Shown here piece after piece: positions 1-60,000 of a DNA stretch of 60,000 nucleotides. The stretch's first letter is position 1; the number at the start of each line of letters is the position of its first letter. Made by a program: the position numbers and the translations under genes. The notes beneath the pieces were generated by a model, which searched no databases, was not told the origin of the DNA, and saw nothing but the letters and a program-made list of their open reading frames with translations. The DNA is from Bolinopsis microptera (Eukaryota > Ctenophora > Tentaculata > Lobata > Bolinopsidae), in assembly GCF_026151205.1 (NCBI RefSeq), contig NC_087077.1, positions 1,118,001 to 1,178,000 of the forward strand, in the 5' to 3' direction.

Positions 1-346
1 CTTTCTACCTCCTCATCACACTTAACACTACTTTCTACCTCCTCATCACACTTAACACTACTTTCTACCTCCTCATCACACTTAACACTACTTTCTACCT
101 CCTCATCACACTTAACACTACTTTCTACCTCCTCATCACACTTAACACTACTTTCTACCTCCTCATCACACTTAACACTACTTTCTACCTCCTCATCACA
201 CTTAACATTACTTTCTACCTCCTCATCACACTTAACACTACTTTCTACCTCCTCATCACACTTAACACTACTTTCTACCTCCTCATCACACTTAACACTA
301 CTTTCTACCTCCTCATCACACTTAACACTACTTTCTACCTCTTCAG
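1..346. repeat. 30-bp minisatellite ending at a splice acceptor
   Basis: About 11.5 near-identical copies of a 30-bp pyrimidine-rich unit that starts CTTTCTACCTCCTCATCACA. The last, partial copy changes CTCCTCA to CTCTTCAG and so becomes the acceptor of the exon starting at 347. The array runs off the left edge. It supplies the polypyrimidine tract of that intron many times over. Confidence 0.95.
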
Positions 347-3300
347 ATTTATAAGACGATATTAGAAGTGGATCTGCTCACACTGTCTGAGTGGGACATG
401 AGGAAACCCTCCACTCTACTCTCTCTTCTTGAGAAGTTCTCGCAGGTAATTAACCTCTACTTAACCTCACTTGTATATTAAATCCTCACTTAAACATATC
501 TCATTTAACCTCAGTTATTCATATATTCCATTAAAATCCCACTTATACATAATATATTATCTCATTTAACCAGTATTGTTAACTTTAAATCCAGATGTCT
601 TGAACCTAATATATGTAAACGAGAAACGAACACGTTTGTAATATATTCTATTATGTAGTTTGGCTAGAAATGCATTCATGACAAAGAAACCTCAACTGCT
701 TTGTAATCCAATCTGTTCTGCTTGGTTGAGCAAATGAGCAGTATAATATAATACACACTCTATCCAATCTATGACAATAAATAAGCAGTCGCCTTATAGG
801 CTCCCATTTGATTGGATGTATTCTAATCTAAAATCCCCTAGTACAACCATAAAAGGACAAAATAGAGTCCAGTCTACCAATACCTTGTGTCCTCATTATT
901 GATAAAACGTCTGTCAGGCTGTATACATTAACATTACAATATACATCCATACAGAATACGCTATAAAGCCGTGCCTACCAATGTTGGTATTTTACTTTAT
1001 AATTCTCATAATACACTTCTCATATCAAGTACGGAAGAGCACCCAATCTACGTCCCCCTAACGGCCTAACACTCTCTAGTAACCTAGAAACCACCCTAGA
1101 AACCACCCTAGTTACCACTCTAGTAACCACTCTAGTTACCACTCTAGTTACCACTCTAGTTACCACCCTAGTTACCACTCTAGTAACCACTCTAGTTACC
1201 ACTCTAGTTACCACTCTAGTTACCACCCTAGTTACCACTCTAGTAACCACTCTAGTTACCACTCTAGTTACCACTCTAGTTACCACCCTAGTAACCACTC
1301 TAGTTACCACCCTAGTTACCACTCTAGTTACCACTCTAGTTACCACCCTAGTTACCACTGCACTCTAGTAACCACTCTAGTTACCACTCTAGTTACCACT
1401 CTAGTAACCACCCTAGTTACCACCCTAGTTACAACTCTAGTAACCACCCTAGTTACAACTCTAGTAACCACCCTAGTTACAACTCTAGTAACCACCCTAG
1501 TTACCACCCTAGAAACCACCCTAGTTACCACTCTAGTTACCACTAACCACCCTAGTAACCACTCTAGTAACCACTAACCACCCTAGTAACCTATTTCTCA
1601 GGTACAGAAGAACACCCAACCTACCTCCCCCCTTACACCTTGTCAGAGATTTGCACGTTTCCTTCTTTCAGGAACCTGGGAGGAAATACTTCAAGTCTTA
1701 CAGGTAACATTCATTGCATTTCACCATTGCATTTCACCTCATTGGCAATCATTTTTGCGAAATTTAGAATTTTGGATTTTGGTTCTGACGACGATATAAT
1801 GGTCCTGAAGTTAGATTTACCACTGAAATGGTCAAGTTTTGGTACAGGAATGATGATTATCGTAGACTTCATCATTACATTACGATTTTGAATCCTATTC
1901 TCTAAATTTCTGGATTTGAATACTTCACAGCATTCCGATTACCACCTCTCTGAACTCTAATTACTTTTGAATTTTGGAATTCCACGTGATATTTATAACG
2001 TTCTCCCTAAGATCATGGGTATAAATTGTAGTAAAATGTAGGGATTGAGTAGGGAATATTCAGGGGTGAGCAGGGAATATTCGGGGGTGAATAGGGAATA
2101 TTCGGGGGTGAGTAGGGAATATTCGGGGGTGAGTAGGGAATATTCGGGGGTGAGTAGGGAATATTCGGGGGTGAGCAGGGAATATTCTGGGGTGAATAGG
2201 GAATATCCGGGGGTGAGTAGGGAATATTCGGGGGTGAGTAGGGAATATTCGGGGGTGAATAGGGAATATTCGGGGGTGAGTCGATTAAAACTCTCATCTA
2301 CTCATCAACAGTGAAATGTTTAATCTCTCATCATCTTCACAACACATCTGTTGCCAAATGTACAGACTATGAACATGCCGTATTCTGCCGTTCTGCCGAT
2401 GAAATAATTATGAGATTATAACTAATCTGTACGTTAATACACGCCAAGCAAACCATTAAGTCTGCCTTAAACTCTCCACCAATCAAATCACCGCATTTTC
2501 ACGACTACCCAATCAGAACGGTCTATTTAGCCCACGTGGGTATCCATTAACCAATCAGAGAGCTCTATTGAGCCCACGTGTGGAGGTAGTTTCCTGAGTT
2601 GAGATACGAGATTGGTATAATTGTTCAGTACATGCTCTCATTACAGAACATACACACTCGTGGTTATTACTAATGTACCGCAACTAGACTCGGTGTGTAG
2701 TGTACTACGTGTGTACAGTTGGAGAGAGAGAGGGTTAGAGGTTTAGAGTCTGTGTGGTAATCGGTTAGATCGTGGTTTATATTCCAAACTTGTAACTTTC
2801 TGAGTGTAAGTCACAACATATTAGGATAGATTTCAGCCGATAACCTGTGCCAGTTACAAATGATTTTATCATTCTTATAAATGGTACCAGATACTCCCAG
2901 ATTAGTTGTTGGTTTGTACATGTATCGACTATTGTGTACACAAGACTTGCAGTTTAAACACAGGTCAATGTCTCAATTTACAAACATCATGAGAATATTC
3001 TGAGGATGTATTATTTGGCGCACTCTCAAAATCAAACCTCTGATGACCTGTGCCTTTTAAATGTAATACAGTTGCTACACACCGCACACGATAATAATTC
3101 TACCTCATAGTAATTCTAAGGAAAGTATCTTCATGCAATACTTCCGTACCCCCACCTCCCTCTTGGTCAAGAAAAAAGGAGCTAAAATCTGTACATTCCA
3201 GCAACTGTTAGAACTTAGAGACACAAGGTAAACCTGTACATTTCAGAATCCTATTGAAGCACCACACAAGTTAAAAGCACGACTGAGTGAGGTTTGGGCG

Positions 3301-6300
3301 GGTTCCAAGTCCCTGACTACACGAACTGATCTGATATGTTGCTGTTTAGACGGTCTAAGGAGAGCTGCTACTCTGTCTTGCAAGCTAGGTAACTAATTTA
3401 CTGATCTTGTAAATTTAGTTTAACTTTATAAGTTTATATCAACCCATGGCAGATGACTGCTTGGAGTAGAGTTTACTTACTAAGATAATTAATCGCATAA
3501 TATTATCTCAACAATTCATTAAAACTGTTGTTCAGTCAGCTGGCTCCCAACTCTCTGACTCTCTGACTCATATCCTCAATTTGCAGGAATGCAGAACAAG
3601 TGTACAACAGTGATCTCCCACCTGGCTAACATCTCCTGCAGTAGTGTCAAGAGACTCAGTATCCACAAGGAACAAGCTACAGTCTCCACTGACAACGCAG
3701 AGCTGCGCGTCGCCCACGTGCTCAGTATGGACGCTGTTCTTAATGTTGGATTAGACGTCGGGCAGGTGGGTTGACTTGTTGAAGATAACCATGTTTTGGT
3801 ATTCTTTTAGTAGGTAAATGTTTCAGAGTTATCGCTGAAACCTGGTTGGTTGTGTTCACCTGAATATAGCCACTAGCGGCTAGCCAGGAATCTTAGAGCG
3901 GTTATGACAAAAGGACAAAACTGAAATAAATCAGCTTTACCCATTCCACATGGTTGTTATCTAACTTATCTCTCTCTTAGTTTGAACCGAAGTGTTGGAA
4001 GCATGTGTTCAAGTGCTGCGCGTACATCTCCCTGTTGGAGCACACCAAGTTCGCACACAGTAAGAGTGAGGAGACTGTCTCCACCACCAGCACCAGTGGT
4101 GGTACTCTCAGGTTATCACACTTTCACTTTCTCTTTCACTTTCTCTTTCACTTTCTCTTTCACTTTCACTTTCTCTTTCGCTTTCGCTTTCTCTTTCACT
4201 TTCTCTTTCACACTATCTCCACTCTCCACCACCAGCACCAGTGGTGGTACTCTTAGGTAATCACACTTTCTCTCTCACTTTCTCTTTCACTTTGTCTTTC
4301 ACACTGTCTCCACCACCAGCACTAGTGGTGGTACTCTTAGCTAATCACACTTTCTCTTTCACTTTCCTGATGATAAGACAATGGAGCTATTGATCTGGGG
4401 AATATTTTTTGATCATTATAAACAACACATACTCTGGGCTAAAGTTTAACCATAAGTGCTTTATTGATTAAAAGCGCTTCTTTACTAGTTGCAAACGCGA
4501 CTAGAATGTATGAAACTAATGAAGTAACCAATCAGAGAGCTGATGATGTCGGAGGAGGCGTCAGAGGGAGGAGTAGCGGAGCTGTTACAACAGGAGACTC
4601 AACAGTTCGATATCACCAACACTCCTAGGGGACTCTTCAGGTAGGTGGACCTTAGTATATGGCCAGGGGCGTTAGTAAGGGTTATTAGCACCTGAGGAGG
4701 GAGGCCGGGGGAATAGAATTACTAAAAGTTGAATAAGGGTTGTTAAATTCCATCAGCGGCTTTCTTTCATCGTGCCCCAAAGCCTCTATCCCATCAATAT
4801 TGACTATAATCAGTAACCTCTCAGTGGAACGTACAGTGGAGTACTAAATAACGAAGTCAGCACTAAAGCTGTAGCTCTCCTCGCCTCCTCAGCTGACAAA
4901 CTCTTCAGCTCCGCAGTCTCTCACCTCTCTACTGAACCCCTCAGGTATGTTGGAATGTGGTGGCTTTACTGCTGTGATGTTTAATCGTGTTCTCGGATAA
5001 CCTAAATGGGTGCTCTTGGTGTATTGGAGCGGCTTTGATCGTGGGAATAAAGTGCAGAGAATTAACTGATGTCATGGACCCGCGCCATCCCACGATCCCA
5101 GAGATATAAAACCTTACCAAACTATCACCATCCCCTGAAACTAATATTAAAACCTTACCAAACTGTCACCATCCCCTGAAACTAATATTAAAACCTTACC
5201 AAACTGTCACCATCCCCTGAAACTAATATTGAGATATAAAACCTTACCAAACTGTCACCATCCCCTGAAACTAATATTATAAAACCTTACCGAACTGTCA
5301 CCATCCCCTGAAACTAATATTGAGATATAAAACCTTACCAAACTGTCACCATCCCCTGAAACTAATATTATAAAACCTTACCGAACTGTCACCATCCCCT
5401 GAAACTAATATTTTTTCACTAAAAACTGTTTCCTCTTCAGCGGAGGGTTAGGATACTGCTGCCTTCGGGGCAGTCTGGCTTGTAGATCTACCCCCAAGAG
5501 TCAGGGCCCATTAGGGTAATAACCAAACCCCGCTCGTATATTCATGTGCTTCATGCTTTCGTGCGTTTTATGAATGTGCTTTCTGCTGTATCCCCTGAAA
5601 AATATATGTGTCAGATGTGTGACAAATAATGTTGTTATGAATATGTCTCAATGAGGCGATAATTATACCATCAAATTCTATGTTGAGATAATAATCTATG
5701 AATTCTACTGTTAAATGGCCGGTCACATGTATTACTGAAACATGTGTGATTTTGTTAAATAAACTAAATTAAGTTGAATTAACTAAACTAAAACTAAGTT
5801 AAAACCGCTTTGTAGCTGGCGCTTGTGGCTTTTCTTTGTTTATCACCAGGTGTGCTTTTCAGCGGAATTCCTGGTATCAGTGTTTAAAATATGGAGAGCA
5901 TGTCCCAGTTACCATGGTAACATGATAAATGGTTTACACTATACTTAGCGTACACTATACGATGCTATTACCTCTAATCGGACCTATATTTATGTTTATC
6001 TGTTTAACAAATGAAGTTTAACTATTTCCCCCCTTATCAGCTCGTTCTTGGAGGCATTAGTAAAGTCTTCACAGATCCAGCTGTTCGGAAGACCCCTGGA
6101 GCATTCTGCTTCTCCGAAATCCACGAAAGCCATGAGCAGAACACTACCACCGGTATGTATCGAAAATGAGACTCCTTATTATAGATTCGATCAAACGGAT
6201 TATATAACAAAATGTTTATTTCCCGGTGCTTGTATTTTGGGTTTCTTCGATTGTTCAACAACATTCTACTCGGGAATAAATCTTCTTACTATTAGATCAA

Positions 6301-9300
6301 GTTGAATGGCAACGATGAGTATTGATGACTGCGTTCGCAATTCAGAAAATTATTTTCGTTTGGTTATAGGTGTGGATTCTGATAGGGAGGTGAAGCATAT
6401 TTTTTGACACGTGACAGAAATTAACGAATCAGCTTCCACTATAATTGGCCCGTCAAACCCAGAATCACTGTCACATGTCAAAAAAATATCACCTCCCCAG
6501 TCCCCACCAGAATCCTCACTTACACACATTCACCAGGTAGCGACATCTGTGTTACATCTGCACAGACTGACTGAACTAGTACTTCTCTGCTCAAGAAGCT
6601 CACACTCCCTACTCAATATGATGCAGGTAAAACATTTCCTTGTGTTTAAAAACTTTGTTTTTTCCTGAGGCTACATTTTTAGGAACAAATATAGGATGGT
6701 TAACAAACTGCCAATACAACGCAATGCCGTGTGTGTGTGAAATAACATGCCACTATTTAGTTCTATTAAACAGGTGTGGTCGATAGTATCGACTCACTTT
6801 ACAGAAGCAGCCTGTCATGCAGATAGAACCATCAGTAAGCTCGCCATCACCAGCTACCACCAGATCCTTACTGAAGTTATGAGAAAACGGGTTAGTTCAG
6901 TGGATACCAGTTGTATGTAAAGTCTTTTGTTTGAGTTCTAAGCCTTTTAGGAATTATGTTTTCATCTTTGTGAAGATTTTGTGGAAATATAAAGGATTTT
7001 ATATTACATTTTGATAAAGATTTAGTCGTTATTTCAAACCAGCACGGAGTACACCATCCAAATATTTCAAATATCTGTAATATTTCAGGTTGAGTTGCCA
7101 CACTTTTCCTTCCAATATCTGTAATATTTCAAATATCTGTAATATTTCAGGTTGAGTTGCCACACTTTTCCTTCAATGAGACGCTGTTGAAACCTATGGA
7201 GGATATGTTGAGTCTGGGGCTCTGTGACATGGACACTCAGGACCAGGTAATACTTCCCATTTGAACAATTAACATTCCTTTAAAACATGGAAACATTCTT
7301 TTAAAACATTGAAACATCCCTTTAAACTGTTAAACAGTTATTCAAACATCTCTCTCCACAATCTCCAAATTTCGCAACTTTCTTGCGTTTTGCAAGTTAC
7401 ACAATTTTTAAAAACGTTATGTAGTTATACAGGAATCATAATACCAAATGTGGTAATGCTGCCCAGTGCACATTATTATTCAGCAGTGAATTGCTATAAA
7501 TGGGTCGTCATAATATAATAATGATTATGATAAATATCAAATTTATATTAAATTGCTCCGACCTCGACCTCCAACCTAATTCAAAGTTATTTGAGAAATA
7601 AGGATTACTTAAATAGTTACTGTACAACGCCTTCGTTTTATTCTAAAGTTATATGATTGAAATGTATTGCAACATGAATGATGACGATAAGGCGATTAGT
7701 AACATTATTAACAAGGGAACGTCATGAGTCATAACCAAGGTTGTCACATGACACAGGGTTGTCACGATGAATGGGTTTGATTTTAATGAATGTTCTTTAA
7801 CAGACATATTATTACGAATGTGCTGAGTCAGGTTTCATTACCAACAGAAAGCTTAATTCTCACTCTCGTTGACCGTTGTCCTGTATAGTGTATATGGACA
7901 CGTTCATTGAAGTTTGAGGATATTGGTAAATATTAGTGACCCTACTAAATGGCACGATGATGTAAAATGTGTCACACTATAAAACTATATAAACCCTCAA
8001 TGGTTAGGATAATCGTTTCATCCTCTAGATAAACTTTGTCGCATAACGATATCTTTATCAGACGATAAGATATCGCTTAAATGCGGCCGGCAGTGAGTTG
8101 TAAACTTTGTCACACTATAAAAATGTGACAGAGTTTATATGGACCCCTTGTTGCCGTGTTTGACCAAATTTTCGAATTTCAAATTTATAGGATAGTTGCA
8201 TATGACTATTATCTACATATTTAGCGACTTTTTTCGTTAAATGGTAGCACCATGTAAACTCCGTCACACATTTAAGAAATTTATATGAGGGATGTTTATG
8301 CATCCTGACAAGAAATGCCGAATAGTCTAGCATTATTTTGTGAGCTGAATGTGTTTGGAATTGTTCACATATTTCATTGTTATAGGCAAATACAAATACA
8401 GAAGGCAGAAATAGGTAAATTTAGTCACATAAATTTGTATGATATCTCAACATGTGTGAAATTGAGTAAATATTAGTATACCAACTTAAACACCCTATAT
8501 TACGTACTATGGATCAATTAACAATATTTCAACCATACGCCGGTCATATAAATTATTATATGGCAGTGATATGTTAACATTGGCAAAATTTCAACACCTG
8601 AACAGGGTAAAAATTTGTAAATTTCGTCACAAAAAAAATATTATAACTTTATTTGCTCCGTGTTGGCAAAATAACTAATTTATCGACATAGTGATGGTGA
8701 TAAAGTAACATTATATACTAATTGAGGTATGATTCTTCAAAATAGGGGCAAGAAATGTAAATTTCGTCACATCAGCCATAGCATTAGTTAGATAGATTTT
8801 CTTTCATATCAACTGCCCTTATTATAGCTAGAATGGATTTATACAGGAAATATAGAAACCCATGCCCATTTTTCATCACATTGAAATTATACTGTTGGTC
8901 TGTTGGGGCAGGAAAAGTAAATTTCGTCACATTTCGGTAAATTAGTGATATCAAACTCAGCATTGTTAAACTTGGGTTCTGATCTGCTGAAAAATAACCA
9001 ACCAATAATTCCTGGAAGAAAATTGAATTTTAACTGAGGTATGGTTCTTTAAAATAGGGGCAAGAAATGTAAATTTCGTCACATACGTAATTTTAAAATT
9101 TAGATAGATTTTATTTCCTACCAATAGTCCTTATTATAGTCGGAATGGATTTATACAAGAAATGTAGAAACCCATGCCAATTTTTCATCACATTGAAACT
9201 ATACTGTTGGGGCAGGAAAAGTGAATTTCGTCACATTTCAATAACTTAGTAAAATTAAACTCAGCATTGTTAAACTTGAGTTCTAATTTGCTGAACAATA

Positions 9301-12300
9301 ACCAACCAATAATTCCTGGAAGAAAATTGAATTTTAACCGAGGTATGGTTCTTCAAAATAGGGGCAAGAAATGTAAATTTTGTCACATACGTCATTTTAA
9401 AATTTAGATAGATTTTCTTTCATATCAATAGTCCTTATTATAGTTAGAATGGATTTATACATGCCAATTTTTCATCACATTGAAATTATACTGTTGGGGC
9501 AGGAAAAGTAAATTTCGTCACATTTCAGTAACTTAGTAAAATTAAACTCAGCATTGTTAAACTTGAGTTCTATTTTGCTAAACAATAACCAACCAATAAT
9601 TCCTGGAAGAACATTGAATTCTAACCGAGGTATGGTTCTTCAAAATAGGGTCAAGAAATGTAAATTTCGTCACATACGAGTACGTCATTGTAAAATTTAG
9701 ATACAATTTCTTTCACGTGAACAGTCCTAATTACAGTCCGAAATGATTAATACAGAGATACAGGAAATATAAAAACACCTGCCCATTTTATAATGTATGT
9801 ATAACAATTGTAATATGTTAATCACAGACTATTTCATTCTATAATCATTGCTTCCAAATTTAACCTATTTATGATGTCTTATCATTTTGTGACGATGTTT
9901 ACATCAACTGCCCTATACTTGAATCAACTGTATCCGTGTATCGTCCTTATATAGAGTTTTCCCGCAAAATTTAACTTATTTACGATGTCGTATCATTTTG
10001 TGACGATGTTTACATCAACTGCCCTATACTTGAATCAACTGTATCCGTGTATCGTCCTTAGATAGAGTTTTCCCGCAAAATGTAACCTATTTACGATGTC
10101 GTATCATTTTGTGACGATGTTTACAACAACTGCCCTATACTTGAATAAACTGTATCCGTGTATCGTCCTTATATAGATTTTCCCCGCAAAATGTAACCTA
10201 TTTACGATGTCGTATCATTTTGTGACGATGTTTACATCAACTGCCCTAGTATACTTGAATCAACTGTATCCGTGTATCGTCCTTATATAGAGTTTTCCCG
10301 CCTTCCACACCAAAATCAGATATAAATGATTTCGGAAATTCACCCAGAATTTCAAATTCCATATAATGTGACAGAATTTACATCATTTCCCAATAACCAA
10401 GTGCATGTATTAGCTAACTTTTCAAAACAACATATTTTAGGGCTATGATTGGCAGAAGAACCATCAAATAATGAGTTGAAAGGGTTTTAAGGACACCTCA
10501 CAGTAGAAAAGAGGTCTCGTATTCTGAGTGTGACAAAGTTTACGAAATATTGCCTTAAAGCCGTTCGATCCGTGCCCTTTAACCAATGTTGTATCATAAT
10601 TGTTAGATTGACCTAATCTACTATATTTCAGACCAAGGAATGATAATTGGGCAGCTATGGTAAACAATGTCACAAAAATGTGACATTTTTTACATTATAG
10701 TGCCTAAAAGCAATACATTTTATTTCTGAGCAGTGCATATGGGAGTATGGGTCACGTGGCTAATGTTCAGAACTTATGAACACGCTAGATTAATAGATGC
10801 TAAAATTAAGCCACTATCGTCGAAAACGCTATTTTAGAAATTTACCAATATCCTCAAACTTCAATGAACGTGTCCATATACGCAAACTGTTTTCCACATC
10901 ACATTAAGAGTAAAACCACATTAAATGCATTGTATGATTTCACGCCTCACGTTTCAAAACTGTGCTAAATCACTTTGCAAAGTTGCGTGTGGAATCACAA
11001 TAGTGGAATAGAAAACTGCAAAATGTATTAACTTTACACGGGAATTTGGAAACATTCCAGAAAATTATTTAGCTCGGTGTTACTGTAATTAAAACAATAA
11101 AAAAGATAGAAAGTATCTTTTAAACTCATCCATTAGTCTAACTGTTTCAAAATTCCACGTTTAAATTATAAATTCTTTCAAAATGTTTAAATTCTAATTG
11201 TTTCAGATTGTGAGCTGCCTGTGCGAGTTAGCTGAAGCTAATGCTCGGGAACTGAAGAGTGGGTGGAAAGCTCTCTTTAGATCACTCCGGAGTGTCAAGG
11301 TAACCCTATTTAAGTATTTAACTAGGGGGATTTAACTTATTTAAGTATTTAACTAGGGGGATTTACATTTTAACACAGTTGGTCAATATCCAAAGGGACG
11401 CGTTTAGATATTTAGATATTTAGGTTTTACTTTAATATTATCGAGAGCCAATTTAATGGTATGAAAGTCAAGTCTGGTATTACAAATTCCATTCTCTAAG
11501 ACGTTGGACAAGTTTAAATTCCTTTATAACTGAACTCTAACCGAAGATACCCCGTTATCCAGGTGCCGGTATCTAACGAAGAAGACACATGGACCACACC
11601 CGTGTTCGAAGTGGTGTCTGTGGTGCTGGAGCGCGATGATGTGTTCATATTCGCTGATGCCATTATCGACTGTGTTCTGTGTCTACAGAAGTTTATCTGT
11701 AGTGGCTCCGTTCAGCAGAGCAAGGACACTGTTTATCTGGTCAGTTTTAGACTAAAATAACTACTTTTAACATTGTGGCTGTTTTATCGCGCCAGGTAGC
11801 GCAGTTGGTTAGAAAACCAGCTTTGCAATCGTGAGGTTGCTTTGTAATCGTGAGGTTGCGAGTTCGAATCCCGCTGTCTGCCTGGTCGTGGGGTGAGCGT
11901 CGTTAACGTTCAGCTAAGGATCATGAGTGGTCTATGCAGCCCCCCGGTCTACTCAGCCGAATTCTCGAGAAATCGGGTGTGAGGTTAAAAGAGGAGCTGC
12001 CCACACACTACCTTAACCGGCTGCCAGTAATTGGCTGGTTACACTTGTATAACAATGTGACTGTTGGAATACTCCGAAGTAAAATAAGTGTGTAGATTTT
12101 TAAAATCTACTAGATGATCTAGTGAATTTTGAGCTGTTGAGAACCACGCCAATCGGGAACCTCTCATTCCGGGCTCCCGCCGCGCAGGTATCACATCATA
12201 TTGCCCAACCAGAAAACAACAATTTCAAAGTTTGGCACCGGTAGTCTCTTCTGTCTCTTAATAAGTTTCACGTCTTTGTGTTTTCAGTCTCGACTTTACT

Positions 12301-15300
12301 TCATCGCATCATGACTAAATACTAAAGTACACGGAGTACTATAGTGCTACGGGGCGGAGTTTGTTGACATACCACCACTATTGTGCACCAAATAAATATA
12401 TCTATTATATTGGTTCCGATGTAATGAGGGACAGTCTAAACTTCAAAAGTTTGAGAGCTGGAAGATTAAACAATTTTTGGTTTTGGTTTTGGTTTTGGTT
12501 TATAGAGCTGCACGCCACATGGGTGGGCGACAATTGGTTAGCTCCTCAAATTCAGCCCTCGGTGCAAGACCGACGATAATGAAACTTCTAGATAATTAAA
12601 CAATGTAGTTGAGATTTGAATCTAAAGGATTGAGACATTCAGGGCAAATGAACGAGCGAGGACTATTGTTATGCAGCTGTTACGTACCAACTCAAAAACG
12701 GTAACTAGGTAAAATTGACAGGTTCTTAGTTGTCCGGCAGCCGCGCCAACCCATGTCCCATACATGTCATTTATTGAGTTGGTGGATAGATCACTGAAAT
12801 TGCGCGTGAACACGTGTGATAAGAATGAGCCCCAATCCTCATTAATTGCTATCTTTTGTAAAGCTTCTTTTGTTAGGTGCCTTTCCTTACAATAAACACA
12901 GTGTAGGGACTAGGTACACTGTAGTTATAGACTACTAGCATGATATCCTAATATTGTTATAATAGTAAAACCCCGATTTACCTTGGAGTTTGGGGAAAAG
13001 AGACCATTCACGGTAAATTAGGGTTCGTGGTAAATTAGGGTTCGCAGTAAATTGGGGTTCGCGGTAAATTGGGGTTCATGGTAAATCGGGGGTTTTTCCA
13101 ATATAAATAAGACCCACATTCAGGACCAGAAGATAGAATCCCACAACGCTAGATTAGCAGTGCAACTCGGACTACCCTCCCTCAAGTACCTTTCTCGGAT
13201 AGCGACCATGTTATCCATCATGTATGGATTGGAACAGAGACCTTTCTTCGCAGGTAAATAATATCTCACTGCTACAACACTTATTGGAACTATGTTATAA
13301 TCATGAGACCGGGTATCTCAATCTAATTGCAAGATCAGTGGAACGGTAAATCTCCATCTAATAGATCTTATCTGTTGAACTTTCGGCATAAACCATCATT
13401 TAGTTACCATGTGCCAAAACACTTTGCACCCCCTAATCCCTTGCTAACTAATCGTAGAACGGTGTGATCCAGGTGGATATTAGAGTTGAGGTGTTCAATG
13501 TGTTACCAGGTGTTTCACATTGCGTTACCATGCATACCATGTGCTAATCTTCACGTTACCATGCATACCACGCACGTTACCATGAGTTACCATGCTCCCC
13601 CCCCCCCCCCCTACACCTTACCACCCCTTCTACAGTAATTATATACTCTGGACAGTGGAGTCCGGTCCCTACTCATCTCTACAGAAGTGTATTATATAAC
13701 CCACACCCTACAGCTTAATGAAAATGACATGATTTGGATCAGTGAGCTGTTCAGCCAGAGTGTACACTTTACCATGTCTCATCTGTACGGTAATGATCCA
13801 GGATAACGCTACAGATGAGGGTTATACACGGTGTAGTCAGTAGTGGTGCAGCAGGGGCTGACATTTACTTACACATTTTGTCGCCCAGTGAAGTAAAGCT
13901 TATTAATGGGTATTTCTATGTTTCAGGGGCTGACATTTACTTGACATCTCGACTAAGGGCATTATGAGAAAGAAGACACATTTTGTTGCCCAGTGAAGTA
14001 AAGCTTATTAATGGGTATTTCTATGTTTCAGGATCTGACAGGATAAAAGTGCCTGCTGTGGGACTGAACGGAGAGGCTGGGAGCAGGGCTCTCTTCGACT
14101 TCCTTCCTTATAATGATAACAGTGGCTTGTTGAAGGTCAGTTACTTTCGCTTTCACTACTTTAACTCTCTGTTCCACACCCATTTTATCACCTCTATACT
14201 AAGATTCTGTATTTAACACGTTTCTTGTTCAGGTGTGGTGGATCATGATAGAAGGAATGTGCGGCACCGTGCTGCAATGTCACCAGCAGGTATGTTCCTA
14301 TCCTCGGTAGTTCAGCAGGTATGTTCCTGTCCTCGGTAGTTCAGCAGGTATGTTCCTGTCCTCGGTAGTTCAGCAGGTATGTTCCTATCCTCGGTAGTTC
14401 AGCAGGTATGTTCCTGTCCTCGGTAGTTCAGCAGGTATGTTCCTGTCCTCGGTAGTTCAGCAGGTATGTTCCTATCCTCGGTAGTTCAGCAGGTATGTTC
14501 CTGTCCTCGGTAGTTCAGCAGGTATGTTCCTGTCCTCGGTAGTTCAGCAGGTATGTTCCTATCCTCGGTAGTTCAGCAGGTATGTTCCTGTCCTCGGTAG
14601 TTCAGCAGGTATGTTCCTGTCCTCGGTAGTTCAGCAGGTATGTTCCTATCCTCGGTAGTTCAGCAGGTATGTTCCTGTCCTCGGTAGTTCAGCAGGTATG
14701 TTCCTATCCTCGGTAGTTCAGCAGGTATGTTCCTATCCTCGGTAGTTCAGCAGGTATGTTCCTGTCCTCGGTAGTTCAGCAGGTATGTTCCTATCCTCGG
14801 TAGTTCAGCAGGTATGTTCCTGTCCTCGGTAGTTCAGCAGGTATGTTCCTATCCTCGGTAGTTCAGCAGGTATGTTCCTGTCCTCGGTAGTTCAGCAGGT
14901 ATGTTCCTATCCTCGGTAGTTCAGCAGGTATGTTCCTGTCCTCGGTAGTTCAGCAGGTATGTTCCTGTCTTCGGTAGTTCAGCAGGTATGTTCCTGTCCT
15001 CGGTAGTTCAGCAGGTATGTTCCTGTCCTCGGTAGTTCAGCAGGTATGTTCCTGTCCTCGGTAGTTCAGCAGGTATGTTCCTATCCTCGGTAGTTCAGCA
15101 GGTATGTTCCTGTCCTCGGTAGTTCAGCAGGTATGTTCCTATCCTCGGTAGTTCAGCAGGTATGTTCCTGTCCTCGGTAGTTCAGCAGGTATGTTCCTGT
15201 CCTCGGTAGTTCAGCAGGTATGTTCCTATCCTCGGTAGTTCAGCAGGTATGTTCCTGTCCTCGGTAGTTCAGCAGGTATGTTCCTGTCCTCGGTAGTTCA

Positions 15301-18300
15301 GCAGGTATGTTCCTGTCCTCGGTAGTTCAGCAGGTATGTTCCTGTCCTCGGTAGTTCAGCAGGTATGTTCCTGTCCTCGGTAGTTCAGCAGGTATGTTCC
15401 TGTCCTCGGTAGTTCAGCAGGTATGTTCCTGTCCTCGGTAGTTCAGCAGGTAGAACAGAATGATGCTTTGTTTTGTGTTAAGTAGAAATCTTCTGGCGGA
15501 TAATGTGCAAACAATGTGGGGAATATAATGTTTTTATAATCACAATCTCTCTATTCGTACTATTCGTACTATTCGTACCAGTATGGTTTAAATATGTTAT
15601 GTCACCACGAGGAATCAGATAACTGCCTACATCTGGTTCAATCCCCCGGACGCCCCCCCCCCCCCCCCCTCCTGACAAAAGGAGGAGTTACTAAAATGTC
15701 AGTTGTATTCATACAAGTGAATTTTGCTTGCACAATTACATTTCTAATAAATTTAATATTCACCGTCTCCCCACTAACAGGTACAAGCCCAGACTATGGA
15801 GACAGTGTACAGTATGTTGCGAGCACTAGCTATAATACCTGGCCCACAGTTCCAGATATTGGTCATGTGTCACCAGCTGTTCCCCATGCTCACCAGGTAA
15901 ATAGTGCACAAAAACCCCCAAATGGGGGCCCTGTAAATTGCATCTTCCTTGTCCCGTAACTCTACCATTTAACCACTTACTACTTACTACTTACTACTTA
16001 CTACTTACTACTTACTACTTACCACTTACCACTAACCGCTCACCACTTACCACTTACCACTTACCACTTACCACTTACCACTTACCACTTACTACTTACT
16101 ACTTACCACTTACCACTTACCACTTACCACTTACCGCTCACCACTTACCACTTACCACTTACTATTTACCACTTACCACTTACCACTTACCACTTACCAC
16201 TTACCACTTACCACTTACCACTTAACACTTACCACTTTGAGGATATTTTCAGCTTTTTTCTCGCTTTAAATAATATCTTTCTACAACATTCCTACAGCGG
16301 TTTAGAAAACATAAGTGGGTATGTTGACATTGCAAACATTTCGATTAAAATCTAACTTTTTCCAGAACTTTCTAAAACTTTGGAATGATCTATAACCCCT
16401 ATAATATCAACTCCTTGATCCCATATATTCTGAATGGCTGATTTCAAACATTAACTTGTTTATGATTTATAACTTAAAAGATATTCTCTGACTGTTATCA
16501 TTTCAATCTAATTCTTTCTCTATCACGATTTCTGATTACGAGGAAATTACCATCATTTATTCTTGTTCCAACTTTCATTTATACTCTGGGTGCTCTGCTG
16601 CGACATAATTCGCGTTCTTTTTCATGACACTAAAATTGCACCTTGCATGGCAATAGCTCAATATTACTTCAGAAGCATGTCTCGACTAGCCGGGTAACGT
16701 CTAAAACTTAAAAACTAGTTAAATTAACGGCTCCATATATTTTCGAAACTAACTGAATATTAAATTAATTAAAGACTTGAAGTTAATCACAACGCTCATA
16801 AAACATGAACCTGGCCTCATCTTGCCTCATTTACAGCTGGGTAAAGAGAAGTTCGCGGTTAAAGTGGGTTCATAACGAGAACATGGAGTCTAACTTTAAA
16901 CACGCGTGTGGTTTAGCGATAGAGCTGGTCAGTGAGACCATTACCTCACTGAAACGAGAGAGGGATAGATACGACTTCGATACAGAGGTGGGTCACGTGA
17001 TTAAAATGTTATTATTTCATAATTATTGTATAATCAGCTATTAGGCTAGTTTGTAAACGTTTCTTAGTCTGGAGAATGAAGATAATTAGCTATTTCATAT
17101 TCTGTAAGACCTTATATTATTTATTCTGCACTTGCAACGGGGAATGTTAGTAGAATGTCTGAATGTTACCGCCCCACAGGTAGCGATTAACAGCTTACTA
17201 CAACATGTCATGGTTCTCCTTAACGCCTGTGTCAAACAACCACTTGAAGGTAGAGTACTAGAGTACACTCAAATCATGGGTCAAGTTGTCTATGTTTGTA
17301 TTGGATTTGAACCAAACTTGAGTCGTAAATAATGTTCGTACCTGAAATATCACTAAAATGCTATCTCTAACTCCAATCAGGTGCTGCTACAACACTAACA
17401 ACCTACTATAACGCCCCCAGGTATAGCACGTGTAGGTTGCAGCTGTATCCGTCACCTGCTCTTCACGACTGGTAAACAACTGGGTGATCACCTGAACGTG
17501 GTGTGCAGAGGACTGGCTGATGCTTGTAATGGGAGTCTGGAGGCGGTGCACTTGGTGCTTATACCGTTCACTCAACCTAACAGGTAATGCATCTTACAAA
17601 CTTTATGTGTTTCTTCAAAATCGAATGTCACGCGATTGCTTGGCTTTACTTATTATATCCTTATCATTTTGAGTCAAAAAGACTTTATACCAACCCCCAC
17701 CCCCACCCCACACTCCTCTGCCCCCTCCCCCCCCTCCCCCCCCCCCCCCCCCCCAAACCCCCACCCCCACTCCTCTGCCCCCCCCCCCCCCTCTCCCCCA
17801 CCCCACACTCCTCTGCCTCCCGGCCCCCCCCCCTCTCCCTACATCACAACTTCTTATTACAGGCTAGATGGTGGAGATAATGGGTTAGTGCGGGTATATG
17901 CTAGAAAGGACACTCCTAGTGCAGTCGCTAAACGTCTCAGTACCCTAACTCAACAAGTCTTCCTCAACGAGCAACAGGTCAGTTCCAGTTTATAATGTAC
18001 AATACTTGAGTTTCTTGACTACAAGTATAACTGTTTATATATATACCGGTTTTTTCAGGATTTACCTCTAATTCCTCCTTTTACTGCCTCAAAGTATTCC
18101 AATCTCACTAACCTAGCTTCAACCCTCTCCCAAGCCTACACTTATTATCCCACTAACCTCCTCCTCCGCAGTACTCTCAGGTTGACATGCTCAACAAAGA
18201 AAGCATAGGTCCCACCCCTGAAGAGAAAGTAGAGCAATACATGAGGAGCTACGTGATAGCCTGGCCCGCTGACAGACTCTCTAACAAACCCTCTAGAGTC

Positions 18301-21300
18301 CCCTTCAGTGACCTGGTTATAGGGCTCCTGGCTCACTCGCTTCTTGTTCAGACTATTAATGATCTGTTTGTCGGGGACAAGCATCCCACAACTAAATCTA
18401 CTACTGGCTTTTCTGAGCTGCTTAAAGTTCTGACTCCTCAGGTTGGTGGAACAAACATGGTTTTTATACCCTTTTTTGTTTGTTTCACATCAAAAACTTA
18501 TGCCATCATTATGGAGTTATCATATTTTGAGCTAAACAAAGAATTGTGAGTTGTGACACAATTTGCTTATTTTTGATAAATTTGATTTGCCTAACACTCA
18601 CTTTACTCATAAAATGTTTGTTTTATTTAACTGTTGTATTTAACAGACGATGTCGATGCTGTTGGACGCAGTGTGGGACAGCTATGAAGTGTGTATCGCC
18701 TTTAACCACAGACCTGGGCTAAGGTGAGGGTAGTTTTATGTGTATAATATGTGTATAATATGTATATAATATGTGTATAATATGTGTATAATATGTGTAT
18801 AATATGTGTATAATATGTGTATAATATGTGTATAATATGTGTATAATATGTGTACAATATGTGTATAATATGTGTATAATATGAGTATAATATGTGTATA
18901 TGTTTATAATATGTGTATAATATGTATATAATATGTGTATAATATGTGTATAATATGTGTATAATATGTATATAATATGTGTATAATATGTGTATAATAT
19001 GTGTATAATATGTGTATAATATGTGTATAATATGAGTATAATATGTGTATATGTTTATAATATGTGTATAATATGTGTATAATATGAGTATAATATGTGT
19101 ATAATATGTGTACAATATGTGTATAATATGTGTATAATATGTGTATAATATGTGTATAATATGTGTATAATATGTGTACAATATGTGTATAATATGTGTA
19201 TAATATGTGTATAATATGTGTATAATATGTGTACAATATGTGTATAATATGTGTATAATATGTGTACAATATGTGTATAATATGTGTATAATATGTGTAT
19301 AATATGTGTACAATATGTGTATAATATGTGTATAATATGTGTATAATATGTGTACAATATGTGTATAATATGTGTATAATATGTGTATAATATGTGTATA
19401 ATATGTGTATAATATGTGAATAATATGTGTATAATATGTGTATAATATGTGTATAATATGTGTATAATATGTGTACAATATGTGTATAATATGTGTATAA
19501 TATTACTAACATTACACGACACACGTCTATACTCCTATCAACCACATAATATCATGTAACAAACGTTATAATAGGGTTCACATTATAACAAATATTATTG
19601 GTTAACATCTACAACAATGCGTTAATGAAAGTTGACGTATTCTCCCAAAATTCTAAACCTCATGACTCTTCAAGCTTTCAAGAACAATATTCAAAGGACC
19701 TCGTTACTGGCGTCGCCCCCCCCCCCCCCGCCCCCCCCCCCACGTTGCTCTCTCTGGCGTTACTGGCACGTTACATAGTACACTCACGTTGCTCATTACA
19801 ATTTACTGGCATCCCCCCACATTGTATACTCACTGTGTACTGTGGCTGGTTTATACACTATATTATGTAGTGTCTTTAGTGATAATAGTACACTCCGCCC
19901 CGCCCTTTACCAGAGTGTTACTACAAATCAGGGTACAGGTCATAGGTCCAGAGGAGAGAGGGAGACTTCAACATTAATCGATCTTAGAGGGGCCCTAATA
20001 AGCTAATACCTCATTATATTGATATAACGATCTGAGTGTTGTCACAAACTGACAAACTGACAAACTGACAAACTGACAAACTGACAGGTACACGTTTCCA
20101 GGTACCTGATACAGAAGGTGGGGTGTCTGAACGATTACACACCGGGTCTGGTGAAGCAAGCACAGAAGAGTTACATCACGTATATTAACACTATTCTTTA
20201 TCTGAGGATTAACGTAAAGGAGCAGGTAAAAATAGTTATTTCAGCTTTTTATATACCTCTCTACCAGAATCCACATCTATTAGATTCTGGTAGGGAGGTG
20301 AGGAACATGTTTATTAGATGTGTATTCTGGTAGGGAGGTGAGGAGCATGTTTATTAGATGTGTATTCTGGTAGGGAGGTGAGGAGCATGTTTATTAGATG
20401 TGGATTCTGGTAGGGAGCTGGTGAGGAGCATGTTTATTAGATGTGGATTCTGGTAGGGAGCTGGTGAGGAGCATGTTTTTTAAGCGTGACAGCGATTAAT
20501 CAGCTTCCACTATTGAGCAATCAAACCCCAGAATCACCGTCACGTGGCAAACAACAATTCTTCACCCCTGTAAAATTTATCAGTAAATTCTAATATAATC
20601 TGTCAGTGCTGGTGTTTGAACTGCATCTATATCGTCACTGTGCGTCAGTAGGCATTGCACAAGAAATCGCAATCCCTTAATATTAACTTACTCCTTTAGA
20701 AGCGGGAGAAAGAGGAGGAGGAGGGAGAAGGAGCTGAAAGGAGCGAGGAAGGAGGAGCACCGAAGACGATTCAGAAGAGTAGTGGTAATTACAGTCATGC
20801 TGGTCTCAGCTTAGAAAGGTTCGTTGCTTGCTTCTTTACTCTTGGCTTTAAAAAGTTAATGCCTGTTTTGTATGTCTGATATACTCTAGAGATTAACGTG
20901 ACATGTTAGGTTCACAAGGATTTTTTGAGAATTTTTTTCAATTCCTTTTAATACTTTGATTTTGATTGATTTAATTAGTTAATTATTAATAAAGTACTGA
21001 ACATTCCACCTCCTCCAGTATTGATACCTCGTGGGAGGGAATCCTGGACACGTGTCTAAAAGAAGCTAGTTGTCAGCTGTGCGCGGCTTACTCTCTTATG
21101 TACAGTACTCAGGGTCAAAGTAGCATTCTCAAACACAAACCTGTTCTTAACAAGAAGGTCAGCTTTAATTATTTACAAATAATATAATTACTAATAATTC
21201 TGACCTAGCTCACATTTGACTAAGATTTTAGGGAACATTCGGATATTTGTAACTTTTAAAATGTTTCAAAATGTTTATGTCCATACCAAATCTTCCTGTG

Positions 21301-22238
21301 TTCCAACATTTTAAATGGCGTATAATTGATAAATTAATTGATTAATTATATTTACAGGGAAGTAAGAAGGACCTGACACTAGAAGAGGACCCTGAAGCGG
21401 TACAGGAACGGTTTTCAGTTAACGATATCGAACATTGGACCAGTACAGTTGTCTCCGTACTCAACATGTTAGTCTCTTTATCTCTCTTTAATTAATGTAT
21501 TTAATATTATCACAACTTTACTACTAGTCTGTTTATTTTAACTTATATTCCGGCTGTTTAGGTCTAAAACAGCCGGAATATTCAATTGTTAAGTTAATAT
21601 ATCAATAACTTTGCATTGTTAGTAAATGTAACAAATTGTTCAGGTATTACGGATTATCTGACGAGATGTTCAGATTATTACTGCCAGCCATCTACCCCTC
21701 GACTATAGAGTTGTGTGTTAACGTTACAGATAACAGGTAACTAAAGTTACTTAGTAACTCAAACTGAGTAATAACTAAATAACTTAGTAACTTAAACTGA
21801 ATAATAACTAAATAACTTAGTAACTTAAACTGAATAATAACTAAAGTTACTTAGTAACTTAAACTGAATAATAACTAAATAACTTAGTAACTTACTGAAT
21901 AATAACTAAATAACTTAGTAACTTAAACTGAATAATAACTAAATAACTTAGTAACTCAAACTGAGTAATAACTAAATAACTTAGTAACTTAAACTGAATA
22001 ATAACTAAAGTAACTTAGTAACTTAAACTGAATAATAACTAAATAACTTAGTAACTTAAACTGAATAATAACTAAATAAGTTCAGCCGAGTGAACATTTC
22101 AGTGAACCTTTATTCCTTATTTCCAATCTTCTCTCCGGTTATAACAAATTTACCCTAAAATAACCCGATTATCCCAGGGTTCGGTGTGCTGTGAAGAGTA
22201 TTCTAGAAAAAGTTGGAAGGTTGAAGTATTTAGTATGA
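347..22238 (+). CDS. ARFGEF3/BIG3-like protein, C-terminal part (multi-exon, 5' end outside window)
   Basis: Related to the BIG/ARFGEF proteins, large Sec7-family regulators of ARF GTPases and Golgi traffic; closest in my judgement to ARFGEF3 (BIG3). The Sec7 domain would lie upstream, so catalysis cannot be judged. Exons placed: 347-445, 1672-1703, 3350-3388, 3587-3765, 3981-4111, 4536-4640, 4825-4944, 6041-6152, 6501-6626, 6774-6890, 7151-7246, 11207-11299, 11563-11739, 13124-13253, 13714-13789, 14032-14135, 14233-14289, 15781-15896, 16837-16987, 17180-17249, 17421-17583, 17863-17977, 18172-18441, 18647-18723, 20102-20225, 20700-20818, 21019-21157, 21358-21467, 21644-21736, 22178-22238. Family-like stretches are LSMDAVLNVGLDVGQ, FNETLLKPMEDMLSLGLCD, ELKSGWKALFRSLRSVK, GCSCIRHLLF, NHRPGLRYLIQKVG. 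Phases match from 3350 to 13253 and from 13714 to the end. Small exons must be missing at 446-3349 (the 1672 exon is tentative), and 13254-13713 is unresolved. Exon 20700 is Lys/Glu-rich. The symbol is left blank because only distant homology is visible. Confidence 0.85.
446..1019. other. Intron sequence without recognisable features
   Basis: AT-rich unique-looking intron following the exon at 347-445. I see no ORF, array or transposon end here. Confidence 0.5.
1076..1590. repeat. 12-bp minisatellite (CTAGTTACCACT)
   Basis: More than 35 copies of a 12-bp unit, CTAGTTACCACT with A/T and C/T variants, interrupted by a few shorter copies. The period is a multiple of three, so long open frames of VTRV repeats appear on the minus strand; they are not genes. 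It lies in an intron of the ARFGEF3-like gene. Confidence 0.95.
2041..2285. repeat. 21-bp minisatellite carrying GGTGAGTA
   Basis: Twelve copies of a 21-bp unit reading GGGAATATTCGGGGGTGAGTA or close to it. Most units contain GGTGAGTA, GGTGAGCA or GGTGAATA, the first a strong match to the metazoan 5' splice consensus. It is intronic. The open frames in both directions are a by-product of the 21-bp period. Confidence 0.95.
2477..2585. promoter_or_regulatory. Cluster of CCAAT boxes and two CACGTG E-boxes in an intron
   Basis: CCAATCA occurs at about 2478, 2509 and 2551, and CACGTG at 2533 and 2575. A CCAATCAG-to-CACGTG block of about 42 bases is present twice, so local duplication explains part of the cluster. 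The spacing resembles a proximal promoter and could mark an internal start of the host gene. I saw no TATA box or first exon that proves it. Confidence 0.25.
2586..3349. other. Intron sequence without recognisable features
   Basis: Unique-looking AT-rich intron before the small exon at 3350. One or more short exons of the host gene may hide here, since the splice phases of the 1672 and 3350 exons do not join. I could not pick them by eye. Confidence 0.4.
4074..4340 (+). repeat. Exon tail plus donor site present three times
   Basis: The last 38 bases of the exon ending at 4111 (from ACTGTCTCCACCACCAGCAC to GGTACTCTCAG) recur at about 4211-4255 and 4301-4340. They are separated by CTTTCACTTTCT arrays. 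The second copy keeps a usable donor (TCTTAG|GTAATC). The third has TCTTAG|CTAATC and lost the GT. Using the second donor would add an in-frame insert made largely of Phe, Thr and Ser. Confidence 0.85.
5095..5412. repeat. Tandem repeat, units of roughly 36-48 bp
   Basis: About seven copies of a unit containing AAAACCTTACCAAACTGTCA followed by CCATCCCCTGAAACTAATATT. Spacers differ in length, with or without GAGATAT. It is intronic. Confidence 0.9.
5413..6040. other. Intron with possible old repeat fragment
   Basis: The segment at about 5440-5580 (GGGCAGTCTGGCTTGTAGAT and a TTCATGTGCTTCATGC stretch) reads like a SINE or LINE tail, but I cannot assign it. The rest is AT-rich, ending in the polypyrimidine acceptor at 6040. 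Confidence 0.3.
6374..6515. mobile_element. Small palindromic MITE overlapping a splice acceptor
   Basis: The left end GGATTCTGATAGGGAGGTGA is mirrored by the right end ...CCACCAGAATCC, and TGACACGTGACAG faces CTGTCACATGTCA inside. It is about 142 bp long. The right arm contains CACCTCCCCAG, which can act as the acceptor for the exon starting at 6501. A relative lies at about 20444-20570 in the same gene. Confidence 0.75.
7082..7150. repeat. Duplicated acceptor region and exon start
   Basis: AATATTTCAG followed by GTTGAGTTGCCACACTTTTC occurs at about 7081-7110 and again at 7141-7170, where it opens the true exon at 7151. ATATCTGTAATATTTCA repeats lie between. The first copy departs after CCTTCC and does not continue the exon, so it is a decoy or alternative acceptor. 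Confidence 0.8.
7247..7890. other. Intron sequence without recognisable features
   Basis: AT-rich intron between the exon ending at 7246 and the inverted-repeat element that starts at 7891. Nothing else is supported. Confidence 0.5.
7891..10880. mobile_element. 3-kb terminal-inverted-repeat element with arrays of a TGTAAATTTCGTCACA motif
   Basis: Termini 7891-7931 and 10840-10880 are perfect 41-bp inverted repeats beginning TATATGGACACGTTCATTGA. A TA target duplication is possible but not provable here. Inside there is no transposase ORF. A 16-bp motif, consensus TGTAAATTTCGTCACA, recurs about 13 times between 7960 and 9670. The reverse form TGTGACNANNTTTACA recurs about seven times between 9885 and 10700. 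Part of this sits in repeats of roughly 140-300 bp (8740-9700) and four 111-bp repeats (from about 9860 to 10310). It looks like a non-autonomous DNA transposon with amplified subterminal protein-binding sites. The superfamily is unknown. Confidence 0.75.
9860..10310. repeat. 111-bp tandem repeat, four copies
   Basis: TGTGACGATGTTTACATCAA recurs at 9890, 10001, 10112 and 10223 with a constant 111-bp step. Each unit also carries CTGTATCCGTGTATCGTCCT. This array forms the right half of the inverted-repeat element. Confidence 0.9.
10881..11206. other. Intron sequence without recognisable features
   Basis: AT-rich sequence between the transposon end and the acceptor at 11206. No further structure seen. 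Confidence 0.5.
11788..12093 (+). mobile_element. tRNA-derived SINE
   Basis: The head contains an A-box-like GTAGCGCAGTTGGTTAGAA and a B-box-like GAGTTCGAATCCCGC, as in a tRNA promoter. An unrelated roughly 200-bp body follows (CAGCCGAATTCTCGAGAAAT), and the element seems to end near AAAATAAGTGTG. A 17-base duplication (AATCGTGAGGTTGC twice) lies between the boxes and would break tRNA folding. It is therefore a SINE copy rather than a working tRNA gene. It lies in the sense direction in an intron of the ARFGEF3-like gene. Confidence 0.75.
12094..13123. other. Intron; short TTTGG and GTAAATTGGGGTTCGCG repeats only
   Basis: Mostly unique-looking. TTTTGGTTTTGGTTTTGGTT lies near 12475. Five imperfect copies of a roughly 19-bp unit, GGTAAATTGGGGTTCGCG, lie at 13010-13090, just before the next exon. 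Confidence 0.5.
13636..13689 (+). other. Possible unresolved exon of the ARFGEF3-like gene
   Basis: After a good acceptor (CCCCTTCTACAG) at 13635 this stretch is open in two frames (VIIYSGQWSPVPTHLYRS or NYILWTVESGPYSSLQKC). An exon starting in phase 1 and ending in phase 0 is needed between 13253 and 13714. No clear donor fits, and the gap to the next acceptor is only about 24 bases. Either the exon is wrongly bounded or there is a small sequence error. Confidence 0.3.
13850..14031. repeat. Tandem duplication of an intron end and acceptor
   Basis: A block with ACACATTTTGTCGCCCAGTG and TATTTCTATGTTTCAGG is present at about 13872-13927 and again at 13977-14033. GGGGCTGACATTTACTT also occurs twice (about 13853 and 13926). 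Both copies end in a TTTCAG acceptor. The second one joins the coding exon at 14032. Confidence 0.85.
14290..15451 (+). repeat. 29-bp minisatellite, 40 units, each with a splice donor
   Basis: GTATGTTCC occurs at 14290 and then every 29 bases, without an indel, to 15421: 40 units. Each unit reads through CTCGGTAGTTCAGCAG, so each junction is CAGCAG|GTATGT, a strong donor, preceded by a short TTCAG. The first copy is the real donor of the exon 14233-14289. An A/G variant in CCTATCC or CCTGTCC follows an AGG pattern at first, giving an 87-bp higher-order period, then becomes irregular. Confidence 0.97.
15452..15780. other. Intron end with a 13-base poly-C tract
   Basis: Unique-looking intron with TTCGTACTA repeated three times near 15556 and a C run near 15652-15669. 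It ends at the acceptor before 15781. Confidence 0.6.
15965..16237. repeat. 9-10-bp minisatellite (CTTACCACTTAC)
   Basis: About 27 copies of the simple unit ACTTACCACT with T/C variants, in the intron after exon 15781-15896. The open frame across it (LTTYHLPLTT repeats) is not a gene. Confidence 0.95.
16238..16836. other. Intron sequence without recognisable features
   Basis: AT-rich, no array, no ORF of note. It ends at the TTTACAG acceptor. Confidence 0.5.
17690..17845. repeat. C-rich low-complexity tract
   Basis: Long C runs broken by ACCCCCAC and CTCCTCTGCC units just upstream of the acceptor at 17862. Open frames here in both directions are composition artefacts. Confidence 0.9.
18732..19502. 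repeat. 11-bp minisatellite (ATATGTGTATA)
   Basis: About 70 copies of the 11-bp unit TATAATATGTG, with scattered C, A and 6-bp variants, starting just after the donor at 18724. Because 33 bases equal three units, a minus-strand frame of over 250 codons (IIHILYTYYTH) stays open. It is not a gene. Confidence 0.97.
19503..20101. other. Intron with poly-C and GACAAACT repeats
   Basis: A C-rich run lies at about 19716-19742. Five copies of the 10-bp unit GACAAACTGA lie at about 20046-20088, directly before the acceptor at 20101. Nothing else recognised. Confidence 0.6.
20260..20478. repeat. Tandem repeat derived from a MITE end
   Basis: GATTCTGGTAGGGAGGTGAG followed by a CATGTTTATTAGATGTG segment is repeated four to five times with a step of about 45-55 bases. 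The unit matches the terminus of the small MITE family at 6374 and 20444, so a transposon end seems to have been amplified. Confidence 0.8.
20444..20570. mobile_element. Second copy of the small MITE family
   Basis: Shares with 6374-6515 the order GGATTCTGGTAGGGAG, GTGACAG, AATCAGCTTCCACTAT, CCCAGAATCACCGTCAC and a CACCCC end. It lies in the same gene in the same orientation. The right arm is more diverged here. Confidence 0.65.
21546..21580. other. Short perfect hairpin
   Basis: TATTCCGGCTGTTTAG and CTAAACAGCCGGAATA-type arms form a stem of about 15 base pairs with a loop of a few bases. It is intronic. It may be a tiny fold-back remnant. Confidence 0.5.
21737..22078. repeat. 32-bp minisatellite starting at a splice donor
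   Basis: About 11 copies of a unit reading TAACTAAATAACTTAGTAAC then TTAAACTGAATAA, with small length changes. The first copy begins with the GTAACT donor of the exon ending at 21736, so the splice site is the left boundary of the array. Confidence 0.9.
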
Positions 22239-22477
22239 GGACCTGATAAGTGGACTTGTGATAGAGTGCAGGCAAACAATGTTTTATTTGATAGTTTCTA
22301 AAATATGATGTATTGTTGTATTTAAATGTGTTGTTAATTTTAAATCTGGAAGAATGTTTTACGAGTCTAGAAATTATTATTGATTAGATTGGAATTTACA
22401 TTAATTTGTCATTGCATTGAATATGTATGTCTGTCATCGGCAAAGTGCCAAGAAAGTATTTGTTTCGTAATCTAGTA

Positions 22478-22625
22478 TAATGTATAGATCTATAATAATC
22501 TAGTATAGATCTATAGTAATCTAGTATAGATCTATAGTAATATAGTATAGATCTATAGTAATCTAGTATAGATCTATAGTAATCTAGTATAGATCTATAG
22601 TAATATAGTATATATCTATAAATCT
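22478..22625. repeat. 27-bp repeat with TAGATCTATA
   Basis: Six copies of AATCTAGTATAGATCTATAG with a step of about 27 bases, in the 3' UTR or downstream flank of the ARFGEF3-like gene. Confidence 0.9.
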
Positions 22626-22654
22626 ATAAAGATGAAGTGACTAGTATCTATATT

Positions 22655-22660
22655 AATAAA
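22655..22660 (+). promoter_or_regulatory. Candidate polyadenylation signal AATAAA of the ARFGEF3-like gene
   Basis: A canonical AATAAA lies about 420 bases after the stop codon, within AT-rich sequence. No GU-rich downstream element was examined closely. It is the first good signal I noticed after the last exon. Confidence 0.45.
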
Positions 22661-24216
22661 TAATGAGTAACAAGCAAGCTGGCCTTGTTTGATAGATATG
22701 TTAATAACTGTTTACATTTAAATTATTATTGCTGATAAGTTTACCAACTATTTGATTTTGTTTTGCTAAAATTTCATTGTACTAAATCGTTATTGAATTG
22801 TTATAACATTTGAAATTCTCTGCTTTTGTGTCTCCTAACAGGTAATACTTAAAAATCTCTCAATATAACTTGTCTTGCAAGAACTTTTATTTTAAGAAAC
22901 GCGTTAATAGAATATTCCTTAGATAATTGTAATAAACTTAATTCCTAAAGACTAAGTATAGACTAAAAGCTTACAACCAAGAATTAAGACGACAATACAT
23001 ACTCAAGCATACGATTTGTGCATACATTTACACGATTTGTGTACCATTATACGATTTGTGTATAATTAATAATTACAAGAATTCAGGATTGTGTATAATA
23101 AATGTATGATTTGTGTATAATTGTACACAAGTTTGAGCTGAGGAGGAAGTGAGTGGGATGGTTTCCTGAAGGTATATTGAGGCACATCACGCTTCAAGCC
23201 ACGTGCTGTTGAGCTGGCATAATGTACTCGAAAGTTTCTTCAAAACTTAGAAAAAAGTAAAAGTCAGAAATGTACTGCTTTGAGTTAGATTTTGTCGGTA
23301 GTTTTCCGTATTTTGTCGACATGATCCACCAAATTTCGACACAAAATACCTCTAACATTAAGTAGGGATTATCTAATCCTTGTAAGTATTGATTAGATAT
23401 CTCAGAGGCACAAACAAGCCCCTTGGATGTAACAGGAGTCATACTTTCGACATAACCTTTGTTTTAAGTGGCCCAACCCTGTAGATGCGACTTTTACCCT
23501 ATGACTAAGTACTAACACATAACTTTGGCCTGTTGCAGCTCTTAGTTCGTCTCAAAAATGAAATTACTATTGCGCAATCATTGAAAAAGGTGATTATATT
23601 TGTAACGCGCTGTGACAAAATTGTAGTTCAACTTTTCATCTCTCTTGTTCACGAAGATGGCAATAATTAAATAATATTGATCGATCTATATTGCGCGCGG
23701 CAAATCACGTGATCACATATGCGCGGCACGCATATTTAGTATTTACATACATGCAAGTGCCAACTCCAAACTAATCAATTTGCCCTCATATCAACCGAAT
23801 GCTGATATTCAAATATCTAGATACATTTGACATTTGTTCGTCAATCGCCGCCAACAGTCTCTTCCCAAGTATGGGCCTACATTTCTGTTTCATCAACCTC
23901 TTTTCTATTCCTACTTTGATTTCCAACTGTTTCCTTAACCTCCTCTTGCCTCCTTCTTTGAGTTTCATCTGTTTCTACCGTTTCGGAGATTGTATGAGCA
24001 TTAATGATGGGGGGGTACTCTTCTCTGGGTCACGAAACACGAAAATATCGCAAAGATTTCGCTTTAATGAAATTCTTAAAGCTTCTTATGGAAATTGTGT
24101 AAATGAATACATTGGTAATGTTGTTCAAGTATGGAATGCATTTACAAAACATTTCCATTTTAAAGTAATTATGATTACCATCATAAATCACCTCCAGGAC
24201 GTATTGTCCAAAAAAG
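22661..24216. other. Intergenic region, no gene supported
   Basis: Three or four ACGATTTGTGTA repeats at 23005-23120 and a short GC-rich palindrome (TTGCGCGCGGCAA area near 23690). A plus-strand open frame of 149 codons (23799-24248) shows no recognisable domain and runs into the MITE at 24217, so I do not call it a gene. Confidence 0.4.
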
Positions 24217-24520
24217 CGCTCCTACTAAATCGCTCGCCCAAATTTTAAGAAAATTCTTGTGAAAAGGCCCTTTGGGTATGCAATTGATCAGGATCGGTGT
24301 ATTTTTGGACGCTGATTCCGAATCATCATGTTTTACTAGCCTGTCACGTGACCAAAACGGTTTTTTGCCCATAACTCTCCAGGGAAGCATTTTTACCCTA
24401 CGTCATGGGGGTGATTCGGAATCAGCGTCCAAAAATACACCGATCCTGATCAATTGCATACCCAAAGGGCCTTTTCACAAGAATTTTCTTAAAATTTGGG
24501 CGAGCGATTTAGTAGGAGCG
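24217..24520. mobile_element. Palindromic MITE, 109-bp arms
   Basis: The arm 24217-24325 (CGCTCCTACTAAATCGCTCG ... GATTCCGAATCA) is repeated almost perfectly in reverse at 24412-24520, with an 86-bp centre. No transposase. It sits right at the point where the GPCR-like sequence loses homology. Confidence 0.85.
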
Positions 24521-24524
24521 AGAG

Positions 24525-25436
24525 TTTCGACGATACAGGGGGAGCCGCGCACTCGTGCGCGGCGGGTCATACAACGTATGACAAAAAATTAGCTGATCTC
24601 CCTTGTCGGTGAAATGACTCAACCTCACAGCGATAACTATCAGCCAGGTACCAGAAATCACTACTATGAAAGTGCAGAGCAGCACTTCACTCAATACCAC
24701 GATTGTTGATTTCTTAAACAATTCCTTTTCTTATGAACAGGTCGCAACTTAACAGCTGATAATAGTACATTACGCTAATTTGATCTTTTTGCAGAACAAA
24801 TATTAAAACAAGGGCTAATGAGGCTGCCCACATGCAGCTTGCTAGAATGTGACCTTGTCGACTAGTCCATCTTGCACATCTGAAAGGAAACAGCATCGCA
24901 ACAAGTTTAGAACAGCTCATACTCATAGCGCCAGTAGTCAAAAGAGCAGTACAAGAAGAGAGAAACGGTCTGGAGTACCCTTGTAAATCACAAAAGTTTT
25001 CTCCTAACAACCAACGGTCCGTGATGGCAGCCAAGCAAGTGGGGAAGAGAATAACGAGTGTAGTTAAGAGGTCGAGAACTGCAACGTGTTGAATCAGCGC
25101 AGTTGTTATCTTGCCCAACCTAATTGCTTTATGTTTAGTAGCTATTAAGATGATAGTACTTCCAATCAGTCCAATCAGTGTACCAAGAAGGAAAAATGTT
25201 GAGAAGAGTGAACGGGCCAAAACAGGGTTTACTTTGTTATAAAGCCAACAGCTGTTATAGTAGTACATCTCGTCTCCTCCAAACAGGCTGTACTTGTTGG
25301 AAGGGGCCATATTTCTCCTGTTTTTATTGCTAAGGATACAAGATCTTCCGTTCAAATTCTGGGTAATCAGTTTATCAATTAATAATTTAAGATCATGAAT
25401 AAATTCAGTAACTACTGATATGAAGAGGATTTGCAT
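24525..25436 (-). pseudogene. Rhodopsin-like GPCR, frameshifted and lacking TM6-TM7
   Basis: Read on the minus strand from 25436; a better start is the Met at residue 43. TM1 is about residues 76-98, TM2 112-134 with the LxxxD-type LD, then a WLLG loop and the TM3 cysteine (C149), TM3 150-178, TM4 196-215 and a loop cysteine (C231) that could pair with C149. The frame ends at 24714. A second minus frame entered near 24721 continues with TM5 (VVLSEVLLCTFIVVISG), so a one-base shift separates TM4 and TM5. After TM5 similarity stops beside the MITE at 24217-24520. TM3 ends in CSKLVAMLFPF instead of a DRY motif. It most likely is a dead or fragmentary receptor. A split gene whose last exon lies elsewhere would not explain the shift. 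Ligand unknown. Confidence 0.7.
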
Positions 25437-26202
25437 ATCCTATACACTTACAATTCGCCTACAAATACTCCATACGAAGGTTTCACAGGTAAGCCGGAGC
25501 GAAGTCTAAGATTAAGAAAAGTAACGACATTAAAAAATGTTAAAACAGGGAGTTCATAAGTCTGAGTCATTGACTTGTGAGCCGATCAGATACTCGGGGT
25601 ACAATTTTGCTCGTATACTTTTGGCTCACTGGCGCAGATAAATGGATTACTGGTTTAGATCTCTGGCTCAGTACAGACTCAAAATTTTGGCTCACCGAAA
25701 CTAAGTCTTGGCTTCGCGGATCTAAGTCTTGAGTAGAAGACATTCGCTTGGGATTGTTATTATTCATACAAGAAACATATCAGAATTCTCTTCAAGAGGG
25801 AGGAGAATGTACTGACAGCGGTAGCAGTATCTAAATTATTCATGAAATTGAAATGAAGCTTTGAAGATGAAACGAGGTAGTCTCTCTATCTCAGCGCCAT
25901 GGCCACTCCTTGAATAATATATTTCACTGCCAATCGTATAAACATTAAACATAGTGATAGAGATTCAGCGGAATGACAAGCTGAGCACCGACCAGTGAAT
26001 TTAAGTCTTGAGTACAAATCTTACAATTGCACTGGATTGTTATTATTAATACAACTACAAGAAACATATCAGAATTCTCTTCAAGAGATAGGTGGTAGCC
26101 ACACAAAAGGAGGGAGGAAAATGTACTCGTACTGACAGTGGTAGCTAAATTATTCATAAAATTGAAATGAAGCTTTGAAGATGAAACTGGAAACGAGGTA
26201 CT
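25437..26202. other. Intergenic region with a roughly 130-bp direct duplication
   Basis: CAAGAAACATATCAGAATTC and the following sequence down to TTGAAGATGAAAC occur at about 25769-25877 and 26048-26187, with a few indels. A 66-codon minus ORF at 25567-25767 has repeated SQDL/SQNF-like phrases and no known domain. I do not call a gene. Confidence 0.5.
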
Positions 26203-26718
26203 TTAGGGCCAACAAATTTGGGTAACAATAAATTTGGTTACCATAATTTTGGTTACCATAATTTTGGGCACAAATTTCGCAAATTTTCAGTCTACAACAA
26301 TTTTAGTCGCATTTTTTGACTTTTCGAGACCATTTTCTGTTCCATTTATTTGATTTTTCCATTATTATCATTAAGCTAGTTTTTTTCAATTTCGCAGAAC
26401 GTATGTCGAAGTTCATGATGAAATCGGAAATTGTAACGACTCTGCAAAACTCAAGGTACAAATCTATATAGAAACGTAGAAAGAAACGTAGAAAGTAACA
26501 AAACACGGGCAGTGAACTAAATATACTAGTATAGATAACGGAACACATGTATCAGAAATTTCCCATGGGTTCACGTGCACACTGCGTGCCAAACGGTCAC
26601 GTGGACAAATTATTAACCTCGTGATCCTATAACTTACAACATACGTGCATAATTTGGTAAGGAGGAATATCTTAGGGCCAACAATGTCAATATTGTTACC
26701 CAAATTTGTTGGCCCTAA
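26203..26718. mobile_element. Element with 28-bp terminal inverted repeats
   Basis: Left TTAGGGCCAACAAATTTGGG and right CCCAAATTTGTTGGCCCTAA are perfect reverse complements over about 28 bp, enclosing 516 bp without a transposase. The flanks GGTACT and GGTATC may be a decayed target duplication. TTGGTTACCATAAT is repeated inside the left end. Class unknown. Confidence 0.75.
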
Positions 26719-27046
26719 GGTATCTGGGAACGTTCCAACGGCGAGCCAACAATACATACATTAGTTACATATCATAGCATAAAATGTCTTATTACACGCA
26801 GTAGGGACCTGTGTACAGTTAGCGATATTTAACTGTTTATCATAAACATTATATGATAAAGAATGTAAGCTCAATAAAATTTAGATGTGATAATTCTTCT
26901 TCTGTCATGTAGAACTGATTGACAATCAAGAGATTGTTCAATTCAATTGTAACCATACTTCCTCAGAAAAACTGTTAGTACCAGTGAAAATAAATGGACC
27001 ATATCTGAACATGGAGTTTGACTCCTGATCAAGCGTAAGTATTGTT
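26719..27046. other. Intergenic, nothing recognised
   Basis: AT-rich sequence before the 474-bp tandem repeats. No gene or repeat seen. Confidence 0.5.
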
Positions 27047-28710
27047 AGTAGTGGAACAGCAATACTAAGGTAATGGGACTACTGCGGACCCTCTACCGGC
27101 CAAACCTTGTTAACAAAGCCGCAGTCAAGGTTCGGTGAACGGTAGTTAAAAGCGCTTAAGGGACATAAGTCAAATTGGTAGAGCAACATCATGTAGTGGA
27201 CATCTTAAGAAATGAGGAGTGGGTAGAATGTTAGGTTGCTCCTTTATAAATCGTCTTTTTCTCCGATAATAAGTTGACATCAAGTCTTGAAAATTATTCG
27301 AGAAGAATCTCGAATAATTTAGTTGCAGCGTGCCACATGGCTATCTAAACTGCAAACCCTACCCATTGCTGAGCAAGGCCTTTATCTTCTCCGACGAGCG
27401 GGATCATCAATAATGAGGTCTGATCGTCATCTTCTTACAGCGTTCGATGTCTGTGTGAAGGTAAAATGGTGATATCCTCTGGATCAGGCAGAGGTTGAGT
27501 GTTATCGGGATTATTTCTTTAGTAGTGGAACAGCAATACTAAGGTAATGGGACTACTGCGGACCCTCTACCGGCCAAACCTTGTTAACAAAGCCGCAGTC
27601 AAGGTTCGGTGAACGGTAGTTAAAAGCGCTTAAGGGACATAAGTCAAATTGGTAGAGCAACATCATGTAGTGGACATCTTAAGAAATGAGGAGTGGGTAG
27701 AATGTTAGGTTGCTCCTTTATAAATCGTCTTTTTCTCCGATAATAAGTTGACATCAAGTCTTGAAAATTATTCGAGAAGAATCTCGAATAATTTAGTTGC
27801 AGCGTGCCACATGGCTATCTAAACTGCAAACCCTACCCATTGCTGAGCAAGGCCTTTATCTTCTCCGACGAGCGGGATCATCAATAATGAGGTCTGATCG
27901 TCATCTTCTTACAGCGTTCGATGTCTGTGTGAAGGTAAAATGGTGATATCCTCTGGATCAGGCAGAGGTTGAGTGTTATCGGGATTATTTCTTTAGTAGT
28001 GGAACAGCAATACTAAGGTAATGGGACTACTGCGGACCCTCTACCGGCCAAACCTTGTTAACAAAGCCGCAGTCAAGGTTCGGTGAACGGTAGTTAAAAG
28101 CGCTTAAGGGACATAAGTCAAATTGGTAGAGCAACATCATGTAGTGGACATCTTAAGAAATGAGGAGTGGGTAGAATGTTAGGTTGCTCCTTTATAAATC
28201 GTCTTTTTCTCCGATAATAAGTTGACATCAAGTCTTGAAAATTATTCGAGAAGAATCTCGAATAATTTAGTTGCTCAGCAATGGGTAGGGTTTGCAGTTT
28301 AGATAGCCATGTGGCACGCTGCAACTAAATTATTCGAGATTCTTCTCGAATAATTTTCAAGACTTGATGTCAACTTATTATCGGAGAAAAAGACGATTTA
28401 TAAAGGAGCAACCTAACATTCTACCCACTCCTCATTTCTTAAGATGTCCACTACATGATGTTGCTCTACCAATTTGACTTATGTCCCTTAAGCGCTTTTA
28501 ACTACCGTTCACCGAACCTTGACTGCGGCTTTGTTAACAAGGTTTGGCCGGTAGAGGGTCCGCAGTAGTCCCATTACCTTAGTATTGCTGTTCCACTACT
28601 AAAGAAATAATCCCGATAACACTCAACCTCTGCCTGATCCAGAGGATATCACCATTTTACCTTCACACAGACATCGAACGCTGTAAGAAGATGACGATCA
28701 GACCTCATTG
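27047..28710. repeat. 474-bp tandem triplication ending in a large palindrome
   Basis: Units start at 27047, 27521 and 27995 (AGTAGTGGAACAGCAATACT) with an exact 474-bp step and look nearly identical. The third stops after about 280 bases at 28274. The sequence then turns round: 28320-28600 is the reverse complement of 27995-28274 with a 45-base loop, and the inverted copy continues to 28710. It abuts a decayed gypsy pol, so the unit may be retrotransposon leader or LTR-adjacent sequence. That link is inference. Confidence 0.9.
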
Positions 28711-28745
28711 TAAGTATTGTTAGTTGTAATGTTTTTGTCCCAATA

Positions 28746-29861
28746 GTGCCAGTATTCAAAGGAGAAAAAACTCGTATCTGTGGCACGTATAAGTATAACC
28801 TTACCTTGAATCCAGCTATGGCAGCACAGCAGTACCCACTGCCGTCTATAGAAGAGTGCCTGAACAAAGTAACGGGAGGACATCCGTTTACAAAAATCAA
28901 CGTTAGAGCTGCATACAATAACATCCCAATCAGGAAAGAAGATACTGACGACGATTAATACCCACTTAGGACAGTTATTGTGGAATCGTTTACCCTACGG
29001 TATTTCTCCAGCAGCAGCCATTTTTTAAGAGACCATAGATCAAACATTGGCAGGGATACCAATGTGTTGTCGCAGAGTGGACGACATCCTCGTTTCCGTA
29101 AAGGACAGAGAGGAGCACCTGAGAATACTCAACGAAGTGATTAGTCGATTGGAAAACAGATGCAAGATGGAGAAGTCAGACTCTGTGATTTACCTAAAAC
29201 ATGAGGTAAACAAAGACGGGATCAGGCCCGTTAAGTCGAAAGTGGAAGATATGCTAAAAATGAGAGAGAAAAAAAACATGTCACAGATTGTTGCTCCATT
29301 AGATGAACTCAGAAAGAAAGGAATGGAATGGAACTGGAAGTGGACAAAGAGACGACAAGAAGCTTTGAAGAATTTGAAGGAACTACTTAGCTCGGAAGTT
29401 CAAGTAGTGCTCACTTTGTACGATCCTAATAAACCGCTGAAACTTGACACCGATGCGTCTCCGACCGGATTGGGCGCAGTACTGTCACATACGATGCCTG
29501 ATGGATCGGAACGTCCAATCGAGTATATTTCAAGGACTTTAACTGCAGCGGAAAAGAACTACGCAAAAATCGACTGTTAAGCAGCGGCGATTTGTACCTG
29601 TATGAAAAGAAGTTTATACTGATAACTGACAACCAGCCACTAGTACACATTTTCAGAAAACACAAGCAACTGTCAGTCATGACCGCAGCAAGATTAACCA
29701 GATGGTCATTATTTCTCATGGATTACCACTATGATATCTTCGACAGATCAACCAAAGCCCATGGGAACGCTGACATGTTATTGAGACTACCAAGACCACA
29801 CACCCGGGAAGATGAAAAGGAAACAGAAAACGATCAGGTACAGAGTGTGGATAGAGATTAG
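28746..29861 (+). pseudogene. Decayed Ty3/gypsy retrotransposon pol (RT and RNase H)
   Basis: Three open pieces keep the order of a Ty3/gypsy polyprotein. The first (28746-28958) has RICGTYKYNLTLNP and YPLPSIEECLNK, the start of the reverse transcriptase. The second (29047-29580) has VDDILVSVKDREEHLR in place of the catalytic YxDD strand, then LDTDASPTGLGAVLSH and EYISRTLTAAEKNYA of RNase H. The third (29592-29861) has ITDNQPLVHIF and LTRWSLFLMDY, the RNase H end. Internal stretches, including the RT palm between the first two pieces, are missing or scrambled. No integrase, gag or matching LTRs were recognised. It is dead. Confidence 0.85.
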
Positions 29862-29883
29862 AGCTCTGACTTTGGAAGCATAA

Positions 29884-30267
29884 ATGGAAGTGGCGGAAGC
29901 TAGGCAAACTGCTAACATAACAGCGAATATTCTGGTAGATGCTCTAGGGGTTGGAAACACAATGTTCCGGTATTGGTTGCCCGAGGCAGGGGACGGAGCT
30001 GTCAGTGCAGCAACAACACTTAGTGGGAGTGAGCGTGGAAACAAGCACGATAATGGAGCTGGAGCAGAGTTAGGAGCACAGGGTATGGTGAATGCAATAT
30101 CGATGAGACCAGCGTTGAAAATATTAAGATCACGCTACGTGGTGGAGGAGAAAGCAGCAGCTGAGGCGGAGAAGCGAGCTCTGGAGAAGGAGTAGGCTGT
30201 GGGGCGATTAGAGAAACGGGAAAAAGTGATCATTGAGGCGATAGAAGATATTGAGAGTGAAGAATAA
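29884..30267 (+). pseudogene. Unidentified alanine/glutamate-rich ORF with an in-frame amber codon
   Basis: A 103-codon frame starting MEVAEARQTANITANIL, with an Ala/Gly-rich middle and a charged C-terminus likely to form a coiled coil (VVEEKAAAEAEKRALEKE). It ends at TAG 30193-30195. The same frame goes on with 23 similar codons (GRLEKREKVIIEAIEDIESEE) to TAA 30265-30267, so one nonsense change may have split it. It follows the gypsy fragment by 23 bases and could be part of that element or unrelated. No family recognised. Confidence 0.35.
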
Positions 30268-31267
30268 GCGATAAGGAGAATGGATAGACAGACTAAATCT
30301 TGACTTTTATTTCTTTTGGTACAGGGTAACTGCATACCACAATTGAAATTCATCTTATAATTATATTTGTCACCTCAAGATTTGGATGATCGATTGCGAC
30401 TGATTGTATTTACTTTACACTTTAATTCAATCGACATTAGACATTTGATTTCCATTTAAATTATAGATCAATGCAAACAAAGGTTAAGAGTTAATGAATA
30501 GTGTTATAAAAGATTCACAATTTACATAATATTCTAATACGTAAGTAAATATTTTAAAAACAAGCATGCATTTCTCAAAAGCCAGTTAGTGATTATTATC
30601 ATCTTGTATTACTTAAAAACTTTAAAACAATCTTAAACTCGTATAATATCGCAAAAGACTGATTTGACTATTGACTAATGATCTGGCCCGGCGCGCGCTA
30701 CTTCGTAGCACTTGCCGTCGGGCCAACATTTCGAGAAGAAAGCGGCGCGCGCTACTTCGAAGAAATTTAGACGAGTAACATCCGTCAAAAGACTGATAAG
30801 TGCTAACAAAAATATAGTGCAGTAAGAGTATTCACTTCTATCTTAAAAATAAAGGTCTTAACATTCTTCTAGTTGAAATGTATACCCGTTGTGAAATCTC
30901 CTTCGATTCAAAGGAGCAAACAACCTTATTAATATTATATATATATATTAAATCGTCAGTATATATTAAATCGTGCGTTTATTCTCCATATAGTTTATAA
31001 AACAGTACTTGATTTTTGATTACTACGATATTTAACGTTTGTAATATTTTTCGTACAAATCTGAAAATGGAATGACCAAATTTTCTGATTACTCTGTGAA
31101 TTTCCCTGAGCATTTCCTTGTGCTTATCTCTGATTTCATGGAATTCTCTGTATATGTTTGAATAGATGCAACTGGATGTGTGAGAAGACGATGATTCATC
31201 TTTGTCATGATCTGGAGCGGGTTAGACCATACTTTTATAAAAATCTGAAAATGAACTGACCGAATTT
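30268..31267. other. Intergenic region with a scrap duplicated from the neighbouring TRPA-like ORF
   Basis: The stretch TTTGTCATGATCTGGAGCGG at about 31200 matches the coding sequence at about 32438-32457 (TTTGCCATGATCTGGAGCGG), and the surrounding bases are similar. TCTGAAAATG and CTGACCGAATTTTCAG segments also occur twice downstream of the TRPA stop. GGCGCGCGCTACTTCG is present twice near 30692 and 30754. No gene. Confidence 0.55.
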
Positions 31268-33652
31268 TCAGATTTCTCTGTAAATTTTTTGATATTTCTC
31301 TGTAAATTTTTTGATATTTTCAAGTCGTTTTTTCTTAAATCTCTTTGCTGGCATGTTTCGAAATCGTTTCTGATGTTCCACGAAGTTTAGAGCACTTTCA
31401 CAAAAGATGGGTGTGGCGACCCACTGTATGAGATTCACTATTCTCTGTGCATTATAGATGTGCTTGATTTTAAGTGCGTTGATGGACATTTCCGCTCCGA
31501 GTCGGATTTCATCCACATCTCCTATTGCCAGAGCAGTTGCAAGATTCAAGAAGAGAACTTGGACAAACAGAGCGAAAGCAATGAGACCCACCAGCGTTGT
31601 TGTTGGGTAAATCATTTCTTGGTCGGCATAATCGTCGTATTCGACTCCAGATACCCCCGCAGACAAGGTCTTGAAGATGGCATCTGCGGACAGTATTTTC
31701 CTAAAAACATTTGTGTGGCTCAACAGCATGTGGAATACCACCATAAAGGTGATCAAGAAGAAAACTAGCAAGGATAATATCTTTGAGACGAATGTCCATG
31801 CTATTTTGAAGAACATGATGATGTATATTCCAATATTCGGGAATACTTGCAAAAGAAGGAGGAGGTTAATAAAGCTGGTTAGAATGGAGAGAGCTCCAAT
31901 CTTCCAATGAAAAGGGGACATGACACTTTGCGGTTCCAGCACATTGAGAGAAAAGAACAGACAGCTGCCGTATAAGATAACCTCTAAATAGTTCTCAGGG
32001 TCAATAAGATAGTTCATCAAACCTTGTAACCACGCTCTGACAGTTTCAAGAGGGCTCTGATAACTTCCACTTTCAAGATCTGATCTATTGAAAACATTAT
32101 CGAGGAGATCCAGAAGCTCGAGAAATAGGCGAATAGCAGACATCACCAAAAGTATGTAACCAAAGATATCACACTCTGCAGATTTCTTCTTTGAGCAGCC
32201 ATCAGGAAATTCATCACAAGTATGGCTAGCATTTCCAATCCAGGATCTAATAGCTTTATCATTTTCCAAAAGTTCAAATGGTTTGATTTGAGTGAACTGA
32301 TATCCCATCAGCACAGAAAAGAAGATAAGGTAAAGCGGAAAGGTAAAAATGTAAAAGTAAGTTCTGGCAAACCTTTCCCACTTTGTAACGATCAAAGCTT
32401 CTACCACTGGATGGCTGAGAAGACTAGGTTCCATCTTTGCCATGATCTGGAGCGGGTTTGAACCGTGCTTATAATGTCCCGAAGTTAGAGGCTTTCCTGT
32501 TTCCTCCTCCTCCTTCTTGTCCCTCTCCTCCTCCTTCTTCGTCTTCTTTTCGATCTTCTCGATTTCCACATTGACAGTCACAAAAAGGTACTTTTCATCT
32601 TTCTTTTCCAATACTTCGGAGTTTTTCGTGTCCTTTTTCTCATCCTTTTCCTCTTCGCCGTAGTTTTCCAATGCTCCGAAGTCAACGATGACTCGATGAA
32701 TGTCTTCATGCTTAGAGTTCTTTTGTAAACCTTTGCGTTTTTCAATATGATTGAGGGTATCACGAGTTTTAGCTGTGATTATCGATTTATCCAGGACTTC
32801 CAATACCAACTCTGGCATTTTAGTTATCATGATATTGATAGAAGTTTTGCCTTGATCGTTCCGCTGGTGATACTTAATAATGTGTTCATTCATTTTCTCA
32901 AAATGTTTCACTGCCTCTTTCGTTCGCAATTTTCCAAATATTCCACTGTCTTTTATTTCTTCCACACCCTGCGTGGGGTGAACAAAATTAAATGTGTACG
33001 CAAGAGAAGGACTGTAACTGATCATCATAGCACATGATTTTTCATGATAGCGTGTTACAGCGATAGTAAATGGGGTCTCATCGGCTTTGTTTTTTCTATT
33101 TATAGCAAGTTTCACCTTATCTGGATCCTTAGCTTTGTTCAAGATAAATTCAATCGTGCTATCATGATCAAAAAAAGCAGCAACATGGAGCGGCGTATCG
33201 TCATCATCATCCTGCTGTACTAGATCAATACGTGTGTAGTTACACAGCTCCTTCACAATGTCTACGTCTCCTAAAGCAGCAGCTAGTTGGAGAGGGCCCA
33301 TTTCATCTTGTGTTTCGTTAACCTCATCTGTAGAGTAACCGAATTGTTCGCGCAAATGTTCCAGTCTTAAATGAGTGTCCCTATGACGGTGACCCTCAAG
33401 AACAGCTACGAAATACTTACTGTCTTCCTCATGATATGTATACTGTGGAAATGTTGTAATGTTGTCGACAGAAGAAAGGACACTCGCAGGATACGATATA
33501 TCCTCGAGATCTAAATCGGAATATATTAGTTCAGTCCTTTCACAAACCTTTATAGGAACCTCATGAACTTCTTCAAGAAGTACTCGTAGTTCATAATCTC
33601 TTTCACAATCTTTTTCATAATCAAGATTCGTTGCTTCGCCACGCGACCCCAT
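31268..33652 (-). CDS. TRPA-like ankyrin/TRP cation channel, intronless
   Basis: A 794-residue open frame. The N-terminal 110 residues match nothing I know. About three ankyrin repeats lie at roughly residues 118-210 (PLQLAAALGDVDIVKEL, TPLHVAAFFDHDSTIEFIL, TPFTIAVTRYHE). A highly charged Lys/Glu segment covers 330-390. Six membrane spans follow: about 431-451, 495-516, 553-573, 583-602, 607-642 and 682-710, with a pore loop near 655-673 (IFKTLSAGVSGVEYDD) and the family signature after S6, NLATALAIGDVDEI. TRPA channels usually have 14 or more ankyrin repeats and about 1100 residues, so this is a short form. The lack of introns beside an intron-rich gene suggests a retrocopy or a locally expanded family. 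The frame is clean. It would act in the plasma membrane as a sensory cation channel (inference). Confidence 0.85.
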   Translation of the reverse strand: MGSRGEATNLDYEKDCERDYELRVLLEEVHEVPIKVCERTELIYSDLDLEDISYPASVLSSVDNITTFPQYTYHEEDSKYFVAVLEGHRHRDTHLRLEHLREQFGYSTDEVNETQDEMGPLQLAAALGDVDIVKELCNYTRIDLVQQDDDDDTPLHVAAFFDHDSTIEFILNKAKDPDKVKLAINRKNKADETPFTIAVTRYHEKSCAMMISYSPSLAYTFNFVHPTQGVEEIKDSGIFGKLRTKEAVKHFEKMNEHIIKYHQRNDQGKTSINIMITKMPELVLEVLDKSIITAKTRDTLNHIEKRKGLQKNSKHEDIHRVIVDFGALENYGEEEKDEKKDTKNSEVLEKKDEKYLFVTVNVEIEKIEKKTKKEEERDKKEEEETGKPLTSGHYKHGSNPLQIMAKMEPSLLSHPVVEALIVTKWERFARTYFYIFTFPLYLIFFSVLMGYQFTQIKPFELLENDKAIRSWIGNASHTCDEFPDGCSKKKSAECDIFGYILLVMSAIRLFLELLDLLDNVFNRSDLESGSYQSPLETVRAWLQGLMNYLIDPENYLEVILYGSCLFFSLNVLEPQSVMSPFHWKIGALSILTSFINLLLLLQVFPNIGIYIIMFFKIAWTFVSKILSLLVFFLITFMVVFHMLLSHTNVFRKILSADAIFKTLSAGVSGVEYDDYADQEMIYPTTTLVGLIAFALFVQVLFLNLATALAIGDVDEIRLGAEMSINALKIKHIYNAQRIVNLIQWVATPIFCESALNFVEHQKRFRNMPAKRFKKKRLENIKKFTEKYQKIYREI

Positions 33653-34565
33653 TTTTTACCAGGACTGATTCTTTTAAGGCTTAAAATAAAATTATAAGTT
33701 AAACCGAATATGGATTTCAACTATCGATACAAAAGGTAAAAGAAATCTATATAACTCAGCCCGTAAACAATTCAGGAATTCGATTTGAATTAAGGGATAA
33801 CTTAAATAATTCCCTGTGAATATAACAACTTACGATAGTAATTATAATGAAACATTTTTTAAAATGCGGAAATTAATACAGTTGCAATTTGGAGACGAAT
33901 TACGTGAGTTATTAAGAGGTTGCGTGTGGGTAATCACTTTTGGGCCACCCTGTATAATCAAACTCAGAGTTTTATAACTAACGTTAGCAATTAATAAATT
34001 ATAGCGCAACAGTTAAAAGAATGCAGAAATAAAAATCGATTTAAATGACAGGGTAATGTTCGGATTACACAAAGCAATTAGCAACACAAACACAGTCACA
34101 CAATTACTTTGAAAGCAAACAAACACTCTGGCACGCAATTACGTGTGAATGATATAAAGAGACCAACACGGAATATTTCTGTGGTCCGTAATTTGATAAA
34201 CAGAAACGTGGACAGCGTGTAACTCGTTTGGCGGAACTTGATGCGTTGGTACTGAAATAAAAGTGGATCGAATATCAAGCACAAGCAATGTGTTTCACAC
34301 TTCTTATGTTTCATTTACAAAGTAAACAGACTCGTGATGAAATCACAGGATTTCCGTGACCAGAAATATAAAAATGGAGCGAAAGCTCATCCTATCTGAG
34401 CTTTCGCAATGAACTCCATTCTTATATTTCTAATTCTGGTGACGTAATGAGGGGCCGGTAGGGAAATCCTAACCGTCCAGCCATGCTCGTTATTCCACTG
34501 CTGTCAGCATTAGGAATCGACCGGATATCCGGTTGAATCCGGATCCGGTCGGATATCCGGCTTCA
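33653..34565. other. Intergenic region with a mariner-like terminus and a hairpin
   Basis: TGGGCCACCCTGTATA at 33940-33955 resembles the end of mariner-type inverted repeats, but no partner end or transposase was seen. At about 34349-34470 GAAATATAAAAATGGAG faces CTCCATTCTTATATTTC and the loop holds GCGAAAGCTCA/TGAGCTTTCGC, forming a fold-back element. Nothing coding. Confidence 0.5.
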
Positions 34566-34860
34566 ATATCCGGCTCCGGTTTCAAAAAAGGTTGACGGAT
34601 TTCGAAAAACCGAAAAAATATTTTCGGCTAGTAGTAGTAATGAACAAGGTAGCATGAAACGTGGAGAAAAGTGGTTTTCAGAAAAATTTGACGTCGAAAA
34701 TTTTCGGTTGGAGTCAGTCTCGATACGTACCTCCCGTATCGAGAGCTTTTGCTTCCGAGCTTGTGTTGCAAAGGGGAGGCCTGCCTTCCGAGATTGCATT
34801 ACCAGGGGCCGGGAAGTCTCGAGTCCAAAATTGTGTATGGGGATTTTGGGGAAGCCAATT
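34566..34860. repeat. Dispersed repeat family, copy 1
   Basis: Contains AAAACCGAAAAAATATTTTC, GGTAGCATGAAACGTGGAGA, CTCGATACGTACCTC, GTTGCAAAGGGGAGGCCTGC and GAGATTGCATTACCAGGGG in this order. The same order recurs at about 36655-36890 and 56326-56560. Just upstream lie several CCGGATATCCGG-type repeats (34515-34575). Class unknown. Confidence 0.75.
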
Positions 34861-35039
34861 CAATTATCAAACCAACTTTTTTTAGAAACTTTGGAGTTCC
34901 TAGCTTAAAACGCTTTCACAACTGAAGTCTGGAACACAACAAAAAAGCAAATAGAACGGTTCGAGGTCTTCCATCTGACCTCCCTGAGAAGAATCTTAAA
35001 GATAAAGTGGTTATTCCAGGTCTGATGTCTCCAATAAAG

Positions 35040-35345
35040 AAGTTCATGAAACGTTTATTGGTTCGGCTAAACTAAGGTGGTACGGACACGTTATCAGAAT
35101 GCCAGAGACACAGTTTCCCAATTTTTTACTGGATTGGAAACCAAACTATGGAAAGAGTCTGAGAGGACGACCCCGTAAAGGCTAGATGGCCTGTGTACTC
35201 GAGGATGCGGCTGACGCCTGACAGGTGTCGATAACATCAGCAGAGACGCAGTAAAACAGTTAGCACTAAAACGAGTGGAATGGAGGAACATTCTACACCG
35301 TAAAAGATGTGTGATGCAGGCCACTCCAACGACTGCAGACTAGGA
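35040..35345 (+). pseudogene. LINE reverse transcriptase C-terminal tail fragment
   Basis: Conceptual translation gives LRWYGHVIRMPETQFPNFL and, after small shifts, RGRPRKG and RVEWRNILH, the familiar tail that follows the RT domain in many LINEs (RWxGHVxRM, GRPRxxW). The frame is broken by TAG and small indels. About 300 bp survive, with no RT core. Confidence 0.75.
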
Positions 35346-36582
35346 GGAGACCTCTTCAGTCTTCATGTAGCATGTATGTATTAATATTTTACCGGGGTAA
35401 TTAATAGGGCTCCAATGCTCTAAATAACAGTGGTCATGATCTATCCTATAGTGATAATGACCACAGTCCCGGCCCTGCGAAGAATGAGACCCTGAAAATC
35501 CGATCGTTGGGTTCAGCTGTCGTATTTTCAATTTAGGTGCAGTTGTGATATGACCTGGGTTCAGTTGTCGTTTTGGGATTTAAGCTGATTGGTCACCCAA
35601 TTAAGCTGATCGGTTGCCTGTTACTCTGTTAACTGCGTGGGAACTAGGTTCAATTGGGTTCAGTTGTCGGTCACCCGAAATTTCATATTCTTGTCAATAT
35701 AATTGTGACAGCTTATTTTTTAACAATCTTATAAATGACTCCTGATTGTTCAATAAACAAGTTCGACAGAGCAAGATATTGAAAATGAAAGCAGACTGGA
35801 TCAGTGAACGAACCAAATGTCCGATCGGCTCCCAGTTGGCTCCTAGTTTGTAAACAATAGAATGAATTACAGGAAAATAAATATTAATTTAAATATGAAA
35901 TCTTACAAGGTAAATATAATTAAATATGAACGTAAAATTCGTAAGCGTGGTCGCAAACTATTATAATCCGAATAAATGCGTCTGAAAATGAGTAAAGCAG
36001 CATTTAAGACATAACATTTCTCCTGATTAGAAATTAAAAACTACCTTATACGTGTAGAAATGTTGTGACAAATAAAACAGTGTGATGTTGCTTAATAGCT
36101 TAAAGATCAGTCACTGCTGTTTGCCAGTATAGTGACTGTTCATATGTAAGCTCTCCTCCAAATATGTACTTGGTTTTATATACGCGCAACAATTTCGTCA
36201 TCAGACGAAAGTTAAGAACTTTTGAGTTGCGGAGTTATTTGAAAAATTCCGGTCCTCTATAAATTGCGGTGACCTTGATCTGCTTTATATTATAATTGAA
36301 TTTATTCTGCTCGAGATCAACGATCTGAAGGACTGACAAAGATTCCCGATCTTCTTTTGCGGAAACTTTATAATTACGGTGCAAATTACATTTAGCAAGA
36401 CGCTACCACGATCTAATTAGTCAAAATAACAAAGCTAACAAAATGCAGTAAGAAAGAGTAAACTTGTGACGGCACCACATTAAAATTATTAAAATTACAC
36501 TGTTGATATAAAACACTGCCCTAATGATGAGAGGTTCATCATTGAATAGTTAGATTGACAGACTGGCAAACAAATCGAGTGA
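35346..36582. other. Intergenic region, short repeats only
   Basis: GGGTTCAGTTGTCG-type phrases recur near 35510, 35559 and 35657. CAGTGGTCATGATCTATCC forms an imperfect hairpin with GATAATGACCACAG near 35430-35470. No gene recognised. Confidence 0.5.
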
Positions 36583-37226
36583 AGTGCACATGCATGTTAT
36601 AAAGGTACAATTGTGCCCTGAATCGGGAACTATTGTGCTTTGTTTCACTAGGTACGGAGTTTGAAAAACCAAAAATAATTTCGGCTAATAATGAACAGGG
36701 CCGGGTAGCATAAAACGTGGAGAAGAGTGGTTTTCAGAAAAACTTTGAAAAAATGTTGACTTAGAAAATTTGCGGTCCGAGGCATTCTCGATACGTACCT
36801 CTCGTGTTGCAAAGGGGGGAGGGGGGCCTGCCTAATGCCTTCCGAGATCGCATTACCAGGGGAAGCATAAAGTCCAAAACTGTGTATCCCTCCGGGCCCA
36901 GGCTATAAACGCAGCATATGTAGTATAGAGGAAAACCGAACCTTGTTACGAACAGTAGCTCTAGTATCTGGTATCGTTCTTTATCACATTTTATTATTAT
37001 GATCCAGTTTTGGCTCCGAGTCAACTATTGTGCAGACAGCAGACTGCTGTCTTACTGTCAAGTAAAAACGATCAAGTGATAAAATATGCTTGCATACGAA
37101 TCAGGGTACTATTGTGCCCTGAATCGGGAACTGCTGTGTCGCTTAATTGGAACTAACCAGTGATTAAGTGCGCCTGCATGTTAAAAAGGTACAATTGTGC
37201 CCTGAATCGGGAACTATTGTGCTTTG
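36583..37226. repeat. Direct repeat pair around a dispersed-repeat copy
   Basis: AAGGTACAATTGTGCCCTGA with ATCGGGAACTATTGTGCTTTG occurs at about 36601-36645 and 37187-37226, preceded in both by a GCATGTTA segment. A partial copy lies at about 37108. Between them is copy 2 of the dispersed family (36655-36890). The pair might be termini of one element. Confidence 0.65.
36655..36890. repeat. Dispersed repeat family, copy 2
   Basis: Shares AATTTCGGCTAATAATGAAC, GCATAAAACGTGGAGAAGAG, TTCTCGATACGTACCTC and TTGCAAAGGGG with copies 1 and 3. It lacks the TCCGGATATCCGG start of copy 1. Confidence 0.75.
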
Positions 37227-37389
37227 GTACTCAGACTTGCATGACAAAATGGGAACAACTGTGTCTCACACTTGTAATCGCGCTCAAGGGGTTTGGTAGG
37301 ATATGCCAATTGCATATCATTTCTGATATTGATAATAACTTGTTTAATCTTGTTACAACGACATCCGATAGATGATATCCGTAATACTA

Positions 37390-40300
37390 TGTCGGAGCAG
37401 GAACCTAGCCAGGAACACAACCACAGAGCTACAGAGGAACCTGCCTGCTCAGACTTGCGTTTTCAGTTCATAGATCATGAACCGCCCAACATCGAGATTG
37501 AGGTTACAAAGAAGCTTAAATTACCACAAGCAGCAGAGAGAGGAATATGGAAGGGAATAGATGAAGATTTGGTTATGCTTTGTCACGAGATCGTAGAGAA
37601 GGATGAGGCGATCAGGCTTCAAAAGACTGAAGGGAGAATCTACAGCTACCTGGAATATAGATTTGGGGAAGAGAAGAAGATATTCGAACAGAAACAGCAG
37701 AGAGAGGACAGGGAGACTAAGGCGATTAGAGTTTCTAAGAGGATAGCAAAGAAAGATATGAGGTCGGCAAAGAGAAGTAATGACACTAACGCTACAGCCA
37801 CAGCGAAAAGAGAGTACCTCCGGCTGGTGCGGCTCCACAACAAAAGTCGATGCAATGAGCTCAAGAAGAAGAGGGGCAAGCTCGAGAAGAAAGAGCAGGA
37901 TACGTTTAAGAAGAACCCGTATGACTACAGCAAGAAGCTACTTAATGGTAAGCAGAACAACGCACCGCCAAGCTTCTCTAAGGAAGAAGCAGACAGGTTC
38001 TTCAAGAAGGAGTATAAGGACACGGACAGAGGTGCAATCTACACTAAGTTGGAAGGTCTTCCTGAGGCCAAGCCCCCAGTAGTTAAGTTCGAGCTGACAA
38101 AGCTGGATAGAGAAGATTTCGATGCAAAGCTGAAGAGCAGGCGTAATAAGTCATCCCCTGGTCCAAACGGTGTACCATATGTGGTGTATAAGAGATGCCC
38201 GAGAACCGCACACATGATCTTCCAAACCCTATCTACCCTGTGGGACAAGAAGATAGTGCCACTACAATGGCGACTGAGGATCTGTCAGACCCAAGCAAGT
38301 TCAGGAATATTACAAAAACGAACACCAGCGGCAAGTTGAACATGGGAATTCTAGCAGACAAGATGCTGGATTATATGGTGTCTAATAAGTACATAGACAA
38401 GTCAGTTCATAAGGGCTTTCTGAAGAAGACTCCTGGTTGTCTTGAACACACCCAAGTGCTTATGGAAGAGCTAAAAGACGCCAAATCTACTAGACGTCAG
38501 ATATTCGTTGTCTGGGTAGATTTAATGAATGCATATGGCAGAGTCCCACACAACTTGATCCTCTATGCCCTCCGGCATTACAAATTCCCTGAATGGCTCA
38601 TAGATTACATGTTTAAGGGGAGATACACCAAAAACGTTTTTGCTCCGAACATCGATTTTATTTTATATTATGGTTAAATAGACAAAAAAAATAAGATTGC
38701 ACACCTTCAAAATTTTCTAAAAATATTCCCTCATCGAGAAAAAAAATATTTTTCTTTTTCGAAAGTTTTTAAAATTTTGAGAAGTCTGTCACTGTAATAC
38801 CCATAGTTCGGCCATTTAAAAAGTTTTGTGGCTGATTTTTTTACTGAACATTACTTACAATCCGTACAAAAAGCCATTGAAAGGATTATATAATTGAACG
38901 ATAAATGACGAAGTTACAGACCAAACAAGGTCGAAAAAATAAAAATTTAAATTTTTCCCACTTCTAAAGTTTTACATTTCACCAATCACCCGGGTCAGCA
39001 GATATCGCTTCAAAAATTCTTGTGAGTGTAGCTGATGATCATATCAAACTTTTTGGAGTAGGATTTCTCTCAGATTAAGTTTTAAGCTATGCAATGTGGC
39101 CTCAAACGACTTAGTAAAATTCATCGAAAAAAAGGGCAAAAAAGACAGATTTAAGGCTTAAAATGCCTTAAAATGCCGTAACTCAAAAAGTATCAGTTTT
39201 TTTGAAATAATTTTTACAGAATCGTAATCAGCTTGGTAAGACGAATCTTTTAGACCTTGTTTGGTCTGTAACTTCGTCATTTATCGTTCAATTATATAAT
39301 CCTTTCAATGGCTTTTTGTACGGATTGTAAGTAATGTTCAGTAAAAAAATCAGCCACAAAACTTTTTAAATGGCCGAACTATCGGTATTACAGTGACAGA
39401 CTTCTCAAAATTTTAAAAATTTTCGAAAAAGAAAAATATTTTTTTTCTCGATGAGGGAATATTTTTAGAAAATTTTGAAGGTGTGCAATCTTATTTTTTT
39501 TGTCTATTTAACCATAATATAAAATAAAATCGATGTTCGGAGCAAAAACGTTTTTGGTGTATCTCCCCTTAAAGTACTATGATGAACTGATTGTAAGGGT
39601 GGTAACCAAAGACTGGAAGTCAAATTGGTTCTACTACATGTTAGGCCTCTTTCAAGGAGACCCTCTTTCAGTAGTGTTGTTCCTGATTGTATTCAACTTA
39701 CTGTCAGATCTTCTACAAGATCAAAAAGAACTGGGTTATAAGCCCTCCTTTAGCTCGCAACCTACATCGAATCGGGCTTTTGCAGATGACCTAACACTTA
39801 TGTCCTCCAGACTAGAGAAGGTAAACAAGCAGATAAAGTTGATGGAGCAGTTTTTGGATTGGAGTAGGAAAATGAAGGCCGAGCCTAGCAAGTGTGTCTC
39901 CTTGGGAATGAAGGTGATAGATGGTACGTACCAGGCTTATGACCCAGAGATATTGATTGACGGCCAGATAATCAGCTATGTAGGAAACAACCCGATTAAG
40001 TTCCTGGGCCACTGGATCTATGTCGATCTAGGGTTAAATGACACTAAACAACAGATTGAAGACAAACTAAAGACTCTGTTTCAGACAGTGGATGAGTGTG
40101 GTCTCAACGGTGTCATGAAGTGTTCGATCTACAATAACATGCTGACTAGCAAGATGTCCTGGGATCTGATGATTTACAACCTTCCTGTAAGTTTTGTGTA
40201 CGAACTTGATGCTATCTGCACCAGATTCTTGAAGAAGTGGTTGGGTGTCAATTACTGTGACAGTCCTGTACAGGAGCAAGGATTACTTTGGGCTAAACTT

Positions 40301-41501
40301 GAAGAAGTTGAGTGACTTATACAAGTCTCTTCAGGTATCAAAAGGACACGCCCTGAAGAACAGTGATGACACCAAAGTTGTAGAAGCCTATAATAACAAG
40401 AAAGAGAAACAAGAGAACAGCCCGAGATGGTCTTATACAACGGAGCTGACGGCAAGAGAGCGAGATCTTTACTTCCAGGAATTGTTTGGAGTAGTGACTA
40501 AAGACCGAGTAGGACTCGGATGCAAACCAAAGTTGACTGAAAGGCAGAAGCTAAGACAACTGGTAAAATCGGTGTCAGAGAACGACATGCTAGTCACCCT
40601 GGTAAACAAGGGAGTACAGGGCAAGTTCTTGACATGGGAGAACACGATGCAGTTAGACTTAGGATGGAACTGCCTTATCTACAACTACAAGATGAGCCCG
40701 GCTCTCCTTAAATTCCGCCTAAACTCGACACACGACGTGGCTAATACCCCTGCAAACATGATATTGTGGAACTACTCGAGTACAGGAAATTGTACACTTT
40801 GTGGTTGGAAGACGTGCAACATCAAGCACATCCTAGCCGTCTGCAGTGTAGCAAGAAACTCCAAAAGGTACAACTGGAGACATGACAACGTCGTACGTGT
40901 TATAGCCGGAGCCTTGCTTGACCAACTCAAGATGTACAATTCCTCACGTTCCACGACCTCCGACAAAGAATGGATACGGTTCAAGTCGAAGGATGGGAAG
41001 TATGACCACCCAAAGCCAAAGTTGAGGAAGGAGAGGCCCTTTGAGAGAGCGAAAGACTGGAAGCTGATATGGGACGAGGATACACTACCTGCCCAGTTCC
41101 CACAGCACATCTACAACACAGCGGAGAGACCCGACATTGTAGTATGGTCGGATAGTTTGAGAGAAGTAGTTCTGATTGAACTGACTTGTGGTGACGAGAG
41201 TAACTTCAGTGACCAAGAAGCACTCTAAAACAGAGAGCTGATTCCTGGCATCGACGGGTGCGGTTGGAAAGCTCTGCTCTTTACGGTAGAGATTGGGTGT
41301 AGGGGCTTCTGGCACCATACTGTACCAGCTCTATTCAACTACTTTGGATTGGCGAAGAGAACGAAGAATAAAGCCCTGAATGAGGCTGCTTTGGTCGCTC
41401 TTCGATGTTCCTATACAATCTGGTTAGCCCGCGACAACAAGAAATGGTCTACCTGCTACGACATCGCAAGGAGGCCAGAAGTCATAAACTGTGAATGCTG
41501 A
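37390..41501 (+). mobile_element. R2-like non-LTR retrotransposon with restriction-like endonuclease, broken
   Basis: Pieces in order: 37390-38339 is a charged N-terminus and the RT start (NKSSPGPNGVPYVVYKRCP). 38270-38677 has NTSGKLNMGILADKMLDYM, GFLKKTPGCLEHT and VDLMNAYGRVPHNL. 39569-40315 has GLFQGDPLSVVLFLIVFNLL and the catalytic FADDLTL. 40245-41228 has a CTLCGWKTCNIKHILAVC zinc knuckle (CCHC) and RPDIVVW...VVLIELT of the PD-(D/E)XK endonuclease. 41229-41501 has the rest of that domain (FTVEIGCRGFW). The order RT, CCHC, endonuclease defines the R2-type group; the copy is not in rDNA here. Lesions are a shift and deletion near 38270, a 952-bp transposon at 38617-39568, a shift near 40255 and a stop at 41226-41228. 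N-terminal DNA-binding zinc fingers were not seen. Confidence 0.85.
38617..39568. mobile_element. TTAA-flanked inverted-repeat transposon inserted in the R2-like RT
   Basis: Left end GGGGAGATACACCAAAAACG and right end CGTTTTTGGTGTATCTCCCC start inverted arms of about 310 bp each that remain almost identical to the centre. TTAA lies directly outside both ends (38613-38616 and 39569-39572), the duplication typical of piggyBac-type insertion. The 952-bp element has no ORF and so is non-autonomous. The near-identity of the arms suggests a fairly recent element or gene conversion. Confidence 0.9.
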
Positions 41502-41964
41502 GTGTTGGGCCCATAAAACATGTTGAAAGCTGCAACCAGGATCACAAGTACTGGTGGAATACAGAATGACTTGCTTATCAGATTTATAGATGAAGTTGCT
41601 ATCGAAAGATATAGAACTCAGGTAAACATCTAACCTGTAATAGTTTATTGTTGATTTTCTATAATTATTTTAGTCTCTTGAGTCCTGACACCATTTTAGG
41701 GTTATACGGATTCCTGCTCGAAAACTTAATAAAACAAAAATATTAACGTATAAAATATTATACTAACTTCTAATAACATTAATATAGATTTTGTAATATT
41801 CCCTGATTATTGATTATAATTACTTAACTTTATAGAACCAGACAGTTTAATTTATACTTTGTCACAAATCCCCCCAATGTACATTGTTATAGTAAAACTA
41901 CTAGGATTTATTAACGATTTAAGTCAGCATTGTGCTAATTGATATTTGATTTGAACCAGAAACT
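41502..41964. other. R2-like element 3' flank and intergenic DNA
   Basis: AT-rich. GGGTTATACGGATTCCTGCT at 41699 may still be the element's 3' UTR. No poly(A) tail or target duplication was identified. Confidence 0.4.
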
Positions 41965-43251
41965 TCATGTTGTAGAGTATAAGGTAGGTGGGACAGTGGT
42001 AGCAGGTGTGAGAACAGATTCACCAGGTGAGAAGGTGAGAGGAGCTGCAGGGTGAAACTTGTGTGATGCTGGTTCAGGTTGGCAAATGGAGAAGGAACTT
42101 GGAGGTAAGCTGGAACTGGAAAGAAAGGGGTCATCGAAGTACAGAGGCTTTACAAATGTAAGAGGCTTCACGAAAGGTAGAGGCTTAACAAAAATGGGTC
42201 CTCGAACACTATCTTTTTGAAAGAAAGTCGAAGCCTGAACGCTTTCATGAAAAAAATTTGAGTTATTCCGCTGATACAGTTTTTCGCCAGTATGAGTCAT
42301 TTGATGGCGAACTAGGAGTGAATTTTTGATTGAACTGTAGGAACATTCAGAGCATTTATACGGTCTTTCACCGTTATGAGTCATCCGATGATTAACTAGG
42401 TCTGATTTTAGGCTTGAACTGTAGGAACATTCGGTGCATTTATATGGTTTTTTACCGGTATGAGTCATATAATGGCGAACCAGAGTTGATTTCCAGCCAG
42501 TACTAAAGGAACATTCAGAGTATTTATATGGTTTTTCACCGGTATGAGTCATATAATGGCGAACCAGGGTTGATTTCCAGCCAGTACTAAAGGAACATTC
42601 AGCGCATTTATACGGTTTTTCGACGGTATGAGTCATCTGATGACTAAGCAGGTTTGATTTTTGGCTTGAACTGTAGGAACATTCGGAGCATTTATACGGT
42701 TTTTCACCGGTATGAGTAATCTGATGTTTACTTAGGTTTGATTTTCGGCTTGAACTGTAGGAACATTCAGAGCATTTATATGGTTTTTCAACGGTATGAG
42801 TCATCTGATGTCGAACCAGGGTTGATTTCCAGCCAGTACTAAAGGAACATTCGGAACATTTATATGGTTTTTGATTTTCACCGGTATGAGTCCGCTGATG
42901 CCAAACCAGTGTTGATTTTTGACTTGAACTGAAGGAACATTCAGAGCATTTGTACGGTTTTTCACCGGTATGAGTTTGCTGATGTGAAACTAAAGCTGTT
43001 TTTTGGTTTGCATTGTAGGAAAATTCGGAGCGAATGTAAGCATTTTCACTGGTATTAACCCACTGGTGGCGAGCTATTGCTGACTCCTGGTTGGGACAAT
43101 CCAACTGAGAAACTGCATTCGAATACACTTCTGATTTAATAAGAAAATTATCTTCCTCCTTCTTAATCTCTGTCTTGATCAATTCTGGTGGAAAACTTTC
43201 TTCTTCCATCTTCATCTCATCTTTAACGTCTGGAACATTTTTCTGCTCCAT
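41965..43251 (-). CDS. C2H2 zinc-finger protein, nine fingers
   Basis: A 428-residue intronless frame, likely a nuclear DNA-binding transcription regulator. Residues 1-45 are acidic and hold four psi-K-x-E sites fitting the SUMO consensus (VKDE, IKTE, IKKE, IKSE). Nine fingers joined by TGEKPYKC linkers follow. Finger 1 has lost its cysteines (YIRSEFSYNANQK) and finger 7 its first one (KPYKYSEC), so seven look able to bind zinc. Fingers 3, 6 and 7 share the helix region STGWKSTLVRH, and fingers 2, 4, 5 and 8 share SSSxKS, a sign of recent finger duplication. Linker 2-3 has an extra NQ (TGENQKPYK). The C-terminal 110 residues are Pro/Ser-rich with a KPLPFVKPLTFVKPL repeat. No KRAB or BTB domain. 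The start chosen is the first Met of an unbroken frame. Confidence 0.9.
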   Translation of the reverse strand: MEQKNVPDVKDEMKMEEESFPPELIKTEIKKEEDNFLIKSEVYSNAVSQLDCPNQESAIARHQWVNTSENAYIRSEFSYNANQKTALVSHQQTHTGEKPYKCSECSFSSSQKSTLVWHQRTHTGENQKPYKCSECSFSTGWKSTLVRHQMTHTVEKPYKCSECSYSSSRKSNLSKHQITHTGEKPYKCSECSYSSSQKSNLLSHQMTHTVEKPYKCAECSFSTGWKSTLVRHYMTHTGEKPYKYSECSFSTGWKSTLVRHYMTHTGKKPYKCTECSYSSSLKSDLVNHRMTHNGERPYKCSECSYSSIKNSLLVRHQMTHTGEKLYQRNNSNFFHESVQASTFFQKDSVRGPIFVKPLPFVKPLTFVKPLYFDDPFLSSSSLPPSSFSICQPEPASHKFHPAAPLTFSPGESVLTPATTVPPTLYSTT

Positions 43252-43986
43252 TTCACTAACAAGTCAAGGAATGTACAAAACTAAATGTCAGTGTTTATTT
43301 GAAGAGCTTTTCGATTTGTTTACATCTGACATCAGGCAGAAACAAGCTTTTAAAAAGTGATGTTAGTAACCCAGAAAATAGAAAACAAGCGAATGTGGTT
43401 ACAAAATTTGAAACAGGTTCAACTTAATGTTAACAAGGTATTCGGATAATGCTGATTCTTATAAAGCTACATAAAGCTATTAAACTACGAAACTTAATGT
43501 TCTAAACATTTACTAGAAGTGATCTCCAAACTAAACCTTCAGTACAACTGTTAGTTTGAGCTTCGCACCATATGTTTTAAATAACAGCAGTTCAGATGTT
43601 ATATGAGCTAGCCTCTATGTGGTCCACAGGGCGGAGGAACAACACTGTGTGTCTGTATAATAAGTGTATAACTGCAAATTACATTGTCTAAAGCCAAATG
43701 TTTAACTTAAAAGCCTCAATTTCAATGAGGTTCAGGAATAGCGATCCAGCTTGAGGAGTAATTAATTTTCCAAGTTTCGCCCTCTTTTGTTCTTTTTCAA
43801 GTATTGATATAAGTATAATTTGCCATCTGATAAAATGCATTAATAATGAAATTACTAGGTACATTTTTGTTGCAGCATGTTTCGCATGTTTTTGATGTTA
43901 CGTCATAAACAACTTTTGACTCTAAATATAGTTATCACAATACAACGACGATGCAATACGGATTACGATAAATCATTCTACACTAG
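43252..43986. other. Upstream flank of the zinc-finger gene, intergenic
   Basis: Would contain the zinc-finger promoter, but I see no clear TATA or CCAAT arrangement. Nothing else recognised. Confidence 0.4.
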
Positions 43987-44273
43987 TAGTGTATGTACTA
44001 AGAGCATCAACTTGCGGGTGAACATTTTATGTCTCAAAACCCAACATATTATACATCATTGGAAAGGTCTCATTGAGTAGAGTCGTTTGGTACCAAGTTT
44101 TGGGCAAATGGCTGTTCCTAACGAAAGTTATAGCCCGTCAAAGTTCCAAAAATGACCATTTAAAAAATGGGGCGGGGCATCGTGTTCTTAAATTTTTTTA
44201 CGAAATTTTTTTACAGAATATTGTTAATCACATTTTTTTACACAAGATTTGCTGTATGCCGTAATTTTATTTT
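43987..44273 (+). repeat. Inverted-repeat copy A (about 287 bp)
   Basis: Begins TAGTGTATGTACTAAGAGCA and ends near GTATGCCGTAATTTT. A reverse-complement copy with only scattered differences lies at 53154-53434. The open frame inside (63 codons) appears in both copies but has no known domain. Confidence 0.9.
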
Positions 44274-44748
44274 TCGATATTTGAATCAAAAATAATTTTT
44301 ATTTGGATTTCAAAGTACGCGCTACGCCGCGCAGTTAGAAATCGCAATAAGGAGATTTAACCAAATTTTTTGTTGCGCCATTTTCATTCTCATATCAAAT
44401 ATGCGCTGATACTTTTCGGTCGAATTTCTTTTTGTTGCCGCTCATAGCAATTAGCAGAGAGCCTCAATGCACACACCATATATTTAGTTTGATAGTAGTT
44501 GTTTTGTTGCACATTGTAATGCAGATGTTACTAAATGATCTTGAGAGGGTATTTAATATAACTGAGTTAGTGTTACTGCGTTTTGGCTGCGATTTGCTGG
44601 AGACTACTAGAAACTTGTTCTAGTATAGAATAGCTTAGTGGATCAGGATGTTGCTAAATTAAATCCCTTGTTACACTCGTTTAGTTCTGGACAGGATTTG
44701 AACGTTTTACACTTTTATCAGATCATTTCAATCATGACACGGTGACGC
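44274..44748. other. Leader region before the intact LINE ORF
   Basis: AT-rich, no ORF1 seen. Part of it may be the LINE's 5' UTR, but the element boundary cannot be fixed without other copies. Confidence 0.4.
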
Positions 44749-47700
44749 GTGACACAAGCATCAGCGAAAACTGGTGTGACGAAGCAGACGTTAAAGCAGA
44801 AAGAGACAGTTATGAGTTCAAAGTTTTCTTCTACTTCCTTACTGAGCCTAGCTTCACTGAATGCAAAAGGGCTCTCTAAGACGGAGAAACAGGAAGAACT
44901 CGGAACGGATTGTTTTGAATATAGTGTTGATATCTTGTGCGTTCAAGAGACAAAAGTCAAAAATCATTCCACTAGATATCTCAGAAACAATTACAAATTG
45001 ATCATGATGGAGCAAAATCAAGGACGACATGGTGGACTAGGTTTCATCATAAGTCCTAGATTACTACCTTATGTCACAGACTATCAGTATACCTCAGACC
45101 GGGTTTCCTATCTTAATGTCGTCATTCCTTCTAATCTCTCATCCCATCCTAAAAATATCAGAATTGTTAACGGTTATGGCCCGACTAATCCTAAAGCAGA
45201 AGGAAACCCTGCCCTTCTTAGAAAGTTCTACAGAGAACTCACCCATGCTATTTCAGTTCCTGCATCTCATGAATTGTTTGTTTGTGGCGATCTCAACAGT
45301 AAGTTAGGAACCTTATCTCCTTTGGACTATCAGTATGGTGTAACAGAGTATATGGGCAAGTTTGGAATGGGTACAAGGAACTTCAATGGTGAACATTTAT
45401 TAAACTTCATGTGCTTAAACAAACTGTTTGCTACCAATACCTATTTTGATCATCCTTGTAGACATCGAACTACTTTCTCTATGTGTATTTCTGCCAAAGG
45501 TCGCCCTAAAGGCAGCAAACTTACTCGTCCAGTCTTTGCCCAATTAGATTATATTCTGTGCAGAACACGCAGCAGATTCATGTTCCAAGATTGTAGATCA
45601 TATGGCGGTCTTACTACTAACTCAGACCACAGACTCGTTGCTTGTAAGATCAAACTAGCCCCCTACTACAAAATCTTTCCTACAAAAAAGATAAGTTCAG
45701 TAGTTAAGAGATACAACAATTCCCTGCTCACCACTGACCTTCCCACCAAAGTCAAATACCAACTTTCAGTCGAACAGAAAGTCAACAACTCTCAGGTAAC
45801 ATCAAACCCTAATGATGATCTCACTAACCTGATGGATGTCCTCAAAACAACTGCTGATGAAGTAATCGGGACCCTACCACGCTCCAGAAACCGTAACTTC
45901 AGTAGTGACTCTACTGTTGAAGCCCTTGTAAAAGAGAGACAAACCCTGCAAGCTGCACTTAACTGTAACAACCAAGCTGCCGACAGAACTCAAGTCCGTA
46001 CAAGGATCAACAGGTTACAGAAAGACATCCGTAAGCATCTCAAGAACCTTGCTGACACACGTGCCGATAACATCGCTCGAACCATCATGTCAACAGATGA
46101 CACAAGGCAGATGTTTGAAGCTGTGCGTACTCTAGCTGACACTAAGCCCAAATCTACTATCAGTGTCCACAATGAAGAAGGTAACTTTGTTGCCACAGAT
46201 GCTGGTAAAGCTCAAGTGATCAGAGACTACTACGAAAAGCAGTTCACGTGTGAGGATGAACCACTTCAAGCATTTATAGGGGATGGACGCTGCCTAGACA
46301 TACCCATCACATGTGATGAAGTAAAGAAAGCCGCCCAATCTCTCAAGAACAACAAAGCCACTGGTCCAGATAAAGTCTACAACGAGTGGTTGAAAAATGC
46401 TGGTACAAAATTCTGGTCAAAATATGCCGAGATCATCAATAACGCATTGGAGACCAATTCATTTCCTGATGTTATAGGTGAAGCCATCATCACCCCCTTG
46501 CCGAAACCTCGCAAACCAGCCGGTCCTGTCACTAGTCTACGACCTCTATGTCTATCAAATGGTGCTCGTAAGATATTATCCATGATTGTACTGAAGAGAA
46601 TCGAAGACAAAGTTGATGCTTTCACTGGTAGCACGCAGGCGGGGTACAAACATGGTAGGAGTTGTGGTGATCTAGTGTGGGCTGAGCGGATGTTGATATC
46701 GGTTGTCACGCGTAAACACTTCCAGTATCACAAGATGGGCATAGATATGTCTCGAGCATTTGACACAATCAAACGCCAGACAATACTTGACCTTCTTGTC
46801 AAAGCTGGATGCACAGACGACGACCTCAGGCTAGTAAGACTCCTCTTAACCAACACCATGCTCAAGGTCAGAGTGGAAGGAGAACTATCTGCTGTATTCG
46901 AGAGTCTTCTTGGATCCTTTCAAGGTGACAGTCTCTCCGGCAAGCTTTTCACTCTTGTCCTTGCAGGAGCTCTTATAGAACTACGCCATCGACTAGCAGA
47001 ATCTCCCCCACACATACCCAATCCCCCTGTTTCAAAAGAAGGTATGCCACTGGAGTCAGCGTATTCAGATGATTGTAACTTCATGAACGTGGAAAAAGAA
47101 TCCTTAGAAGCTATCCTACCAATAGCCAAGGAAGTCTTCAAGGAGTTTAACCTGTTCATTAACACAGAGAAAACAGAATTTACCCATGTTTTCCTCGCTC
47201 CTGTTGGAGAAACAATCCCTGGTCGTGATGATACCATGTTACGTGGAAATGAAGATTGGCGGAAGAGTAAGATTCTTGGGTCATTGTTGTGTAGTGAAAG
47301 TGATATAGCTGCTCGATGCATTGCTGGGAACAATGCCTTCTATAAGTTCACCAAGATCTGGTCTCAGCAGAATATCTCCGTTACCAGAAAGATAGCAGTA
47401 TACGAAGCCCAAATTGTATCAATCATCATGTACAATTGCAGTAGTTGGTGTCCTACTGCAAAGTCACTAGAAAAACTAGACATTTGCCATAGAAAACACC
47501 TTAGATCATTACTGAACATTTATTGGCCTCATGGAACAATATCTAATGCAAACTTATACCTAAGATGTAACTCAGTAAAGCTATCAGATCGTGTCCCTAA
47601 AGCAAGGTGGAAGCTCCTAGGTCATATCTTGCGTAGTGCTGATGACTCCCCCGCTGCATTAGCGTTAAAGTTTGCTGTCACAACAAACTGTAAAGGGCGC

Positions 47701-47841
47701 GTTGGTGCGCATCGTAAGAATTTGTTCAAGATTATTGTGAATGATTTGACCCGTAGAGGTTTAAAACTTAACTCTTTGAATGATCTTAATAAGCTTAAGA
47801 TATTAGCTGATGATAGAGTTGCTTGGAGAAACAAATTTTAA
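44749..47841 (+). CDS. Intact LINE polyprotein: AP endonuclease plus reverse transcriptase
   Basis: A 1030-codon frame without interruption. An APE-type endonuclease fills about residues 25-310: SLASLNAKGLS, DILCVQETK (catalytic Glu), VNGYGPTNPK, CGDLNSKLG, QLDYILCR and TTNSDHRLVACKI (the terminal SDH). The RT spans about 510-800: NNKATGPDKVYNEW, ITPLPKPRK, TGSTQAGYKHGRSC, GIDMSRAFDTI with the first Asp near 665, LLGSFQGDSLSGKLF and AYSDDCNF with Tyr 772. A typical LINE C-terminal tail (RWKLLGHILR) follows. All catalytic motifs are present, so it could be active in target-primed reverse transcription. It lies between the inverted repeats at 43987 and 53434. No ORF1 precedes it. The clade (RTE/L2/CR1-like) cannot be fixed by eye. 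The exact start is uncertain; Met at 44812 is also possible. Confidence 0.93.
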   Translation: MTQASAKTGVTKQTLKQKETVMSSKFSSTSLLSLASLNAKGLSKTEKQEELGTDCFEYSVDILCVQETKVKNHSTRYLRNNYKLIMMEQNQGRHGGLGFIISPRLLPYVTDYQYTSDRVSYLNVVIPSNLSSHPKNIRIVNGYGPTNPKAEGNPALLRKFYRELTHAISVPASHELFVCGDLNSKLGTLSPLDYQYGVTEYMGKFGMGTRNFNGEHLLNFMCLNKLFATNTYFDHPCRHRTTFSMCISAKGRPKGSKLTRPVFAQLDYILCRTRSRFMFQDCRSYGGLTTNSDHRLVACKIKLAPYYKIFPTKKISSVVKRYNNSLLTTDLPTKVKYQLSVEQKVNNSQVTSNPNDDLTNLMDVLKTTADEVIGTLPRSRNRNFSSDSTVEALVKERQTLQAALNCNNQAADRTQVRTRINRLQKDIRKHLKNLADTRADNIARTIMSTDDTRQMFEAVRTLADTKPKSTISVHNEEGNFVATDAGKAQVIRDYYEKQFTCEDEPLQAFIGDGRCLDIPITCDEVKKAAQSLKNNKATGPDKVYNEWLKNAGTKFWSKYAEIINNALETNSFPDVIGEAIITPLPKPRKPAGPVTSLRPLCLSNGARKILSMIVLKRIEDKVDAFTGSTQAGYKHGRSCGDLVWAERMLISVVTRKHFQYHKMGIDMSRAFDTIKRQTILDLLVKAGCTDDDLRLVRLLLTNTMLKVRVEGELSAVFESLLGSFQGDSLSGKLFTLVLAGALIELRHRLAESPPHIPNPPVSKEGMPLESAYSDDCNFMNVEKESLEAILPIAKEVFKEFNLFINTEKTEFTHVFLAPVGETIPGRDDTMLRGNEDWRKSKILGSLLCSESDIAARCIAGNNAFYKFTKIWSQQNISVTRKIAVYEAQIVSIIMYNCSSWCPTAKSLEKLDICHRKHLRSLLNIYWPHGTISNANLYLRCNSVKLSDRVPKARWKLLGHILRSADDSPAALALKFAVTTNCKGRVGAHRKNLFKIIVNDLTRRGLKLNSLNDLNKLKILADDRVAWRNKF

Positions 47842-48799
47842 CTCTAGCTGTCCTGATCTGTACTGATCACCATTTTAGGATGACTTGATTTCTTTTAGGG
47901 GTTTTGAATATTTTAATGGTGTAAACAGTTTCTTAATATAATAATAATTTCAATCATGCTTCATACCGAAATTACAATTAACCCATTCAAGCCTTGTATA
48001 AACAATAACGGACAGTATTCTGTGTTAGAAAAAATATATGTACTTCCAATCAAATCGTGCAATTTCCTTGGTACACAGGTGCACATTCTTTGATGCCCGA
48101 AATGCATTCCAAGCTCTAGATATCTGCCTTCAATAATGGCCTATAATCACATTTGCCAAAAAACAGCTGCTTTGTAATGCTGGTGTGTCCCACTTAGTTT
48201 GATTATCTTAGTTAAGCTGTAATATCGAACTCGAAGACCTGTTTCGTTATTATTTCTTGAAATGCAGGTATTTGAAGGTTTTGAAGCAATTTTTTCAATT
48301 AATCTATTTTCCTGGTGTAGAAACAGACCTAACTTGATGTATATTGTTTATTCTAATTAAAGTATATTTGAATTTAAAATATGAACTTCAAATATCATTA
48401 TTTCTAGCTGAACCAGAATTTCCTTTGGGACGAGATGCTTTCCGGACAAACATTATTGTATGCTGATATAATAATTAACAACCGATCCTATGGGCTGAAA
48501 TATGTAAGTACTTTGTTCAAGCTTGATGTGACCTTTTTTATCTTAGTATACTTATGACTGCTTTAGCTCAGCCTTTATAATAAAAGATAACCTCTTACCA
48601 AGCGATTGTGGAGAGAAATGACAGTCATATTTACCATTACCATTTTACAACTATTTAACAGTACCACCAACTGACTGTAATTTTCAAGCAAGAATTATTA
48701 CTGATGAAAACCCATTAAATACCTAAAACTGCGTTGTACAAACACACTTGTTTATTGTTAGTTAACATTAAGGATGGTTGATGCCTGTTAAGTTCATTA
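47842..48799. other. LINE 3' UTR and intergenic DNA
   Basis: No poly(A) tail, simple-repeat tail or target duplication could be identified with confidence. No gene seen. Confidence 0.4.
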
Positions 48800-49030
48800 C
48801 AGTGGAGTTCCCACTTACGAGTGTTGGCTGAGAGGTGGCGCGCCTGAGAGGTGGCGCGGTGTATGCAGAGTATGATAATGTCAGCCTTACCGCGGACGCG
48901 ATAATTCAAACGTAATGAAAGCTAATGTCAGCTGCGCCGCAAGGCTGACATTATCATACTCTGCATACACCGCGCCACCTCTCAGGCGCGCCACCTCTCA
49001 GTTTACCACTCGTAGGTGGGAACTCCACTG
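48800..49030. mobile_element. Palindromic MITE with TTA target duplication (PIF/Harbinger-like)
   Basis: Ends CAGTGGAGTTCCCAC and GTGGGAACTCCACTG start inverted arms of about 95-100 bp, which include GAGAGGTGGCGCGCC and a GTATGCAGAGTATGATAATG stretch. TTA lies directly outside both ends (48797-48799 and 49031-49033). A 3-bp TTA duplication and CAGTGG-like ends fit PIF/Harbinger-type MITEs. It is notably GC-rich compared with its surroundings. Confidence 0.85.
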
Positions 49031-49592
49031 TTATGCTCATCTACTTACCAGTTTATTTACAGCCAATTCTTATCATTGTGACTTTAGCAAGTGGATATTT
49101 TCAATGCAACATTTAAACATCGTTTTTAGGCAAGATTGGGCAATTTGGTTTTGATCACTGGATTGATCACCAAAAGTTACTTAATTGAATAATAATTTGA
49201 AACTAAATCATTCGAAATCACTGATTGAGTGCCATTGATTGAGTGAAGAAATCACAGATTAAGTGCCAGGATCATGTATCCGTGCCAGATCTTAAAATGG
49301 TCATAACTCGGCTTAGTTGTAAACAACGAACTTGAAGTTATAGGAAAGCACTTCAATTATCAAAACAAGTCCAAATGTGTCTGGAAATTTTGGAGTTCCT
49401 AACTCAAAACGTTCTCAATTTATGGTGACAATAGAGAAAAAGAGGGAGTGTACAACCCTATACAATCTCACTAGTGACAATATACCTTTAGAATTTTAGA
49501 AATAAGTGCTCTATATTCGTTTCCTCCTTCAAATAGTTGATTTGGTCATTTACTTTTGAAACACTGAGACAGTCTGAGTTCTTTAGCTTCGA

Positions 49593-50120
49593 TCAGTATC
49601 TGATGAACGGTGCTAGAGTTTCAAAATGATACTTTGACAGCTCTGGGTTTTTCAGCTGACATATTCCCAATTTGAGCAGCTTCGAAGCTTGGCTTTTCTG
49701 CAATTTGTTCAAACACATCACAAATTTGATCGCCAAGTTTCTCTCCTGTATCCTCCTTGAGACTAAAAATGAAGACATTTCTGCAATCATTCCAAACTAC
49801 TTTCTTCAAGTTTTCTGCCGTGAAAGTGGAGACAGAGCTGGGGGAAGGGTTTCCTCTGCATTTTTTGCTGATTTCTGAGCACTGATGATTTCACTTTTCA
49901 TTTCCTCTATCTTTTTATTCGTGGAGAATACGCTGATATTAGACAATACCCTAAAACGCATCAAAAAGGTGCTTTACTAGAACGTCCTTGTTTGGTTTCT
50001 TGAACTTCTCGAATGTGATATCACTATCTTCATCAAAGTTTATTGTCTTCATTACCTCAACCCAAATACCAAGATCATTAGAAGCATCTGAAAGCTGGTC
50101 GAAATGTTTACTTGACTACA
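49593..50120 (-). pseudogene. LINE ORF1-like remnant
   Basis: On the minus strand, overlapping frames give SEIISAQKSAKNAEETL (coiled-coil-like), then VVWNDCRNVFIFSLKEDTGE and FEAAQIGNMSAEKPRAVKV. These resemble the nucleic-acid-binding core of LINE ORF1 proteins (NxxxFGLxE ... RxGxxxxxKPRPxxV). Upstream, at about 49975-50110, WVEVMKTINFDEDSDITFEKF may belong to the same protein after frameshifts. Stops and shifts show it is dead. It is not in the orientation of the intact LINE nearby. Confidence 0.6.
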
Positions 50121-50237
50121 TTAGAGAGTCTAAGTACACATCTTCCATAACGTACTCACAATTGTATAGCACCGGACACAAAGTAGCAGATAAGTCGTCG
50201 AATTATAGCAATAAGAGATGCACATGTAAGAAATGTA

Positions 50238-50941
50238 GTAAATCAAAGTTTTCACTTTTTAGTCCCCGTCGGATCACATGATTTCTCTCATAGAATTGGT
50301 TCCCAATTAGTGGTTTTACAGTACCGTCGAGCTAGAATAATGACTCCATATGAGTGTGTTACGTATTGTTAAGCTAGGATCTTAGTATTAAGCAATAAGG
50401 TGTCAGAGAGCTAAGAGATGACAGGGAGTGATAGACAAGGTTCGACCAGGATCCCGGTTTAATCCCGGATTTTTTGAAAAACTGAAGTTTAAAGCAAAAT
50501 TATTTACCAATTAATAAACAAAACACTGTCAGAGTCAAGTGCCAATTTGTTGGGTAAGCTGTGCTTGTGCTTTTTATCAGTTGCGGATACCATATTTAAG
50601 TGTAAGTGTTAAGTGCTGGTTTTCTTAGCTATGATCCCGGTCCCAAATCTGGCTGAATCCCGGTCCCGGCGTATACCTGGTTCCGGCACTCCTTTCCAGT
50701 CCCGGCCAAAAAAGCAGTCCCGGTCGATCCTTGGTGACAGAAGGGGCGGTAAATAATGTTTTGTTTCTGATATTGGTCAAAGAGCGTACTGTATAGCATT
50801 GAACCTACACAGTTTTAGTACCCCTCACTTGAGTACTTGTGAACCATAGTCCATGACCACTAATTGGGAACCAATTCTGTGCGGAGAGAAACCATGTGAT
50901 CCGACGGCCAAGGGGACCAAAAAGTGAAAACTCTGATTTAC
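50238..50941. mobile_element. Element with roughly 80-bp inverted arms
   Basis: Left arm 50238-50313 (GTAAATCAAAGTTTTCACTT ... ATTGGTTCCCAATTAGTGG) is repeated in reverse at 50857-50941 with about 85% identity. The centre holds GGATCCCGGTTTAATCCCGG and several TCCCGGTCCCGG repeats. No ORF. A non-autonomous fold-back element is likely. Confidence 0.7.
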
Positions 50942-52440
50942 CGCACTATTTATCTTTTCCCAAACTGTACTGTAAGTCGGGGTTTTACTGTATATATTAT
51001 CACGAAGATCAGCCCAGGCTAGTAATTGCCATCCTGATATTTAAAGTAAATACCATTTTATTTAGAAAATAAGTGCTTACTTTCTATCACCATCTTATAA
51101 GTAATACTAGGCAAAATAGTGATACGTATACATATATAGTGCAGAGTGCTACATAGAGATCAATTGTTTCATCTTAAGTTTGTTACGCAGCTTACGCTCA
51201 TACCTGGTAGTGGTAGTGGTACCAGTAATAGTGATAGATTGCCCGACCCTAATCGTGGGTTTTAATCACGTGCTTCATGCTTGTTATAGGTGGTTATCAG
51301 CTGTTATGTTCTAAAAATTATAGCGCTCATTGTAAGACGTAGGTTCAATGTTGGTATGGTTTTAATTAAATTAGTTACCCAGAATTTTATTAAGATATTG
51401 TAACGTAATAGCTTTTTGAGTTCCGTTATTTTGTTTAAGTGTAATTGTTATTCAAAACATATAATTTCAGGTGTTAAAAGCTTGGAGCAAGACACATTAC
51501 GATCGATGGCGTTCGCTGACTGATGCATTGCTATTTACTGCTGACTAGCTTATCCTTCTGTTGCCTCTAATCAGTGATGAACACCAATTAGAATCAATCG
51601 ATTTAATTCACAGGATATTACGATTGTTTACAAGGGCCCTAGCACCTGTAGTTTAAGTTATTCGATTCGATTTTTATTAAATAACGCCGTTTTTCTTTTT
51701 CTGATCTATTATTAGAGCTGTCAATGTCTTCATCTTATATTTATTGCTGCGATGTTTTACTTTATTTTATATATCAGTTGAGACTAATTAATGAATTTGA
51801 CAAATTTACAAGTTTTAAATTTTTGATAATTTTTGATATTTCGCCATATTTATAAATGTGTTATCAGTAGTCAATAACTACACAATATGTAATGTATTTG
51901 ATTTCTGTTTGTGTGTACAACCACTCCCGTGCATAGTAAAGCAGGCGGAGACTTGCACGTGCACGTGTTAAGAATTTGGAGCTAAATTTCAATCATTTAC
52001 TGTTGAGTTTAGAGTGTTCTACGAAATAATAGCATGTATCTTCGGTTGTGATTTAAATTTTATGATACGATAAAAATTGATTTCTAGCTTCCTCCCTGTG
52101 ACAACGGATTTTCTAGTATGTCTTTAGAGTAAAATAAAGGTCGAGACATATTTATATGGTACAAAATTCGGGGATTTTTGGAAAAAATTGGAAAAAATCC
52201 CCATATTTTCGTACTGAATTTCTGAAATTTCGTACTGAATTACTGAATTTATGAAAAAAATCCCCATATTTTCGTTCCCCCATAATTTCGATCCCCGCTA
52301 ATTATGATCCACATAAATATGTCTTGTAAGGTATGATTCACATTCGACACAAAAACCGAGAATGCACTCTGGCATTGTTCGTGCGCTGCTCGGGAGAGCA
52401 CGTTTCCTTGATTTGTGTAGGGGATTTCACACTTGTATGA
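50942..52440. other. Intergenic region without recognisable features
   Basis: AT-rich. GGGGATTTTTGGAAAAAATT and TCCCCATATTTTCG phrases repeat two or three times near 52170-52290. No gene. Confidence 0.5.
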
Positions 52441-52448
52441 GTTCCCTG

Positions 52449-52975
52449 GTATTTGGAACATTTTCAGGTGGTTTAATGGTTATATTAGTACTTGTCCCTA
52501 ACAATTAGAAAAACCGAGTTTCGACATCTTGACCCACTCAGGCCACTCCCAGGGGCCACGCCCACCCCAAAATTACTGAAATCCAGGTCAAATCAAGAAT
52601 GAGAATCTTTACCCTTGTATGGGTTTTATGTTCCGGGGTATTTGGAACATGTTTAGGATGTTTAATAGTTATTACCTGTCCCAAACCATCAGAAAGACCG
52701 AGTTTCGACATCTTGACTCACTCAGGCCACTCCCAGGGGCCTCGCCCACCCCAAAATTACTGAAATCCAGGTCAAATCAAGAATGAGAATCTTTACCCCT
52801 GTAGGAGATTTATGTTCCGGGGTATTTGGAACATGATTTGGTGGTTAGATAGGAAGTACCTGACCCCAACAACCAGAGAAACTAATTTTCGACGTCTTGA
52901 CCCACTCAGGCCACTCCCAGGGACAATTCGAAACTATTTTTAGGGGATTTGAAATCCGTGTCAAATCCCCTAAAA
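52449..52975. repeat. Tandem repeat of about 186 bp, three copies
   Basis: GGTATTTGGAACAT starts units at about 52449, 52637 and 52821. Each holds CGAGTTTCGACATCTTGACC-like and CACTCAGGCCACTCCCAGGG segments. Copy three diverges after CCCAGGGACAATTCG. Short frames on both strands are not conserved between copies. Confidence 0.9.
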
Positions 52976-53153
52976 AATCCCCAACAAAATTCAGGGAAAC
53001 GTCTTCTGCTACGTTACTCGGAATTGTAACGCGCAATTTAACAATTTGTAGACAAAGAAGCGCGCCGCGAACCACGCGGAATATCAATTGTCTCTTCAAA
53101 TATTTCAAACTCTGTTGACAAAATAAATTGATTGTGACTGTAATAATGGATTA

Positions 53154-53434
53154 AAAATTACGGCATACAGCAAATCTTGTGTAAAAAAATGTGATAAACA
53201 ATATGCTGTAAAAAAATTCGTCAAAAACTTTAAGAACACGATGCCCCGCCCCATTTTTTAAATGGTCATTTTTGGAACTTTGACGGGCTATAACTTTCGC
53301 TAGGAACAGCCATTTGCCCAAAACTTGGTACCAAACGACTCTACTCAATGAGACCTTTCCAATGATGTATAATATGTTGGGTTTTGAGACATAAAATGTT
53401 CACCCGCAAGTTGATGCTCTTAGTACATACACTA
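53154..53434 (-). repeat. Inverted-repeat copy B (about 281 bp)
   Basis: Reverse complement of 43987-44273: it ends ...TTAGTACATACACTA at 53434. TA is present outside both outer ends if the element starts GTGTATGTAC, so TA target duplication is possible. The two copies either bound one 9.4-kb composite or are two separate MITEs. Confidence 0.9.
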
Positions 53435-53649
53435 TAGTGACTAGATCATCATGTGACAACATTTACACGTTTTAAGGATGGTTCTGGCGGTAAATGTAAA
53501 ACCCTAACTAAACACTCTATTGAGTCTATTCTGCTTAGTTATACGTTCACTACAACTAAGCTATTCTGACCACAACTTACGGTACGGTTATGTATTATAT
53601 AAAACCCCGGCAGGTTCCCACTAATGAGATTTTCTGATCGCTTCAGAGT

Positions 53650-54005
53650 GTTTATTAAAAAACACCGCTTATAATCGTTTTTTCTAATGATTATAAGAGG
53701 TTCGAAAATAATTGCTTATAAACATTTATAATCGCGGGAATAATACGGGAAAGCGATTATAATTGTCTAAAAGCGATTTTCAAGTAGGATTGCGGATTAT
53801 AAGCGGTGGAAAAGAGGTCGGCCAGATAAGTCGTTTTTTTCGAACCATTTATAAGCGATTATAAGCGCTTACAACTTTATAATCGATTACAATTTAGCCG
53901 TTTATAAATCGCTAAAAAATCGGGTTTTTTATTTTAGGCATATTAACGACTCACAAGCGCTTATGAGCGATTATAATCGATTGTAAGCGCTTTCCTCGCT
54001 AATAG
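53650..54005. repeat. Array of degenerate GCGATTATAAGCG motifs
   Basis: About 15 imperfect copies in both orientations of a motif like AGCGATTATAAGCG or its relatives (TTATAATCG, CGCTTATAATCG, GATTATAAGCGC), unevenly spaced. The motif is itself nearly palindromic. It ends about 60 bases before the GalNAc-transferase-like start codon. Confidence 0.75.
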
Positions 54006-54067
54006 AACGTTTATACTTTTATAGCTTAAAGTCAAATTTTCCTTGTAACTGCTACAGTTCTTAGGCA

Positions 54068-54855
54068 ATGAAGCTCCAAAGAAGAAGATGTGTTACTCGA
54101 CCTGTTTTCTACTACACTGGTATAGCTCTGCTGTTATGTGTGGGAATGCTACAGCTTCATTGCTACAGCTTCACTGCTTCTGAGGAGGGTTATATGTGCT
54201 GGCCGCCAGCTGGGGTTGGGTCCCAAGTTATAAATGAAACTATCATCAATCAGACCAAGAATTTGGGGGTTCAAGGCAGCGATGTTTTAACTCCTAATCT
54301 TTCCCCGAAATCAAGACTATATTTTGAAACAGATGCCTCATATAGAGAACGCTTAGAACTGGAATCAAACATCCAGTACAGTGCTATGTTCAAGAAACTG
54401 GATAAGCCCTATTTTGATACAAGAGAGGGGTACAATGAAAGTTATGTGGACTCTCTACTCCGGTATATTCCAGACTACGACCCCCTGAGTGTGTGAACAT
54501 CACCTACCCCGCCAGCAACACCACTGTCTCCGTCATCCTGAACTATCATAATGAGGTTCTCTCTCTTCTGCTCCGCTCTATCTACACCATCCTAGCTGCT
54601 ATTCCTCCGCATACAGTCAGGTATTTCAGGTTTGAAACTAACAAAGGATTCATTTTTTCGAGGGTCTTTGCAGCTAAAAAGGCTAGGGGTGACACTTTAC
54701 TTGTTCTGGATAGTCATGTTGAGATGAAGAAGGGATTTGTGGAGCCTCTGCTGCAGATCTCTGACAGAAATTACCGCGCTATAGTTGCTCCCGTGTTTGA
54801 TTTCTTCGAAAAACTTCATTTTAAAACGATATATCTCTCAGATTTGATACCATAG
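54068..54855 (+). pseudogene. Polypeptide GalNAc-transferase (GT27) N-terminal fragment, broken
   Basis: Intact members start mucin-type O-glycosylation in the Golgi. The first frame (54068-54496) has a short basic tail, a signal anchor at about residues 13-34 (YYTGIALLLCVGMLQLHCY), then a lumenal stem ending SLLRYIPDYD. A one-base shift near 54480 moves to the second frame (ECVNITY, TVSVILNYHNEVLSLLLRSI), the start of the catalytic domain. After PPHTV about 40 family residues, including the first metal-site region, are missing. The text resumes ETNKGFIFSRVFAAKKARGD, LLVLDSHVEMKKGF with the DxH motif, and stops at 54853. The rest of the catalytic domain and the lectin domain are absent. No introns, so it could be a partial retrocopy. 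Not functional as seen. Confidence 0.8.
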
Positions 54856-56325
54856 TGAAATATGCTGGTTTTATATACAGCGATTAGTTTATTCATTTCA
54901 CAACGTTCTATAGGTCAATAATTAATGGTGATCTCCTGATTTCTATAAACAATATTCCAGACCAAAAAAATTCATCCGAGTTGACTGATAATGTTTTTGC
55001 TTAAAACATATTTTTTGCTTAAATCGTCTATCAAAATTACTTCTTTATTTCAATTTGGTGTAAAATTAAACTTATAGAGTTATATAGGAAGTTTACCTCA
55101 AACAGCATTGAATTAGCCTAGAAGTAGATCAATATATATAAAACTGACCCGGTCTCTTTGTAGCAGCTACCAGGACGAATATAACAAAGTATAAAACCCA
55201 CTTCTTCATTCCAAATTTGCAGCTCATTAATGCTGCTTCCTGTTGCGAATTTTGCAATAATACCTTGATGATGATCGCTTGATGATGTACAAATTATAAA
55301 TGGGCTCAGGAGTGAAAATCTATGAAAATATAATAAACAAGTGAAGAGCTGAACGTTCAGTAAACTAACACAATACTAGGCTAAAGTTTTCCACAGTGGA
55401 GGAGGAGGAGGAGTCATCACGAGGGAATGATATTTGAATCGATGGTATATCACAGGTCCACTAACGCTCTTATTTTGTATCATGTGTAGGTTAGCGCCCT
55501 CTGGCACCTGTTAGCTATCACGTGTTCACAACGCATTCGGTTAACAGTATGCTACCTACAACTCGCCGTATAACGCCTTATAACGTTACGACCACAGTGG
55601 GTAGCACCACATTGTATCTAACAAATAACATGGTGAAGCAAAAGACCTTCACCGTATGTCCTTAGTTTCCTTATTGATCAAAATTTATCGCCGTGGATCA
55701 AGACTTGATCAGTAAAGAAACTGTAATATTAATTAAACCCTTGTTATTATTTGTGAGCTACGTAGTATGAAGTTTAGCAGTTTAACGACAGAATCAAAAC
55801 ACCACAAAAAAGATGCAAATTTAAATTTCATTGTGTACACAATAAATAACCGGCGGAAGAAACTGGTCTTTAGTTTAGTTGACACTACGCCGTGAAGTTT
55901 TACTGTTAGAGGAACAGTAAAATAATCATTATTTAAGGTGAAACAAAAAAATGAACATTTTAAGAGGGCCACCTGGGTAAAAAATTCGTGACAAAAGCTT
56001 TTTGTTTAAAGAACTTTTGTGCAGATCAGAATTATAGTGTCGGCGAAAGCGTCTAATGTCCATCTCTGAATAATTGAACCTAACGGTGGTCGGTGATGAG
56101 GGGTTTGCAAGGACAAAAGGAAATCGCGGCACATGCGGAATCTCGATTTTTCCCATTCTCCGAGACAAATTGCGCATCTTCCTTTAAATCTGGTCACCAA
56201 ATCTATTCACCAAATCTATTCACCAAATCTATTCACCAAATTCGCGTATTTTCCTTTAAATCTGCAGGTCAAATATAAGTATATGGATAATGGAACCAAT
56301 CACGTCCACAGCCTGCCAAATGTAT
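54856..56325. other. Intergenic region without recognisable genes
   Basis: AT-rich. GTTCACCAAATCTA-type units repeat three or four times near 56200-56240, and a GGAGGAGGAGGAGG run lies near 55400. Nothing coding recognised. Confidence 0.5.
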
Positions 56326-56560
56326 ATACGGACTTCGAAAATCGAAAAAATATTTTCGGCTAATAATATGATCAGGCTAGCATGAAACTTGAACAAAAGT
56401 AGTTTCCAGAAAAACTTTGAACAGATTTTGACTTATCGAGTCATTCTCGATACGTACCTCTGAAGGCAGAGCTCCCGCTTCCGAGCTCGTATTGCAAAGG
56501 GGAGGCCTGCCTTCCGAGATCGCATTACAATGGGGAAGCATCGACTCCAAAATCGTACGA
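56326..56560. repeat. Dispersed repeat family, copy 3
   Basis: GAAAATCGAAAAAATATTTT, TAGCATGAAACTTGAACAAA, CTCGATACGTACCTC, TTGCAAAGGGGAGGCCTGCC and GAGATCGCATTACA appear in the order seen in copies 1 and 2, and in the same orientation. Confidence 0.75.
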
Positions 56561-58345
56561 AAATCGAGGAGTATGTACTACCACTAGGTATTGACTTCAG
56601 AAAACCAAAAAAAACATGTAAGGTTCATAATAATCAGGGTAGCATGAACCATCACATGGCATGGAGTACGTTTAGACATGTGTAGTGTGTATTAATTGGA
56701 TGTGACTGGACATTGTCTAGAATGTGTAGTGTGTGGACGGCAATTCCATAACAATAACATATTGTAAGACTATTGTCCCTCGATCCTCGAGTCTCTCCCG
56801 ATCGGCAACAATTAACACAGCACTCAGCAGCTCACTGTGCAATAATAAATAAAATAATAAACGCTATAAGTATATGTATAAAGGGACCAGGATGTATCCA
56901 ATTCTTTTCAGATTCATAGGCAGCGATCATATCAGTCAGGCCCCCCATGATCAAATCTAGACTAGTACCTGAACATTACCAGAAAACCGAAAAAAATGTT
57001 AGGCTCATAATGATTTCCAGAAAATTGGTTTCCAGGAATCCACTTTCACAAGCATTTCTTGACCCACTCCCACTCTACTCGCCTGCTGAGTGCTGACGTA
57101 ACCTTGTTGGCCAAAGACTTGACCACTAGACATAAAGTTGACCACTAGACATATAAAACTTGACAACTAGACATAAAATTGACCACTTGACATTAACTTA
57201 ACCACTAGACAATCAATGGATTATGATATCGTCCAGTAGGTGAAATCAGTGTTGTTATTGACAAATTATCGTTAAATCGTTTAGTTTGCAATCTTCGCAT
57301 ATGCAGATCTGAATATTTTGCCTTTGGGGTTTGGTGTAACTGCAGCTCAATACAACCATTACTGACTTGTCAATTTCTATTTAAACGTCAACGAAAGCTC
57401 GTGATAATTGAACCAACCTCTTTTCTACAGCCTATACTAGACCAAGCAAATAAATCTTGTGATGTGCTCTGTTTGGCGTTTGCACGTGGTCGCCGCGGTT
57501 ACCATGGCGTATGCAACGTATACGCGGTATGAGTACACGCTCAGTTAGTTTACAAGTTTACATAGTATTTATATCAAAGTCAATGGTATCAACAGCGGTC
57601 TTCCAAATTTAAATATATGCGCTCAAAACGTATTCCACTAAAGCCTATGAAAGTATGAAGTTGAACAAAGCGTGAGAAATTCCTGAAATACCATCAGCTT
57701 TCAAATTTAAGAACAAATATACTGCCATTATACTTATAGACTGTACCCTCTTGAAGATCAACCCCCTCGTTGCCAGTTAGCGTTTCTTGATCATAATATG
57801 AATTGTTTATAATGTTGTCAATTTGAGGCAGGTGCAACTTTTCACAGCTGTTAGAATTCATATTCTCTTCAAGAATTATGCGAGAAAGGTTGACAGGAAT
57901 TGCGAATGAAGTTGGTGGGTTTTTAGATAGTTAGATATCCAACTATTGACGTGTTTGCAGACTTACTCCGTAGTCTAAGGTAAAGCGATCAGTTTTGTTA
58001 AGCTATAAAAAGGTGTGGTTATAACTTTATAAAGATGTGAAAGAAATTTTTTAATTTACTTTGGTTTTTATTTTTGTATACTTATAATGATTGCTTATAG
58101 TTATAGTTTTTCCACTAGTTTGCACTAGTTTTGTAATTATGATCATGACTAGGTTTTCGACTTTCGTCTGGTCATTGGCCATTGCACAGACGTATATAGG
58201 TATATATTTGACCAAAACCCATAGGCATAATTATGGGTAAAGTGGACCGCTGCCAGTGTCTCTTTTTCCCAAACAAAAGAAAATGATATTAATTTGAATA
58301 ACCGTCTTGAAATTCAAAATGATACCGAGAATAAAATCGGTCACT
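56561..58345. other. Intergenic region, short repeats only
   Basis: At 57105-57215 TTGACCACTAGACATAAA recurs five times with a step of about 20-22 bases. The rest, including CCATGG and CGCGG phrases near 57495, shows nothing I can name. Confidence 0.5.
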
Positions 58346-58354
58346 CACTTTTCA

Positions 58355-59245
58355 CATTATCGGTCACAGTACCGTTCACAGTACCGGTCATAGTACCGTT
58401 CACAGTACCGTTCACATTACCGGTCATATTACCGTTCACGGTAGACACGTTATTTTTGAATTGATGTTATTAGCCCATTTAATTTTAGAAAATTATTTAA
58501 GTATTGAATCTGCATTATCATCAACAATCAATATTCGAGACAAAGTGAAACAATGGAATACCGGGTCCCGAAATTCAAAATTGTAGTCAGTGTTTGGTGT
58601 TGTTCTCTTTTTTTGTTTTTTGGAAGGACATGAACAATAACAATAATGAATTTTTAAATCTCGTCACAACTATTTCTCGCAAAACCCTGCACATTGTTAA
58701 CGGTACCGTTCACAGTACCGTTCACAGTACTGGTCACAGTACCGTTCACAGTACTGTTCACAGTACTGGTAACAGTACCGTTCACAGTACTGGTCACAGT
58801 ACCGTTCACAGTACCGTTCACAGTACCGTTCACAGTACCGTTCACAGTACTGGTCACAGTACCGTTCACAGTACCGTTCACAGTACCGTTCACAGTACCG
58901 TTCACAGTACCGTTCACAGTACCGTTCACAGTACTGGTCACAGTACTGGTCACAGTACCGTTCACAGTACCGTTCACAGTACCGTTCACAGTACTGGTCA
59001 CAGTACCGTTCACAGTACCGGTCACAGTACCGTTCACAGTACCGTTCACAGTACCGTTCACAGTACCGTTCACAGTACCGTTCACAGTACCGGTCACAGT
59101 ACCGGTCACCACAGTACTGGTCACAGTACCGTTCACAGTACCGTTCACAGTACCGTTCAACGTACCGTTCACAGTACCGTTCACAGTACCGTTCACAGTA
59201 CCGGTCACAGTACCGGTCACAGTACCGGTCACAGTACCGTTAACA
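58355..59245. repeat. 12-bp satellite (GTACCGTTCACA) in two blocks
   Basis: A short block at about 58355-58443 and a long block at about 58700-59245 are made of GTACCGTTCACA and GTACTGGTCACA variants, nearly without indels, about 45 copies in the long block. A 255-bp unique segment separates the blocks. Frames of over 180 codons (HSTVHSTV, TVNGTVNG) open on both strands because the period is a multiple of three. Confidence 0.97.
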
Positions 59246-60000
59246 TAGTACAGAGCTCCGGGAGAAGTAGAGGAAATTAAAATATAAAATAAAAAGCTCC
59301 TTCTTTGTTTTATTTGGGCGAGGGCACTCCACGTAGAAAATCTGCTCAATGTGCGCCACTTTTCTTCGCATAGTAGGCTGCAAGAAATTTTGGTCCTTGG
59401 GTCAGCATAGGTAACTCCCAATTTGATCTACTGATTTTCATACTGGATATGCACTGGAATGGTAAATGGTTGAGGTTGTGCTTATCCAGTCTTGAAGAAT
59501 TGTCACTCCTGTCCTTTTTAGTTTTGCTGTTAGCAGCCTGTTTGCAGCTGATCCTCCTGTGAGAGTACCGAAATTAGTAATTCAAATTGTTATTAGTATT
59601 ACCTTAATTTCAAAATTGCATCACAATAAAATCTATAAACGGTACATTTTTCAATTAAGTGGCTGGCCCGATGGAAATCAGGATTCATTATCGTTTCACA
59701 ATTTCTGACTCCAATTCCCATTCCTACCTGGAGGATGTACTGCCGGTCGTACAAGTTGAAGCATCTTGGAATTCAGCTTGGACTTGGAGGGCACATTTCA
59801 CATCTTTTACCTCTTTGTTCATAGATGTCGTTTTCGTCTCAAAATCCTGTAATAAGTTAAATCATTTAAGTTATTGTTAGTGTAAATTAACGTAAAAATC
59901 ATAACTACCTTTACTTATCGGACAATATTTGAACGGACATTAAAATGAGATCCTTCAGCGTCCAATTAATCTCCGTTCAAATTAAGTCCGAGGAGGGTTA
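59246..60000. other. Right edge, no gene recognised
   Basis: Minus-strand frames near 59700-59840 (TTSMNKEVKDVKCALQVQAEF) have a coiled-coil look and could be a LINE ORF1 scrap, but the evidence is too thin for a call. Confidence 0.3.

Follow-up and report, generated by a model that had tools for sequence, protein, structure and literature searches.

Opposed subterminal repeats are known in CACTA/EnSpm transposons, whose ends are needed in cis for transposition and whose termini read CACTA and are accompanied by a 3-bp duplication (excerpts of PMC8978399). Sola2 elements are described as having terminal inverted repeats, AT-rich 4-bp target duplications that include ATAT, and non-autonomous derivatives (excerpts of PMC3627910). 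Kolobok is said to duplicate TTAA only (excerpts of PMC9587614), and Chapaev termini are given as CAC..GTG (excerpts of PMC4079192). The window analyzed here, 60,000 nucleotides of Bolinopsis microptera contig NC_087077.1 (positions 1,118,001 to 1,178,000), contains a complete non-autonomous DNA transposon of the terminal-inverted-repeat (cut-and-paste) type, with ends reading GGACACG. Its features, in window positions, are as follows:

7892 to 7895, no strand: left target-site duplication, ATAT (exact 4-bp duplication in 28/30 copies)
7896 to 10875, + strand: entire non-autonomous transposon of 2980 bp; its longest start-to-stop frame has 73 aa
7896 to 7931, + strand: left terminal inverted repeat, 36 bp, starting GGACACGTTCATTGAAG
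7961 to 7976, + strand: motif, left half
8099 to 8139, no strand: left head-to-head motif pair (8099 '+', 8124 '-')
8253 to 8268, + strand: motif, left half
8414 to 8429, + strand: motif, left half, 1 mismatch
8616 to 8631, + strand: motif, left half
8724 to 9756, + strand: left tandem array, period 304 bp, with 7 '+' motifs (8756, 8916, 9068, 9220, 9372, 9507, 9659)
9856 to 10301, - strand: right tandem array, period 111 bp, with 4 '-' motifs (9888, 9999, 10110, 10221)
10367 to 10382, - strand: motif, right half
10529 to 10544, - strand: motif, right half, 1 mismatch
10659 to 10694, no strand: right head-to-head motif pair (10659 '+', 10679 '-')
10840 to 10875, - strand: right terminal inverted repeat, 36 bp
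10876 to 10879, no strand: right target-site duplication, ATAT

The first-pass annotation had recognized an inverted-repeat element of about 3 kb with perfect 41-bp ends. The element is present, with its edges corrected to 7896 and 10875, and the inverted ends are real but perfect over only 36 bp (7896-7931 and 10840-10875), the rest being the palindromic 4-bp ATAT duplication and a chance match outside it. No start-to-stop frame longer than 73 aa lies inside, and the element thus lacks a transposase of its own. An Rfam search of the window gave no match.

The motif, TGTAAANNNNGTCACA, is a near-palindrome of the form TGTRA-N6-TYACA. The roughly 20 copies noticed initially were recovered as 20 copies at ≤1 mismatch, compared with a mean of 0.02 (maximum 1) in 100 dinucleotide shuffles. 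When up to 3 of the 16 positions were allowed to mismatch, 18 matches were counted in the element and 20 in the window, versus 0.94 expected for the whole window. At ≤2 mismatches to TGTAAANNNNGTCACA the element holds 21 copies, and these display the mid-element flip in orientation that had been described: up to 9.7 kb, 12 are '+' and one (8124) is '-', and beyond 9.88 kb, 7 are '-' and one (10659) is '+'. Each of the two outliers is a member of a head-to-head pair. The 304-bp and 111-bp tandem blocks are real and contain 11 of the 21 motifs, the remaining 10 lying outside them.

Searching the genome with the ends gave 450 + 452 = 902 matches and none with a reversed control; the family perhaps comprises about 450 copies. 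Thirty copies, mostly selected for good matches at both ends and including the window copy (L001), were read. Note that L017 and L018 have common flanks and represent one duplicated locus, and that L034 and L010 are probably two assembly copies of one locus. L052, only 627 bp long, is a natural mini-element. An exact 4-bp target duplication was found in 28 of the 30 copies, 20 of these being ATAT, and six further end pairs inspected by eye were consistent with this length. A 2-bp TA duplication was rejected, since the base adjoining GGACACG is variable and is matched on the opposite flank, so that the duplication is 4 bp long. Motif and polarity recur in other genomic copies, as the first-pass annotation had proposed to check. 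In the 27 copies tallied (L010, L033 and L034 were left out), with the left/right split of each copy set at the best-fitting point, 411 of 446 motifs followed the mirror rule (248 '+' on the left, 163 '-' on the right), and all 35 exceptions sit within close head-to-head pairs. L010 was mis-oriented in duplication and polarity scoring, so that its row is no fair test; L033, with a damaged left end, fails.

The window family has GGACACG ends and 4-bp duplications in place of the CACTA termini and 3-bp duplications of CACTA/EnSpm; its ends likewise differ from those of Chapaev, and TTAA, the sole Kolobok target, was duplicated in just 2 of 28 copies. Copies flanked by AAGT or ATCT have 4-bp duplications without a central TA, in disagreement with the 2-bp TA duplication of Tc1/mariner, and the copies read do not display the 2-bp AT duplication within AATT of ISL2EU. 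Sola2 and the window element, compared by description only, are alike in their 4-bp AT-rich duplications, inverted ends and non-autonomous form. The earlier impression that no named family has this layout needs narrowing: opposed subterminal repeats are known from CACTA elements, in the excerpted source, but mirrored arrays that extend over the whole element with strict polarity look new.

Motif sites change slowly between subfamilies. Between the window copy and L011-L013, which form one subfamily, 5 of 588 motif positions differed versus 399 of 6174 elsewhere, and between the window copy and 20 other copies the differences were 36/3989 in motifs and 1366/42189 elsewhere. Pairs that exclude the window copy agree (for example, 1/180 versus 115/1899). 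Between subfamilies, motif change is about seven times slower than change at other sites. Conservation was not seen in five older relatives pooled (71/487 versus 648/4603) or in L017; of the seven old relatives run, motif change was below background in five and above it in two. Slow change between subfamilies is consistent with selection on a binding site needed for mobility. Together with the polarity kept in 27 copies, it supports the original suggestion, judged from sequence comparison, that the motif may be under selection as a protein-binding site.

Among the copies read, neither a coding copy with the family's ends nor a DUF7869 transposase gene between such ends was found. In ten long copies (4.9-8.9 kb with both ends, or L027) the interior contains other inserts. 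L005, L006 and L007 were rejected as coding copies because they contain reverse transcriptase frames (Pfam), which also occur in L010 and L033. L037 was rejected for an Academ-like insert bounded by inverted ends of ~650 bp, and L035 and L036 for insert DNA of no recognized kind, such as L034 also carries. Shorter frames in the long copies were assessed by eye only. The older relatives L008, L009, L010, L032, L033 and L034 yielded no recognized transposase of their own; a piece of L008 appeared mariner-like by eye and had no Pfam match. A Harbinger/ISL2EU partner was dismissed: PF13359 has 122 matches in the genome, and the sole match near a listed end belongs to a separate element inserted in L027. 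A 138-aa frame in L027, considered as a partner exon, belongs rather to a separate family dispersed through the genome (152 matches), and the window family's ends and motifs are absent around the gene at the L029-L031 loci of that family. By eye the 138-aa family was labeled LINE ORF1, with no Pfam match.

Other transposons of the same genome, in families that we named A, B, D, E and F, were compared with the window element. The DUF7869 profile (PF25273) has 10 genome matches, 3 of them above cut-off; by the Pfam cut-off only family A qualifies, with B and D scoring lower and E not matching at all. A weak DUF7869-like match lies at C11:19712103-19713720. A literature search on DUF7869 found no paper in the collection searched. 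Motif arrays at both ends are common to the window element and families A, B and D, a layout that is not known to be peculiar to them or diagnostic. In A and D, where ~22-bp dyad motifs are repeated on both sides of the gene, half-sites are enriched in both 420-bp ends (0/200 shuffles) and, in A2, also in the element middle; in these two families the arrays, unlike those of the window element, are mostly confined to the terminal ~420 bp. That of E is weak (5 matches versus 1.8 in shuffles with the first pattern; 19 and 7 of 200 shuffles equalled its half-site levels). The motifs of B are asymmetric, '-' upstream and '+' downstream of its DUF7869-related frame, and the family resembles the window element in this orientation flip, in an inverted pair and in its 4-bp duplications (GAGT, AGTA). 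A, D and E share ATAT flanks with the window element; every duplication read in them was ATAT, a palindrome, so the 4-bp length is not proven. All of the DUF7869 families differ from it in encoding a transposase and in their motif and end sequences, and at ≤1 mismatch the TGTAAANNNNGTCACA-type motif is absent from loci L038-L051. Homology of the window element's ends to those of A, D and E was not significant, with 143/500 shuffles scoring as high for the right end and 272/500 for the left (33 to 110 of 500 for right ends of other family copies), compared with 0/500 for a positive control, A versus D right end. This failure does not exclude DUF7869 kinship, because the comparison misses the left end of family B also (292/500 shuffles).

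Family F, of which one copy was read (L031:7729-9669, 1941 bp, ~6 kb from the 138-aa family gene), has ends GGACAYGTTCA (GGACACGTTCA right, GGACATGTTCA left), an ACTT duplication (4 bp) and no long frame. TGATTC-N4-ATCACA, a pattern picked after the repeats were seen, occurs in it 19 times at ≤2 mismatches, compared with a mean of 0.74 and a maximum of 5 in shuffles. Family F resembles the window family in its 11-letter end, 4-bp duplication, non-coding interior and 16-bp motif array, the motifs having in common the half-site TCACA and a 5-6-5 geometry. It differs in the letters past the first 11, in the other half-site (TGATT) and in its loose polarity (4 '+' and 2 '-' left, 5 '+' and 8 '-' right, p = 0.35).

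We consider it probable that the element is a non-autonomous cut-and-paste transposon in which the motif is a docking site for an enzyme provided in trans by a DUF7869-type element. Each TGTAAANNNNGTCACA site would dock transposase or an accessory protein, the opposed arrays and the head-to-head pair near each end would collect protein at both ends, and the ends would thereby be presented symmetrically for synapsis and cutting. Tandem duplication would let array length drift, and selection for mobility would hold motif letters and orientation. The supplier would most likely be an element whose transposase is of DUF7869 type and possibly belongs to Sola; going by layout only, we think that an enzyme of this kind, perhaps Sola-like, mobilizes the window family. 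This enzyme is favored because DUF7869 elements share the end-array layout and family B also has the 4-bp duplication and the orientation flip. Our guess is that DUF7869 corresponds to Sola2.

The same transposon might instead use the motif to recruit a host DNA-binding protein, acting in transcription, replication timing or silencing. Near-palindromic sites such as this one are used by dimeric transcription factors, the arrays span the whole element rather than the ends alone, and rare differences are fewer in the motif (14/240 sites versus 393/2561 elsewhere), which selection for mobility alone explains incompletely. We nevertheless regard a host factor as unlikely, since mirror polarity and the near-end head-to-head pairs take the transposon ends as their reference, and the arrays of A, B, D and F have family-specific letters where one host factor predicts common ones. 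That the copies are functionless debris of tandem duplication is very improbable and already largely refuted. More than half lie within tandem arrays, and some others share short flanks (7961/8099 over 24 nt, 10107/10646 over 32 nt), but the 20 best copies fall into 13 flank groups, contrary to simple duplication of one block, which the first-pass annotation had raised, and between subfamilies the motif accumulates changes at a lower rate than other sites do.

There is a lesser but appreciable chance that the element is a member of a different superfamily that makes 4-bp duplications, and that it resembles DUF7869 elements by convergence. The lack of a coding partner and end sequences without similarity to the DUF7869 families favor this, as do the subterminal arrays of CACTA elements (excerpted source); the Kolobok and Chapaev features, as excerpted, do not match, and family B, with its DUF7869-related frame, has the same flip and 4-bp duplication.

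With docking sites for a DUF7869-type enzyme as the preferred reading, a broader and distinctly tentative proposal is that DUF7869-type transposons and their relatives might tell 'inside' from 'outside' by means of two opposed, family-private docking arrays. Families would have changed the lock-and-key letters and kept the geometry, the window family and F still having their ends and one half-site in common. Non-autonomous members would have spread arrays element-wide, outcompeting coding copies for the enzyme. Hundreds of natural variants, in which array length varies and orientation is kept, make site number, spacing and polarity directly testable, and the layout may tie non-coding elements to DUF7869 transposons.

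The element under study is bounded as follows.

7896-10875 (2980 bp): non-autonomous element, perfect 36-bp inverted ends, flanking duplication ATAT on both sides

It has no start-to-stop frame longer than 73 aa, and its G+C content is 33%, versus 39% for the whole window. The motif TGTAAANNNNGTCACA, searched at ≤1 mismatch, occurs 20 times within it (100 dinucleotide shuffles averaged 0.02), which bears out the roughly 20 copies counted in the first-pass annotation. The window holds a single exact copy outside the element, at 53452-53467 ('-'), in sequence otherwise without similarity to it, and none was found in 111 kb of same-genome loci lacking the window's family. Elsewhere in the window, a frame of 1030 aa runs without interruption over 44749-47841; Pfam recognises an endonuclease and a reverse transcriptase domain in it, so that it is apparently an intact LINE. 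The long tandem repeats at 18702-19545 and 58594-59421 keep several reading frames open.

Matches to the element's ends at ≤3 mismatches numbered 450 and 452 in the genome (264.7 Mb), and the reversed control gave 0. In a DNA search the best 40 of 1071 candidates were scored, which gives no measure of copy number. Thirty copies, each with both ends, were examined for duplication, and 28 had an exact 4-bp target duplication (20 ATAT, 2 ATAA, 2 TTAA and one each of ATCT, AAGT, ATAC and TTAT); the other two were locus L033, whose left end is damaged, and L010, mis-oriented by the script. Motifs number 9 to 22 per copy in the 26 longer copies (without L010, L033, L034 and L052), and L052, only 627 bp long, retains three. 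It is nearly certain that the window element is a transposon. Two pairs of loci, L008/L009 and L010/L034, share their flanks within the pair, with one or both members on a small contig (C94, C221, C14), and look like second haplotypes left in the assembly. One copy contains an insertion (L037:580-4417) with inverted ends of ~650 bp, whose fragments, presumably Academ-like, have no Pfam match.

With the left/right split fitted copy by copy, 27 copies carry 248 '+' motifs on the left and 163 '-' motifs on the right, and every one of the 35 exceptions lies in a close head-to-head pair; the change of orientation described for the window copy is thus kept in these copies. Rounded to even numbers, neighbouring motifs are most often 152, 162 or 112 bp apart. 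Derivation from one duplicated block only, the alternative raised beforehand, does not fit the flanks: clustered by the 45 nt to each side at 60% identity, the 20 motif copies form 13 groups, ten of them singletons, the 304-bp array giving one group of four and one of two and the 111-bp array one of four. Some groups have short stretches beyond the motif in common (24 nt at 7961/8099; 32 nt at 10107/10646). With each group counted once, the left side has 7 '+' to 1 '-' and the right side 1 '+' to 4 '-' (Fisher p = 0.03); when the 21 motif copies are counted singly, p = 0.0005.

Between the window copy and L011-L013, loci that form one subfamily, the twelve fixed motif letters differ at 5/588 sites versus 399/6174 others (26 shifted controls averaged 6.5%, none under 2.4%), and with 20 other copies the counts were 36/3989 and 1366/42189. 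Because the motif sites had been picked on the window copy, the comparison was repeated on pairs without it, giving 1/180 versus 115/1899, 0/180 versus 106/1899, 1/204 versus 127/2099 and 2/204 versus 131/2134. Rare differences in 23 copies are also fewer in the motif (14/240 sites versus 393/2561), a scarcity that mobility alone does not fully explain. Five older relatives, pooled, gave no extra motif conservation (71/487 versus 648/4603), nor did L017 (15/180 versus 154/1761); across seven old relatives, motif change was above background in L033 and L027 and below it in five. We read this absence as decay after mobility was lost. The original suggestion of a protein-binding site, such as a transposase's, is supported by conservation between subfamilies and not by the older relatives or L017, and the motif is probably a docking site.

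A coding partner was not found among long end pairs or in an older sister lineage, and the autonomous, transposase-encoding relative that the first-pass annotation proposed to look for was not found with the window family's ends in the copies read. Harbinger transposases were tried as partner and failed. One Harbinger-type element (L027:1751-7021 and L028) has inverted repeats that are long, ~1.5 kb in L027, and its DDE_Tnp_4 domain is split into two parts separated by ~0.5 kb, perhaps an intron; several similar split pairs occur in the genome. Since the duplication is 4-bp and AT-rich, a Sola-type enzyme was guessed, for which we took Pfam DUF7869 to be a candidate. The profile gave 10 matches, 3 above cut-off, with frames of 890, 1091 and 718 aa. 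Family B came from weaker matches, and D and E from a protein search with A. A scores above the cut-off of 26 bits, B (22.6) and D (19.8 bits) below it; the family E protein has no DUF7869 match in Pfam and is tied to D by 47% identity.

Family A: L039 and L040 (both ends present), ends GAGGGACC or GTGGGACC, ATAT flanks
Family D: L048, ends CGTCACCT, ATAT flanks
Family E: L049, similar ends, ATAT flanks, weak array

ATAT being palindromic, these flanks do not prove a 4-bp length. Long minisatellite-encoded peptide repeats, differing by family, precede the catalytic part inside the transposase frame of L039, L048 and L049; in L038 they occupy a frame of their own immediately upstream.

Opposed motif arrays recur beside these transposases. 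The family A 22-bp dyad TGGTATA-N8-TATACCA is present 9 and 8 times in L039 and L040 (0.3-0.4 in shuffles on average), almost always close to the ends, with half-sites enriched in the middle of L039 as well; family D shows half-site enrichment in each of its 420-bp ends but none in its middle. Family B, with duplications GAGT and AGTA, has the same orientation flip as the window element: its asymmetric motif CTTAAGCACTTTTNTCAGAAAAC (shuffle mean 0) has 3 '-' sites before the frame and 4 '+' sites after it in the C11 copy (L050, L045, L051), and 1 '-' and 4 '+' sites in L041. An inverted motif pair lies upstream of the frame, so B has the paired exception too.

On the reading we favour, the window element would be a non-coding passenger of a DUF7869-type enzyme, which the motif would dock; the tie is one of layout only, and we put this enzyme as partner at an even chance. 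The DUF7869 loci in L038-L051 have neither the window family's ends nor the motif at ≤1 mismatch. The window ends are no closer than shuffles to those of A, D and E (right 143/500, left 272/500), in a test that detects A versus D on the right and D versus E on both sides (0/500 shuffles each) and also misses the family B left end (292/500), so that a distant tie is compatible with its result. No paper on DUF7869 was found in the open-licence literature, nor, judged from listings, was anything evident there on Sola subterminal arrays. Sola2 duplications are 4-bp and AT-rich, ATAT among them (PMC3627910), and CACTA elements carry subterminal 10-20-bp units both direct and inverted (PMC8978399). 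Opposed arrays are therefore not new in principle, which qualifies the earlier remark that no named family has this layout.

A second non-coding element is a sister family of the window element.

Family F: L031:7729-9669 (1941 bp), ends GGACATGTTCA and GGACACGTTCA, ACTT duplicated on both sides

Its ends begin with the same letters as the window family's, and no frame exceeds 78 aa. In the single copy read, TGATTC-N4-ATCACA, a pattern picked after the repeats had been seen, occurs 19 times at ≤2 mismatches (shuffle mean 0.74, maximum 5) and 8 times at ≤1 (0.06). TGATT-N6-TCACA and the window's TGTAA-N6-TCACA have geometry and one half-site in common. Polarity leans the same way, not significantly (left 4 '+'/2 '-', right 5 '+'/8 '-', p = 0.35). 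On these findings we entertain, as a tentative and rather unlikely reading, that each family altered the letters of its docking site and kept the opposed geometry, and that non-coding members may have expanded their arrays to outcompete coding copies.
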